64,000 bases of DNA, taken from the NCBI GenBank assembly GCA_003194525.1, contig NBIV01000081.1, positions 62,001-126,000 on the forward strand, written 5' to 3'. The notes beneath the pieces are model-generated. The model was not told the origin of the DNA, ran no database searches, and saw only the letters and a program-made list of their open reading frames with translations. Each line of letters begins with the position of its first letter. Position 1 is the stretch's first letter. This document shows, one piece after another, positions 1 to 64,000 of this stretch. The position numbers and the translations under genes are program-made. The stretch is from Gracilariopsis chorda (taxonomy: Eukaryota > Rhodophyta > Florideophyceae > Gracilariales > Gracilariaceae).

Positions 1-2
1 AT

Positions 3-1841
3 GCCATTTCCTCCCTCGAGAAAGGCGACTATCTTTACTATTACGCTTCGGACACCCGCTATCGCTACAGATTTCACATTTCTTCTGATCGAACGTATCT
101 GTGCTGGGGGGACGCTCGTGCCGTTCGTCTCAGCACTTATGCGGGCGTTTTGTTCGGACCCAAGTCCGCCGTCTTTCAGGATCTCGGGCCCCGTCTCGTT
201 GACCCCGAGTGGCTTTGTTTCTCGCTCGTCAGCAATCCATCCGCCCACTCTGCCACTCAGGTCGACACCGTTGACCTTGTATGCGTCTCTGTCGATCAAC
301 TACACCGTTGGTTGCTCGGCTTGCAATCCCTGTGCAACCCGGATAACCAACAGCTCTTGCACCGTGTCACTCTAGATGACATCGTCAGATTCCGCGTCAT
401 CTACAAGCTCCGCGCCCACGCCCATGCCAGGGGGCTCACCGTTCGACGCTACATTCTGAAGAGGGTTGCGGAAGCCGGAAGACGGAGGAGTTCTGCCGAT
501 GCCAATCGCGCTCAACTGGATGAAGCCCGTAATCTTGAGGCTGAGTTGGCGCGTTTGCAGAAAGCCCTCATCGATTATGCGCGCCGCGAAACCTTGCTCA
601 ACACCTCTTTGAGAGATTTTCAAGTTTCATGGGAGATCGACGCAAAGGATGTTGAGTTGTTACACCCGATTGGTCAGGGTGCGTTTTCCGAGATGTGGAA
701 AGGTGTGTGGCACTCCACTCCAGTTGCCGTTAAGAAGCTTAACACCAGAACTGTCACCGAAGGAATCATTAATCACCAAGAGCATCGTTCCCATGCTGAA
801 CACAGTGGTTACGTGCCTACGGATATTGCCATGCAGCACGTGGAGCAGATGGAACGAGCTGATATTTCTCCGGAGGATAGAATCTTGCTGAGAGACTTTC
901 GCCTAGAGGTGTCCATGTTGAACAAGCTCAGACATCCGAATATAGTGTTGTTTTTGGGAGCTTGTACTGTGCCACCCCAGCTTCTTATCTTGACCGAGTT
1001 TTGCCATGGTGGAAGCTTGTTTGCTGCTTTGAGAAAGAGATCATGGCGGAGATGTCTTTCCTTGCAGGATTTGCGACAAGTTGCGAGGCAGATTGCGCGT
1101 GGTATGCGATACTTGCATACTTGCCATGTTATTCATCGCGATCTCAAGTCTCAAAACATGCTCTTGGACAGGCCTGTGGAAGATGGATGCCCAGTCCTTA
1201 AGGTGGCTGACTTTGGACTCAGTAGACAGTTCATGGGCATCGGAACAGTTTCGGGCTCTGTTGCGGGTGTCATGACAAGTGAAACTGGGACGTATCGCTG
1301 GATGGCTCCGGAAATGATCCGGCATGAACCGTACAACGAAAAGGTTGACATCTACTCGTTTGGCGTGGTGATGTGGGAAATGTTTTCATGCGAGATCCCG
1401 TTCGCAGGAATGACGCCTATCCAAGCTGCATTTGCAGTTGCCGACAAGCATTTGCGGCCGAAGGCGGAGTCGGAATACGCCAGACAGGTGGTGATCCCAA
1501 CTGCTTGGCGAGCGCTAATAGCACAATGTTGGCATAAGGATTCTCATCAACGACCCAGATTTAATGAGATACTGCAGGTGCTGGATGAAATGGAGACGTG
1601 CACCGAGGACGAGGTTCCAAAATCACTGAGCCTGTCCAGTGGCCGTGTGCTTAACGTTTCGACAGACAGAAGGAAGGAGATTCGTAATCCACAAGGACGA
1701 GCAGCTGTCGAACCCAGCCCTGCTGCTACCGTAGACAAGAAGGAAACAGAAAACCCCAACGACCTTAGGCATGTGAAGACAGGACTACAACACTCGGGTA
1801 GCGCTCCAAATCTCAGACATGTTTTGAAGCACGAAGTGTGA
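3..1841 (+). CDS. PH-domain Raf-like (TKL) protein kinase, 5' partial
   Basis: Serine/threonine (TKL, Raf-like) kinase, probably membrane-recruited and cytosolic. The frame is open from the window edge, so the start lies outside; an internal Met at base 150 would cut the first domain. Counting from base 3, residues 1-105 look like a PH-like domain (strand pattern GVLFGPKS, then W-CFSLV, then W--GLQ--C at its end). A charged, coiled-coil-like stretch follows near 160-205. The kinase domain runs from about 218: glycine loop GQGAFSEMWKG, VAVKK lysine at about 244, HRDLKSQN with the catalytic Asp near 380, DFG near 403, then WMAPEM and the CW--D---RP motif. All catalytic residues are present. An insert of about 40 residues lies between the beta-3 lysine and helix C. 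The last 90 residues are low-complexity and Ser-rich. No introns are seen and it ends in TGA. The family is certain, the substrate unknown. Confidence 0.9.
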   Translation, partial: AISSLEKGDYLYYYASDTRYRYRFHISSDRTYLCWGDARAVRLSTYAGVLFGPKSAVFQDLGPRLVDPEWLCFSLVSNPSAHSATQVDTVDLVCVSVDQLHRWLLGLQSLCNPDNQQLLHRVTLDDIVRFRVIYKLRAHAHARGLTVRRYILKRVAEAGRRRSSADANRAQLDEARNLEAELARLQKALIDYARRETLLNTSLRDFQVSWEIDAKDVELLHPIGQGAFSEMWKGVWHSTPVAVKKLNTRTVTEGIINHQEHRSHAEHSGYVPTDIAMQHVEQMERADISPEDRILLRDFRLEVSMLNKLRHPNIVLFLGACTVPPQLLILTEFCHGGSLFAALRKRSWRRCLSLQDLRQVARQIARGMRYLHTCHVIHRDLKSQNMLLDRPVEDGCPVLKVADFGLSRQFMGIGTVSGSVAGVMTSETGTYRWMAPEMIRHEPYNEKVDIYSFGVVMWEMFSCEIPFAGMTPIQAAFAVADKHLRPKAESEYARQVVIPTAWRALIAQCWHKDSHQRPRFNEILQVLDEMETCTEDEVPKSLSLSSGRVLNVSTDRRKEIRNPQGRAAVEPSPAATVDKKETENPNDLRHVKTGLQHSGSAPNLRHVLKHEV

Positions 1842-2769
1842 GCGTTTGTAGAAAGTGCTAATGAGGACCGGAAAGACTTCCGTCTACAGGAACTGGCCAA
1901 GGCTTCTAATTACAGGGTGATGATTGCTCTTTTTTTCGGCAATGCGCTGGAATGCAACTGGGAACTGGTATTACGGACCGAAAGAACATAGTACAAGTGG
2001 TTGTCTTCCGGTATCCCATGAAGATCTGTTCAGCCTTATTCTTACAGCGCCTGATTATAACTCGTCTGCATAGACAATTCACGCCACGACATTGGCGTCT
2101 ATGCGCACGAATTTATTTTGATCAACCTTGCGTTCCAAGTGTAAATAGTTTAAACCAGTCTTATTCGTTCACCAATCTCGCCTTGCTCACGTTCAGGCCT
2201 TGAATGCTCCGAAAAGGCTTTTTGATGACGAGAAAATGATTCAAATGCATGCCTCTGCGCACGAATGTTCAGGCTTCATGCGCAGGGCGAATGCGGTGAA
2301 TGCAATACTGATGAACGTTCAAGTAGCGAATAGTGAGTGATGATAGGCATCTTTCGAGCTTATCAAACTGGACTGGAGTAGTGCTGCGATTTCGCGATCG
2401 ACGTCTAGTTCATTTACAGATGATTCGATGTGTTTATGTATGTACGCATGTTTATGGACCGTGCTCCAAGTTCCGAAGACACGTTAGGGTTTCTTGCAAA
2501 AAGAAACCCTCTCTCTACTAAGCTAGGTTATTTCTGTTCCAGTAGATGGACGGCGTAGCTCTTGGGGTGTATGTTTGTATGCCTTGTCTGGGTGAAGTAG
2601 TCCCAGTAAAGCTAGAAAGGGCAAAAAGACTCTACTCCTACCAAATCTGTACTTAAGAGCTACCCTCCAAGGCAGGCCCCTTTCCGATCCATTCAGCTTG
2701 CCTCTGATTCGTGCCGGCTGGACGATATGCTATCCGCCCGTAATCAACGCCAGACGATATTGGGCATAA
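1842..2769. other. Intergenic, no gene recognised
   Basis: This is the 3' flank of the kinase. No open frame here resembles a known protein, and the short frames are unsupported. Its far end meets the AC-rich tail of the LINE remnant. Confidence 0.5.
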
Positions 2770-3478
2770 TGTGTGTGTGTTTATATGAGCTCGCGTCTCT
2801 AATTCCAAGACTGCGGTAGGGGTTACATTGAGAAGAACCCCTCTCTCTCTAGATACACCAACAGCTTTTCTGGCCATGTCCTTACTATTGATTCGGCGTC
2901 AGAGCCCTTCCTCTCTCGGAGAGGCGGGAGCTCTCGACGCCGGGATTCCGCTCTTCGGCGGCATCTAAGAACGAAATGGTCTACACTATTAAGTATGTTG
3001 AGCCCATATCCGAGCGAGCAGAAGCATTTCCTGTTGTTGAGAAAAGTGGAGACTGGATGTAGCGTCGGAACGTGACCTGTAAATATCTGCGACAGGGCTG
3101 TATGCGCCCTCCTTAGAGTCAATACCTTTGATAGTGTCTCTGGGACTTCGCTTACTGGCTCTGTGCTAGTAAGACGGACGCGGGTTCTCTGTTTCACTTC
3201 CAGGAAGTTATCTCTTTCCGGAGCTGCTGCGCTAAGGGGAGACCAAGGCTCTTCCTTGCAAGTTCGTCGGCAGCTTCGTTTTGTGGTAACCCGCAGTGTC
3301 CCGGTATGGCTGAAAAGCTGTTGGTCTCCGTGAGAGACCCAATCGCCTGTCCATTTCGCTTCCTTCTTTGGCGGAAGGAAGACGGGTACACCTCGTGAAG
3401 GCGGATCGGCTTGTACCCGGGCATAATGATGGAAATGCAGCATTCCATACGCTCCCCTAGTACTTCATCTGGAGCCAA
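2770..3478 (-). pseudogene. Non-LTR retrotransposon (LINE) 3' remnant: RNase H and C-terminal region
   Basis: This is the 3' end of an RNase H-type LINE, broken by a frameshift. In one minus-strand frame (3194-3478) the RNase H signature appears as IPGHCGLPQNEAADELA. After a shift into a second frame (2823-3443) the C-terminal region continues, with TGHVP and the cysteine/histidine-like pattern DHFVLRCRR that usually follows RNase H in such elements, and it ends EREGFFSM then TAA at 2823-2825. Directly after the stop comes a tail rich in AC repeats (2770-2820) that closely matches the 3' tail of the R1 repeats in this window. The reverse transcriptase is not recognisable. A 107-codon minus-strand frame at 3677-4000 may be more of it, but this is not shown. 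Confidence 0.7.
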
Positions 3479-3479
3479 G

Positions 3480-4478
3480 AAGTGGGTGGGCTCCGTGAAA
3501 TATAGAGTCGTCTCTTTGTCTCACGTACCTGAACAGGAGCGGAAAGACAGGGAAAACTTGACAGGGTAGATGGATGTAGATTTAGATGCTCCGGGTAATT
3601 CATCTGAAGAATGTCTATCTCGTTTTCGTGATTGGGGGGTATGAGCGCTCATAAATAAAACAGCTCTGCGCAAAGCTCACTCGACTCTGTCCCGGATTCT
3701 CGTTTTCAGGAAGTCCGGCGAGTTCATTGTCGCTGTCAGGAAGTTAAGAACCGAGGAAATGTGAGACTTGTCCCATGCCTTGATCTGCAAATGCCATATT
3801 GCTTCTTTGATTTGGGCTACTGCGGTGGAGAGGGACATCCCGGGAACCGTCTGCGTCCCCGACAAGGGCTTTTCTGTGAGCAGGAGGTTCTGCCAAGCTG
3901 TCTGTATTGGCAGATAATCTAACTCGACCCTTGCCTGCGGACCAAATCCGACGTGAAAACCAGGTACAGACAAGGTCTGGCTACGACGGTAACCAAACAA
4001 AGAGGCCAGACATAACTTAACTAACCAAACAAAAATTCAGGCATACGTCGGCGTCTGATACTGGTTTGTGACTTGACATTCAAAGTGCGTCGCAATGATG
4101 ATCGTTGTGCCGGACAGGTCGTTCGTAGTGTGTAGAGCACATCTCCCGGCCTTGTTTCTCAAGTCGTAATGGGCCCATGTAAGAGTTCATCGAGTGCAGC
4201 CTTGTAAGCTCTGGGGCGGCTCTTTGAAGTCTGGGCTATAGATATGCATGTCATGCTACGCCGCTGAGCCCCGCCAACGAATAAGGCCCGGGAAGGCTGT
4301 GGAAGTTTGCCTCATTTCCAGTAGTGCTTGCGGTATCGCAGTTACATCTGGGCCCATAAGACTAGTGTCAAATGGACGTCGAAGTCTCGATGATTCAACC
4401 CCAAAGCAAGACAAACGTTCAGGTGACTTGAAGCGACTATCACATCTCTGCAAGGACTGAATAGATGAAAGCTCTGCG
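3480..4478. other. Intergenic; possible LINE debris and LPMO upstream region
   Basis: The minus-strand frame at 3677-4000 (107 codons) sits upstream of the LINE remnant in its transcription direction and may belong to it, but no reverse transcriptase motif is visible. The remainder would contain the promoter and leader of the oxygenase gene starting at 4479. I see no clear TATA box. Confidence 0.35.
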
Positions 4479-5831
4479 ATGGCGGCTTTCACTGTGCTTA
4501 TCTGTGTGCTGCTGTTTGGCGGCGGAGATGCACATGGACTTCTCAGCGACCCTCGTCAGCGCGGGGCATTAAAAATTAGCAATCATATAACGCAATCGAT
4601 TGATGTAAGCGCTCCCCAGGATTACGAGTGCCACTTTCCCTCCGGAGACAAGTCAATAAGACCAGGCGCTGGGTATGAGTCTGTCAGGCGTGATGCAGGG
4701 TATTACTGGACACCTTATGAACCGCTGAACCCAGGGTTCAGATGGCGATGTGGAGTTTGCGGGGACGAGTTATACGGAGCGCAACATCATTTACGAGGCG
4801 GGAAGTACTATGGTGATGGGAGAAGGGTGCGGACGTATGAACAAGGAAGCATTGTGTTCTTCGAGTCAGAGATTGTGACGCATCACAACGGATTTTATGA
4901 GTTTTATGTATGTGACATTGACCGATGCGGAAACGATATTTCGGCTCGATGCTTTGAGCATGGACATTGCACAAGGTTACTACGCGCGCGGGGTCCATGC
5001 GATTCAGGGGATCATCGGCGCTGTGGTCCAATTGATAGAAACTATCCAGGACGATGGTACCTTCCGTGCGGAGGAACGGAACCTCATCTAATGGGCGGTC
5101 AACAGCTGTCCTTAGCGTACTTGCTGCCGCCATGGCTCACTTGTGAGCATTGCGTGATACAATGGTACTGGACTGCGGCGAACACATGCAACCCCCCGGG
5201 CGTGCAGGAGTACTTCACCGGACCGGACGCACCGCGATGGGGAGATTGTCGTGGACAGGGTGGTGCCAGAGGCGGATGGAGCAGTAACAAGGGCTTGTGC
5301 GGCGGCGAACATTTCCCAGAAGAGTACTGGCAATGTGCGGATGTCAGAATCGTGCCGAAGGCTCATGGACATCATCCGCCGCATGATGACCGCTTGCAGG
5401 GCAGTCATGCGCCACATGATGAGCACAGCCACAGCGGGGTTGGCACTGGTGCAAGTGGTGGGCATCACGGCTCACATGAGGGCAATGAAGGGCTGCGTCC
5501 ACCGCGGCAGACGGGCTCATCGGCTTCCACCGGCAGTGGGGTATCCGTCGGCGCGCGCAGCGGAAACACCAGCGACCGGCGCAATGGCGGCGGCGAGCAG
5601 CCTGGTTCGCACGAACAGGGGCATGGCGGTGGTGGAGAGAACGAAGGCGGCGAGGAGCGCGGCTCTCGCGAAGATCAAGGATCTGACGGGGCGCATGGGC
5701 ATGAGGGACAGCACAGCTCTGGCGAAGGCGAGGGCGAGGGAGAAAGAGGCGGAGACGAAGAGAGACGAGAGGGCGATGGGGATGACGTGGATGCGTCCGC
5801 AGCTCTCGGCATCCACCACACACATGTGTGA
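4479..5831 (+). CDS. Secreted lytic polysaccharide monooxygenase-like protein (AA15-like), His-rich tail
   Basis: Predicted secreted copper enzyme that cleaves polysaccharide oxidatively. An 18-residue signal peptide ends before His19 (start of HGLLSDPRQRG), so processing would expose the N-terminal His of a copper histidine brace. The second brace His is in THHNGFYEFYVC (His135/136), and a Tyr at about 283 in EEYWQCADV sits where the family has its axial aromatic residue. The domain is Cys-rich, as expected for disulfides, and ends near residue 292. These features match the chitin-binding type 4/AA15 group; chitin versus cellulose or another glycan cannot be told. Residues 293-450 are a low-complexity tail rich in His, Gly, Glu and Ser, not part of the catalytic fold, possibly metal-binding or wall-interacting. 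Met at 4479 is chosen because it places the signal peptide and His correctly. Single exon, TGA stop. Confidence 0.78.
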   Translation: MAAFTVLICVLLFGGGDAHGLLSDPRQRGALKISNHITQSIDVSAPQDYECHFPSGDKSIRPGAGYESVRRDAGYYWTPYEPLNPGFRWRCGVCGDELYGAQHHLRGGKYYGDGRRVRTYEQGSIVFFESEIVTHHNGFYEFYVCDIDRCGNDISARCFEHGHCTRLLRARGPCDSGDHRRCGPIDRNYPGRWYLPCGGTEPHLMGGQQLSLAYLLPPWLTCEHCVIQWYWTAANTCNPPGVQEYFTGPDAPRWGDCRGQGGARGGWSSNKGLCGGEHFPEEYWQCADVRIVPKAHGHHPPHDDRLQGSHAPHDEHSHSGVGTGASGGHHGSHEGNEGLRPPRQTGSSASTGSGVSVGARSGNTSDRRNGGGEQPGSHEQGHGGGGENEGGEERGSREDQGSDGAHGHEGQHSSGEGEGEGERGGDEERREGDGDDVDASAALGIHHTHV

Positions 5832-6124
5832 AAAGGGCGCGCAATGCGGTAGTGAGATTGAATATTCATGTAGTACAAGGGTACAGAAGAAGCAGTGACA
5901 CGCGTGTACAGAGTCTGTACTACAGACGTTGTAATTTGCAGTCACAGAAGCCACCCGCTCTACGGTTGTGACCATTCTGTAGCGATTCCGCACAAACGGC
6001 GCGTCTGCGCCAGGGACCTCCGCTCCTCGTCCCGCGCCGTCCTATTTCCGTTCCCACTTGCGGTTGCTGCCGCCGTCATCCGCCCCCTTTCCCGCATAGC
6101 GCAATCCCTCCCCCTTCCACACTC

Positions 6125-6751
6125 ATGTCTCCTTCCACCACCGTCCCCCACATCCCCCTCCCACCCGGCCCCGGCGTCCCCGTCGAACTCAACGTATACG
6201 ACCTCCAGCATCCCGATAACCCCGACGCAGTCTCCACGCTGAACGGCTATCTTTATACATTCGGCGTCGGTCTCTATCATAGCGGTGTCTGCGTCTACGG
6301 AGTTGAATATGCTTACGGCGGTCATCCCTCCGCACACACAGGCGTGTTTACGACGCCACCCAAGAAAGCGCCCGACGCTCGTTTCCGTCAGACTTTGCTT
6401 ATAGGCTTTACGCGTCTCTCCCCAGACGACGTGGCAGAGCTTGTGCAAGCCATGTCGGTCATTTGGGTTGGAAACACCTACAATTTACTAACGCGCAATT
6501 GCAACCACTTTGCAAGTGATCTTTGCGAGAGGCTTACTGGTAAAGCCGCCCCCGAGTGGGTTAATCGTGCCGCCTGGCTGGGCGAAAAGGCCAAGTTTTT
6601 GCTACCAAAGGGATTCGACACCCCTACTGCTGCCCCCGTCACCGCTGAACGAGCTCGAGAGCAGCAGCTTACCGAGCTGATGGAGGGGCCGCTCACAGAT
6701 GAAGACGAGTATCAAAGCGAGAATCACACAGATCCTGACCACGATCAGTAA
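6125..6751 (+). CDS. PPPDE/DeSI-type thiol isopeptidase
   Basis: Papain-like cysteine peptidase of the PPPDE family, whose members remove SUMO or ubiquitin from proteins in cytosol or nucleus. The catalytic pair is visible: His52 in GLYHSGV and Cys126 in RNCNHF. The order His then Cys is the circular permutation typical of the family. The segment between them includes the usual VYGVEYAYGGH stretch. The core is about residues 18-160; the C-terminal 45 residues are acidic and disordered. Total 208 residues, normal for DeSI-2-like proteins. The start at 6125 leaves a short Pro-rich leader before the domain. It lies 293 bases after the oxygenase gene on the same strand; nothing suggests co-transcription. 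Which modifier it removes cannot be read from sequence. Confidence 0.92.
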   Translation: MSPSTTVPHIPLPPGPGVPVELNVYDLQHPDNPDAVSTLNGYLYTFGVGLYHSGVCVYGVEYAYGGHPSAHTGVFTTPPKKAPDARFRQTLLIGFTRLSPDDVAELVQAMSVIWVGNTYNLLTRNCNHFASDLCERLTGKAAPEWVNRAAWLGEKAKFLLPKGFDTPTAAPVTAERAREQQLTELMEGPLTDEDEYQSENHTDPDHDQ

Positions 6752-7086
6752 CGCAACGCATTGCTTCCTTTTTCGATGTACATCAGTAGCTTGCTCCACC
6801 ACCTCCCCGACCACACAAACGCTCACATACCACCGTTGTCCACTAAATTCATCTCGTCACCGTCTCATCCCAACCATCGATCCATCTATACAAACCAATT
6901 TCGCTTCAGTTCTTTATCCCAATTAACTTTTAACTCGTTTGTACCTAGTACAACAACAGAAGCCAGAAACTGGTTCTCATCCCGAACCTCCTGCCTTCGC
7001 CGATACTTTTTCAACAATCTGGCAAACAAGCACCAAACTCCTCTCCTGTCAGATCATTTAAACCCACAACACTAGATAAACAGAAA
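6752..7086. other. Convergent 3' region between isopeptidase and LYR genes
   Basis: AT- and C-rich sequence without a recognisable gene, probably holding the two facing 3' UTRs. No strong hairpin is evident. Confidence 0.4.
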
Positions 7087-7341
7087 TCAACCCACATATG
7101 ATATCCTTACCTTTTCTTGAATTTGATGTAGTGCGTCTCTGCCAATCACCAACTTTCTGTAGATCTCTTCTCTGTTACTCAATCCTCTACTTTCTTCAAA
7201 CTCTTGTCTTGTCGATTGGCGTAGCTCGGTCTCCACGCTCTGCTTGTTACTGTTCTTTTGGTTTCGGAAAATGCGCGCTGTTCGCAGTATTTCTCGGTAC
7301 AGTTGTATCGCTTCTCGTCGTAGGTTCGCTGATGCCGCCAT
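7087..7341 (-). CDS. LYR-motif (Complex1_LYR) mitochondrial protein
   Basis: Small LYR protein, 84 residues, of the group that serves as assembly factors or accessory subunits for respiratory complexes and Fe-S delivery in mitochondria. The signature tripeptide Leu14-Tyr15-Arg16 lies in AIQLYREILR, followed by FRN, then a basic/acidic helix and FEESR, EEIYRKL and GRDALHQI, the usual three-helix pattern. The open frame extends upstream to 7479, adding 46 residues rich in Ser/His/Arg. I chose the internal Met at 7341 because LYRM proteins are normally 80-110 residues and start just before the first helix; the longer form could carry a targeting leader. TGA stop. It faces the isopeptidase gene tail to tail. 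The LYRM subtype is not assigned. Confidence 0.85.
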   Translation of the reverse strand: MAASANLRREAIQLYREILRTARIFRNQKNSNKQSVETELRQSTRQEFEESRGLSNREEIYRKLVIGRDALHQIQEKVRISYVG

Positions 7342-9357
7342 TTCCAGTAGTTGGCGCGACCGGCTCGTTGACTCGACAGCTTCGCGGGAGTGAGAAAGCG
7401 AGAGAAACCAGGGGTGACGGGCTTGCTGGTGAGAACTGCGTGACGTATGCAAATGTAACTTCGTGATATAAGGATACACGAATATTTCAAAAACACCTTT
7501 GCCCTCACCTTTTCAAGTTCGATATCTATGCACACGGATCACGTTGAGCACACTTGCGAAAATCCCAATCAGAAAGTTCGGAGACCCACCCCAATGCCAG
7601 TTCCGCTGATCTTAGTCGCTCTCCTGCAAGCTCTTGTTTCAGATTTATTTATCTTCCCCTCGTTTACTCTTGTTTTGATCCCCTACCACAGCGCACCAGC
7701 TGCTAACCTTTTACCAGCAAAGTTTGTCTGTTACTTCCTGGGCTGTGTTCCCAATTCCGAATAAGCGGAAAAGTGTTCACAGCTCGGTTACTTCAACACT
7801 TAGCATGTTAATGCATCATTCCGACGCGCTGGATAAGGACTTTTACAATTCTGAAACATCGACCCGCTCCAGACGGTGACTACTTCTCTCAGATAGAGCT
7901 TCGCTCTTCGTTGCAGCGGCCTGCGAGAGCTCAACGGATAGATTCTGTTGACTTGAGAGAAGCAGAATTTGTTCCCCACTTGCATGTCTCAGCTTGCTGT
8001 CGGGTTGTTCTTTATCATAAACTTCCCTTACACATGTGGTGCCAGAAGACAAGCAAGAGCATTCATTGATACGAGATGTCGTTAAACTCATCCAAGCGAA
8101 ATCGGATGAAGTTTAAGCGATCGTAGGCCATCTCTAGAGCTGCGGTGCTGGGTTGCTTTGTGCTGGATTAGTACTGCGCTGAGGGATCACGCGGGAACCG
8201 CCATTGGCCTCGTCTTGGGTATAATCCGTTAATCCGCCCGGCTTGGTATGCCAACCTTCCTGCTGATAATCAGGAGGAAGCAAAATGGATCCGGAACTGA
8301 GTCTACGTCGAGAACTTGACCTTTGCGGCAGAGACTGGCTTCGTAGATAGTTGGTACGTCGAGGTCAGAATTAGGCTTCGTCCGCCCATAAACAGCAACA
8401 ACAGCGAGCGAGTATAGCAGTACAGTACTTGAATATCGCCAAACCATGCTTTGTAGTCAACTGAAGACTTGTTCGACATGCAAGGACAGAGATTTCTGTC
8501 AGGGTTTCCAGTGTGTGTGTGTGTTGTAAGGTCTCGTGTGCGTAAGTCCGAGACTACGATAGGTTTGTTTGTCCAGCTTATCTGGCCCTCTTCTAACATT
8601 CGATTTCACGTCGACACCTTGCCTTTCTCGACGAGAAGGAACCTCTGTTCGCCGTGGCGCTGTTGTATGGCTACATCTGAGAATATTGTTTATATAAAAG
8701 AACTACATCATGGCGGGCAAAAGCACTTCCGGTCGTGACAGTCTGTAGGCACCAGGCGTGGTAGGAACGTAGCGGGATAACACTTGCATCACCAACCTCT
8801 TACGACTCTCGTCCGTGAAAAGGCTGGTTTACCATGACGGGGAACAACACATTGCGCCATATTTGAGTGTGATAGATACCAAAAGGCATCATCGCGATAT
8901 CTTATCTATCATTCGATAACCAATAACTCGTAGAATGTTGGAACCAGTCGTGATTGCTTTACTTTCATGGCAGACACATCATATTCGTGTTTGAAATACC
9001 ACTCAACGGTTGCAAGGACATCTCTAAGACTCATTCTCGAGTTGTTTGCAAAAGGAATTCAAATCACAATTTGAGAAGGGCACCCGCTTAGAACCCCACG
9101 GACCTTGGTTTACGAAACAAATTTAGGTCGGCTAAATCGCATGGAACATGAGAAGCCGCACATCTCTTCTTTCCAACAAAGGTATCTGACGAGTTTTCGT
9201 ACTCTTTGCTTTTTCTATCTTGTGGGTCACTCCGTAGCCACAAGAACTTCTCCGTAAGCTGAGGAGGTGAAAAGGAGTTGGTATTCTAGAACTGCATGAA
9301 ACATAGTTAATGTTTTTTGTCGAGGCATAGTTTTGAAGACAGAATACGGAACATCTT
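7342..9357. other. Long intergenic stretch without recognised gene
   Basis: About 2 kb with only short frames of no recognisable family. It should include the LYR gene promoter (from 7342 upward). A short (GT)n microsatellite lies at about 8511-8524. I see no transposase, RT or RNA gene. Confidence 0.4.
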
Positions 9358-9915
9358 ATGGAAGGGCAAGCTGCATCAAAAACAAAAGAAGTGAAGCAGT
9401 GGTCATTGGCACACAAAGGGATTAACATAGACGCCTTCATCCAGAAAAAACCGGCCGTCCTTAAACTGAAGTTCAATTTGCCATTGAAAACGGACGGACA
9501 TCGTATGCCTCCATTTGTCTTGGACCTACCTCTACCACTGCCTGACAAAATAAACGTTTTGCTTCCAGGATGTAAAGTCATCATCCAGTTCACGAAGTTC
9601 AATGAAATATGCTGCTTTCTGCACGACAAATCACTTCTAGGTCCGGACAAAATGAGAGAGCTTGGTAGAATTGGAAATGTGTTTTGGGGACTGTGGAGCA
9701 GGGACATCAACGACAAGGCTTATGTGACTGTGTTCCAGAAATACGACGACGAAGAAAACAAAGCGTACTCGGTGGGCGCTAATGGCGTTGTTGTGGAAAA
9801 TGAAGCCTTTATTGTACTCAAGTATCACAGGTACACTTGTGATACAACCACCATGACTTCGCCTAGTCGCGGAGAAGAAATCCCTGCTAGAAAAGACTCT
9901 ATACATTCCTCTTAA
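9358..9915 (+). CDS. Hypothetical protein, 185 residues
   Basis: Open frame from ATG at 9358 with an in-frame stop just upstream (9334), so the start is bounded. The product is lysine-rich with alternating hydrophobic stretches (VLKLKFNLPL, KVIIQF, NVFWGLW) and looks like a folded protein, but I recognise no family, signal peptide or membrane segment. Long antisense frames overlap it (9132-9716 and 9637-10170), which weakens the call. It could be a lineage-specific gene or a decayed element gene. Confidence 0.35.
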   Translation: MEGQAASKTKEVKQWSLAHKGINIDAFIQKKPAVLKLKFNLPLKTDGHRMPPFVLDLPLPLPDKINVLLPGCKVIIQFTKFNEICCFLHDKSLLGPDKMRELGRIGNVFWGLWSRDINDKAYVTVFQKYDDEENKAYSVGANGVVVENEAFIVLKYHRYTCDTTTMTSPSRGEEIPARKDSIHSS

Positions 9916-10323
9916 ACTCATTCTATGCTTCGGCGTGCTCTGCAGTTTAGGAAATTGGAATGCGACAATAATGAAGATGGAAGGAGTGCTCTTTGCATGT
10001 ACACAGAAGCGAATCGAGGAAAATGCTCCATGGTATGACTGCACTTCAAAACGTTGTACCGGAGTCGTGCGACAATTGGCCTTCGAGTTGTTTCCTGGAA
10101 GTTCGTGCAGGTGATTTGCAAATGACCAAACAACTCTTTCTGAATCTGACACCAAGTGCCTCTCTCGCAAGAATTAGCCTGTATGGTACCAATCAACACG
10201 TATAGGACATCCAGTGACAATCAAATGGATCCAACTCATCCTCCATACGCACAACAGGAACTTCATGGATCGATGACTGCAGCTCCGGAAATACCATCTG
10301 CGAAATCAAGGAGCATTGTATTC

Positions 10324-10560
10324 CTAGCTTTGTGCCTTTCTCGCGACAGTATTAAAGACCAAGGCCATGACCTCCATGTAACGATCCATTGATTTTGCAA
10401 TACACTGTTGCTCGCTCGTTGAGAGAGATTTTCCAGGCTTCTTCACACATTTCTCAAAACATTTGTCAGTCATCGCTCGAACAAGCTCTTCCATTTGCTG
10501 CTCTTGTAGCTGCCGTCGTACACGTAGGAAAACTTCATCCTGGGAAGGTTCTGAGGCCAT
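10324..10560 (-). CDS. TIM13: Tim13-like small TIM chaperone
   Basis: Small TIM of the mitochondrial intermembrane space, 78 residues, which in partnership with Tim8 escorts hydrophobic precursors to the inner membrane or the sorting machinery. The helix before the first motif and the PG--LS--EQQC spacing are Tim13-like. The twin CX3C signature is incomplete: Cys34 and Cys38 form the first motif, Cys53 opens the second, but the fourth position is Ser57 (TCA) in CIAKSMDRYM. One of the two disulfides could therefore not form as usual. The frame is otherwise intact with good length, so this is more likely divergence than decay. It is divergent from the carotenoid isomerase gene, with 302 bases between starts. 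Confidence 0.88.
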   Translation of the reverse strand: MASEPSQDEVFLRVRRQLQEQQMEELVRAMTDKCFEKCVKKPGKSLSTSEQQCIAKSMDRYMEVMALVFNTVARKAQS

Positions 10561-10862
10561 CCTGCAAAATGATATAAGATCCCGGAAAACAAAGAGTACA
10601 ACAAGATACTCGAAGTGGTGTGAAAAGACACTGAACCCCTTCGAAGTGTAGTCGAGTCTAGGGCAAAACGAATGGAGTTGAAGGGTTATGGGATATCCTC
10701 TAAGCAGTTATCAGTCTAGTAGGAGTGGAATAAGACAGCGTTGTCGCAACCCGATCAAGGCGTGGCGGCCGTTTTTAACTTAAAAATATTTTCTTTTGCT
10801 GCGAAGCAACAATAAAAGGACGTCAGTACAGAAACCATTCTGGGGAATAAACTGTTGATCTC
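10561..10862. promoter_or_regulatory. Shared divergent promoter region, TIM13 / carotenoid isomerase
   Basis: The 302 bases between two divergent start codons must carry both promoters. An AT-rich block lies near 10776-10815. No canonical TATA box can be assigned with confidence. Confidence 0.4.
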
Positions 10863-12698
10863 GTGCATCTCTCGAAGTACAGCCTCAGCCGCTACCAAAG
10901 ACGACTCCTTCAATGCCTTCCTACCTACACCTCAACCTATTTTCGCTCTGGGCATCGGAAACTTATGGTTCTCCCCGCATTTCTTCTACCTTCACCTCTC
11001 CATCTTCGGTTCAACTCTAGTGTCTCACGGAACAAGCTTCGACGCCATGTCATCGCGTCTGCTCAGTCCCACACCGCTCCTAGTATCCAAAAGACTGAAT
11101 CTAGTGATGTTGATGTTGTCGTTATAGGTTCTGGAATCGGAGCTCTGACAGCTGCTGCCGACCTGGCTTCCAAAGGAGCCTCTGTAGGTGTACTCGAACG
11201 ATATCTTATACCAGGTGGTTCCTCAGGATATTTTGTCCGTGATGGCTATACGTTTGATGCCGGGGCATCGATGATTTTTGGGTTCGGAGAAAGAGGAACC
11301 ACCAACCTGCTCACCCGTGCATTAGCGTGTGTGGGCCGCAAACAAGAAACTGTGGCGGACCCCGTACAAGTGAGGTACCATTTACCGGGGATTAATATTC
11401 GAGTCCATCAGCAATACGAGCGTTTTCTCGAGGAACTGATTCAGCGATTTCCGGCAGAAGAGAATGGCATTCGTAGTTTCTACGCTGAGTGTTGGAGCGT
11501 ATTCAACTCGCTCAATGCGATGCCCTTGCGTTCCTTGGAAGAACCGAATTATCTACTTCGTGTGTTTTTTGCGCATCCCTTACCCTGCTTGAATCTTCTT
11601 CGATACATAGCAAGGAATGCAGGAGATATTGCCCGAAAGCATATATCTGATAAAGACCTTTTGCGATTCATCGACATGGAATGCTACTCCTGGAGCGTGG
11701 TGCCAGCGGATTTGACTCCTATGATCAACGCTGGCATGGTTTTTTCGGACCGGCACTATGGGGGAATCAACTATCCGGTTGGAGGGGTGGGCAAGATCTC
11801 GCAAGAGCTTGTTCGTGGCATAGAGGACAAGCCCGGGTGTTGGGTACGCTACGGAGCTCGCGTGACTCGAGTCTTCTTTGAGGGGGATCGTGCTTGTGGT
11901 GTACAACTGGCGAATGGTAGTGTGATAACCGCCAGAGCAGTTATTAGTAACGCAACAAGATGGGACACGTTCGGCGAAAGAGGACTTGTCGAATCTCAGC
12001 ATGTACCGCCAAGCGAACACCGTTTCCGAGAGCGGTATGTAAAAAGCCCAAGCTTCTGCTCGGCCCATATTGCAGTTAGAGAGACGGACCTGCGAGTCAG
12101 TATGCGCGAAGACGATGGGATGGATTGCCACCACATCATGTTGGACGACTGGAATGAACTAGAAACTGCACATGACGGAAAGGGAACTCTCTTTGTTTCG
12201 ATTCCGACAGTTCTTGACAAGTCTATAGCTCCGGAAGGCAAGCACATATTTCATGTCTTTACACCAAGTTGGATGGATGAATGGCAGGGCCTCTCTAAGC
12301 AGGATTACGAGGCAAAGAAGCAGAGTATTCTGGAACTCATGATCGACCGTTTAGAACGGACGCTGTTCCCTGGGTTGAAGGAGGCCATCGAGTTTGCAGA
12401 AGTTGGTTCACCAAGAACACATCGTCGCTTTCTTGGAAGAGTTGATGGGTCCTACGGTCCGGTGGCCAAGAAGAAGTTGAAGGGTTTACTCAGTATGCCG
12501 TTTAATCGCACTGACGTAGATGGTCTGTACTGTGTCGGGGATTCAACTTTTCCGGGTCAAGGATTGAATGCAACAGCGTTTTCCGGGTTTGCGTGTGGGC
12601 ACCGCGTCGCGGCTGATTTGGGACTCATAGAGACCCTTCCAAAGCCGGTAGATTCATTCCTAACTGATTTGTTATCCAAGACAAGATTACAGTTGTAG
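10863..12698 (+). CDS. CRTISO: Carotenoid cis-trans isomerase (prolycopene isomerase-like), plastid
   Basis: FAD-dependent carotenoid isomerase that converts poly-cis lycopene to all-trans lycopene in the plastid, feeding carotene and xanthophyll synthesis. Residues 1-70 are basic, Ser/Leu-rich and lack acidic residues, as expected of a plastid transit peptide. The dinucleotide-binding Rossmann motif is GSGIGALTAA from Gly89, with the downstream E-R and PGGSSGYF elements. Later family blocks are GGINYPVGGVGKI and, near the C terminus, CVGDSTFPGQGLNATAFSG. Total 611 residues, close to plant and algal CRTISO. The start at 10863 gives the leader; an internal Met would shorten it. Single exon, TAG stop. 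Nearest alternative is a carotenoid desaturase/ketolase-like relative, but the overall pattern favours CRTISO. Confidence 0.9.
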   Translation: MHLSKYSLSRYQRRLLQCLPTYTSTYFRSGHRKLMVLPAFLLPSPLHLRFNSSVSRNKLRRHVIASAQSHTAPSIQKTESSDVDVVVIGSGIGALTAAADLASKGASVGVLERYLIPGGSSGYFVRDGYTFDAGASMIFGFGERGTTNLLTRALACVGRKQETVADPVQVRYHLPGINIRVHQQYERFLEELIQRFPAEENGIRSFYAECWSVFNSLNAMPLRSLEEPNYLLRVFFAHPLPCLNLLRYIARNAGDIARKHISDKDLLRFIDMECYSWSVVPADLTPMINAGMVFSDRHYGGINYPVGGVGKISQELVRGIEDKPGCWVRYGARVTRVFFEGDRACGVQLANGSVITARAVISNATRWDTFGERGLVESQHVPPSEHRFRERYVKSPSFCSAHIAVRETDLRVSMREDDGMDCHHIMLDDWNELETAHDGKGTLFVSIPTVLDKSIAPEGKHIFHVFTPSWMDEWQGLSKQDYEAKKQSILELMIDRLERTLFPGLKEAIEFAEVGSPRTHRRFLGRVDGSYGPVAKKKLKGLLSMPFNRTDVDGLYCVGDSTFPGQGLNATAFSGFACGHRVAADLGLIETLPKPVDSFLTDLLSKTRLQL

Positions 12699-13655
12699 AA
12701 AAGTGCGCGACAAGATGGACACGAAGACCAGCTTAGCTACGGACGACATCGGCTCAGAAGTTGACTTTTCCGGGCATTATTATTGCGAATGAAAGCGCAA
12801 AACGATACTACCCTTGTACATGTTTCTGTGCTTACAAGGGCGATATGCTTGTGAGCACTACTGGGTGATCGGCCGTTTGGACTGTATGGATTCAAGACAT
12901 TATTTGGACTCTTGGCCACGCAGTACTGTAGGAGAATGCCGTGGTGTTTATCTCAAGACCAATTTCAACGAAGCTTAATAAAGTAAGCACTTTCCACGAC
13001 TGATCGTTTCTATTACGCTATCCTTTCTGCTATCTGTTAACTGAATCGATCTGGACATGCTTATCACGTGACACAAAGCTTGGGGGTGTTTGTTATGTGC
13101 ACGGTCTGGATGCCGAAAAGTTGTCATGGTTTATGTTTATGTGTTGGCGCGTTGGCATCCTGATGAGTAGACGTCTCGCTCTTGTGGTTAGTGCGTATGG
13201 TGGAACAGTGCCACCAGCCGGGATGCCCAAACTATGCTTCAGGTCACTTCAGAGATTTGCCGTGGCGCGAATATCTGGTATGACGTTCTTTCGAACGGCG
13301 TCTCGAGAGCGTTATGAACCGTGGCACAACGGATTATATCTTCTTTCGTTCATTCAAACCCGGTGACGTACCAAGTGCTGCAATGCAGTCAGGTAAGCAC
13401 GGCGAAGTTCGCCACGCGACGAACTTCGCCAAACTTCGCCGTGCTTACCTGATTGTAATCTATCTATCTATGAAAGAAGCTTTGCAAGGTGGTGAAAGTG
13501 ATAGAGCTTTTTTTTGGATTTGCAAAGCGCTATTGTGACTTTGACTCTTTGAAAGGTGGAGAGGCCAAGGTAAGAAGAAACACCGTGCACTTATATGACA
13601 TTAAATTGAATGTAGTTCAACTGCTGTGTTCTTTTCCGTTGCGATCTGTCTACTA
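12699..13655. other. Convergent intergenic region holding a perfect long hairpin
   Basis: Tail-to-tail region between the carotenoid isomerase and the PH-CAMK kinase. No gene recognised. The outstanding feature is the inverted repeat at 13389-13452, listed separately. Confidence 0.5.
13389..13452. repeat. Perfect 19-bp inverted repeat with nested alternative hairpin
   Basis: Left arm TCAGGTAAGCACGGCGAAG (13389-13407) is the exact reverse complement of the right arm at 13434-13452. The 26-base spacer contains a second pairing option: GGCGAAGTTCG (13401-13411) with CGAACTTCGCC (13420-13430). It lies between convergent genes, so it could be a terminator-like structure, a small foldback element or a small-RNA precursor; sequence alone does not decide. 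Confidence 0.9.
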
Positions 13656-15899
13656 TTACAAACGCAGAGGGATGGCACGCCCTCGTGAGTACGGTCCATG
13701 AAGGTGATCTTCTCTTGGAGATGGGGTGCTAGAGGCGATATCCATATTCATAAGTCGGACTTCAGTCAGTTGGGCTGCAGGCAAACCTAGGTCTGCACTC
13801 GCACATTGGATGACTTCGTCGTCATCCTCATGCACCACTTGCAGCTCTTCGTTTCGTCGTATGTTTTCTAACGGGGGGTCGGAAGCCACAGAGGTGTCTT
13901 CAGTTGGGGCAGTGGATAGACGACTATTGACTCCCGAAAGCTTAGAGTAGGTAGTAGTAGGTCTATGTTCAGAAGAAGACGGGGTAATGAATGCTTGCAA
14001 TGGTTGGAGTAGGTGTGACTGTAGTCGAGGAGAAGAATGATACCCCTGCTCAGCAGAGTGATCAGGAGCAGGAAACCTGCAACTGCCAAAAAACCGGGTG
14101 CGAGAAGCTCGCTTTGCCGCCTCGGCCTGTTTCTGTTGTCGTTGCCTCTCTCTTGCGATCTTGGGCGGAAGTCGCTGAGACTGTGAATTGACAAAGTTGA
14201 TGGCGTCCTCAGTAGGGCGATCAGCCACGCGATGAAAAGAGCGTCTGAGCGGTCCGTCTTTCGAAAACAAGGACATAGTCTTTCGCGGGTTAGCCGACGC
14301 CTCATCTAGTTTGTCCTGAAGCACGGGATGCACTGCCGAGACCGGCCCATCATACCGGTCCAAAGATATCTTTTGAGAAGAGATTATACGACGTATCAAA
14401 CTAGGTCGACGGTGTACTAGCTCACCATCTGGGCCTGTCGCAGACTTGCCCGGACCGTCATTGCCCGGGGAGCGTGCAGACCGCGTTGCGGAAGACTCCG
14501 AACCCATAGCTTTGACTCTGCCATGCTCAGAGGAGGAAAGGTTGTCCAAAAGCAAAGCCTCCGGCGATCCGGATAGAGATCGATTTAGCATGCCGAGATT
14601 GCGCCACTTGCCGCGTTTGGTGCGGTTATGGCGCAAGACTGTAGCAGTCTGAAGGATGGGTTCAGCGGTAAGCAGGCGTTCAGGGGCCATAGTCGGTCGC
14701 TGGGGGCTATCCAGGACAGGTTGCGCTCGCGCTAACCACGGGTGACGAAGACACTGCTCAACAGTAAGTCGCTTTCTGGGATCCTTGCAAAGCATGCCTC
14801 TCACAAGGTTTTTGGCATCTTCAGAGACATTGCCCCACTCCTCTGAAGGGAAGTAAGCTTGCTTGGACAAGACGCGTTGGTAGTACTCAGATTCGTTGTT
14901 ACCACCAAATGGAAACTTGCCGCTCAAAAGTATGTACATAACGACACCGCCGGCCCACACATCTACGGGACATCCGTGGGGGTCACCACGTAACATTTCT
15001 GGGGCGATGTAATAGGGCGTGCCCACAAAACTGCGCAAGGTAGGATGGTTTGAGGCATTCAAGTAGTTTGCGAATCCAAAATCGGCGAGTTTGACGTTAA
15101 GCGGCCATGTAGAATTGGCGCAGAGAAGGTTCTCAAGCTTGACGTCGCGGTGAACAATGTTGCGCGAATGCAAGTAGTGTAGTGCGTTGAGGAGGTCAGT
15201 CATGACAGCGGCGGCATGGGTCTCTGTGAAGTGGGTGTTCTGGGCGATAAAATCGAACAGTTCGCCGCCGGAAAGATACTCCATGACAAAATGAATTCGA
15301 CGCGTTCGCACGAAGACGTCGATGGTGCGGACGATGTTGGGGTGGGAGAGAGAGAGAATGATCTGAACCTCGCGGGCAAGAAAATGGGTCTCGTTCTCAC
15401 GACCCAGACGAGGGACCATCTTAATAGCGACGGGTTCATCGGTCATCTTATCGTGGGCGAGTCGGACCTGTCCGTTCATACCCTCGCCGAGAAGACGGCC
15501 GATACGGTAATAGTCGTCGACGCGGGTGCTGGGAAGGGATGCTCTTCTGAGGGATACAATCCAGGTTTGGAAGGCGTGATGAGTGGGGGCGATGAAGGAT
15601 AGGGCCCTGGTGGGAAGGGAGATGCGGATCTCTCGGGGCTGGGCGCCGGGCTCGACAAGGGCGTCAGTGAGGGAGACATGCCAGCTGGGTGGGCCTGTCT
15701 TGACGCGATGGGAAGCGAGAACGGAACCGTTTAGAGTGAAATATCTGTTGCGACGGGTACGGAGGGAACGGCCCTCCTTCGCGAGCCAGCCCTCGACTTG
15801 GAGGGGGTTGACTGCGGTGTAGCGGAGGGGGGAAGTTGCGTCCGCGTGGTGGGCGAGCAAGAGTTTTGCGTCGGGGTCGGACTTGACACGGGGTGGCAT
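13656..15899 (-). CDS. PH-domain CAMK/SNF1-like protein kinase
   Basis: Serine/threonine kinase of 747 residues with an N-terminal PH domain (about 30-125, opening EGWLAKEGRSLRTRRNRYF), suggesting recruitment to phosphoinositide membranes. Kinase domain about 132-395: LGEGMNGQV loop, VAIK Lys160, HRDVKLEN with catalytic Asp252, DFG Asp273, the activation-loop GTPYYIAPE and C-lobe PWL. The pattern is CAMK group, near SNF1/CBL-interacting kinases. The C-terminal 350 residues are disordered and Ser/Arg-rich, with no recognised regulatory domain. The frame continues upstream to 16352, but that part translates a G-tract and Pro/Ala noise, so I place the start at Met 15899 (alternative Met 15962). 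TAA stop. It is downstream of, and on the same strand as, the CLASP-like gene. Confidence 0.88.
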   Translation of the reverse strand: MPPRVKSDPDAKLLLAHHADATSPLRYTAVNPLQVEGWLAKEGRSLRTRRNRYFTLNGSVLASHRVKTGPPSWHVSLTDALVEPGAQPREIRISLPTRALSFIAPTHHAFQTWIVSLRRASLPSTRVDDYYRIGRLLGEGMNGQVRLAHDKMTDEPVAIKMVPRLGRENETHFLAREVQIILSLSHPNIVRTIDVFVRTRRIHFVMEYLSGGELFDFIAQNTHFTETHAAAVMTDLLNALHYLHSRNIVHRDVKLENLLCANSTWPLNVKLADFGFANYLNASNHPTLRSFVGTPYYIAPEMLRGDPHGCPVDVWAGGVVMYILLSGKFPFGGNNESEYYQRVLSKQAYFPSEEWGNVSEDAKNLVRGMLCKDPRKRLTVEQCLRHPWLARAQPVLDSPQRPTMAPERLLTAEPILQTATVLRHNRTKRGKWRNLGMLNRSLSGSPEALLLDNLSSSEHGRVKAMGSESSATRSARSPGNDGPGKSATGPDGELVHRRPSLIRRIISSQKISLDRYDGPVSAVHPVLQDKLDEASANPRKTMSLFSKDGPLRRSFHRVADRPTEDAINFVNSQSQRLPPKIARERQRQQKQAEAAKRASRTRFFGSCRFPAPDHSAEQGYHSSPRLQSHLLQPLQAFITPSSSEHRPTTTYSKLSGVNSRLSTAPTEDTSVASDPPLENIRRNEELQVVHEDDDEVIQCASADLGLPAAQLTEVRLMNMDIASSTPSPREDHLHGPYSRGRAIPLRL

Positions 15900-16398
15900 C
15901 GCTGCTGTGGTGGGTAGTCTGGCACGGGGAAGGGGGAGGGACGGTGGGGGAGGGGGGGACATGAGAAGAGGGGGGGGGGTGGGGGTGGGGTTAGAAATCG
16001 CGACTTGGAATAGAAAAGGGGGGGGGGGGGTGGGGCTGTAGGTGGGTGGGGGATGGGCTAAGAGAGGAGAGACGTGTGTGGGCTTGCGAGTGTGTGTGGG
16101 CGCGGGAAGGGCGCGGGCGGGAAGGTGCGTGTCGCAATGCGCCACGGGAGCTGCAGATGTACAGCTGGAAGGGCGCGCTACGTAGCGCTCCAAAAATACC
16201 TCACAGCGCGTGCCTGGCGGTGGGCGCTGGCGCGCGCCGCGTACGCGCGTTACGTTGGCGCCCAATGGGCGCGCCAGCAGCGCTGGACGCCTCGCTGCCG
16301 CCGCCCCCCCGCGCTTTACAACTCCCCCTAACTCTAAAGTTACATGCATCAAAGTCTCTCAACTTGCCCGCGAGCTTCCTTCTAAGGCTGGTCTAACG
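15900..16398. promoter_or_regulatory. G/C-rich promoter region of the PH-CAMK kinase
   Basis: The segment between the CLASP-like stop codon (16399) and the kinase start (15899) has a long polypurine G-tract on the plus strand (about 15945-16060, C/T-rich on the transcribed strand) and a CpG-dense block with GCGC/CGCG motifs at about 16200-16300. This resembles a CpG-rich, TATA-less promoter with a pyrimidine-rich leader. Confidence 0.5.
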
Positions 16399-19300
16399 TC
16401 ACGCCCGGCCGCTCATCCCGCGCACTTGCACGCCCACCTTGCGACACGCCATCTCGAACGCACGATCCGGCAAGCATTGCTTCACTGCCGCCACAACAGG
16501 CCCCGCCGCCCGACGAACCTCCACGCGACGGTCCTTGCTGAGTCGCCCAAGCACGCTCACAATCACTTCCAACAGTCCCGCCTTCCACACGAACCCCCCT
16601 TCATTACGGTCAGCCCTTTCGAACGCCCGTACAAGCAGTGCACACCCACTTGTCGCAACCCGACCATCCACCATCTTCGACCTCCCCTTCTCACTCGTCA
16701 TGGCCTGCATCACCACCCCCACCTGCGCCTCCGGCTCGAACTGCACTCCAAATCCGTCCAGAACGCGCTCACTAGCCAGACGAGTATCCTCCTTACAATC
16801 CCGAGTCAACTGCAGAATGCGTCGCAAGCTTTCAATCCTCCGTTCCAGAGCCCTTTGCAGCGCCCGCGACTGCACCCCGCCCACACTGCACAGAAACAGG
16901 TAGAAGAACCCTTCCAAAGCGCCCACCACAACTTTGTGGTGTCCGTCAACAATGTACTCCCCAAGCATGTAAACGCAGTCTTCAGCAAGTCGAGCCGGCA
17001 TTTTCTCCTCCGCTACAGCGCGTAGAGCCACTTCAAACCGCTTCAGCGACTCCGATTTCGCCTGCCAGCCGTCATTCTTAGCCCTGTTGCATGCACGTAA
17101 CGCATCCACCACCTCTTGTGTCTTAGCTGGCAACACGCTCTTCTTGCGCTTCTCCACCTTAGCTGCACCCCTTGCTTCGCCTCGAACCGCGTCTGCGCGC
17201 CCCACTTGCGTCTTTGTATTCCCCGTATTTTCGCGTGCTCGTAGCACGCTCGCACGAGTTGTCCCGACCCCACTTGTCCACCCGCTACGCACCGTCTTTC
17301 CAACAGCTCCACTCCTTGTCTTTTCTGCGCCTTTACTTCTGCCCGTCCCACGTCCCACCTTACTATCAGATGTCTTCCTCACCAATCCTTTACGTGTATC
17401 CACTTCATCCCGCTTAGTGCCACTCTTCAACTCCTTCATGTCCTTCTTGTCGTCCTTCGTCTCGCCTGTTTCCACTCTTGTTGAACCCGCCGTGAGCCCC
17501 GCCCCTGTAGTGACGGCTTGCGGCATCAGTGATCTTCGCGGTGGTCTTCCTTTGAACGATGCCGCTCTGCTCTTCTGAGGCGGTTTCATATCTGCAGCGT
17601 CCCTTCGAATTGCCTGCGGCACGTTGAGTTGCACCCGTCGTTCCTTCCGAGCACTACCATCATCTGCGTTTTCCTTGTCACTGTCGCTCTTTTCACTTCC
17701 GTTCTGCGCTCCATCTTCCGCAACAGGTGCCCTGTTCATCACCTCCGCTTTCTGTGCAAGTGACATCGCCGGTGCTACATTGCACAGTGTTTGCTTCTCA
17801 ATATCTTCCATTAGTTTGGCAAAGTCTGGAATGTCGGGCATGCCCATTTGTGGCGTCTTCAACAACTGCTCCGTGCTATCTGATCGTCCATGACAAGCCT
17901 GCGCCTCCTTGGGCTTCTCATCTTGAGTTAGCTCACTGTCCGAGCTTTCCGGGCTGGGTGATGCCTCTGACGAAGCGGCATTCTTTGTCTCGGACTCAGC
18001 ATCATCACTTTCTATGCGCTCACACTCATCTATCATTTTCTGTGAAGGTGGCGTCGCCCTCTGATTAGCGCTTTCCGATACCATAGATGTCGCCGGGTTC
18101 GGGGTTCGTGTTTCCATTGCAGATGATTCCGTCGCTTCGGGAACACTTTCCTCCGGGACACTTTCATCTTCAATTGCCACGAGAGACTTCTCAACACTTG
18201 AAGGACTCGAAGCAGCGCAATCAATTTGTTTGTTAGCTTCATCAAATGTCAATGCCGTGTCAGCTTTCTCTTCGTCAGTTCGATTCACTGCATTCTCATT
18301 CGTTGGTGTTGTAGGCGAATCTATCAATTTGACGATGCTCATATCCGGTCGACCCATCGAAGCCGTCCTGTTTACGCGCGGTGTTTGATTCACCCCCATG
18401 ATAAACGACAGACGACCCTTGTTCACATACTTCTTCAAACCTGGAGATTCTGTCAAACGATTCGAAGGCTCTCCATCTCCTTCTCGGAACGGGGTGGACT
18501 CGGGAGAACATATGGAATTTCTGTTTCCTTTTGTTTCCTTATTCTCAGCAGGCGGTTGTTGAGGCGGCGAAGGTGAACCACAGATTGATCTTGTTTCGGT
18601 TGGGGAGCGGATAATCAACGAGGGGATTGGTGCCCGTTCAGCTTCTTCAGCAGTTCCAGTAGAATCAGTTTCAATACATCTGGATTTGCTGGACTTTGCT
18701 GAAAGACAAATCCCCATAGATGAATCCTCTGATTCACCCTGCTGTGCTTCGTGCTCGCTTTCACCGCACGCGTTCTTGGTTTCAGAGTTGGCAGGAGATG
18801 CTAAATATAATGAATGCTTTCCCGACTCCTCAGTACCCTCGCCCACAATGCTTTCCTTTGTAGTCTTAGATTCAAGTTGGAAGGAGTCAGGGTTATCGTC
18901 CTCTGGAAGTATTCTCTCTTTCGGCGAGACTTTCTCCTCCACCACTAATCCTCGCGTGTGAGAAGGAACATGGTCTTGTTCCACAGACCGTGTGCTGGTG
19001 TTGCTTTGAAGAGGTGGACTTGTCGAAGCGGGCTCTTCTTTGACTGCACATACATTGATATTGTTTTGGGGTATAAACGGCGCAATGGACCTTCTCGGGG
19101 GTCGAAGCACCGGGCGGAATGGTTTCCGTGGAAGGTTCGGTCGGAAATCGAGATCCACGCGGCTGGGGCGCGGAAGGTTCGGGACGCGGGGTGGCATGGT
19201 GTCTTTAAATAACGATTGTGAACCCAGGTCCACCGGATTTACAGACGCGCGTTGCACACGCACTGGCGCATACCGCCCGCGAAGGCCAACCGACATACCT

Positions 19301-20124
19301 GTGTGCATTGACTCATGTCGGGGCCTTGCGCGTTGTGGTACCATGCTGGCACGACGAGGTAGAACAGATTCATCAACTCCACCAACTCTGTCACGCGGTT
19401 TAGCGATGTATTGCTTTGCGTGTGTTGGTAAATCACGGAACACCCGTTCCCACAGAGCCGGGTCAAGACGGAGCAGACGCGAGCAGTTGTCGCGGGATAT
19501 TTCACGTACAGTCCCATCAGGGTCACCACAACCTTCGACGATAGCATTGTGAACTAAGTCGTGAATATCGCTTAGACCGTCGCGACATCTTTCAACTAAC
19601 ATAAGACCAATTAATTCTGCTGCTGCTGCGCGGGTTAACGTTGGAGATTGTTTGTCGACAACCGTTTGAGAAATAAGACGGGCTGTGGAGAGATGAACAC
19701 CTTCCACGCCATGCTCAAACATAGCCTTTGCAGCCTCTCGAGCACTCTCTCGAATAATTGCTTTTGTGATGGAGCAACGTCCAAGTAAAGCTGGAATGAC
19801 TTCAATGCCAACTGCAGCAACAAAATTAGGACCAAAGGTTTCGGCCAAGGTTTCAACGCACATACACGCTTCTTTGACGAGAGTGCTGCGAGGACTCTGA
19901 ATTGCTTCCGCAAGATTAAGCCCGTACGGCCGGAGCTGGCGCATTATTGCGTCCACATTGGCCTGCTTCGACAGTGGAATTGTAAGATCAGCTAACTGCT
20001 GAAGCGCCTCGACTTGATCATCCCATAAAGTTGATGGTTCGAGTTTGTGAAGAAGAGACGGCGGTAATGGTCCCGAGGCATTGGGGTCTGAAGGGGGCAA
20101 GGGACCCATTCGTGGCATTTTCAA
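16399..20124 (-). CDS. CLASP-like TOG-domain microtubule-associated protein
   Basis: Protein of 1241 residues resembling CLASP, a family that binds microtubule ends through HEAT-like TOG arrays and promotes rescue and spindle or cortical organisation. An N-terminal helical-repeat array (about 30-250) has the CLASP-type pattern: LWDDQVEALQQL, then SPRSTLVKEACMCVETLAE, then IRESAREAAKAMFEH. A second helical array fills about 1000-1235 near the C terminus. Between them lie about 750 residues of disordered, Ser/Thr/Glu- and Lys/Arg-rich sequence containing SRP/RRS basic patches typical of microtubule-binding linkers. Start at Met 20124; a second Met follows two codons later. Single exon, TGA stop. 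Alternatives are other TOG or HEAT proteins. Confidence 0.78.
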   Translation of the reverse strand: MKMPRMGPLPPSDPNASGPLPPSLLHKLEPSTLWDDQVEALQQLADLTIPLSKQANVDAIMRQLRPYGLNLAEAIQSPRSTLVKEACMCVETLAETFGPNFVAAVGIEVIPALLGRCSITKAIIRESAREAAKAMFEHGVEGVHLSTARLISQTVVDKQSPTLTRAAAAELIGLMLVERCRDGLSDIHDLVHNAIVEGCGDPDGTVREISRDNCSRLLRLDPALWERVFRDLPTHAKQYIAKPRDRVGGVDESVLPRRASMVPQRARPRHESMHTGMSVGLRGRYAPVRVQRASVNPVDLGSQSLFKDTMPPRVPNLPRPSRVDLDFRPNLPRKPFRPVLRPPRRSIAPFIPQNNINVCAVKEEPASTSPPLQSNTSTRSVEQDHVPSHTRGLVVEEKVSPKERILPEDDNPDSFQLESKTTKESIVGEGTEESGKHSLYLASPANSETKNACGESEHEAQQGESEDSSMGICLSAKSSKSRCIETDSTGTAEEAERAPIPSLIIRSPTETRSICGSPSPPQQPPAENKETKGNRNSICSPESTPFREGDGEPSNRLTESPGLKKYVNKGRLSFIMGVNQTPRVNRTASMGRPDMSIVKLIDSPTTPTNENAVNRTDEEKADTALTFDEANKQIDCAASSPSSVEKSLVAIEDESVPEESVPEATESSAMETRTPNPATSMVSESANQRATPPSQKMIDECERIESDDAESETKNAASSEASPSPESSDSELTQDEKPKEAQACHGRSDSTEQLLKTPQMGMPDIPDFAKLMEDIEKQTLCNVAPAMSLAQKAEVMNRAPVAEDGAQNGSEKSDSDKENADDGSARKERRVQLNVPQAIRRDAADMKPPQKSRAASFKGRPPRRSLMPQAVTTGAGLTAGSTRVETGETKDDKKDMKELKSGTKRDEVDTRKGLVRKTSDSKVGRGTGRSKGAEKTRSGAVGKTVRSGWTSGVGTTRASVLRARENTGNTKTQVGRADAVRGEARGAAKVEKRKKSVLPAKTQEVVDALRACNRAKNDGWQAKSESLKRFEVALRAVAEEKMPARLAEDCVYMLGEYIVDGHHKVVVGALEGFFYLFLCSVGGVQSRALQRALERRIESLRRILQLTRDCKEDTRLASERVLDGFGVQFEPEAQVGVVMQAMTSEKGRSKMVDGRVATSGCALLVRAFERADRNEGGFVWKAGLLEVIVSVLGRLSKDRRVEVRRAAGPVVAAVKQCLPDRAFEMACRKVGVQVRGMSGRA

Positions 20125-20860
20125 CTAATAGTTCTCCGACAGGATTGCGGTGTGTCCAGTTATGACGATGATGACGGCGAAGGTTCTCAGCATGGGTGCA
20201 GTTAACAGATAAAGCTGCGGAAGATGGCTTGGGTGCCTTTTGGTGCCGTTGAGACGATGCTGGTGTTCAAAATAAATCATGAAGAGGCGTTTGAAATTTC
20301 AAACTTAACTGTCAAATTGTGATCTATTACCGAATCGCTGAGCCTGCGAGGCCTTGCTCTCGTCTACACGCATCGATTTCGGCCACGTGGCCTACTTGGC
20401 CGACTTTCCCCAACTGATAAGGCTTCTCGATGTCCAAATCGCAAAATTATACCAGTTCCATCTTCCGCTTGCCGCGCTGTTTATCGGGCTTATGGTGGGG
20501 AGGAGAACGAGGGGTAGAAGGCTAACCTCTTAGCCTTGCTTATCCTTAGTAACGTATCATACTGGTTATGTACACTTTCGTCTTCACAATTTGCAGACGA
20601 GCATTGCTTATGATACTAAATAATAATACTCACTGTTTGTAAATCGTCCTCCACCTTTCAATGTAGTTGACATGTCGGCAACTTTTCTTCCAGAATCAGT
20701 AGTAATTGTGCCCTTTGTATCCAACTAAAACAGAAGCAATTCGATGTGAGATGAGTCGACCCATCAGATATCTCATCCTCGGAACTTTCTATCCGCAGCA
20801 ACATGTTCGTTTAAAGTAAAACAATGTCGTTTCGCTGCCTCCTGAATTTACATAGAGAAC
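20125..20860. other. Upstream region of the CLASP-like gene, no other gene seen
   Basis: No recognisable frame. It should hold the CLASP-like promoter. It ends at the R1 insertion at 20871. Confidence 0.4.
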
Positions 20861-20870
20861 CACTTCTGAT

Positions 20871-21197
20871 GGGGCGTCAAAGTTGTTGTACCCCATCTGG
20901 AACTACAATGCTAAATCGCTTTGCTCTAGATACTGCTGTGGTGAGGGATCACTGCGAGGTACTGGCGAATCCCGCTCAGGGCAGGGCACTTACAATTCCG
21001 CCCGTCGAGGTGTGCCGACCTTCCGAAAAGGCTACAAAAGACTATGAAGTTAGGCCGGATGAGGAAGCCAAATGGAGATGCGATTGGGTCTGTTAGGGGA
21101 ATTTAGCCGTCGAATAGATGATTAGCCTTCCACTTCTTCTAGAAAGTTAATACCACTGCATCGGAATCAGACGCACGTGTCCATAAACACACACACA
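20871..21197 (+). repeat. R1 short interspersed element, copy 1 (full length)
   Basis: About 327 bases, starting GGGGCGTCAAAG and ending in an AC repeat. Flanked by a direct repeat CACTTCTGAT at 20861-20870 and 21198-21207, the mark of target-primed integration (the first bases overlap the AC tail). Other copies in this window share the same 5' end. It has no coding capacity. No clear tRNA, 7SL or 5S head is visible. Confidence 0.85.
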
Positions 21198-21279
21198 CAC
21201 TTCTGATGTTGAATAGGAATTGAATGTCTAAATGTAAAGGAAGAATGGAAGCATTTCTTCCAGTTCAATGAAGTGGCAG

Positions 21280-21520
21280 GCCATCTTGGGGCCACATCTC
21301 CACATGAAAGAAAATCGTGTTCCCTGCTTTGTGGCCCAACCGTCCAGCACGAAGTTGCTCATTTCCTGCTACGGTCCCGCCAACGAGTTCGATCTAGACG
21401 CATAGAACTCCCGTCGCCCAGCAAACGGCAGGCTTACAGCAGCGGATATAGCACTGAAGTCCTTCGAAACGATACTGGCCCTTAAAGCAAGAGAAGGCTT
21501 CTTTATAATGAATCACCATC
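21280..21520 (+). pseudogene. LINE C-terminal remnant related to the one at 2.8 kb
   Basis: The frame at 21273-21485 reads HEVAHFLLRSRQRVRSRR, aligned with DHFVLRCRRRAESRR in the LINE at 2.8 kb; the cysteine of the motif is lost. After its stop, GFFIM resembles the GFFSM end of the other copy. It is degraded and on the opposite strand to the first copy. Confidence 0.5.
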
Positions 21521-21593
21521 GCTTATTCGGGATTTGGATAGCGGCCTGCATATAAATAAACATGCAAAGAAATTGGAAGTATGCATCTTCAAA

Positions 21594-21699
21594 GGTACAC
21601 GCAGTTCCACCCGCCGAGGTGTGCCCGACCTTTCGAAAAGGGTTAAGAAAACTGGGAAGTTCCGCCGGACGAGGAAGCCAAATGGAGATGTGATTGGGT
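21594..21699 (+). repeat. R1 fragment (internal part)
   Basis: About 105 bases matching the middle of R1 (from GCAGTTCCACCCGCCGAGG to GATTGGGTT), then divergence. Both ends of the element are missing. Confidence 0.7.
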
Positions 21700-21832
21700 T
21701 CAAACCCCATACGCAGCATGGAGGTGAAGCGGTGTGCTTTATGTGCAATCTAAGTGCGAGGCTTCGTATGGGTCAAACATAAACATTAGTTATTTACTCG
21801 CAGAGTTAAACGAACACAATAAATTAAGACAG

Positions 21833-24808
21833 TTAGAGCCCCCAGTGCCAAAACGCCCACCACCTCCTGCGTCTTACCGCAGCAAAAGAAGATGTAGATG
21901 GAGACGAAGATGGTGTTGTTGATGGCGTTGGGATCGGGGAGTTTGATGTGGAGGGAGAAGGACTGGGGGTCACTGATGCGGAAGCCGATGGCGAGATGGA
22001 CGGAACAGAGCTCGGTGACGCACTGGCCAATGGGGAACTGCTCGGTGAAGAACTCGGAGAGGAGCTTGGGGACGAGCTGGGAGAGGAACTGCGAGAGGCA
22101 CTCGGTGAGGCGCTAACGGAAGAGCTGGGAGAAGGGCTCGGTAAGGAGCTAGACGAGGGACTGGGAGAAGAAGTCGGAGAGGATGTTGGTGACGGCGGCG
22201 CGCTTTCCACCGGTGCTTCAGCCCGAACAACAGCATGGGTATCGGTGTCAACTGAATAATAGTATTCCTCGCCATCATAAAGCACCTTGATCAGATTGCT
22301 CGATACTCGCTCCATAGAGAACCTTTCGGGCTCCCCAAGGTGCGGATGGAACGCCATCCAAAACACTTCCTCTTGAACGTTGTCGCTGCGAACAATCAAT
22401 CTCGTGTGCTGCTTATCACTTTCGAACAACTGAGTGCTGTATGAGGCTGCGTTTCCGACCGTGAGCACATGAACATCAACTTGCGCGATTCCGTCGTCCA
22501 CCAGCACCACTCGGCATTGGCCGCCTTCACAGCTCGATGATTCTGACTCCACTTGTACTGTGTCACCGAGCATGACGTATGATTCGAACTTGTTTTGCGC
22601 CGCAGCCCCGGAAACTTTCACCGAGTCCACCACCATGAAGAATCCAGGGCCAGTCCCTGCTCGGTTCAACACGACGGAACGCGCCATCCAGTCCAGCGGC
22701 GTCTCGCGATAGCTGCGTTTCCACACCCACATACCTCGGAACCCGACATCCGGGTCTCCGTGCATGTTGAACTGCTCTCTGGTGAAGCCGAGGTCAGCTC
22801 CGTCGTCGTCAAGAGGCCACCCAAAGTCATGCGGATGCCCGTACTCTTCGGTATCAAAGCGCTTTCCTACATTTCGGTACGAGCCGTCTTCTTCGTATAC
22901 GGTCACGGCGGCTGTGGGCGCCGTGTCGTATGGCCAGTTTCGGGACCAGTGAACGTTGTACGCGTACGTGAGGTTGGCGGCTGCAATCATCTCTGCACCG
23001 GTGTCCTCAACCTTGATCATGCCAACAGAAGGTGCCTTTGCATCCTGCGCCAAGCCGTCGATGTGCATCACAGAGTGGCGTCTGGAGTCGATGTTGTAGT
23101 TCCAGGAGTAGTCGTCCACCCAAGCCGTCTTGAACGCCGTGTATGTGAACACACCGCGATCGGCGTTCTCATGGCCCGGAAACATCGCGTCCGGGCGAGC
23201 ATCAAAGTGAATGTACTGTGCGGTTTCCGCCTCACTGCTACGCGCAATCACCAGTCCCCGGCGAGGGCTGAAGTACGACATCGGGAAGTGCAGCAAATGC
23301 TCCTCTTCCAAGCCCTGCGGTGACTCCGCGAACGTAGAGCTTCCGTGCTCAAGGCCAAGAATAGCGACATGCATAGCGTTCTGGTACCATTCAATACGAC
23401 AGGGGTTGTTGTTCTTGAAGTCCGGACCCATTCGCTGCTTCCACACCATCTGCGGTAGAGCTCCATCGGGGTAGGCGTACTTGAACAGCGCAGCCCACGC
23501 AGGATATGACATGCCGCCACCGGAAGAGTGCCCAACAATGCGAGCACACTGCCACGGTTCCATCATTTGGGCCGCATTGTGAACCAGAGCGCGGAAGCGG
23601 TCAGAGTCGATGAGCTTCAGTCCCTTGCGTTCGGCGGCGACCAGCGCCAGCGAGCCCTCTCGCAGTGCAATGAAGTATGTGTACGCATCTTCAAAGGTAG
23701 AGCCGTCAGGGTATACGGCGTGTGTCATGTACGCCTCAATCAGAGCCGAAAAGCGATGATGCAGCCCCGTGTTGAAGCCGTTGTCCCCGCTGGATGACAG
23801 CACAGCCGACGCATATGCGTCGAAATCGGTTTCGCCCTCGAGCGCGAGGTTGGTGATGTACATGTGACCGTGGTACATCGCCCAGTTGCTAAAGATGCGG
23901 TGCGGGGTCTGGACGGCGTTCGGGCAGTTTCGCGAGCTGTCCAGTCCGGTTCCCCAGGACGTCTTCTTGTACATGAGCATGGCCAGTGCGCTGAGCACGG
24001 ACCGGCGCTCGTCCACAGTGAATCGGTCGTGCAACACATCAAAAGTGAGAGCAAGCGTAGAGCCAGCGGTGAACCAGTCGTTTGCCACTTCAAACCATTT
24101 GTCCACATCCCAAAGGTACGCCCGAGAAGCTGCGTCTCCTGATGGACAGTCGCCTGCGCAGTTGACTGCACGGTGTGCCAGTAGCACTTTGGACCACGCA
24201 ACCGCTGCCTTCACGCAGTCATCCACGGTAGTCGATAGGAATGAGGCCGGCTCACCTCGCTCCGCAACAACCTTTTCATTCACACTAGTCCACAAGGAAC
24301 AAAAGAAGAAACTCTGATAGAGACCCTCAGACATGTTCATGACGTGACTTGCTAGCGGCTGGAGGGCATCGAGCGTTTCTTGCGAGGCGGAGGTTAGGTC
24401 GTCACCCGTGTACAGGGCAGTTTCGCCGCTTCGTTCCATGTGGGCGAGCGTCTGGATCACAGTGTTGGACGCGAAATGCAGCGAGCTGCGACGCACAAAA
24501 TGAGACCAGGAGGAGTCCAGGTTGAACATATCTGCATCAGCGTATCTTGACAGCAGTTGTTGCCATCCGTCGGCATCGAAAAGGATTCGGGGGTGCACTC
24601 CGGGGCTGTACGCTGCCGCCGGAGCTGGAGTGACTGCGACTGAACCGAACAGAGAGGGATGAGGCCCGGCGTTCATAAAAGTAGTTACGCGATCTACATT
24701 ACGGAGTGAAGGGGATCCGTCGGTACGGGGAGGAACTTTCACGGACGAGGAAATAGTGACAATACTACACAAAAGCAGCAAATAGGAAAGGGGAGGGAAA
24801 TTACCCAT
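21833..24808 (-). CDS. Secreted heparinase II/III-fold polysaccharide lyase or epimerase-like enzyme
   Basis: Large secreted protein, 991 residues. A hydrophobic signal peptide (about 1-22) precedes an alpha-toroid region starting around HPRILFDADGW. Family blocks visible are SNWAMYHGHMYITN (Asn/His), YPDGSTFEDAYTYF (candidate catalytic Tyr) and GHENADRGVF with a following RRHSVMHIDG, the latter typical of heparinase II/III lyases and dermatan-sulfate-epimerase-like enzymes. The substrate is unknown; in a red alga a sulfated galactan or uronate-bearing glycan is plausible but not shown. From about residue 870 there is a 100-residue Ser/Pro spacer, probably O-glycosylated, ending in a short basic-aromatic tail RRRRWWAFWHWGL just before TAA. 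No introns. A TATA-like and CCAAT-like pair lie about 100-130 bases upstream of the start. Confidence 0.75.
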   Translation of the reverse strand: MGNFPPLSYLLLLCSIVTISSSVKVPPRTDGSPSLRNVDRVTTFMNAGPHPSLFGSVAVTPAPAAAYSPGVHPRILFDADGWQQLLSRYADADMFNLDSSWSHFVRRSSLHFASNTVIQTLAHMERSGETALYTGDDLTSASQETLDALQPLASHVMNMSEGLYQSFFFCSLWTSVNEKVVAERGEPASFLSTTVDDCVKAAVAWSKVLLAHRAVNCAGDCPSGDAASRAYLWDVDKWFEVANDWFTAGSTLALTFDVLHDRFTVDERRSVLSALAMLMYKKTSWGTGLDSSRNCPNAVQTPHRIFSNWAMYHGHMYITNLALEGETDFDAYASAVLSSSGDNGFNTGLHHRFSALIEAYMTHAVYPDGSTFEDAYTYFIALREGSLALVAAERKGLKLIDSDRFRALVHNAAQMMEPWQCARIVGHSSGGGMSYPAWAALFKYAYPDGALPQMVWKQRMGPDFKNNNPCRIEWYQNAMHVAILGLEHGSSTFAESPQGLEEEHLLHFPMSYFSPRRGLVIARSSEAETAQYIHFDARPDAMFPGHENADRGVFTYTAFKTAWVDDYSWNYNIDSRRHSVMHIDGLAQDAKAPSVGMIKVEDTGAEMIAAANLTYAYNVHWSRNWPYDTAPTAAVTVYEEDGSYRNVGKRFDTEEYGHPHDFGWPLDDDGADLGFTREQFNMHGDPDVGFRGMWVWKRSYRETPLDWMARSVVLNRAGTGPGFFMVVDSVKVSGAAAQNKFESYVMLGDTVQVESESSSCEGGQCRVVLVDDGIAQVDVHVLTVGNAASYSTQLFESDKQHTRLIVRSDNVQEEVFWMAFHPHLGEPERFSMERVSSNLIKVLYDGEEYYYSVDTDTHAVVRAEAPVESAPPSPTSSPTSSPSPSSSSLPSPSPSSSVSASPSASRSSSPSSSPSSSPSSSPSSSPLASASPSSVPSISPSASASVTPSPSPSTSNSPIPTPSTTPSSSPSTSSFAAVRRRRWWAFWHWGL
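21925..22200 (-). repeat. Tandem Ser/Pro-encoding repeat tract inside the heparinase-like gene
   Basis: Short repeats encoding SPSSSPS-type units with a periodic GAG/CTCGG pattern on the plus strand. They form the spacer between catalytic domain and C-terminal tail; length variation between strains is likely. Confidence 0.8.
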
Positions 24809-24904
24809 CGTACCGAGGATTAGTTAGTGCCAAAGTTAGAGAACGCCGAGTTGGTGGGAGCCGATGAGGAGAGAGAGGAAGCGCTGCATGGCAGTTGGTC
24901 GGAC

Positions 24905-24940
24905 CGGCTTATATGCGCGGTGATCAGTCTGCTATTGGAG
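24905..24940 (-). promoter_or_regulatory. TATA and CCAAT-like elements of the heparinase-like gene
   Basis: On the minus strand GCATATAAGCC lies about 105 bases before the ATG, with CCAATAG about 20 bases further upstream. The leader between TATA and ATG is C/T-rich. Assignment is by motif and position only. Confidence 0.5.
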
Positions 24941-25782
24941 AGACTGGTCCAAAGGCCGTGCTCTCTCCAAACACCCTGATTGGGGTGCACTCCATCTTTA
25001 GAGACAGATTCAACTCGAACAATTGAAACGACGGATTTTGTGGTCACTTCTGAGTGCGTCCGGGCTAGGATAGCTTTGAGCTGTTTTTGGAGTTCGATAT
25101 ACGGACAACAAATGAACTAAAAGGGTTGTGGTGTTAGATCTCAACACGGAATGAAGTTTTTGGCTTCGCCATACTGGTCACCAGAAACGTTAAGTATGTC
25201 ATACGCAAATGAAACTCATCTTTCAGTGGTGTACCTGCCTCCGCAAACGAGAAATCCAAGCAGATCGATATGTGTTCGCAGCTTGGATTCCTACAGAAAA
25301 TATTGAAGGCTATTACCACAACAAAATTTGTATGTATGGGACGAGAACCGAAAGACAAGAAACCACTATCAATAGGCCTTAATCAGGCGTATTTAACCCA
25401 CAATAAAGAAGAAGAAGTAAGACAAGAGAATTTAGTCTTCCCAGAACGAGACATAGGACAGAACTTGGATGAAATACATGACGAACTTTTCTTAATTTGA
25501 AGACAGCATGCTCATTCCCTTGAGTTTCAATTCTTACTGATCAAAATCTTAAACACGTCAGTAGTCCTGAATATCACAAATATCCGGTCCTGGCCTGTCC
25601 TTGGTGTTTGTCAAGTTCACTCTCAACGGTAAATTGTGAATAGTATACATACCAATTGTAGACCGTGTTGCTTTCGGAATGTACAAAATGGAAAGCTCTA
25701 CTCTAAAACTCTCCTAAAACATACTATCATAGGTCGCAAGCTTGTGGTCCAACTTTGCCTCAACTCAAAAGCCCTTTGAAGA
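24941..25782. other. Boundary between gene island and repeat-rich DNA
   Basis: No recognised gene. The two short frames here (25134-25358 minus, 25270-25500 plus) overlap in antisense and match nothing I know. Confidence 0.4.
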
Positions 25783-25795
25783 TACCTTTCTGTAT

Positions 25796-26137
25796 GTGTG
25801 TGTGCATGTGTTTGTGTGTGTTTTTACGGGCACGTGCCTCCGATTCCGATGCAGTGGTATTATCTTTTTCTAGAAGAAGTAGAAGGCTAATCATCTGGTC
25901 TACGGCTAAATTCCTCTAATAGACCCAATCCCATCTACATTTGGCTTCCTCATCCGGCGTAACTTCATAGTCTATTGTAGCCTTTTCGGAAGGTCGGCGC
26001 ACCTCGACGGGCGGAACTGCATGTGCCCTTAGCGGGACTCGCCAGTACTTTGCAGTGATCCCTCACTACAGCAGGCATCCAGCGCAAAGCTATATAGCAT
26101 CGTGGTTCCATATGGGCTACGAGAACTTTGACGCCCC
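25796..26137 (-). repeat. R1 short interspersed element, copy 2 (full length)
   Basis: About 342 bases in reverse orientation, from GGGGCGTC at 26137 down to an AC-rich tail at 25796. Flanked by a 13-base target duplication matching at 12 of 13: TACCTTTCTGTAT (25783-25795) and TACCTGTCTGTAT (26138-26150). This is the best-bounded copy and defines both ends of R1. Confidence 0.88.
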
Positions 26138-26150
26138 TACCTGTCTGTAT

Positions 26151-27016
26151 TTTCGAACTTCTAACGTCTGTGTCTGCTCTTGTAATGTCTGTGGAGCTTG
26201 TATGAGAAGAAGGCTACAGAATTTTTCTCGTTTCTTTGGTATATATGCTTTGCGAATAGACAGTCAGTCGGAAACCGTATCTCTTGTCTGTTTTGTTTAG
26301 TTGAGAAGAGCTTTTCCCATTTCCAGTTCCATTCACAGACTAGATGCATATTTCACTAACACCTCCTGGGTCAGTCTCAAAAACAGATCAACACGATGTG
26401 CTGTACTTATTCTTTCGGAGCTACTGCGTTGGTACTTGCGATATTTGCGCCCTTTACGTGCGTGTACAAATCTACGGCATGCTGGTTTGAGCTTCAGAAT
26501 AATATAAGTGGGAAACGTTTATCAGGGATATAGTTGGTTTGCTCCTCTATATAGTAAGGTGGCCTTTTTCCGAAATCAAAACCAGAATTAGGAGCGGAAT
26601 CGCTCAAAGGCCGTAACTATCTTCGTCAGTTGAAGAGTGCTGACATTCGTACTCACATGATATCAGAGGAAGGTGAAATGGAGTATAATCGAGTCTATTC
26701 TTAGGCGAAAAGTCGGGGATTAGCTTGTTGAGTTAGTGATTCGAAGTCAGAATAGGCTTTTTCCTTCTTTAACAAGGAAGAAGCAGAGCACAGCTTGCAA
26801 GCATACTGAAACACAAGAACGCTTTAAGAAGTCCGAACGCTTTTTTTATTGATTACATGAGACAATGAAGGAATCCGGAAAAAGAGGCCATCCACATTCC
26901 AAACTCCCGATATTCACGACGAGCAATCATATATGGCATTTTTCCATGTTAATGTGGCAGACAAAGGTGTGAATACAACCCTAGAGCTCCCGCAGACTGT
27001 TCCGACACAAGCGAGT
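26151..27016. other. No gene recognised
   Basis: AT-rich DNA with short unsupported frames. The end nearest 27016 would be the 3' UTR of the small secreted peptide gene. Confidence 0.4.
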
Positions 27017-27151
27017 TTAAATAGTGGGGGTACCACCCAAAGAGCTGAAGATGTCGTTGAGCTTTTCGGTAATAGCATCGAAGCCGTTCTTTTCAGCAAC
27101 GGCAACAGAGGCGAGAACAGCGACGATGGCGACGATGTAGGCGGTCTTCAT
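27017..27151 (-). CDS. Small secreted peptide, 44 residues
   Basis: Short ORF not resembling any family I know. Residues 1-19 are a textbook signal peptide: MKTAYIVAIVAVLASVAVA with a cleavable VAVA end. The mature part would be about 25 residues, starting EKNGFDAITEKLNDIFSS, with hydrophobic residues spaced as in an amphipathic helix, followed by a GGTPTI tail. There are no cysteines. Codons are strongly biased to C-ending forms (ATC, GTC, GCC, AAG, AAC, GAC), unlike the AT-rich decayed surroundings, as in highly expressed genes. Upstream is a C/A-rich, G-poor leader of about 110 bases and a CTTAAAG box. Purine at -3 (AAAA before ATG) fits a good initiation context. It is isolated among transposons. 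Function unknown: defence peptide, wall peptide or signal are all open. Confidence 0.72.
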   Translation of the reverse strand: MKTAYIVAIVAVLASVAVAEKNGFDAITEKLNDIFSSLGGTPTI

Positions 27152-27259
27152 TTTTGGTTTTGAGTTAGTGTGGAAGTGAAGGGTTCTGAAGGGTGTTTGG
27201 AATGACAGGAGAACACTTGATTGCTGGTGAGGAACAATTGAGATGGATGTGAGATGATG

Positions 27260-27275
27260 GTGCTCTTTAAGTAGT
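27260..27275 (-). promoter_or_regulatory. TATA-like box of the small peptide gene
   Basis: On the minus strand CTACTTAAAGAGCA lies about 115 bases upstream of the ATG, ahead of a leader with CATC/CACC repeats and almost no G. The position fits a core promoter; it is a motif guess. Confidence 0.4.
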
Positions 27276-28526
27276 GGTTTGCCTGCTTGGCATGGACTGT
27301 AAATGAATTCCTCAGCCCCATACGAAGCGGTCTTTGCCGAACGTTTCTCTACTGAGAAATGCCAGTGTCAAACGGGCCACCGCATCTTGGCCAAGAAAAT
27401 AAGCATGATAAATGTTTGGCAACAGAACCCTGAAAACTTAAGAGATGAGGCCCAAGAATGTTTCGTGGTACAGTGACATATCGAATCAAGTGGTATAAGA
27501 CCTGCACAAGAGTACGGCTTTTGACCCTCAAATAACTATTGTAAATTGGTTCGCAAGTTTCTGGTTTCCACGGAAGACCCAATCTCCAACCCTTTTCGCT
27601 CTCCTACAAATGGTCCCGTTGCACGGAATGGCAAACGATGCAAGCCATGTTTCGTGTGCCCCAAATGAAAGAAGAACATATTGAAAAACGGAGAGGGACC
27701 AAAAACGGCGGAGAATTCAAGGACAAGTACGAGGGTAGATAGCTCTGTTAATAGGGCCGGACTGCACTCTCTAGCCACTATACTCTTGCACGACAGAACT
27801 TGTCCACTCTATTTGAAAGTCAGACCCCAGCGTTCCCACGTCTATTGTGTTGTGGGTACGGGCCCATGCCTCTAATTCCAAGGCAACGGTATTCGCTTTC
27901 TACAAGTAGAATGCTAATTATCTATTCGACGGCTAAATTCCCCTAATAGACCCAATCTTTCGTTCAGCCGACATCCGCTCGGGCCACAACAGTCAAATGA
28001 TTCATGGTGTTCATAGAACAGTTCTCGTTAATGAAAAAATACGGGACGCCAAGAATGAACAAAATGCGAGGGACATACCTTCAACTGATGGATGCACGAC
28101 AAAAGAGAAGAATATGCTTAAGGGACAGTTTCGGGCAGGTTGTAGCGGTAGTAACTGCCACTGTTTTGTGTGAGGGAGTGAGTTTCTTTTCTATGTTTGA
28201 GTACTAAGTTATAAACCACAGCATGCTTCAGAGATTGGTTTCCAGCACAGATTATGTTGATGAGTCAGTTTCTTTCTCTCAAATCCAGATTCCTAAGAAT
28301 CTGTAGAAACCACTACGCACAGCAAACTGTGTAGTACACTCCGCGAAAGCTAAATTAAGCCACCGGTCTCTTCCTTCCTGTGACAATACTTGAAAGGAAG
28401 GGAGGCAGGGTAGCACACTGCGCTTCTTCAACTCAGTAATGAGGGCAGTTAGGCAGCCTTGTAGAGCGGAAGACCTCGCAGGTCAACGTAAAAGGGTAGA
28501 TAGCTTGAACAAGACCACAAAACCTA
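27276..28526. other. No gene recognised; contains a truncated R1 copy
   Basis: Short frames only. A 5'-truncated R1 copy (27852-27958, minus) is the one identifiable item. Confidence 0.4.
27852..27958 (-). repeat. R1 element, 5'-truncated copy
   Basis: About 107 bases matching the 3' third of R1 (from GATTGGGTCTA through GAATTAGAGGCA). 5' truncation is the usual result of incomplete target-primed reverse transcription. Confidence 0.7.
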
Positions 28527-29681
28527 ATTAAAATCCAAAACAACAAACACCTTTATATGACTCAATATTTCGTCATTTCTCCCTTCTTTTCCACCACTTT
28601 TATGCAACGCTCTTGTAAAGACTTTTACAGAGTTTCCGACTACTCATTGGTCAGCTCGTTCCAACAGTCCACAACAACTTCCAAAAGCGGTCCAACATCC
28701 GCAAACTGGCGCTGATTAGCGTACACTGGACGTGCCAACAGTCCCCAGATGTTTTCCATAATGCTTAAGTCGGGAGACTTAGCCGGACAGGAAAGATCCT
28801 CAACATTGCGGTCCTTCAACCACTTCGTAGTATAAACGGACCGATGTATAGAAGCCCTATCTTGTTGAAAAGTAAAAACTTCTTTCAATGTTTCGGCCGC
28901 AAACGGTAGCATTTTTTTCTTTAGTTGTTTGCAGTGCTTCTTAAAATCCCTTTAATCTTTTCAATCTACTAAATTACTCAAAACATGACAGAAACATGTA
29001 CTCCATAACATGACCGAATCTCCACCAGTTTACCTCTTTGAAAAGACCTCTTCTTTCTTACAAAGATCATGCACATAGTATGCGAATCTATCCGGATCAT
29101 CAAGGTTAAACGTTTTCTGATCGGAGGAAATAATTTTTGTCCACTGTTCCATAGGAAAGGTCATTTTATGAGGAGCCCAAACTGCTCGTTTTTTTATTGC
29201 GGTCTGTCATAATTGGTATATTCTTCATCTTCTCATCAATTAAATTAGGATTATCTTTCAAATTTTGTTGAACTCTTCTCATAGATACCGATAGTGACAA
29301 AGCGTTACGGAACTCTCTTGCAGATGATTTTTTGTTTAAAGGGGCCCAAAATAACGCTCTTATAGCAGTAGGGGTCAGTTTTTTTATGTTACATGCTTTA
29401 AACTGAGTATTGTACTTGTTGAAATTCCTTAACAAGTTCTGCAAAACAGTGATAAAGCGATCCAAAGTATGAGCTATTTTTTCTCTGCGAGCAACAATGA
29501 GCTAAAGTTGCAAGAATTATGCCTTTTTCTTTGTCAGACAGGGGCTTACCGCATCCCATCTTGAATGTGGTTGGACTTGGGGAAACTGAGGGAGATGCAG
29601 TTGGAACTGTTATGGGTTATGAACTACTTCGTAGTTCGCGCGCTTTTCAATGAGGTACAATTAAGGTGAGTGGACTTTAAT
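28527..29681 (-). mobile_element. Tc1/mariner-type transposon, decayed
   Basis: Roughly 1.15 kb containing a broken Tc1-like transposase. Candidate ends are ATTAAAATCCA at 28527 (preceded by TA) and its inverted partner ATTAAAGTCCA ending at 29681 (followed by TG instead of TA). The end match is only 10 of 12, so the limits are tentative, but the length suits a Tc1 element. Confidence 0.5.
28640..29559 (-). pseudogene. Tc1/mariner transposase pseudogene (DDE)
   Basis: Starts at 29559 with MGCGKPLSDKEKG, shifts frame near a run of A (about 29480), continues with a helix-turn-helix region (LTPTAIRALFW then SAREFRNALSLSVS), breaks again, then SSDQKTFNLDDPDRF (first Asp), and finishes in a 90-codon frame with FQQDRAS (second Asp) and SIMENIWG (Glu). 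The catalytic residues survive although the frame is broken at least twice. Confidence 0.8.
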
Positions 29682-30800
29682 TGAATCACGCAGGTATGGA
29701 TTGTTGTTGGTGAACTGGAGGCATCCAATAAGATTGGAACGTAATCTGAACGGACAGATAGGTTACATTTGTCAGTTTTATCCGTCTGAATGGCCGTGCT
29801 ACAGAAAAAGAAGAGTCATTCAAGAACAATGGTGGAAGTGAGGGATGGCTTTATTCTGGTTTGGCGGACTGTACAGTGGTACTTTCAATGGGGCCACAGG
29901 AAATTTCCGAATGTTCCTGGTTCAATAAATACCTTATTGTAGTGCAACGCCCTCAAGGAGTGATTCTTGGTACTTGAACGCTTTCCCGATATTATCGGTT
30001 GTGTAGTGTGTATATGAACTACGCCCCACAATGGTGGATATGGACACGTGGGACACGGTTTTGGGTCAATTGGCGGTTGGCCACAGTAGTGGATGTTGCC
30101 ACGAAATGTGGAGTATTTTAGTTAATATTATTTATTATTTTCATACCCATTTCTGGGAAGCTAGTACTTAGTGCGACGGCGCACTGCCGTTGCACCAGTA
30201 AACCTTCCCCAACAAGGGACCCCCAACCTGGGGAATTGGCTCTAGTTGTTACCGCTTGCGCGCGTGCTCTACTCCTCCTTGGAGGGAAACGCCGTAAATC
30301 ACGGGACATCTAACCCCCTTGCACATCCAAAGAAGCCCATCCTTGGGAGTATAATTGTTCCAATCATATTGGTGTTTCGCCCTGTATAGGGAGTCCTGTC
30401 CACCAGCATCGCCGTATCTGTTCGTCGCTCTCGCGACTCACTTCGTCCTCTCTTCCTCCTCTTCGCCCTTCCTTCTTCCCCTTTTTAGGGTAGCACCTCC
30501 CGCTATCTGCGGCCCTCGTGTGCGCATCCGCTCCCACACCCCCACTTACGTGGAAACATACCTCTACTGAGGATCACACCCCGCTCACGCGGATACCGAT
30601 TCTTCGCCTTCACCTCCCTGCGCGAGTCGCGACAGGTGTCCCTGGTCTTACAAACCGGCTTCGCCGTGACACCTCTGGGAGAGCTCTACCCAACTGGGTT
30701 CACCTCGTGAGAGGAAGATCCCGAACGTCTTTCGGTGTTTTTCCCCTTTGGGGCATTGCACCACACTTATCTCTTGCTGTATATCGATTGAAATACTAAG
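29682..30800. other. No gene recognised
   Basis: The part at 30,340-30,800 is C/T-rich, unlike its flanks, and looks like an LTR or leader of a retroelement, but no partner copy is in the window. Nothing else can be supported. Confidence 0.3.
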
Positions 30801-30902
30801 GGGTCGTCAAAGTTTTCGTAGCCCATATGGAATCACGATGGTACATCGCTTTGCGCTGGATACTGTTGTGGTGAGGGACGACGAAAAGGTACTGAGGAGT
30901 CC

Positions 30903-30911
30903 CAATCAGGG
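30903..30911. repeat. 9-bp target-site duplication, left
   Basis: CAATCAGGG here against CACTCAAGG at 35285-35293, matching at 7 of 9 positions, directly flanking the long-TIR element. Confidence 0.6.
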
Positions 30912-31223
30912 GGCCAAGAGATAATCTACACGGCATGGACGGAGTAATAAACTGATTGAAAAGAAACAGCTCAGCGGATGGTTTTTGAAAAACTGACCCA
31001 TCTAAATGAGTCAATATTGAATATTCTTCAGTAGCCAATGATGCAACGCTATTTTGGAAAGGGGCCAATAGGAAAATTTGAGCAACTTAAACTAATCTTG
31101 GTCAATGAAGCAGTTACATTTCAAAACCAGGCATGGCATCCCATCGTCATGGCCCGAGTCTCTGCCTCCGATCCCGACCAGCCACCACTTCCCCCGTCAT
31201 CATATGCCACTTTTGCCTGTTAT
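30912..31223 (+). repeat. Left long terminal inverted repeat
   Basis: Matches the reverse complement of 34948-35284 over nearly its whole length, with small indels. Shared blocks include GGTTTTTGAAAAACTGACCC and ATGATGCAACGCTATTTTGG. Confidence 0.88.
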
Positions 31224-32761
31224 AACGACCTTTGGCCCTTGTTCTCATTTCCATACTATACGCTGCCGCCTTTCGTACTATCAAACCGTGATCGGGCGCT
31301 TATTTGGTTGCCATCTTGTGCACTTTTGCTCCATCCATTGCTGCTTTATGATGTGATAAGCTTTTGGTTGCTGCTTTGTGTTTTTGGGCGTTAAGTATGG
31401 TGCTATGTAACCCAATTGTTCTATAAATTTACTTGGAGTTTTATCGCTTTTCTTGTCGTCTTCTACAACATCCTTCCAGCCTTACGAGCAACATTTGATC
31501 TTCGACTAAATTTCCGTTCTTGGCACTATTTTTGAGAGTCAGAGCTCACTGCTCCCGCCATCCCCCTGATGGATAATAAATTCCAGATTATACTATTAAA
31601 TTTGGGTATGTGCTTTCCCTGAAAGAATCGTCTTACGATCGAAGCATTTTACAATTTTGATCTAATGATTTAAAAGTAAATTGGAGGTTTTGTTTTATCA
31701 CATATGAAGATGTTTTCTTCTTCACATATAATAGGAATTAACTGGGCAAATCAAGCTGAACAATTAAAACTAGAGCAAAGAGGCAGTAGAATACAACAGG
31801 AAATTCAATCCAACGATTAGAACGTTGGAGTATTGTGCGTCAACTGTTCCTTTTCCGAACGGAGAGACAAACAGAGAGAAGAAACTTTTACCAAGCTTGA
31901 AGGTGATCGCGAATCTTAACAGCAAAGGTTGCAGTAAGAACATGCAAAAAGCGATAAAAACTGCAACGCACACGGTCGCAAGGAGACATAGCACAACAAT
32001 GAGTCGGAAATCGTGACGCAAAAGAGCGAAAAGGCTCCGAGCACAGTTTAGTAGTAAAAAGGCCGGCGAAGTATGGTATGGAGATGAGACCGACGGCTGA
32101 GGATAGTTATTGTGGTGCCATACCCTCAACAAAAGAAAGATACACGGGGGTGTTCAAGACCCTTCTCTGTGGGGTAGCAACAGTAAACAGAGCAACCTGA
32201 GGTGGGCGTGCTAGTCGGGCGTAGCTCCGAGTCTCACCGTCACGACGGGCATTCAGGTGTACCGTAAATACTGGAAAGAGGTCGCGAGACTGCGTAAGAA
32301 CACAAAAAGGAACACTGGTAGACACGGGAGTGTTACCCTTATAAGGGAAAAATAGGTAAGGGCTAAGAACACCCAATGCAGATAGAAATGAAGACGCGGA
32401 GTGCGATTTGAGATACAACAAGGTGGAATAACTAGTCTTGCATCAGAAGTTTGCTTTCCAATGGAGTTTACCAAGTACCATAGGTTTCTGAGATAGAGCC
32501 GAACACTAGGTTGTTGTGTTTACCTTTCAGCGACATAGGGCGGCTGCACCCCTAAGTATCGGTGGTTCAGGCGCACTGTCAAGCCATCATTATTAGAACA
32601 GCTAATGAAAGATAGAAATATTCCTAAGTATTAGGTTCGAGCACTACTAAATGTTTGCTGAGAGTGGCAAAGTGGCAAGTGAACTAATAACCATTAAACA
32701 ATGTGCAATTGGCCTTGATAGCGAGTAATTGACCACTTAGTTTTACAGTGTGCAGTGGGTA

Positions 32762-34849
32762 CTCCTCAATAGTGTACCCCAGTGGCAGAAGCTTTAAGTA
32801 TGCACTATTGATAAAGTGAAGTACTGAGAAACACCGCCATACTCACATAGCTGTTGACGAGTAATGCTCAGAAATGAGCCTCTGCTTTCGCATCTTCCTC
32901 TGCTGAGTATTGTGTGCCTCAAAAAGAGCTCGCTTCGCCTTACGTATAGCATCTGCAGCCACCCTCACACCAGTACGATGCGCTAGCGACTCCAATCCTT
33001 CAAAAAGCGCTGCGATCTCAATGTGAGAGGGTGCATCTTCGCAGTCCGAGCATGCCTCCTCTCCCGATTCTTATTGATCCGCACTCGCCACTATCGCGTC
33101 CGCATTAATCGTTCCTTGCTCAAGCGTATCCAAAAAATTATTGACATGAGCCTCTCTTCAGCGTTGTCCTCGATATGGACCCATTGTAAGACGTCTCATA
33201 CGTTAAACAATTCCGGATCAGGAATGGCATCGTCGTCATCGTCCAAACCAATACGCGATAAAAGTTCTACAATCTCTGCAACGCCAGAGTCATCCACCTG
33301 CTTGTCCCTTTTCTTCACCTTACCATGCAACATGATGAGAATCGATTGTATAGAGCGCAGAAATATATCGGCTTTTGTCCAGCACTGAGCAATCGTTTTC
33401 TCAGAAATACTGTTCCATGTGTCTTTCAGAAGTTTGCACACGTCTTGCATATGCGGGTCATAACCCTCGTCAAGACCTTTGGTGCCCACCTTCATATGCA
33501 TCGCTTTAGAACTAAGCTCAATTCAATTCCCAATGGTCAGAGTTATACGTTAAAGCAATCGTGACTTGTACTTCATCTTCAGCGTGGCTATCACTCCCAT
33601 TTTCATCGGTTGAAACCTAGAAGTACAGTTCGGAGGCAACGACAAAATTGTAACCTGCTCAAACGAATCATTCAAATCGGCAGAGTGTGGACCGCAGTTG
33701 CCCATCAAAAGAAGGACTTTCTCCGAAGTTAAAATCCTCACGAAAGCTAAGAAGACAACATAAATCCATTTCTTAAATGTCTTTGCGTCAGAGCAGGCGT
33801 TTGGTTGGCTGGAGTAGGACATACCTGGTGAGCGTTTTCGGAAGCATCTGGGGTTAGCAGCCCTTCCAATCTCAGACATTGGGACTTTGAGAGTTCCCGT
33901 AGCATTCGTACAAACTTACAAAGTAACGCGTGCTTTTGCCTTCATATCCTTGGTACCACGTATACGATGTTTATCCTCACCGGGGAGAATGTATGATCGC
34001 TTCGGAAACAACCTAAAGAATAGACCCGTTTCGCCCATGTTGAATATCCATGCGTACTTGTAGTCCAGCAGTTTCTTGCAAAGTTTGCAAATATCCAGAG
34101 AAACATCTTTCACCGATACACTGCAACCTTCGCCATGTAGCCGGACGGAACGCAGTGCATGTCGCTTCGCAATTCCTGTTACCCAGCTTGGACTGGCTGA
34201 AAAGAATTTCATCTTTTCCAGGAGCGTCTCATCCTGGTCTGTGTTTGGAAGCCTATCAAGGATGTGCACTGCTCTGTGGTGTAGCGAAGATGATGAAATT
34301 GGAAGCTTGGCAGCTCTTGCCCCTTGAACAAACGCGAAGAAATGACGATCAATCTCAGGAAACTTGACATCCTTTATAGTTTTGTATTCACTGTTAAGCT
34401 GCGTGCTTCCAACGCAGAATGGATGCTTGCTGATCCCTTTTGGCTTTGTGAACGGTGCGAGTACTACATCTGAAACTATCTGCAACTTTCTGAATGGTTT
34501 CCTTAATTGCAAGCCGGTTGAACAGACTAGTGTTTTGAGCGAGTGCTAACCTTGTTTGTTGTTGGGAATGCCTTTGTATGGCATCGTTTGCCTAGAAAGG
34601 CATATTCTTGACAGGGACAGATCGCCACTGGGTGAAGGTAACGCAAGGGTGAGACGACAACTTGTCGACGCGGCCCTTCACATAAAGGTACGCTGTACAC
34701 CACCGTAGTAAAAACCTGCAAACCTGTCCACGTGTAGCGGAAATGGAGGTGCATTCCTGTACAGGTGTACGCGTTTCAGAAACCGTGCCATGGCAGAAAC
34801 GGGTTTACTATTGGCGTATTGCACTATCCCAATGCGCAATATTGAGGAT
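32762..34849 (-). mobile_element. Pogo/Tigger-like transposon nested in the long-TIR element, tentative limits
   Basis: About 2.1 kb around the pogo-like transposase. Weak short inverted ends are suggested: CTCCTCAATAGTG after TA at 32760, and ATCCTCAATATTG on the opposite strand ending near 34849 (flanked by GA, not TA). The length suits pogo-like elements; the ends are guesses. Confidence 0.4.
33196..34512 (-). pseudogene. Pogo/Tigger-like (DDE_1) transposase pseudogene with catalytic triad replaced
   Basis: One minus-strand frame runs from 34512 to 33196 (439 codons) without a frameshift but with three internal stops (at about 33916, 33550 and just after). The N-terminal part has the Tc5/CENP-B-like DNA-binding pattern (SPSWVTGIAKRHALRSVRLHGE). 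The DDE_1 core is well conserved around all three catalytic positions, yet each Asp is replaced: NMGETG (GGC for GAC), LLMGNCGPH (GGC for GAC) and QPMKMGVI (AAA). A less conserved C-terminal extension in broken frames reaches about 32850. Confidence 0.85.
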
Positions 34850-34947
34850 CCCCCCCCTTTATATCGAGCTCATAGGCTGCAGTCCGGAACTCATTTATAT
34901 GAGTCGCATCATACGAGAGCCTCCTGCAAACGCGTTGCACTACATTT

Positions 34948-35284
34948 GTAACAGGCAAAAGGCAGATGATGACGGGGGGAGGTGGTGGCTGGTCCGGGTT
35001 GGAGGCAGAAACGGAGGCGATGACGATGGGATGTCATGCCCGGTTCGGAAAAAGCACGTGCTCGACATAGAACGACATGTAACAGTTTCATTGGTCAAGA
35101 TGAGTTTAAGTTGCTCAGGTTTTCCTATTGGCTCATTTCCAAAATAGCGTTGCATCATTGGGTCCTAAAGAAAAATCAATTTTGACTCATTGAGATGGGT
35201 CAGTTTTTCAAAAACCATCTGCTGAGCTGGTCTTTTTCAATCAATCTTTTACTCCGTCTGCGCCATGTAGACTATTCTTTGGCC
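34948..35284 (-). repeat. Right long terminal inverted repeat
   Basis: Inverted partner of 30912-31223. It carries about 25 extra bases relative to the left copy, in the block around CGACATAGAACG. Confidence 0.88.
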
Positions 35285-35507
35285 CACTCAAGGTACATGC
35301 CCTTCTGGCTGTCGAGGTTTGCCGACATTCGGAAAAGGCTATACAACACTATGAAGTTGCTGTGGATGAGGAAGCCAAATAGAGATGCGATAGGGTCCAC
35401 TAGGGATATTTAGCACTCGAATAGATAATTAGCCTTCCACCCGTAGAAATTGAATACTGCTGCTTTGGAATTAGAGGCAGGTGCTCGTAAACAAACACAC
35501 ACACACA

Positions 35508-36930
35508 ATCGCTGAGTGATTTCGCAAGCCTGAAACAACTACTAGGTTGTAGGGGATCGTGCAAGATTATTGAAAACGGAACGATATTTGGAAAGACCTT
35601 CACCTTGCGTCAGAGAAAAAGGGCAAAATGAGAGGGGGAAGACACCTTGTTTTTAGCGTTCTTGTTGTTAGTGGTGCTATGTGTAATAGACATTATGTAT
35701 ACAGAGAAAGGGTGAAGAATACAGTGGAAAAATTTGTACTGCGATGCCTCAAACCAGCCGCACTAGCTTCCGATAATAGGCCTCGATAACGGACAGAAAA
35801 AGGAAGAGCATATACAGTGTTATTAGACAATGGTCAAGAAAGTTCTTGGCATTTCCTAGGAAAGAGAATTTCTTCTTTGAAGGTAATTAGTTCTACTTCA
35901 ACATTCGAAAGAGGTGTCTTGAGCTCTAAGGTTGAAGTGCAATGCAATCAAGCCCGTACATGTGACTGACTAACAACGTTCTAAAACACCCCTAAGGGTT
36001 AATTTACTCCACTTGAAACAATGATGGTGCACTTGACCGTGTTCTTTCGATGCGTTCATTTCTTGTCGACCAAGAGGAGGCCTCGGGGGGCTATTTGAAG
36101 GGGTGAAGCTCGCTGTCAGCACAGCGTCATCGCAGGTCCCAGCCCATTTTTGCGTGTCAGCCAAACACTCGTTTGGCGGGAGCTCCACGCAATTCGAAAC
36201 CTCAGTAAAAGTAACTATTATAGTAAGTACTGTAGACGAAACGCAAGCACTAGAATCCAGCTTGGAGAGGCAAGTATTTCAAATCCCAGGTGAGGGGCCC
36301 ACTAATGATACATACAATCTAAGCCCTCTACTCACTGAACGGTAATACTGCCGCTGGTCAACATTCGTAAGTGGCACCACTAGTTCACGTCTCCTGAAAA
36401 CACAAAAGCGCAAAACTGTTTCTTTGTTATCTCGCTTGCGAGAGATACGTTCCAAATTCTGTGTAGCAGAGCAAAGATCAGAGAAGGAGCATCAGAACCC
36501 CTGGGCTTTCGTCGAAGTGTATCCACCTGAAACTCATGTATAGCCTTTCAAATCTCTGGACTTGCGTTGTCAGCAAACGCCCAGTCCTTAGTCATTTTAT
36601 GTGTGCACATACGCAAGAATCTAAATTGGTGCTTTTCAAACGTGTATTGATGCTTATCCTGTCTACTTCGCGCATTCAACTTCTTTTTTATCACCAATTT
36701 TTGCTTCAGGTCAAAAAAAAGGGAACGGTGAACCACGATGGAAAATGTAACATCAAATTTCTCGTGGTATACGAACAGCAACACAAGTATTCACTCTTTA
36801 TTGCCGTCCTTTTCCTAGCAATAACATCTTTAACAACACAAAACTGTTCAGACCCGGAACTGAATGCTGCGGTTGTTATCCAAAAACAACAACTACAGCA
36901 GAGATTTAAAAAGATTAGGCGGTGGGCAGC
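35508..36930. other. No gene recognised
   Basis: Short frames only, none of a known family. It abuts the Ty3/gypsy LTR at 36931. Confidence 0.4.
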
Positions 36931-37364
36931 TGTTGATCAGAACGGGGCTATGGAGCAAAATGACGTGCTAGCGCAGTAGGTGGTGACGCCGGCAAAAGAA
37001 CAGGCACACCGACCATGGAAGTTCCTCCAAGGATGACCCCGATCTTTTGTCTTTCACGAAAGATCGGGCTTTATACATTGCGTATAATGGCATCAGAACC
37101 TGTCCCAATACATTTAGTACATGCCTTCTTGCTGCTTTAACGATTTCAAAAGGATCACCTAGTACTACAAGCCAGCTCAGCTAAGTTCCGTTCAAACTCT
37201 ACCCTTCTGAAGGCTCTCACGTCTAGCTCGGTCTCTCACTGCAAGCCACCAAAGTTGCCTCCACTTCAAGCTCTTCCCGCTTGAAGCCTAACGCAGCGCC
37301 ATCAGCTACGATACTCCTTTTATTCTATGTCAGGCATACAAAATCGAGTACATAGACATTAACA
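36931..37364 (-). repeat. 3' LTR of the Ty3/gypsy element
   Basis: 434 bases, starting TGTTGATCAGAACGGGG and ending ATTAACA on the plus strand. It aligns along its length with 45142-45574 but with many substitutions and small indels, so the insertion is old. Confidence 0.9.
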
Positions 37365-37392
37365 CTCCCCCATATCCAACCTCCGTGTTTGG

Positions 37393-38990
37393 CTATCTGC
37401 GTTCGATGGTAGCCATAGCGTTTCGTTGTCTGCGTGTTGCACCTTTTTTTGTGTCCTCCAGGTACTCCCGTAATAGTTCGTGGGCTTCGTTTTTCAATGA
37501 TTTGAAGTCTACCCAGTCCAACTTGTTCTTGTCAAATCCAGTCCACTTCACCAACAGTTCGATATTTCCATTCTGGAGACGGATATATTCGCAATCTTCG
37601 ATGACCAGAAGCTCTTTTTTTTGGTAGGCGAAATGGTGTTGTAGCTATTCCCATACTTCGTAGTCTTTGTTACTAAAAAGCTTCAGTCTTCTCCCGTGAA
37701 CTAATTCTTTCTTTCCCATACATTAGTGCTCCACTTCGAAGATGTACTGTTCTTAGTATTCCGTAACGCGAAAAGGATCGTGCCATCTCAAACTTGTCTT
37801 TGATCGGATCTTTTTCTGCATGAAAGCTTTCAGAACGTAGTCACCTCTCTTAAAGTCAATTGTTCTAATGCCACTGCGTCGGTTATGCACATCGACGCAT
37901 GACTTTCGCTGCTTTCTTCCTCGCTCTGCGCAATTGCGATGGGTGCCTTCGAGTGCGTGCTGTAGCTTCTCAACTTATATGAGAACCATCTTGCGACACC
38001 AGTCGATGTCCTGAAAAGTTTTGGCTTTCTCTCGACTTTTGAGAATAGCGTTGAGTTGTGAGTCTTGGTGCAGTCCTGTGAAAACTGTGAGCGGCATTTT
38101 TCGTTGGGCTTCTTCGTCTGTGCGCTGTTCAGGGCTGACTGGATGAGCGGTAGTACAGACGAGCAGGCGGATTGAGGCAGTGGGAACTCCGACAGAAGTG
38201 CTCGGCATGTCTTCTGTAGTTCGCGGCAGACCATCTTGAGTGAGCAATTTCTCCACAGACAGTACGGTAGTGTGAAATGGTGGTGTGCTCTCAGCTTCTA
38301 TGTGAATAAACTAACCAGCTTGTTTTTGAAGTTACTGCCTTGATCTGATACCCATGAAATCGAAACGCCAAGTACTGCAGACCAGTCAATGAGCGTTTCG
38401 TTGCCTCTCTCAGACACACATATCCAAAAAGATCATTCTTAACTATCAGTGTGTACAGTTTCCTGTTATCGCCATTAGTCATATAGCAGTAGGCAAAATG
38501 CAACAGCTCGTTTGGTTTTTTGGCGTGCATTGTATGACCAAGAGGTATTGGGACGACTCTTCCACATTCAGTGGAAACAAAGTGAAGAAAAGAATGAGCA
38601 AACTCTACGGTGTGGTTCCTCAGGTCTTTTCAACAAAATTGTGCGGCCATAATATTGAATGTGAGATCTATCGCTCGGTGTCTTCCTTTTCCAGTGTGAG
38701 CCGCAATGAGGATTCTAAGCTGGAGCTTGGCATCGAGGTCCGGTATCCTAACCTGCCCTTTTGCGTTCTTAATACTCCGCCATTCGTCTGATATAGCTTC
38801 GGGAGCGCAGTATCGCCTCTATGCTGTGAACGTATGATGTGTTGCATAGATGGCCAGTCATAATCCCCGTTCGTTCTACGATTGATAAGTGCTGACATCA
38901 GTACTCGAATGCGTCCCAACCTGGTCGGCTTCATAGTCTTCTTAGCTTGCACAGCCCATCTCGTAAACATATCTGCCTAGGCATTGCGTT
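37393..38990 (-). pseudogene. Integrase and C-terminal chromodomain of the Ty3/gypsy element
   Basis: Broken frames. From 38970 downward: the zinc-binding start (DYDWPSMQHIIRSQH), a core piece with NELLHFAYCYMTNGDNR, and a region near 38.0-38.2 kb with LSEFPLPQSACSSVLPL, typical just after the core. The last 80 codons (to the stop at 37393) read IELLVKWTGFDKNKLDW and HELLREYLED, a chromodomain pattern. Such domains can steer integration toward particular chromatin. Confidence 0.72.
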
Positions 38991-39004
38991 CTCCAGAACC
39001 ATGT

Positions 39005-39998
39005 TCAATAATGAAACGGAACGAATTCAACTTCAAAGCCCATCGGGTGAGTTTGTTTGCTATGTGCCGCTTTACACCAGGGATTACGACCGTACGAGTC
39101 GTAGGTGTACACTAGATTGGCGTGGTCAGTGTAAATTGACACCGTTCGTCCGATAGTGAGGTAGTCCAGTCTGCACGCGGACTCGACAACTGCAAATCCC
39201 TCCCTTTCATGTACCCTCCATCTTTCACAGGATCCACTGAAAACACCAGATAAGGAGAATAATGGCTCGTGTGTTTGGTCTCTGAGGTCATTGTCCTTAT
39301 CATTCTCCGGGGACTGGGTCAAAATACGGGCCCAGTGTCTTTCTGAGGAATCAGTGAACAGGCATGTTCTATAATCTTCCTTAGGTAGAGCTAGTGTAAT
39401 TTCTGTGGCAAGTTGCTTGTTCACCAGATCTAATGCTTTGGAGTGCTTGGCAGCCCAGTCCAGGCGCAATTTGTTGAGTTCTCGCTTGGTTGGTTTACCA
39501 ACTTTCTTGCATGCTTCCTCCAAATGGCTGTGCAGTGGTTGTATCAGGCGTGCATATTCAGGGATGGATGTTCTCATCCAATTTGTCGGGCACAAAATTG
39601 CTGCAGCTGGTCTGCGGTTTGATTTGCTCTCAATGCCAATAGGACCTCAAAGTGCCCTGCGTCAAATTGCACTTCTTCGGACAACATAATTCTTCCACAG
39701 AACTTGAGTTCTGTGGTAAAGAAAGTGGACTTCTTTGGATTCACTTTGAATCCCGCTTCATGACACAAATCGAGAAGTGCTGCAATATCTGCTAGCAGTT
39801 GTTCGTTATTTTGGGCATAGATGAGAAAATCATCTAGCCATTGCGTCATTTTTTTCACTCGGGTTTCGACCTTTTCCGGTGTCACCGCTTGCAAAAGATT
39901 CCCAGAGCCCGTACTTCCCTGGAGAGTTCTTGTTGAGTAGTAGATATCCAATGGTGTCTGTAAAGACATTACTTTCCGACATGAATTCTCAAAAGGTA
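39005..39998 (-). pseudogene. Reverse transcriptase (3' part) and RNase H of the Ty3/gypsy element
   Basis: Downstream part of pol. RT palm with QWLDDFLIYA (YXDD position), then the thumb (GFKVNPKKSTFF), then in a second frame the RNase H region with LFTDSSERHWA and the YTDHANL block. The upstream RT half lies beyond the nested transposon, around 43030-43240. Confidence 0.8.
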
Positions 39999-42280
39999 TC
40001 CCTCTCGTCGGCGCAATTTGGAACACATAACGAGAGACTCAGAATGTACATTCAAAGGGCCAAAATCAACGATCATGCTGTATCAGAACAGCACCAAGAA
40101 AACACGTTTTACGACAAAAGGCACAATTTGGTACGGCGCCTCATTCAGGGTTTCGGTCTCTCTGCCTCTCAGCAAGCGTCACTAACGCTTCTGCTGCAGT
40201 TCGATTGCAGTCAACTGCTTCAAGAACGGTTCTACGCCCGATAGACTTCTTGGCACGTGTAGGCCACTGGGCAATTGGAACGTCATCCAAGATGCTATCG
40301 CTTGAGCTGCTTTTTTTTCCTCCCATCTTCGCCTGACCACTTCGTAGCTCTTTCTCCTTTTGTGCTGTACTCCAAACCGCACTAAGGCCACTCACTACCG
40401 GCGAAGAGTTCTTTGTGGCTTTGAAACCCTTCATTGAACCCAAATTGCTCCGCATTTCATCAACTGTCAGTAGCTCTGCAACATTCCCGGAAAAAATAAC
40501 CTTGTTTGAAGCAAAACACTTAGAAGCGCTGGGAACGGGGGCAATTTTTTTTGCTCAACAAGTGGTTGACCACGTAGGAGTTGCACATCAACAGTGCAAT
40601 TTCCGCCAGGACGTATGACGGTCGACAACCAAGTGAATTCATACGGTGTTTCTGATTAACAATCATGCGACTTGCTCGCCTGTTGTGAAACGCTGACGTA
40701 GTTTCCAAATCAAAAGTATCATGATCAACTGGATATCCACTCTGCAGTGTAGTTGTGACCGCTCTACTGGCCTGTGGTACAGTAAACGGCTCCATAAAGC
40801 CGTAGTTCATCGGCCAAAGCCGCGCTTGAACAAAAGCTTTCTGGGCAACAGCGTTTGTGACTGCACGAAATCCTGCCACACCTAACTTGATTTTAAGCGC
40901 AACGTTGGCATGGGAGATATGGCACTGCATCATCAAAGCGTCTCTAGTTTTGCGTATGCGTTTCTGAAAGCGTTTGTTAACCGCTTTGTCGCAAGGCTGT
41001 AGAAAATGTGTTGTGTTTGTCAGGAGTTTGATAACTTCTATTTTCACTTCTGCACAGACCTCCAGCCACTCTACGCTCTGACGAGAACTGTGCCCGTCCA
41101 GAAGGAGAAGAACAGGTTCGTCTTCAGAACTTACTGTGCGTATGAACCTGTTAATATGCGAAAGGATATGAAGCATGCTCTTGCGATCGACTGACCCAAT
41201 TTCGCTAACTAACAAACAGGTGTCTCCAGGACACCAGTTTTTATCCGTGAGCCAATGTGGACTACCATCATCATGGACGAAGTCTTCTCGATGCAGTGGT
41301 TCAAGCCAATGGGACATTTTTGGCTTTCTTGAAGCTATCAGCACTAGTGTAGCAACGTGTCCTGCAGCCGAGATGGCAATTCCTGCGGTAACATGCTTTC
41401 CATTTTCCTTCATGGACAGTCTGGTGCCATCTTTAAGACTATCAGAAGGACAGAAACACTTGACGCGCTTTCCGAATTCAGGAAGGATACTAGTTTCGTC
41501 ATAGTTCCAAACGCGATTGGGATCGGAGAGAAGGCCTGGATGTTTTTTGTCGAGCTTCATTAGCACTTCTTCGAGCGATTGTACATGAATGTAAGATTTT
41601 CCAGCTTAACGAGCCTGCGTTATACTCTCCGCATTTCGAAGGGTGAGCTGTCTGTTTTTTTTTTTGCTCTGAATCGACGCAAAGTATCACCGCTTGGAAG
41701 GTTTTTATATCCTCTACGGCCATCTTTTGTGATACCTCCTAACACCACTCTCGTTTGCTTCACATCCATTGCGAATCCTCGCTGAGCTGCCTCAGATGCG
41801 CGATTTAAAACCAACATTGTTCGGGTGTGGTTACAACAAACGGTCTACCAGCGTGGTGGGTAACTGGATCCAAAAGCTTATGTAGGGTTCTGTGGTTATT
41901 GCTTTGTAGCGCAGTTCGAATGCGTTGTACTGTTGAAGACGATACACTGGTTTCCATTGATGTTGTGCAGATAGAAACGCCTTTCTTGAGCAGCTCTAGT
42001 GTCGCTTCTCTGCGGAATTTTTGGAGCTTTCGATCTTGGTGCTGCGTTTTGAACGCTGTGGACATGAGCCGCATAGAGGGCGGCATTGTTAGTGTTGTGT
42101 CCCAAAGCACTGAACATCTTGGGAGGTGGAAGTTCTGGCTTGAAGTTGTGTGCCAATGCTGACGGTAAAGAAGACTGAGAGTTAGTCTGAGACCGTCACT
42201 TCAAGTTCTCTGGTTACGTGATAATGAGAAAAATGCCGTATAAAATTACGCCATGCACCAAATTGCGCCGAAGAGAGGGA
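39999..42280 (-). mobile_element. Pogo/jerky-type DNA transposon nested in the retrotransposon RT
   Basis: 2282 bases. Terminal inverted repeats match at 22 of 23: TCCCTCTCGTCGGCGCAATT onward at 39999 and TCCCTCTCTTCGGCGCAATT onward on the opposite strand from 42280. TA flanks each end (39997-39998 and 42281-42282), the target duplication of Tc1/mariner-pogo elements. It separates the gag-protease-RT start from the rest of pol, so it is younger than the retrotransposon. Confidence 0.9.
40141..42156 (-). pseudogene. Pogo/jerky-type (DDE_1) transposase, broken but with intact DDD core
   Basis: The core frame (40520-41566, 348 codons) is uninterrupted and carries all three catalytic aspartates: NYDETS, LLLDGHSS and QPCDKAV. 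The N-terminal DNA-binding half lies in two other frames (41805-42110 with a helix-turn-helix pattern, 41620-41817 with QRGFAMDVKQTRVVL), and the C-terminal tail in a third (40141-40455). At least three indels or stops therefore separate it from an active gene. Confidence 0.85.
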
Positions 42281-43148
42281 TAACCCCTCACAAGGGCTTA
42301 ATTTGGCAGAGAAAAAACAGTTAAAAATTAGTAGTTTCTTCGTTAAATTTTGTGGTACTCATGACATGAATAAATCCTGAAAGGCTCATATTGGCAGGAT
42401 CATGAACTCGCTCTTTCAGGGTAAATTTTAATATTTTTGTTCTAAACAACCTATTAGGTGTATTAGAACTTAGAGGGTAAAGTCAAGGCATTGAAATTGC
42501 GAACCGAACTATTAATAACTCAATCAAAATGGCGCTATTAGTAACATCAAAGACATAATTGACTAGTTTTAATCCCAGGGTTGTGTTGACTTCATGAAAA
42601 TGTGTTCACTGAGTTTCTGGTTTAAAATAATAATAGGACCTCTCGACAAAGGCGTTTATTTCACAAACTGCCATCAATACCTCTCACACTAGCCAAAACC
42701 ATTCGTTATAGAAATACGGACTTCAAAACATACTGTTTTGGGGATATTCTGTATGTGCCAGGAAAAAGGCTGCATATGAAATTCGAAGGAGCATTTACCT
42801 AGATTAACTGTTTTGAAGTAGAACTTTTGGATTGTTGGTACGCTACTCAAACTACGTATTCTAGAATAACGTTTGGTGGTGTTTGCTGTTTTTGTAAGAG
42901 TTTCTACATCGCTTAACTGCGGTTATGTTGTCTCTATAAAAATAGACCATGCCGACACATGCAGTGACGGAGGAATATATGTGTTGACGCCTCCAAGAAA
43001 AACAGCTTAAAGCCGGTCAGAACAAATTCTTTAGCATTTCATGGCCTGCCGAATTGAGCCGTTTGCCAAACGGAGCCCGTACAAGGGTTGACTGCCAGTA
43101 CCCGTGCGTAAAGTCAATGTTGGAGAAACACTTGCTTCCTGTACAGTC

Positions 43149-44843
43149 CTACATCAATGATTCCACATGAGGCTTTGCGGACGGAAGAGGTACGGTTCTA
43201 GAATTGGTTCTGCGCAAGTCAACGGTACAGTGTAGAGTGTCAATGCCGGTTTTCGGAACTGCCAGTCCGGGGCATGTCCATCTTGGTTGATCTTTTTTGT
43301 ACACAGCGCACGTTTTTCTTATCGCTTGATAGTAGGTTTGATGAGAACTCTTTGTGCAGATGAGTGCCACCGTTGTAGAATGCGATACGGCTTGGCGTTT
43401 GGTGTTAAGTTTGATGGAGAGTCGGCGTACGTCTGCAGGTGGGTGTGATTCCAGCTTGATTCCAAAACAGGGGCGGTTCTTTTGCAGAAGAGCTTGCAGA
43501 TTCTCCGTGCTTGGAGCAGACAGGCCATTCTTCTTGGCACCATCTACTGCAGACGTAATTGCTTCGTCGATCTCCACAACAGTATCGAATCCAAAACCCG
43601 CTTGTAGGCACTCCGGCAGTTCGATAGGGACTTCTTCGATATCATTGTAGTTGACCCCACGGTAGCTTGCTGGAGCAAATGTAGAATTCCCTTCCTGTAA
43701 TTTTTCTTTTGATTTTCCGTCAATCAATGCTGCTATGCAGTATAAATGCTGGTTAAAATCAAAACCCATGGCCTTGAGGAGTGGCATGCCAAGCAAGATG
43801 TCCGGCCTTTCCCTGTCTGCGATCAAAAACTGCACTCCCCTGATACGCACTGCTAGCCCTGTTTGTGGAAGTATTATCGAACGCTGGGGGCTTCTGTTTC
43901 TGGACGTAGCTGCAGACTTCCTTGATTTGTCCATGTTCAATGCAGCATCGAGTATCATCGGCACTTTGAGGCGCTCCCCCAATATTACAGGATTTTTTGC
44001 AGAGATAGATTCAAAAACATTGGACGGAATCGTATAGTAGACCGCGTCAGAGTCTTTCAAGGCGACCATCTCGATGTAGTTCAGCAGTTCCTTGTACCTC
44101 CCTTCCTCTGCCTTCCGGGAAAGCTCAGATGCTGAGCGCAGTACAGCGGCTCTCGCACTCTTCTTTGTACTCTTCTTTGTGTCGAAATGTTTGTCCAGGA
44201 GCTCGCATCTTTTTTCCTTCGGAGTAACCGGGCACTTGCTGATCGAGTGTATTTCTGAACATTCTTCCACGTTCAAGCATGGCCTATCCCACTCTCCTGC
44301 TTTGAACTTCTCATTTGGCCTTTTCCAGTCAGTCTTGTCGCCATCCAGGTCCTTCTTCCTCTGCGTTCGTGGGCTTCTTCGCAATTTCTTTCTCTTTATC
44401 TCTTCGATTTTACCGACTTGTCTCCTGGATTTGCGCAAATGCGTTTCTTTGTGCTTAAGTGCTAATTTTAGGCACTGCAATATTTGTACTTCTGCTGCAA
44501 TTGTAGATATTGTCTTGATAAAAAAATTGAGATCCCCTTTCTGCTCCTTCTTCCATAGTCACATTTGGTTGGTCACGATTTGCAGGAGTTCGTCTGACTC
44601 CAGTTTTTGCGTAAGCTTTGCAAAAAGCCTTTTACACTGATCTCTATCCGTGATTACGCTTAGAGCGTTTTAATCATCCAACACTGCAATAGTCTCCGGG
44701 ACCAGGTTCTTCGCGGCTCCAGATGGGTCCCCGGGCATAGGGCTGTATTTCAAAGTTGTCATAGCGTCTTCTACGTGGTTATTGAGATCATAAATTGTAG
44801 ATGGTAAACGTGCGTCGAACCATTCTTTAACGGCTTCATCCAT
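43149..44843 (-). pseudogene. Gag and protease region of the Ty3/gypsy element
   Basis: One minus-strand frame from Met 44843 to 43149, with at least two stops in the upstream part (about 44669 and 44562) and a clean 443-codon stretch from 44480. It holds the gag region (EWFDARLPSTIYDL), a basic stretch, a zinc-knuckle-like CLNVEECSEIHSISKCP, a retropepsin region ending DILLGMPLLKAMGFD, and the start of RT (CPGLAVPK, DLRRTNSRTVPLPSAKPHVE). The expected D-S/T-G of the protease reads DAA, so the enzyme is dead or strongly altered. Confidence 0.82.
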
Positions 44844-45141
44844 TGCTTCTTCTCATTTTGCAGCGCCCTCGACTGGCCGTTGCATACATAGACTGTGTAA
44901 TAATCTTAACTTCGTGCATTGCGTAATGCACGCTCCCTTGATTCTCTGGCTCGGAATGCGTGGAGAATTAACATCCTCAACCCCATCCCAATACGCTGTA
45001 AAATGTACTGCGAACTTGATAAGCTTTGTTTGAGAGGCTCCTCAACCTTTTGGGGCCAAAATTGTATTCAAAATCTCATTTAACGACAACTTGCTCAAAC
45101 CAGATTCTGTTACCTTTCCTTGCGGTGCATCCAAAGCGCCT

Positions 45142-45574
45142 TGTTGATCAGAACGGGGTTATTGAGCACAATGGCATGCTGTTGCAGTGGGTGGTGACGC
45201 TGGCAAAAGGAGAGGCAAACTTACCTTGGATGTATCTCCAAGGATGCCCCGATCCTTTATTTCTCATGAGGGATCGATCTTTATACACTGCGTACAATGG
45301 CATTGGTTTCTGTACTAGTACATGTTGTACAAGTCTACTTGCTGTTTACAAGATTTCAAAAGGCAGGCCTAGTAATGCAAGCCAGCTTAGCTCCGTTCAG
45401 TTTAAGCCCTATCCGCTTGAACCCTCTCACGGCTAACCCGGTCTCTCACTGCTAGTCACCACAGTTCCGTCCACTTCAAGCTCTTCCCATTTGAAGCCTA
45501 CCACGCCGCCATCAGCTACGCCATTCCTTCTATTCTAAGCCAGGCATACGGAACTGACTGCGTAGACATCTACA
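45142..45574 (-). repeat. 5' LTR of the Ty3/gypsy element
   Basis: 433 bases, starting TGTTGATCAGAACGGGG and ending CATCTACA on the plus strand. It pairs with 36931-37364. Confidence 0.9.
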
Positions 45575-45579
45575 GTAGC

Positions 45580-47869
45580 TGACCTGTTGTGGAAGGAGCA
45601 ATGTAACTAACTTTATGGACTACTTTGACTAACACACGTTTCTTGTTATGAATTCTGACTTACAAAGAAAATCAATTACTTAATTACAAATAAGCCTCTG
45701 AATGCAATATAAAGCAATTGTGGACGCTGAGTTTTTATTACTACTTTTAGGTTGGACTCCGTGGGACCTCTCTCTAATCTCAAGGCTACGTTTCTGGAGG
45801 CAGACTTGATCGCTTATCCACTTCGGTTTCTATTGACGGAGGGTAGACTCCGAGGAGGGAAATAATGTAAATCATACAAAGAGTTGATGTTCTTGTTGCT
45901 CAGGGAAGAGTATTATATGAAAAACTCAAAGTGCTAATGATATGGGGCAGAGAACATTCTGTCCGACTTCAATGTAACATGAACCACTCTCTAAATAGAA
46001 CGCTAAGTTCCGAAGCATGATCTAAATTTTGCCCGATGATTTGCATTCCGGAAAATTCAGTGCACTGCAACGAGCGCATAATCTACTGTGACTAACGGGC
46101 GTAGACCTAAGAATACCCAAGTCCGGGTTTTGCCAGCTTCATCACGTTGATTACAATACTTGTTCGGATAGAAGATGGACTGTCATATTTCCTGCTGCTC
46201 TGAAGGAGCATATTCTTAGCTCCACGCTCAGAAGAGGCACTCTGTAAGTTCTACCTCAGAACCACATAGAACAGGTCGAGGAGATTTGCTTTAAGGAATT
46301 GCATGATTCCGAGAGAGGCGAAGACGTAAATGGAATATGTGGCCTTTTGATCACTTACTCTGAGGGTCATATCTCCTCGAATGACGTTGTTGCTAACCCT
46401 TACCATTCTGCCTTGTAATGTGTTCGCAATCATGAATTTCAGATTGATCAGATTGAAGTTGCAGTGGTCCTCATACTTGAAAAACACAGGAGAGACTCAT
46501 TGGGTGAATGCAAGAATTACGAGATAACCAGACATACGAATATGAGCCAATAATGACATGTCAAGCACCATACAATCTGGTTCGCAGAGTAGTAAATTTG
46601 AAAATAAGTAAGGACCCTCCGAGGGGTCTTCCACCCTACCAAACCGTGTACCAGATGTTCATAGTGCTCAGATACATTCAAAGCAAAAGAAATCTGCCGT
46701 CGTGCCGTGTGTTGCCACCTACTCAACAATGCTCAGCGTCTGGCTAGCTGTTCGCAAGCCTGAATAGAAGCAACGCAGAGCCAACGACGGCCCTCAGCAC
46801 AAACGCAGTGCCCTACACCACCAAACTTCCTACACGGAACCCACTCAATGGCAACGCATTCTACTACACGGCACGGGTGAAGAAGTTATAGTGACCACCA
46901 ATTTCACCAAAGCCCTCGTGGAGCACAGTATGCTTACTAATTTTAACGCCGCACCAGGATAAAATATTAAAAGAAGCCCATTTCGCCTCACAAAGTAAAG
47001 GAAAGGACGCACGCCGTTACTGAAGTCAATTGATTTGCTCATACTAGCATTATGCTTTCTAAAGATGCAATATAATGCTTACCAACAGTGCCTCTTTTTT
47101 GGCACTATGCCTTCTACACTAAGCGCATGGCTCCACTTTGCACTGCACATCATTCTGAAGGCAACCAGAAGAGAGGAGACTGTTTTGTTAAGCTTGAATG
47201 GCCATCCGTTGAGGAACGAAAGGCTTCTGCTGCAATACTGGAAAACAACAAGAAGTTTTGACCTCTTCTGAAGGACGTGTTTTGAATAACTGATAGAGGT
47301 AGGTTCAAGATCCAAAACTATGCAGGCTCTAAGATGCAATATGCGTAATACGAGGGACATATGCACCAACAAGAGGATACAAACTTGTTCGCCTTTAACT
47401 TCTTTGGCGAGATTATTCATGCAGCTATAAACATTCCGTGAACCTCGCCTGGCGCAAAGCTCGCTGCACTGTCCGGATTGTATTATCCTAGACTTGGGGA
47501 TGAAATGCCTCCACTCGGCTACGGGATTAATGGAGATTCAGCGTTTGTAAACAATACGAGCTGAACAAATGGGAAGATTATTGGCTAACGAAAGCCCAAC
47601 CAAACTTCTGATATCCCCAAATCGCAAATACTAACCGCAATGGGCCCTATCCTCCAGTGCATCATGCCCAGCGAGCGACAAAGTGCAGAGTGGGGTATGT
47701 GTGCTGTTAACGACCGTTCAGTCGACTAAAGGCGACGCTAACGGGGGACATGGAGAGACGTTCAACTATAGTAAAGCTTGCAGTTCGTTTAATTAACTTT
47801 TGCACGAGAACATCAGGACATAATCAGATCACTACTACATAAGACAATGCAAAATTGCTATAAAGCGTG
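45580..47869. other. No gene recognised
   Basis: More than 2 kb of AT-rich DNA with short frames. A plus-strand stretch near 46,860-46,960 (VTTNFTKALVEHSML) faintly recalls the end of a copia RNase H but is too weak to call. Confidence 0.35.
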
Positions 47870-47975
47870 GCCGCAGCCCGAGGAGCCAAGTGCGCGAGTG
47901 CGAGCGCCGGCGAGCTTTAACGTGCACTTGGCCCGCAGGGCAAGGCCAGCGCGAGCGGAAGCTCGGCGGCTTTCT
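47870..47975. other. Isolated GC-rich island with short inverted repeat
   Basis: About 100 bases of very high GC in AT-rich surroundings. GCCAAGTGC (47885-47893) and GCACTTGGC (47924-47932) form a perfect 9-bp stem around a 30-base loop. It lies just downstream of the DUF6818-like pseudogene. Confidence 0.55.
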
Positions 47976-47995
47976 GAGCTCTGTGGCTGGGTTTT

Positions 47996-48850
47996 TTACC
48001 GTCTATTCTTGGATTCCCGCACAGTAGACAGTTCCCCGACAAGTATCTGCAAGGGCGCATTTATGCCGTTAATCATTTGCTTGGTGTCACTCATGGACAT
48101 TTCTAAGTCATTCTTTAAAGATTCGTCTTCTTTCTTGACCAATTTACTGATCAACATCTGCTGATCGTTAATAGCGGAACCAGGCGCAGCAAGATAATTT
48201 GAAATAATGCTCATGGACTTGGTCATCGATTGCGAACGTTTCACTACAACATCATTCGTCTTCGGCATTTTGCAGTGTACTCCAGCCTTTCCTTTAGGGC
48301 AACATTTCTTCCTTGCCCCAACATTTCGATTTTCGATTTCATTTTCCTCCTCATCCGAGTTGCCACTTGACCCATTACCTGCACTGTTATCATCTTCAAG
48401 AAGTTTTGCGGCAACGTTTGCTTGAATTTTGCGTGCAATATGCTTTAAACGTCTAACCTCAGCTGGGTAAGAAGGGTCACTTGTGGGCTTTTGTGCATCA
48501 CAAAGCTTCTCAAATTCTGTTTTAAGAGACTCTAGATCACCTTTCGGACGGCAATGAATTGTTCCATGGAGCAAACTTATTGCGGAGACAGCTCAAATTT
48601 TGGCTCCAAGCGGTTTAATGCGTTCTATAGTGTCAAGAAGACTGGTACAATCATCTTTGTTGTATTTACGTGCACCCGGACGACCTTTAGATCATTTACT
48701 GGCTTCCTTAAAACTGTATTTTGCAGTAGAAGTGTCGGGTTTTGGAGTGGGTACTGTAGGAGGTATGATGGAGGATTATATTGAATTAGTCGCAGGTGGA
48801 ACAGACAAAGAGCACTGAACCGTATCAGTGGAGGGGACATTGGAAGCCAT
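47996..48850 (-). pseudogene. Myb/SANT-like DUF6818 protein pseudogene
   Basis: A single minus-strand frame of 285 codons from Met 48850 to the stop at 47996, interrupted by three stops (TAA, TGA, TGA) in the first 90 codons and no frameshift. The domain reads GRPGARKYNKDDCTSLLDTI, then LESLKTEFEKL, then KPTSDPSYPAEVRRLKHIA, the pattern I know from DUF6818 proteins of algae and oomycetes, which look like DNA-binding factors and often occur in transposon-rich DNA. The last stop falls where the family has Trp. The second half contains an acidic stretch and a coiled-coil-like tail, and is open. Confidence 0.6.
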
Positions 48851-49566
48851 TGTAAATCACAAACGTCTTGTAACTCAATGGGGTATAAGGGCTTACCTTC
48901 GCGCTGGATCGTGAACTTTTATGTATTCCTGACAACGGTTTCGGTAGAAAGTTTGCAACCATTTTTCGCCAATATTTGTGGGACTGCTTTGGATTCGAAT
49001 TTCCGAATAGTTTAGTTGAATACCAAATTTGGTTCTATAGTAATTCTCGCATTCACCCATTGCAAGCCATGTTTCTTCGCTTCCAAAAATTATAAGTTCT
49101 CACAACAAATTTTTGAGCCTCTGCCGTGACTTCGTCACATGGCTGGCCGCTGTTACTCTTTTCAAAGGATGTAGTACAACCTTTGAAAAGGGTCAATCCT
49201 TGTAAAGCGTGTACTACCCTGAAGAATATTCAGAAGAAATCGCCTTCACTCGTTTCTGGTCAGTTAGTAGACCAAAGTCAACTTACCGACGTACAAACTT
49301 GAATCCATCGACGATTTTTTGTGGTTTGCAAACAGGCGTAGAAAAGACATCTGCTGCTGACACACCCACCAACAAAAGGGCGCGTAATATTTACCTCAAT
49401 CCCATAATAAAAACCTTGTGGCTCGTATGCACCGCAGGCGTAGATTATACCGCGAGCTTTGGCTCGTGCAAAAACTTATATGCCACCCAATCTGCCAGTT
49501 CTCTCTCAAATCCCTTCTCGTCTGTTAAGTACTCTCTAACACGCTTCTTGTTCTCCTTTTCCGCTT
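48851..49566. other. No gene recognised; contains a short perfect hairpin
   Basis: CTTTTCAAAGG (49158-49168) and CCTTTGAAAAG (49180-49190) form an 11-bp stem with an 11-base loop. Otherwise only short frames are present. The 5' end of the hAT element must lie here or at its right edge. Confidence 0.4.
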
Positions 49567-51938
49567 TTGTCACCCAAACCCACACGTGACCGCTCGATTT
49601 TGCGCTTTATGTCATCAGGCGCAGCTCTATCTCCATCAGAAACGATTTCTCAGAGCTCGAAAAGACGGAGAGGACGTAAAATAGTTGGTGGATCACGAAA
49701 TAATTCGTGCAATTCATTTCAGACTCGTACGGTTCTGGTGTTAGGATGCCGGTATCGTGCAAAGCCTGTCGTTATGTCTCTTACGCGTCGATACCAAATG
49801 CGACGCAGCTAGGAACGCATGTGTTACAGTGCACTAACACAGCTAAACGGATCAAAGACCGCCTTCTTTTAGAAAATGATCATTACGTCAATCATTTTCG
49901 AAAAATGGGTAGCTCGGCGACTATTTATGGAGTTCTTGAAACACCCAACAAACTGCTACAAAAACGTAGCTACAGCGCGGTTCAAACTAGTCGAAGTAAG
50001 CTAATTAAATTGGAAAAGAGCAAGGTAGGTGACGTAAGCACGGACAGTTTGGACTCGTATGAGAGGCGTTCTAAAATCTGCGAGCTTCTGACCTCATTCA
50101 TTGTTAACCACATGCTACCATTTTCTATCCTCAGAAAAGAAGAGGGTAAGGACGAGCTTTGTCTTCTTTTGGAGCTCTTGTATCCTTTTTCTGCGGAAAA
50201 TATTCCAAGCCCTACTCGCATGGCCTCCAAAAACTTAGATGCATACTATCAGCAGTTTGTAACCCTTGTCAAGGGTTCAATTACTGCGAGCTTGCAAAAC
50301 AGCTTTGGAACATTAGTTTTTGATGGATGGAAAGACAAATAGCAAGCAAGTTTCTTCAACATTCTGCTGTATATCATCAGAGTCAACCGTATCCGAAAAA
50401 TGTTCCTCCTGCCGCCCATATAGACGGGTTCGGAACGTTGCGAGCCTTCACTTTATGCGCATATTGTGGCGGATACCACGAAGGACTTCGGGGACATGAA
50501 ACATATATGTGGTGTCACGAGCGATATCACAGGTGCATGCGAAGTGGCAAAAGGAAAGCTCGCAGCTCGTTTCAACTGGCTGAATAGTTGACATGATCAA
50601 ACCCATTTGTCAAACTTGTTAATGCAGGATATCGGGAGTCTGGAGTGGATTTAAGAAGTTTTCGATGTGAAATTAACGCTGATAACGGATCTTTCAAACC
50701 GTCCAAAGCTTTATTTAGGTTTAAGGAACGATAAGAAGAGTATAACGCAGCGTTGCAGAACAGTGGGTACCAATCAACAACAAAAGAATTTGACCCGTAT
50801 TCGCCCCTGCGTTCGCCACGAACTCCAATGTTGTCATTCAAAATGGCATCTTCTAGGGTTGCCAGATCGGAAGATATGCTAAAATCTATGTTATGCCACC
50901 ATGCTATCTATCGGAGACTTGTTGGTTGCCAGAACTTTGCAATAAATCTCTTTGGAGCTCACAAAAATGAGAAAAGAATGTTTTTCGAGAGTTCAGTTGG
51001 GCTAAGACGCGCTCTATGATAGTTTTCTAGATATATATCATACCCTGAGACTTGTGCGGCAGTATTTGAGACTCTTTGATAACGAAGAAAGTTTCATTTC
51101 TGAGTTTCTACCAGCCAACCTTCAACTCCCTCGACAGCTGAATGAACTGCCTACTACTACGTTTTTTATACTGGAGAGAAAGGGACAATTGTTGCAGGTC
51201 TTTGAAGACCATTTGTATGGCACAAAGCGAAGGATTTCACTGTTAACACCACTGCATTATGTGGCATACGCTATGGAAATTTGTAGGGCTCGCGAATACA
51301 TCTCGGAATATAATGTGCATATCCTAAGCCATATGCACACGTATGTACTGTCAGATGCTTTTCCACTAACTCCGACGCTGCCCAGCGCTGTTGGAGTGGA
51401 TGGTGCTACGCAGCACTTGTTGGAAGAGTTTACGTTTACGCGAACGGAATGGAACATGGAACTAGACGATGATAGTAGACATTGCATTCTGCTAGCATAT
51501 GGGAACATGCCAATTATGTACTGGATACAGAATAAGAAGTGTTTATTGCGCACGTTTGCATTGCGTATTCTTTGCGTGAGTCTTCTTCTTCCTCCGTAGA
51601 GAAAATTTTTAGTGCTCAAAAACGAATTGGAACGTCTATAAGAAACCGTCTCTACCCAGGAGAGGTGGAGAATATGGTATTTTGCCCATATAACAGCACT
51701 ATCCTCAACTCAGTGCGTTCTCGGTGCAGGGACTAAAAAGAGCAAGTCAACACAGGCCACGAGCTCATCGAATCCCTGGCAACTGCAGAAGGAAATGACG
51801 AAGGGATATTGATCTACACAGGTGTAGTGATATGGAAAAATGAAGAATTAGAGGTAGAATTGGATTGGGAGGAATTCAACGATGACACTTTGTCACTTTT
51901 TGACATGGTCGAGATGGAAGCGATTCTGGAACAATAGA
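49567..51938 (+). mobile_element. hAT-type transposon, coding region only identifiable
   Basis: Contains one decayed hAT transposase. Short terminal inverted repeats and an 8-bp duplication could not be found by eye. The coding region ends only about 10 bases before the TRRAP pseudogene fragment, so the right end is probably truncated. Confidence 0.6.
49567..51938 (+). pseudogene. hAT transposase pseudogene
   Basis: A BED-type zinc finger is visible as CKACRY and HVLQC (around 49750-49840), then a conserved frame (49707-50342) ending TLVFDGWKDK, the usual start of the RNase H-like core. The same frame continues with TGSERCEPSLYA, KHICGVTSDITGAC and WLNS-HDQTH, interrupted by stops. Later frames give EYISEYNVHIL, then the C-terminal dimerisation region SSSSVEKIFSAQKRIG with IRNRLYPGEVENMVF, and an acidic tail ending MVEMEAILEQ at 51938. 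At least two of the stops are at positions where the family has Gln or Trp. Confidence 0.8.
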
Positions 51939-51947
51939 ATCGGCAGT

Positions 51948-54900
51948 TTATTGTATTGTAGTTCTCAAGTACATATTCGCAGCTCTAGAGCGTTTTTGCT
52001 TCTCTGTAGGGTTTGGAGTTAACAGCGGTTCCACAAAGTTAAGGGGGATCGAAATATCAGGCCAAAGTTGTAACAAGTTTTGAGCTTCCTCTATCTTAGA
52101 ATTTGCTGCTTCCTTGAGCGCTTCCAGGACCTTAACCACTACGGTATGAACATGGATTCTCCATACGATTATGTCTTTCCAAATCCATAGAGGTTCATGG
52201 GGTGAAGGCAGTCGCTTGCGTCATTTGTTCAAAACCTTGCGTACATTCTCAATCTTCTACTCAAAGTTAACGTTGTCATTGCCATGTATGCCGAGAGCGT
52301 TAAAATCATTCAAGATATTTGCTGATTCTTGAAGCCCAACAAGTTGTGGAACTGGACCAGAGTCGTCTTTATACAATCTAAATCTGCCGATGCGGGTAGG
52401 GAAGCTAGTTTCTCAAGTGTCCTCTCAAAGCCTTCCTTCACAAACGTTTCACCTTCCTCAAGGTTATTCTGCTGAAGATGAACATACGCCTCGTAGATTT
52501 GCATCTTTGAGCTGTCCTGAGAGGGCTTCTCCAGCAACAGATCCTTCAGAGCCGTCCAGCTGCAACGCTCCAGAGGAATTCATGAAGCAGTTTAGGATTA
52601 AACGCAGTTCCCGAATGGTTGGTGAGTGTGTCCAATTGACACCAATCGACACAAGCTCTTAGCACATTCAATCCATCGCTCTTCGCAAAACAAATTTCAT
52701 GAGAACCAAGGTGACCAGTCTTGTTGGAAATCGAGCCCGTTGATATGTTCTTGCTCAGTCCTTCCTCAAATGCCTCTTGAGCGTCTGCAAAAAGACTCAT
52801 TTTTTCGATTTAAAACCCGCTATAAGTTTGCTTAATGCGAGCTCTAGCTTTCCACGTCCCAGCCAGATAGTCCTTTTCTTTTATAGTAACAAAAATCTTG
52901 ATCTGGGAATCAGCAATGTCTTAAAGCTTGGTCTGAAGTACTTGTTGCGTCTTATCGCTGATTGTTTCGCCCTCTACACGTGATAGAACTATGTTGTGTC
53001 TGAGTTCCAAGTAGGTCAAAGCAGATTGCCACGCATTCCATCTGGATCCAATATATCGTATTGAATTAGCTCTGAAGCAAAGAAGAGGCTGAAACCTGAC
53101 TAAAGATTCAATTAGTGCTTGGATATTATTTCTGGGCCAGCTGAATTGAGTCTGATGGTACTCTTTGTTTAGAAGACATGAAAAGGATTTTCTTAAGCTG
53201 GTCTGTTCTCCAGGTGCAAGCTGTGCCCATACCTGTGGTACCAACATGGCCCATGTGCTGCATGCAATTTCTTCATCTCGATTCATGAAACAGATCAACG
53301 AAGCGACAAAATCCCCAGAACGCCATCGATCCAACGCGCTCCCAAACTGCCGGAAGGATACATCTGAGATCCTGAGAATAAAGGCCTGTGAGGTGTTCTT
53401 CCTTTGTTAGTTAGCGTCTTCCATAACAACATCTTCGTCTTTTGTGTAAGATGTCAGCTTCGGAAACAAGCGTGCTCCGCTCGCTAGCTCTATTCTGTGG
53501 TCCTTCTCAGCCGACGAAATAAGCAATTCAGTGGCTTTCTTGATCCATAAAGTGTCAGCGAGGAACTCCCATTCATGTTTTGGTATTACATAATGAAGAC
53601 GGAATGTCGCCAAAACACCAACATAAGTCTCATATATCTCAAGGAATTTCTGCCGAAGAGATGATACATGAGATTTCAGAACTATCATGAAACCCTGTTC
53701 GAGCTTAAATAGCAAATCTGGACTCCTATGAGGAGATTCACTGCCTCTAAACGATTTCAGAATGATCGAAAGATGAGCGTCCATTAAGAGTTGCGATCCT
53801 TCCCCCTTGATTTTCTCAAAGGCTATCATTCTTTGCAACAGCTCAGTTTTCTTCTTATTTGTAAGTAGCTTCCTCTCTCCAGGATGAATTCCATGACCGC
53901 TCGGGCTCCAGAACATTAAGCTGTCGATAAACTTCACGACTTGAATCAGAACTTCAACATCTGTGCCCTTGTCAATCAGTTGCAAAAATGCGTGGAAAAC
54001 CTGCGGTTTTGGGTTTGGATCAATTGTCGCAAGGTACCAGTTCACCAGAGATAAACATAGACGTAAACACTCAGATTCATATCTCTTAAACAGTTAATCT
54101 ATTTCCACAACCACTTGTCCTTTTGCATGCTTCGCTTCATCACCTACAGATTCCTATTCCTTTGTACTCCCCACTTTCATATCAGAATTCGTCACAGGCT
54201 GACCAGATCCCCTTTTAACTGTTTTCTGAGCTCTCCAGATCCCGTGATGTGCTCTTTGAACTGAAGACGCAGCCCTCGCAGTCCCTTCCACTTGCCCGCT
54301 CGTCAGAAATTCCTTGACCATGCGCTGCAGAACTCTCATCAATTTCTCTTTATACTTCAAGAACTCCTGAGGCGAGCCGTCCATACATCTTTGAGTACCC
54401 ACATGCCCCAGTAATTCTGAAGGTGGTCGTTTGACTTCAGCCACATTTCCGGAACAGTATGCAGCTCTGTCATAAATTTCGCAACCCATGTTTGATCACC
54501 ACCTTCACCTCATGCCTCGGAAGATGGCAAAGATGATTTGGTTGAGCTCCCGGGGTCCTTAGATTGCTCTTCTCCGGGTTTAACCGAAGCCTTGGAAACA
54601 CCCCACTTCTGCGACATATTGTTAGAAGGCAAAGGTTTAGACTTCTTGAGCACAATCGGGATTAGAGAAGAGAACTGCGACGCTGCAGAGATAGCATTCT
54701 CCGTAGCAGATGGCTGGATGCAGGCTCAGATCGCGTTTTTGTTCTGCTTGACAAACGTCAATCCCTGATACTTGATCGATCCCTAGGACACAAGTAGTTG
54801 TGTCACCAATGCACTGTTCCGCACTGCGATTCCCTTCATCCGCACTTGGTCTGTCTTATCGCTTCGCTGTTATGTCTTATGACCTTTTTTATCCACTTTT

Positions 54901-55645
54901 TAGTTCTCTGTAGACATGTTATTTGATTGAGTTTTGCCAGATGACGCAGTTGAAGCAGTATTTGATTGATTCTCTGTGAATATTGGAGTTAACAGCCGTT
55001 CCAAAAAGTTGGGGATGAAAGTATTGGCCCAAAGTTGTAAAAAACTCTCAAGTAACTTCAAAGGCCTTCTTTTTATTACAGAAGACTCCTTCTGTTCCTT
55101 TGGTCTTATGGGGATTTGCACCAGGACGCTCGAAAGTAAGTGAAGCATTGTTGCATTTGGCTTGAAGTCATCAGCATCGTGCGAAATTTTTGAAGCCACA
55201 GCCACACTGGTGTCTGCCTCTGATGTCGTGAGCGGCTGTCCATCGTTACCTTTCTGAAGCTTTGCCGGAGGTCCTGTATCTCCTGGGTCATTGATTTTAA
55301 CACTGTTTCCTTGGGGACCATGCCCATCCGAGTTTTCTTCTCGTGGCCGTTTCTTATGAGATGAAGGGAGAGCGTCATCATCTTTCAAATAAAGTCCGTC
55401 GGATTCCGAATTCGATGCTTGGTGTTATCTACCTGCTGTGACCGAGTGAGTTGGTTAAGCAGAGTCTTGAACGCGAGGAGGAAGATGTTCAGAAACGATC
55501 GATAAACTTGCTGGTTATTGAGGTCGATTGAATTGCGGTTTTCCGTTTCCAGCTTCTTTTGGGTTTCTAATGGCGTGCCTGGATCTTCCAATCGGGCACA
55601 ATGAAAATCAAAATCACAGGCGAAGAACCGTTCGTAATACACGAA
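51948..55645 (-). pseudogene. TRRAP/Tra1-like (PIKK family) pseudogene fragment, rearranged
   Basis: Pieces of the large TRRAP/Tra1 scaffold of SAGA and NuA4 acetyltransferase complexes. From 54489 down to 52546 one minus-strand frame is kept with five stops and no frameshift. It matches the region before the FAT domain (FHAFLQLIDKGTDVEVLIQV, WEFLADTLWIKKATELL) and the FAT start (DEEIACSTWAMLVPQVWAQL, YIGSRWNAWQSAL, FADAQEAFEEGL). A shift near 52546 leads to LLLEKPSQDSSKMQIYEAYV. Upstream pieces (55642, 55388) are in other frames. A normal TRRAP gene would need about 11 kb; only about 3.7 kb is here and no kinase-like domain is seen. The last piece (51948-52139) resembles an upstream piece at about 55.0 kb, so order is disturbed. 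Confidence 0.72.
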
Positions 55646-55659
55646 TTTGCAGCGATATG

Positions 55660-56789
55660 GAACAGTAAAAAAGTCTTGTAAGAGTGAACTTGGCTAATAT
55701 TATGATGTGCTGGGAGAAGGTTGAAACATTACAAATGAACAGTTAACGATATTTTGGAGCGCGGAGAGATTTAGATTGAGGTGAAGGTGTGTGATTTTCG
55801 GATATGTGCACGTGCATGCTGACAAAGAGATAGTACCGGATAGTGGCGTCTTTCCTTTCGCGCTAAAACTCCGCTAGCGCGTCCAAATAATTTGCATTGA
55901 ATGATAGCATACGAACATAGTACTTGCTGATATCAACAAATTCTTCTACTGCTTTGAAAAATGCAATCGTTCTCTCCAAATCAATTACGGATTCATTGAG
56001 GTCTTTTTGTAGATGGTGTAGAGCACGACAGTATTTGGTGCCAAACAAGTACTGCTAAACATTCCGGAGAGTTCATGCCTATGCCTGCGAAACAAACGTA
56101 GAGGATACAAAGGAAACCAAACAGAAAAGCATATGAAGATACTAGAAGTATGTTGTTGAACGTAGCAAAAATTCCAAGGGTAAGATCCTGTGAGAGTCCC
56201 TGCTTTCTTCGGACGGGAGCTCAGACTGTGAGGTGCCATCGCAAAAACGGCCTTCGTGAGCAGTAACTGCTTGAGTAAATCAAGTGCAGTGTATGAAAGT
56301 ATGACGTCTCCGACAGTATGATGTCTACGGCTCAAGCACAGGCGTCTATCTGTCACTCTATATTTTCAAAAACCATATTTTTGTTCCTTCAATTTTCAGG
56401 TTATTGTTCAACAAGATGGCCTTTGCCTAACAGCTGATGATTGCAAGAAGGGCTACTTCACTTACACAGAATAGAATAGAATGACCTATTGACATGAATA
56501 AGTCTTTCAAGCAGTGGTAAATTTTATAATGATGTTTTTTCTTTTACAATTTCACAGAACGTGCAAAGAAAAGGGGATAGTTTCGTCACCCTGAAAAGAT
56601 TTTCGATAACTGTGACCGTGAGGCACTGACTGCATTTTTTTATTCGTTCTTGTCTTCGTCTTCTATGCTTCAGTACAATTTTTTCACTGCAGTGTTTGAC
56701 ATTCCGAACCATGTGATGCATCAAGGTGTGATGGTGTTTGACAGTCCCTGGATTAAAGCATCACTTGTTATCTTGGGGCAGCGTATGAT
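55660..56789. other. No gene recognised
   Basis: A minus-strand frame at 55863-56048 contains IAFFKAVEEFVDISKYYVRM, which may be more of the TRRAP fragment, but I cannot confirm this. The rest is AT-rich without support. Confidence 0.35.
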
Positions 56790-58860
56790 TTGGAGTTGTC
56801 GTCAAAGTTGTTGAAATATGTGGCGATGCAATGGCTTTGTCAGTATGTCGGCGTGCATGTCTTTCGTTGGTATTCGTTTGATAATCATGGTTCTGTCTGT
56901 CAAGTGGTGCTGAAGGTAATAAAATCGTATTTATATATATTTGCGTTGCGTCGTTGGCGCTTAGTTTTCCGCTATAAGGACTGTCGATCGATTGTCTATG
57001 TGATGTAGATGTGGAAACGACGAGGTGAGTGTGTTGGCTAACCTCTTCTTGATCCAATTAGTGTATTTGGCAGCGTTGGTTGCTGCTATGTATTCCCCTT
57101 CGGTAGTGGATAAGGCGACTACATTTTGCTTTTTGGAGGACCATGAGATGTGTGTTGTGTTAACGCTTTGTACATCGCTGATATAGAGTTGCGGTCTTTC
57201 TCATTGGCATAGTCCGCTGTGTCCTGTGGTTTGTGATAGAAGAGGGCGTAGTTCCTGGTGCCTTGAAGATACAGTAGAAGTGTCTTGAGTGCTTGTTTCG
57301 GGTGTTGTTGTGGTGATGATATGTGTTGTACAAGACGGGTTGTAGCGTACGCAATGTCGAGGCGCGTGCTTTCTGTTATGTATCTGATTTCCACGATCGT
57401 TTGGTGGTATCAGTGAGCATTGTCAGGTGACCGGGGCTTTATTTGCCGTTGTTAGTCCAGGGTTTCGAGGCTTCTATAGAGCGTGAGAGTGGAATTGCGG
57501 TCATGCATTACATTTTGTTGAAGGGTGGTGCTGATGGCATCGGGTTGCAAAATGGGCGTGCTTTGGGGTGCATTGGTGATCGTCAAGTTTAAGAAGCGGG
57601 TTGCTGTTACCAGACGCTTGAATTCATATTTTTGAAGGAGTCAGTTGTATAGGTCGTGGATAAGTGATCAGTTGGAGGCTAATATCAAGAAGTCATCTAC
57701 GGTCGTGCTGATTATGGTGAATCCTTGTAATGTGTGCAGGGTGTAGAGGCATGGAACGTGTTCGGAGTGCTTGTATCCGACTTTGATGAGGAAGTTTATG
57801 GAGGCCATTGTTATAGTAGTAAGCGGTGGGTGAGGAACCGTAAAGGTTGCCAGTGAGTTGTCCGTAGGGGCCTGGGTGCGTGTATGCCCAATCGAAGGTC
57901 GCCATCTGCATGAAAAATACTGGTCGATTGTGTTGGTAAGGCTCGCGTAAATATGTTGGCTTGATATCGAAGTGTTCGGTGGGTAGACTCAATGTTGCAT
58001 GTAATGCTATTAACAGCCGTTGAGTTGTTCGGTCCGCAGTGTATGTGGTTGTTTGCTTGAGGTTATAGTGCAGGTCTGGTTTCAATACGTCACCCTAGAG
58101 CCTGCACCTGGTCTTGCGCTGTGTTATGTTAGCTTCCGCTCAGCATTTGTATCTGTACAGCGTTATTAGTAGCATGATGCGCTCCGGATATACCTTGAAG
58201 TTTGGGGGTAGCCACTTGATTCTGTTGGGTCTATGTAGGTTCCAAACTTCGTCATTGTGGGCTTTTCTCCAGTGTAATGCGTCAGAGTATTTCTCCGCTT
58301 GTGCAGTGTTGGTAAGGGGTGGAGTGTCGAGTTGAGTGGTTGTGGGTATGGATTGGTGGTGTTGGGCGCGGGTTGTGAACGCTGTTGTGGTGGTGTAGGT
58401 AGGGTCAGAGGACGTGTGATATGATTGAAATTCTTCCGCGTGGATCGCGTGGTAAGAATGTCTTCGCAAGTTATAAATTACTATGTGGGTGAGTGATGCC
58501 GGGTACATGTAGTGTGCTGCATGTGCGGGATGTTCGAGTTTCTTTTTTGGTGCATATACTGGGACTGCGCCCAGTTGTCTAAATGTGAATATACGATTGA
58601 TGTGGGGTGTTTTGTCGTACCATGTCTGGTGGGGTGACGGGTCTGTGGGGCTGTGATGCATTAGTTTATACTTGAAGACAGTATCTCATGCGGCATTTTC
58701 CCAGTGAGTATCGTGAAGATGGGCGGTGGTAAGGAGTGCTTCGACTGAGTCCACGATAGTTCGGTTGAGTCGTGCGGCTATGCCATTTTTCTGGGGTTGA
58801 TGTGGTGTTCTTAAATGATGCCTGAGTTGATGTTTCTGATATATGTCCTACATCTCTGTT
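56790..58860 (-). pseudogene. Ty1/copia pol fragment: integrase end, RT, RNase H
   Basis: Minus-strand remnants in correct copia order. Integrase end with QKNGIAARLNRTIVDSV (about 58.8 kb), then WRKAHNDEVWNLHRPNRIKW, then RT with FDIKPTYLREPY, GPYGQLTGNLYG and TVDDFLILA (YVDD position), then TESTRLDIAYATTRLVQH, then RNase H with VALSTTEGEYIAATNAAKY and the terminal PTKDMHADILTKPLHRH near 56.8 kb. Many stops and shifts separate the blocks. Neither gag nor the integrase start is present, and no LTRs were found. Confidence 0.85.
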
Positions 58861-59285
58861 GATTTATACTCTTTCGCGTTATCACTTCGGAGGTATACTC
58901 ACGTTCAGATACACTATTACGCCATCCTCTATGTGTATTTTCTAAGCCACCGATACCAAGCGCGTCCCATAGCAGCGCCTGTGGGATTGTAGTCCGCCCA
59001 GTGAACCCGCTCTCCGCTTGGTGGTTGCGGGTCTTCTTTCAGGATTCCCTCTGTCGCCGCTCCAATATTAGAGAGACCACCACCTATTGGAACCCTTCTA
59101 TTAGGCCGAATCTAAAATTCCTATTTTACGGACGTTGTGCTCACCACTGGCTGTACTACAACTGGTCTCCCGACCTAGAAGATTCGTTTCTTAAGGTGTT
59201 TCTATCGGAAGGCGACAGAAATGCACTACACTCACACTGACTGGACCCTTCTTGTAGTGGAATCCTTCCTTAAGCTGATTCGGAA
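58861..59285. other. Junction between copia fragment and Ty3/gypsy element
   Basis: The 5' LTR or leader of the gypsy element should lie here or just to the right, but with its partner outside the window it cannot be defined. Confidence 0.35.
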
Positions 59286-59479
59286 GTGGAAGCAAATCAC
59301 GCTGACGTACTCTTCTATGGAGCCCCAAGAACATACCTCGGAAACATCCGTCTCAGGATTCTCAGGCGCCGGGCTCCCAAGGTGCACGGAGCACCCGCAG
59401 TGCCCTTCAAAGACTCACCGCCATGCTGGATAATTCTGAACTTCTCTTACGGAATGCCAGCTCCAGGTTTGACCTGTTC

Positions 59480-61490
59480 TGACAACGCCTAAGGATATAC
59501 TTCCTGACCCAACGATAGCTGATAACACCGCCACGCCTCGGGAGTATACCTTAGTAGAAGTTGAAGAACCCCAGTCGGCGCCAAAACCGCCGCAGCCTCC
59601 GGAGATCCAGGCCCAGTTTGCAATAGAACTTGATACAATTATCCAGTCTATGGCCCCAAATCTCACCTTTTGGCTCTCGCAAGAGCTTGCCAAACGGATT
59701 CCTGCAGGTGTCAAGGCGCATTTTGGATCTCTCCACCACGGCCTAGTGGAGGAGATTGCGATCGAAAGTGCGTGCCACGTGGCAGACGTCTTCTTGGACT
59801 CGATTGCTTTCCTAGAGGGGATTTATGATATCACCCGAGCCGAGATTTGCTCCCAATACCACGCAACTCCAACCGGTAGCCGCGTTTCAAAGTGCATCTT
59901 CCGTACAGGAGAGGTTCTCTATATCAACACCTATGGTAACGCCGGGAAGAGGAGGACAGGATACTGCCATTCCTCGCGCCGGAGAAGGACAGGATACCGC
60001 TATGAACCGTTTGGACCTCACACCTCACGGATAACGACAGGATACAGGTCGGGACAAAATTCACCTTTGAAGAGAAGGAAAGGATACTCCGGTGGTAAAT
60101 CGCGATAATGAAGACCACCTCATACCCCAGAGACCACTCAGAAAAGACGAAGTCGAAGACGGAGCGAGAAAAGAACAAATAGAAGATAACCCAATTCGGA
60201 GAGTAGTACGGGTTCCGATTCCGAGAACAGCTCGGACTCTGAGGATGACGCCCCTCTGAAGGGGAAACGACCAAGGGTCAAGAAGATCGTCTCGGTAAAC
60301 GATCTATTCGCCCATGTGGTGGATTATGAAACGTACAGGTTGAATGTTTGCTACAATCTTGACGACGCCTCGGTCGCTAAACTACTTACGAATATTCAGT
60401 GCCGAATGTATATTAAAATGAAGAAATACACCTTTTCAAGTGAAAACCCCATCTCAGTGCTGAAAGTCCTTACACGTTTCAGTTCGGCGTGTAACACCAA
60501 CGGCGTGCATGACGATGCCGCCATGTGTTGCTTTCAGTTCTACCTCACTGGGCAGGCTCACTCCCTCGTACAACCCCGCTTCACAGGAGGAAGCGCCATT
60601 GTGGATGATCCTGGAACGGAAATCCTGATGACGTACCCCGAGTTGGTCAACTTCCTCCTCAAACGGTACGCCACAGATGAGTTAATCTCCGACGTCACCC
60701 CCTACCGGCAGAGTACTGGAATGGCCGAAACGGAGTTTTCCCAGAAACTCTGGAGGCAAGGCCCTAAGGTGCGGAAAGGTGTACTGCGAACGGCGGTTAA
60801 AGTTGCTGTTCGTTGAAAGACTGCTTCCTTCAATACTCGCAAGGGTGCGCAACCAGTTGACCACGCATCCTCGGACCACCTATACAGAGATAGTGCGGTT
60901 CGTGGAATCATCCTACGGGGACACCCACCGCGCTTCACGGCAAAGCCACGCTCCACTTTCGAACAAACCCTCCGCCTCAAGGAATCGCACGGCTACGGCC
61001 TTTACGTTTCACACCAGCACCTCAGGAGACGCAAACGTTCTAACGTTCGAAGAGGAGCAGACGCCCTTGCTCTCAGCTTTGCGTCACCCCAAGTGGGACC
61101 ATCCCGTTCACGGACACCGTCGTCACCCACATCATACAACTCAGCGGGATCCTTTAGTAACATCCGCTTTGCAAATCCTCGAAGTTACCCACCAACTTGT
61201 AGGATTTGTTTGTCCTGAGAGCTGGTGCACTGCAGCACTCTCACCCCGGCAATGAGGGTCGCCATCCTTCAGGAGAGGAAGAAGATTTTCCAGGCATCGA
61301 AAGACATCTATTCGGATAATGATAGTTATCCTACCGCTTATGGAGATTTCCGTCCCCCTCAAGGTCGTTATGGATACTGCACCTCATTGGGGATAGCCGC
61401 TCAACAAGTCCCGGCACCACCTATGCAGGGACCAGGCGCACCTGCTACAGCTCCTTTCACCTTACAAGGGAACGCTGTGACCTAAGTTGC
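59480..61490 (+). pseudogene. Gag region of the second Ty3/gypsy element
   Basis: Pieces in several frames. N-terminal part around PQSAPKPPQPPEIQAQF; a hydrophilic stretch with recurring AGGACAGGATA units at about 59950-60090; a capsid-like frame at 60316-60816 (LFAHVVDYETYRLNV just upstream, then ELVNFLLKRYA); continuation after a shift at 60779-61255; and a zinc-knuckle-like CRICLS with HCSTLTP near 61195-61240. Several frameshifts are present. Confidence 0.65.
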
Positions 61491-61709
61491 ACCGCTGCAA
61501 CCGAACGCAGCGCCTGGGACCACGACACCCTCCACTCAGGAAAATGCACAGGACCGTGCGTAGAGGCTCCACGTGGCTCCTTTCTGTCGAGCCTCAGCCC
61601 GAAGGAACTCACCTCTTGGAAAGTGGGGGAACCGTGCCAAGTTCCAATGGAGAGCACTGGAGCCCCATTTTCAGCGGACCCGTCCACCACCTTCTAGGAA
61701 TCAGTATAT

Positions 61710-62042
61710 TTGCTCCGACGCGAGAACTATAGAGTATTTATTTCCTTGGGATGCTCTCCTCTAGCATCAATCCCCGCACGTGACATCTTGGACACAGGCG
61801 CCGGTCCAAACCTGGTACATTTCGACATGTTCCCCAGGTCGGCCATGAACTCCTTAAAAACGGACAAACTACCAACGGTGCGCGATGCCTCACGGCGAAC
61901 GTTAAAAATCCTCCGCGCCCTGCCTTTATATCTCCTTGTCAGATCCTTAAAGGGGAGAATGTGTTTCCTGGTGGGGACAAACATGGCCGCACGCTGCATA
62001 CTGGGAACTTCTTTTTTGGACCGGTATGTGCGTGCCATCTAA
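61710..62042 (+). pseudogene. Retropepsin-like protease of the second Ty3/gypsy element
   Basis: The aspartic protease motif ILDTGAGPNLV is intact, followed by the flap and the second half CILGTSFLDRYVRAI, typical of LTR-element proteases. It is separated from gag and RT by frameshifts. Confidence 0.78.
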
Positions 62043-62181
62043 CCACGCCTGCAGAAGGTGACATTTCGTAATGCCGCCCCTGTAGGTATCGTGTCTGCAT
62101 CTCCGGGATCCGACGCAAATGTGCGTCAAGTGGGTAGACTTCCAAAGGAGACGAAGTCGAACAAACTCCGCGTGGTGAAAG

Positions 62182-64000
62182 GTGTTCCGATACCCGCGAC
62201 AAGCCAGGCCGAAGTTTGGGTGCAATCATCCATCTACTTCAGGCTTGCACATTTTGCAGGGAAGCCCTCACCTTACTACGAGGCAACAATCTATGATGGC
62301 GAATAGTGTCATTGAAATAGTGCCAACCATTCCCTTCAGGGTTGTCGTTGCAAACCTTAAAGAGCCTCCTGTAAGGCCCCACAAGGGCACCGTATTGGGG
62401 ATAGCTCTACCTGCTCCTACAGGAATGGCTCAGATCCCACCAAAAGAATACCTCGCCGTGCAGGACAATGTCACCGGAATGGAAACTGATTCTTCACTGT
62501 CGCTTCCTAAGGAGACACCCCCTGCCCCTTGGCAGGAGAAGCTCCAAATTGGCGAAGAAATCGGAAAATATCGCCAAAGGATAATAGAAATGTTATCTGC
62601 CTTTCAGGATATGTGGTCCGGCCGTTTGCGCAAAGTGAACGTGACCAAGCACCGGATCCAGTTAACACCTGTGGCGAAACGGGTACACCAACTACAAAGG
62701 AGAGCCGGACCCCATGCACGCGATTTCGAGCGTGAGGAGATCCCACGCATGTTGGAAGAGGGCATGATTGAGCCATCCAACTCCGGATAGGCCTCCCTGG
62801 TGGTTTTTGCCAAGAAGAAAGATGGATCCCTGAGGTTTTTTATCGCTTACAGGCGCCTCAATGAGGTAACCATGCGCGATTCCAACCCGATACCCCGCAT
62901 GGGTGAATGTCTCGACTCTTTAGGCGATGTGTCGGTACTCTCTACTCTAGACGCCGATACCGGATACTGGAAAATCGAGATAAATGACGCCGATAAAAAC
63001 AAGACAACGTTCACCACCCACTGTGGCATATTCAGGTTCCTAAGGATGCCTTTTGGATTGAAAAACGCCCCCGCTACATTCCAGCGGGCAGTTGACATAA
63101 CCCTGTCAAAAGTGAAGTAGCAATACACTCTGGTATACATTGATGACGTCATCATCTACTCGAGAACCGTGGAGGAGCACTTCACGCATGTGAGACACGT
63201 CCTACAACTTCTGAAGTATGCTGGCCTAAAATTGAAGCTGAAGAAGTGATTCTTCTTCAAGTGATCTGTAGATTACCTGGGACACGTAGTGCTCCCCGGT
63301 TGTATACAAGTTGCAAGCAAGACTCAAGACGCCATCAAGGAAGCCAAACCGCCCACCGACCAGACGGAACTACCTTCCTTCCTAGGTTTGTGCAATGTCT
63401 TCGGCAGGTTTGTCCCCAATTTTGCCCGAATAACGGCCCCATTGAATCGAATTTTGGAGAAAGATAAAACAATACGGATTGGCACCTTGACGGACGAGAA
63501 GTATGGAGCTTTCAAAATCCTGAAGAAGACGCTGATTGAACCTTCGATATTGATTCTACCGAAACGGCACGGACGCATGGTTTTGGATACGGACGTCTGT
63601 AAGTACCAGGTAGGATACGCTCTCTTACAGAAACAACCGGAAGGTGGACTGCAGCCAATAGGTCATTGGAGTCGTAGCCTCTCCCAGGCGGAGCAGAACT
63701 ACTCCACCTCCGAGCGGGAATGTCTCGCTATCGTATGGGCAGTACTACTACTGCGCCCCTCCTTGGAGGGTACTTGCTTCACCTTGAGGACCGATCATGC
63801 TCCAATGAAGTGGATATTGTCCTTGACGGACGCCTCCAGACACCTAGATCGTTGGAAGTTGCGCCTCCTGGAGTACGAGTTTGATATCATCCACCACCCA
63901 GGCATGAAACACCATGGCTGCAGGCAGCGGGCGCTCTGTCCCGTATATTCACCGATACAAAAAATACAACCCCCTTGGAGGACACCGTTCCTTGCCTCAT
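62182..64000 (+). pseudogene. RT and RNase H of the second Ty3/gypsy element, partial
   Basis: One plus-strand frame from 62182 to the window end with four stops (62788, 63118, 63247, 63262) and no clear shift until about 63920. RT: FAKKKDGSLRFFIAYRRLN, ADTGYWKIEI, FRFLRMPFGLKNAPATFQ, and the catalytic VYIDDVIIYS. Connection: LGLCNVFGRFVPNF. RNase H: LDTDVCKYQVGYALLQ, SRSLSQAEQNYSTSERECLA, TDHAPMKWIL. The first two stops fall where the family has Trp, so G-to-A changes probably made them. Confidence 0.85.

Follow-up and report, generated by a model that had tools for sequence, protein, structure and literature searches.

A probable old, two-copy red algal gene for a small secreted helical peptide

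Genes of about 45 codons easily escape gene callers, and an open reading frame (ORF) of 44 codons amid DNA that looked rich in mobile elements raises the question of whether such a frame is a gene and, if so, what its product might do. The ORF runs from 27151 to 27017 on the minus strand of the window, by which we mean the whole 64-kb stretch of DNA analysed, and its full translation is MKTAYIVAIVAVLASVAVAEKNGFDAITEKLNDIFSSLGGTPTI. A sequence-only reading had placed here an isolated but intact gene for a secreted peptide, possibly of a new family with a role in defence, the cell wall or signalling. Our survey indicates that the ORF is most probably a genuine gene, old and present in two copies, whose product is a secreted helical peptide matching no family over cut-off; that the gene itself is real we regard as nearly certain.

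Two copies of one coding frame

The N-terminus of the 44-aa peptide is hydrophobic (mean Kyte-Doolittle hydropathy of 2.67 over residues 4-16, with a hydrophobic run from A4 to A19) and is followed by an A-V-A|E junction and then by 25 residues without cysteine. Residues 1-19 of the coding sequence (27017..27151, minus strand) are accordingly predicted to form a signal peptide and residues 20-44 (EKNGFDAITEKLNDIFSSLGGTPTI) the mature part. On its own, such an ORF is not convincing, because signal-like small ORFs arise by chance. Specifically, a crude signal-peptide filter of our own, applied to small ORFs of 35-80 aa with hydropathy computed separately, passes 4 of the 252 such ORFs in the window, the peptide ORF included, and 30 simulated 64-kb windows contain a mean of 0.6 signal-like small ORFs per window.

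The discovery of a paralogue makes the ORF far more than a product of chance. A DNA search with positions 26900-27400 against the genome (91.3 Mb in 1081 contigs) returned one other match, 75% identical over 220 bases, and at C74:9196-9333, on the plus strand, this second copy encodes a 45-residue peptide that is 80% identical to the first. The two peptides share 35 of 44 aligned residues, the ATG and the stop codon, and their one difference in length amounts to one whole codon. The gene is thus not isolated in the sense of lacking relatives, as had been supposed. No third copy was found in the 91.3 Mb with DNA, protein, paralogue or mature-part queries, the last three of which each gave two candidates, both scored, in a first look that a very diverged copy could escape.

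The 31 nucleotide differences between the copies fall by codon position into 22 third, 8 first and 1 second. A dN/dS comparison had been suggested should homologues exist; run on the two copies by NG86, it gives a dN of 0.125 and a dS of 1.26, hence a ratio of about 0.1. Maximum-likelihood estimates of dS are larger still (about 3 for the whole frame, 4 and 10 for its parts), so that dS is near saturation and the copies are old; dN/dS can be trusted only in its order, about 0.1 or less. When the same base changes were placed at random, identical positions numbered 26.8 of 45 on average and 35 at most, so that the observed 36 of 45 (stop included) was reached in none of 20,000 trials; the frame was kept in 21% of them. 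The sense frame is also the best conserved of the six in the two-copy comparison, beginning at the shared ATG and having as its single stop the shared last one. An antisense gene at 26933-27163 on the plus strand was rejected, as the antisense frame without stops in either copy retains just 22 of 45 residues, and another, with 34 of 44 residues kept, has two stops in both copies. Judged from the two sequences, this is a protein-coding gene under purifying selection, with dN/dS well below 1 and the frame intact in both copies, and to that extent the earlier proposal of an intact gene, with a probably secreted product, is upheld.

Codon usage had also been singled out, and indeed 23 of the 44 codons of the peptide gene end in C, compared with fractions of 0.18-0.38 in six long ORFs of the window. 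The codon preference of the gene matches that of these six ORFs better than do 99% of 3000 random stretches from 25-57 kb, and only 14% of 207 stretches of 44 codons taken from the six ORFs themselves equal its fit.

The small ORFs that passed the same filter served as controls. One of the three others in the window has no second genome match, another has three weak partial matches (best E of 0.008) and neither gave a full-length relative; the third, a 72-aa ORF at 8232-8447 on the minus strand, sits in a dispersed repeat with 140 genome matches, roughly 100 of which contain stops. None of the three shows a single intact old copy, as the peptide gene does. A chance ORF, which the simulated windows show can arise, and a transposon-derived ORF, of which the repeat-borne control is an example, are both rejected and together have a negligible probability, given the constrained paralogue and its 0 of 20,000 simulations in the first case and, in the second, the occurrence of the peptide ORF at two places only, both intact, against the 140 matches of the repeat ORF. 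More generally, comparison of paralogues within a genome can rescue tiny genes without transcripts.

Shared leader and 3′ end

Similarity between the copies extends beyond the coding frame on both sides. On the 5′ side, alignment of the flanks (27236-27162) scores 64, while none of 1000 shuffles exceeds 29. By eye, the two-copy alignment shows a TATA-like box 122 nt before the ATG, TACTTAAAG (27265..27273, minus strand; TATTTAACG in the paralogue). In both copies, 37 nt separate its first base from that of a 20-mer, TGTTCCTCACCAGCAATCAA (27217..27236, minus strand), which is identical in the two and whose last 19 bases recur nowhere in the genome when up to 2 mismatches are allowed. Given its distance from the TATA-like box, the 20-mer probably holds the transcript start. 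The 5′ leader would then span 85 nt (27152..27236, minus strand) with 6 G and no upstream ATG, closely matched by the 84 nt, 6 G and no ATG of the paralogue; the G-poor leader and TATA-like box previously described are therefore both present. Bacterial-type promoters were rejected, being at chance level and irrelevant to a nuclear gene.

On the 3′ side, the flank alignment scores 62 (maximum of 30 in 1000 shuffles) and part of the 3′ untranslated region is conserved as a block at 26866..26950 (minus strand), beyond which an AATAAA at 26845..26850 (minus strand), colinear in the two copies, is a probable polyadenylation signal, 301 nt from the ATG and 295 nt in the paralogue. Farther out on the 5′ flank the copies show no similarity, the score being reached by 230 of 300 shuffles. 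The 3′ flank 250-1250 nt downstream holds one 23-column match whose score is reached by 3 of 300 shuffles; we discount it, yet it runs against a perfectly clean edge. No structured RNA matched Rfam at the gathering threshold in 26000-28000.

The copying of the leader and apparent promoter along with the frame suggests a duplication of DNA rather than of a spliced message. A recent segmental duplication was rejected: a comparison at the DNA level (blastn, E 1e-5) of 50 kb of C74 with 104 kb of C81 finds six shared pieces, namely the gene, an unclassified piece of ~830 bp (matched at two sites in C81) and three short stretches of repeat. The ~830-bp piece, at 29937-30765 in the window, shares 92% identity with C74:1446-2253, which lies about 7 kb away from the paralogue.

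Predicted product and its candidate roles

Six changes between the copies fall in the signal peptide (T3S, V7I, A8T, I9L, V10F and V18M). A cleaved signal keeps its -3 and -1 positions under the von Heijne rule, and the retention of A17 and A19 while the -2 position turns from V to M is as expected for a cleaved signal; the signal peptide proposed earlier thus stands as a prediction, with its A-x-A type cleavage site kept in both copies. The changes in the mature part (E20D, one added K, D33E and I44V) are conservative. By NG86, dN is 0.091 in the mature part against 0.174 in the signal part, a comparison of two sequences only, and the nominally lower value in the mature part leans towards a role as a ligand or a structural component.

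The translation confirms 25 cysteine-free residues for the predicted mature part, and calculation its amphipathic character. For the core GFDAITEKLN[D/E]IFSSL, the helical moment is 0.669 in one copy and 0.662 in the other, values that 1 of 5000 shuffles reaches in each case at 100 degrees and that are unremarkable at 160 degrees, so that the core scores as a strongly amphipathic helix in both. AlphaFold2 run without an alignment predicts one helix over residues 2-38 followed by a loose tail, fusing the signal and mature parts, in a weak single-sequence model (mean pLDDT from 82 for the best to 64 for the worst of five models; pTM of 0.40).

Searches with the peptide yielded no Pfam or NCBIfam family over cut-off. 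Below threshold, an NCBIfam elongation factor 1-beta model matched the paralogue (E = 0.066, scoring 13 bits where the cut-off is 67), the best PDB match covered 27 residues of the hypothetical protein 1sqs (E = 0.011; another had E = 2.3) and the AlphaFold2 model gave two viral-fold matches, both with E above 6, and no others; all of these are taken as chance matches between helices. No relative was confirmed among 506 pattern matches in a collection of viral contigs, 114 in a collection of prokaryotic genome contigs or the one match (E = 9) in a phage collection, and a plasmid collection gave none. Four peptide strings occur in no paper of the literature searched, nor, among the papers listed, was any work on red algal secreted peptides, orphan proteins or peptide ligands recognizable, by title or start of abstract, as concerning this family. 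The suggestion of a new family holds only in part: the peptide is unnamed in these collections, which are not of red algae, and so not necessarily lineage-restricted, and it has a paralogue. It resembles lineage-restricted (orphan) secreted proteins in lacking a Pfam or NCBIfam family and a confirmed viral, prokaryotic, phage or plasmid relative, as far as collections without red algae can show. In kind it is nothing new: it belongs, still unnamed, to the broad class of small secreted peptides.

We give a probability of roughly 0.45 to the full reading in which this real red algal gene encodes a secreted, cleaved helix whose function outside the cell is that of a ligand or co-factor. Under this reading, a TATA-type promoter would drive an mRNA of ~0.4 kb from the apparently intronless gene, and the 44-residue product would enter the secretory pathway by way of its predicted signal peptide. 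Signal peptidase would cut after A19, freeing the 25-residue peptide without further processing. Outside the cell, G23-L38 is predicted to fold into an amphipathic helix whose single hydrophobic face comprises F24, I27, L31, I34, F35 and L38; a short flexible GGTPT[I/V] tail would follow. The hydrophobic face may bind another molecule, with a protein of the cell surface or wall as the likeliest partner, and the peptide would thereby act as a ligand or co-factor, possibly in signalling. The combination of an acidic, helical, conserved mature part and a somewhat freer signal mildly favours such binding over membrane attack.

Membrane attack is the essence of one alternative, a defence peptide that, once released, would insert its amphipathic helix into the membranes of microbes. 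The peptide shares about 25 residues, the lack of cysteine and a strong helical moment with linear amphipathic helical antimicrobial peptides, and it stands behind a predicted signal peptide. Most membrane-active helical defence peptides are cationic, however, and positive charge and a separate propeptide are features of the class, whereas here the net charge of the predicted mature peptide is -2 and -1 in the two copies (termini not counted) and no separate propeptide is seen. Fast-evolving defence peptides also show the reverse of the nominally lower dN found here in the mature part, and the absence of cysteine from both copies leaves no conserved cysteine pairs of the defensin type. The defence role raised at the outset is thereby weakened, and we consider it unlikely. 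A structural or surface peptide, whose helices would pair through an a/d-like F-I-L-I-L face to cover the wall or contribute to the matrix, is likewise a doubtful proposition: hydrophobic residues at a spacing of 3-4 are kept in both copies and the codon fit is compatible with good expression, but the helix offers only about 2.5 heptads, with no repeat, no cysteine and tyrosine confined to the signal part. Still less probable is an uncleaved small membrane protein, with the N-terminal helix as anchor and the tail regulating a membrane complex. Small single-span regulators are common and the AlphaFold2 helix is continuous, but the short hydrophobic run leads into a canonical A-x-A junction that both copies retain. 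Finally, the ORF is very improbably the first exon of a larger gene with its stop codon inside an intron; introns occur in 23-29% of genes in four Gracilaria species according to PMC10388701, but mostly synonymous changes continue here up to the shared stop, with the conserved 3′ block and the AATAAA no more than 175 nt beyond it.

The ligand reading invites comparison with the unprocessed, non-cysteine type of land-plant small secreted peptides, which likewise come from a short ORF with a signal peptide and one small mature peptide and form small families. By contrast, no sequence relation to them was found, and the peptide has no dibasic cleavage site and is an acidic amphipathic helix rather than a Pro/Hyp-rich C-terminal motif, both the site and the motif being features of the land-plant class. 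Red algae split early from other multicellular lineages, and a constrained, probably secreted peptide with a conserved leader and 3′ end offers a concrete, testable entry to the peptide biology of red seaweeds. A bolder extension, which we hold only tentatively and think unlikely, is that the two copies are the founding pair of a red algal ligand family, in which an acidic amphipathic helix of 25-26 residues, released by signal peptidase only, would act through a surface receptor unlike land-plant kinases as a case of peptide signalling of independent origin. PMC10834447 reports receptor-like proteins in Rhodophyta and a more recent emergence of receptor-like kinases, which makes a kinase receptor of the land-plant style uncertain here.

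Genomic setting

The gene lies in an apparently single-copy island of ~1.7 kb (26141..27842) between copies of a dispersed repeat. Positions 26900-27400 match the paralogue only (both candidates scored), and in the 1-kb flanks, where 40 of 269 and 40 of 195 candidates were scored, no listed match begins before 27843 on one side or extends past 26140 on the other; the gene therefore appears to sit in single-copy DNA, the outer parts of the island being less certain. The repeat, of about 328 bp and unclassified, occupies 25810..26137, with more copies at 20871-21200 and 35283-35507 and partial ones at 27845-27957 and 30801-30911, and it occurs in both orientations in the window and on many contigs.

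Pfam was run on 17 of the 38 window ORFs of at least 150 aa. Five of the six at 1-20 kb have matches (two kinases, LPMO_10, amine oxidase and CLASP_N) and one has none, whereas beyond 33 kb four of ten match (RT-RNaseH, DDE_1, DUF6818 below cut-off and a piece of the Tra1 HEAT-ring) and six do not. The surroundings had been described as otherwise mobile-element debris, a description that the RT-RNaseH and DDE pieces and the dispersed repeats bear out in part, but from which the stretch 26900-27400, clean save for the paralogue, a 991-aa frame and the Tra1 piece at 53.4 kb depart. The 991-aa frame (21833-24808, minus strand) is intact, lies 2.2 kb from the peptide gene and has no Pfam match even at E = 1. 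The Tra1 HEAT-ring piece (53407-54045, minus strand; E 7e-28), amid supposed transposon debris, may be an exon or a pseudogene.

Around the paralogue, a 234-aa ORF at C74:13097-13801, ~3.8 kb downstream, looks secreted and cysteine-rich by eye; it has no Pfam match and a 94% identical second copy at C74:17722-18423. The genome as a whole has seven phycobilisome-linker matches over the Pfam cut-off, and only a cyanobacterium among 14 control genomes has any, which is consistent with a red alga. At the other end of the window, a 450-aa ORF (4479-5831, plus strand) of this red alga is LPMO_10-like (E 4e-8).
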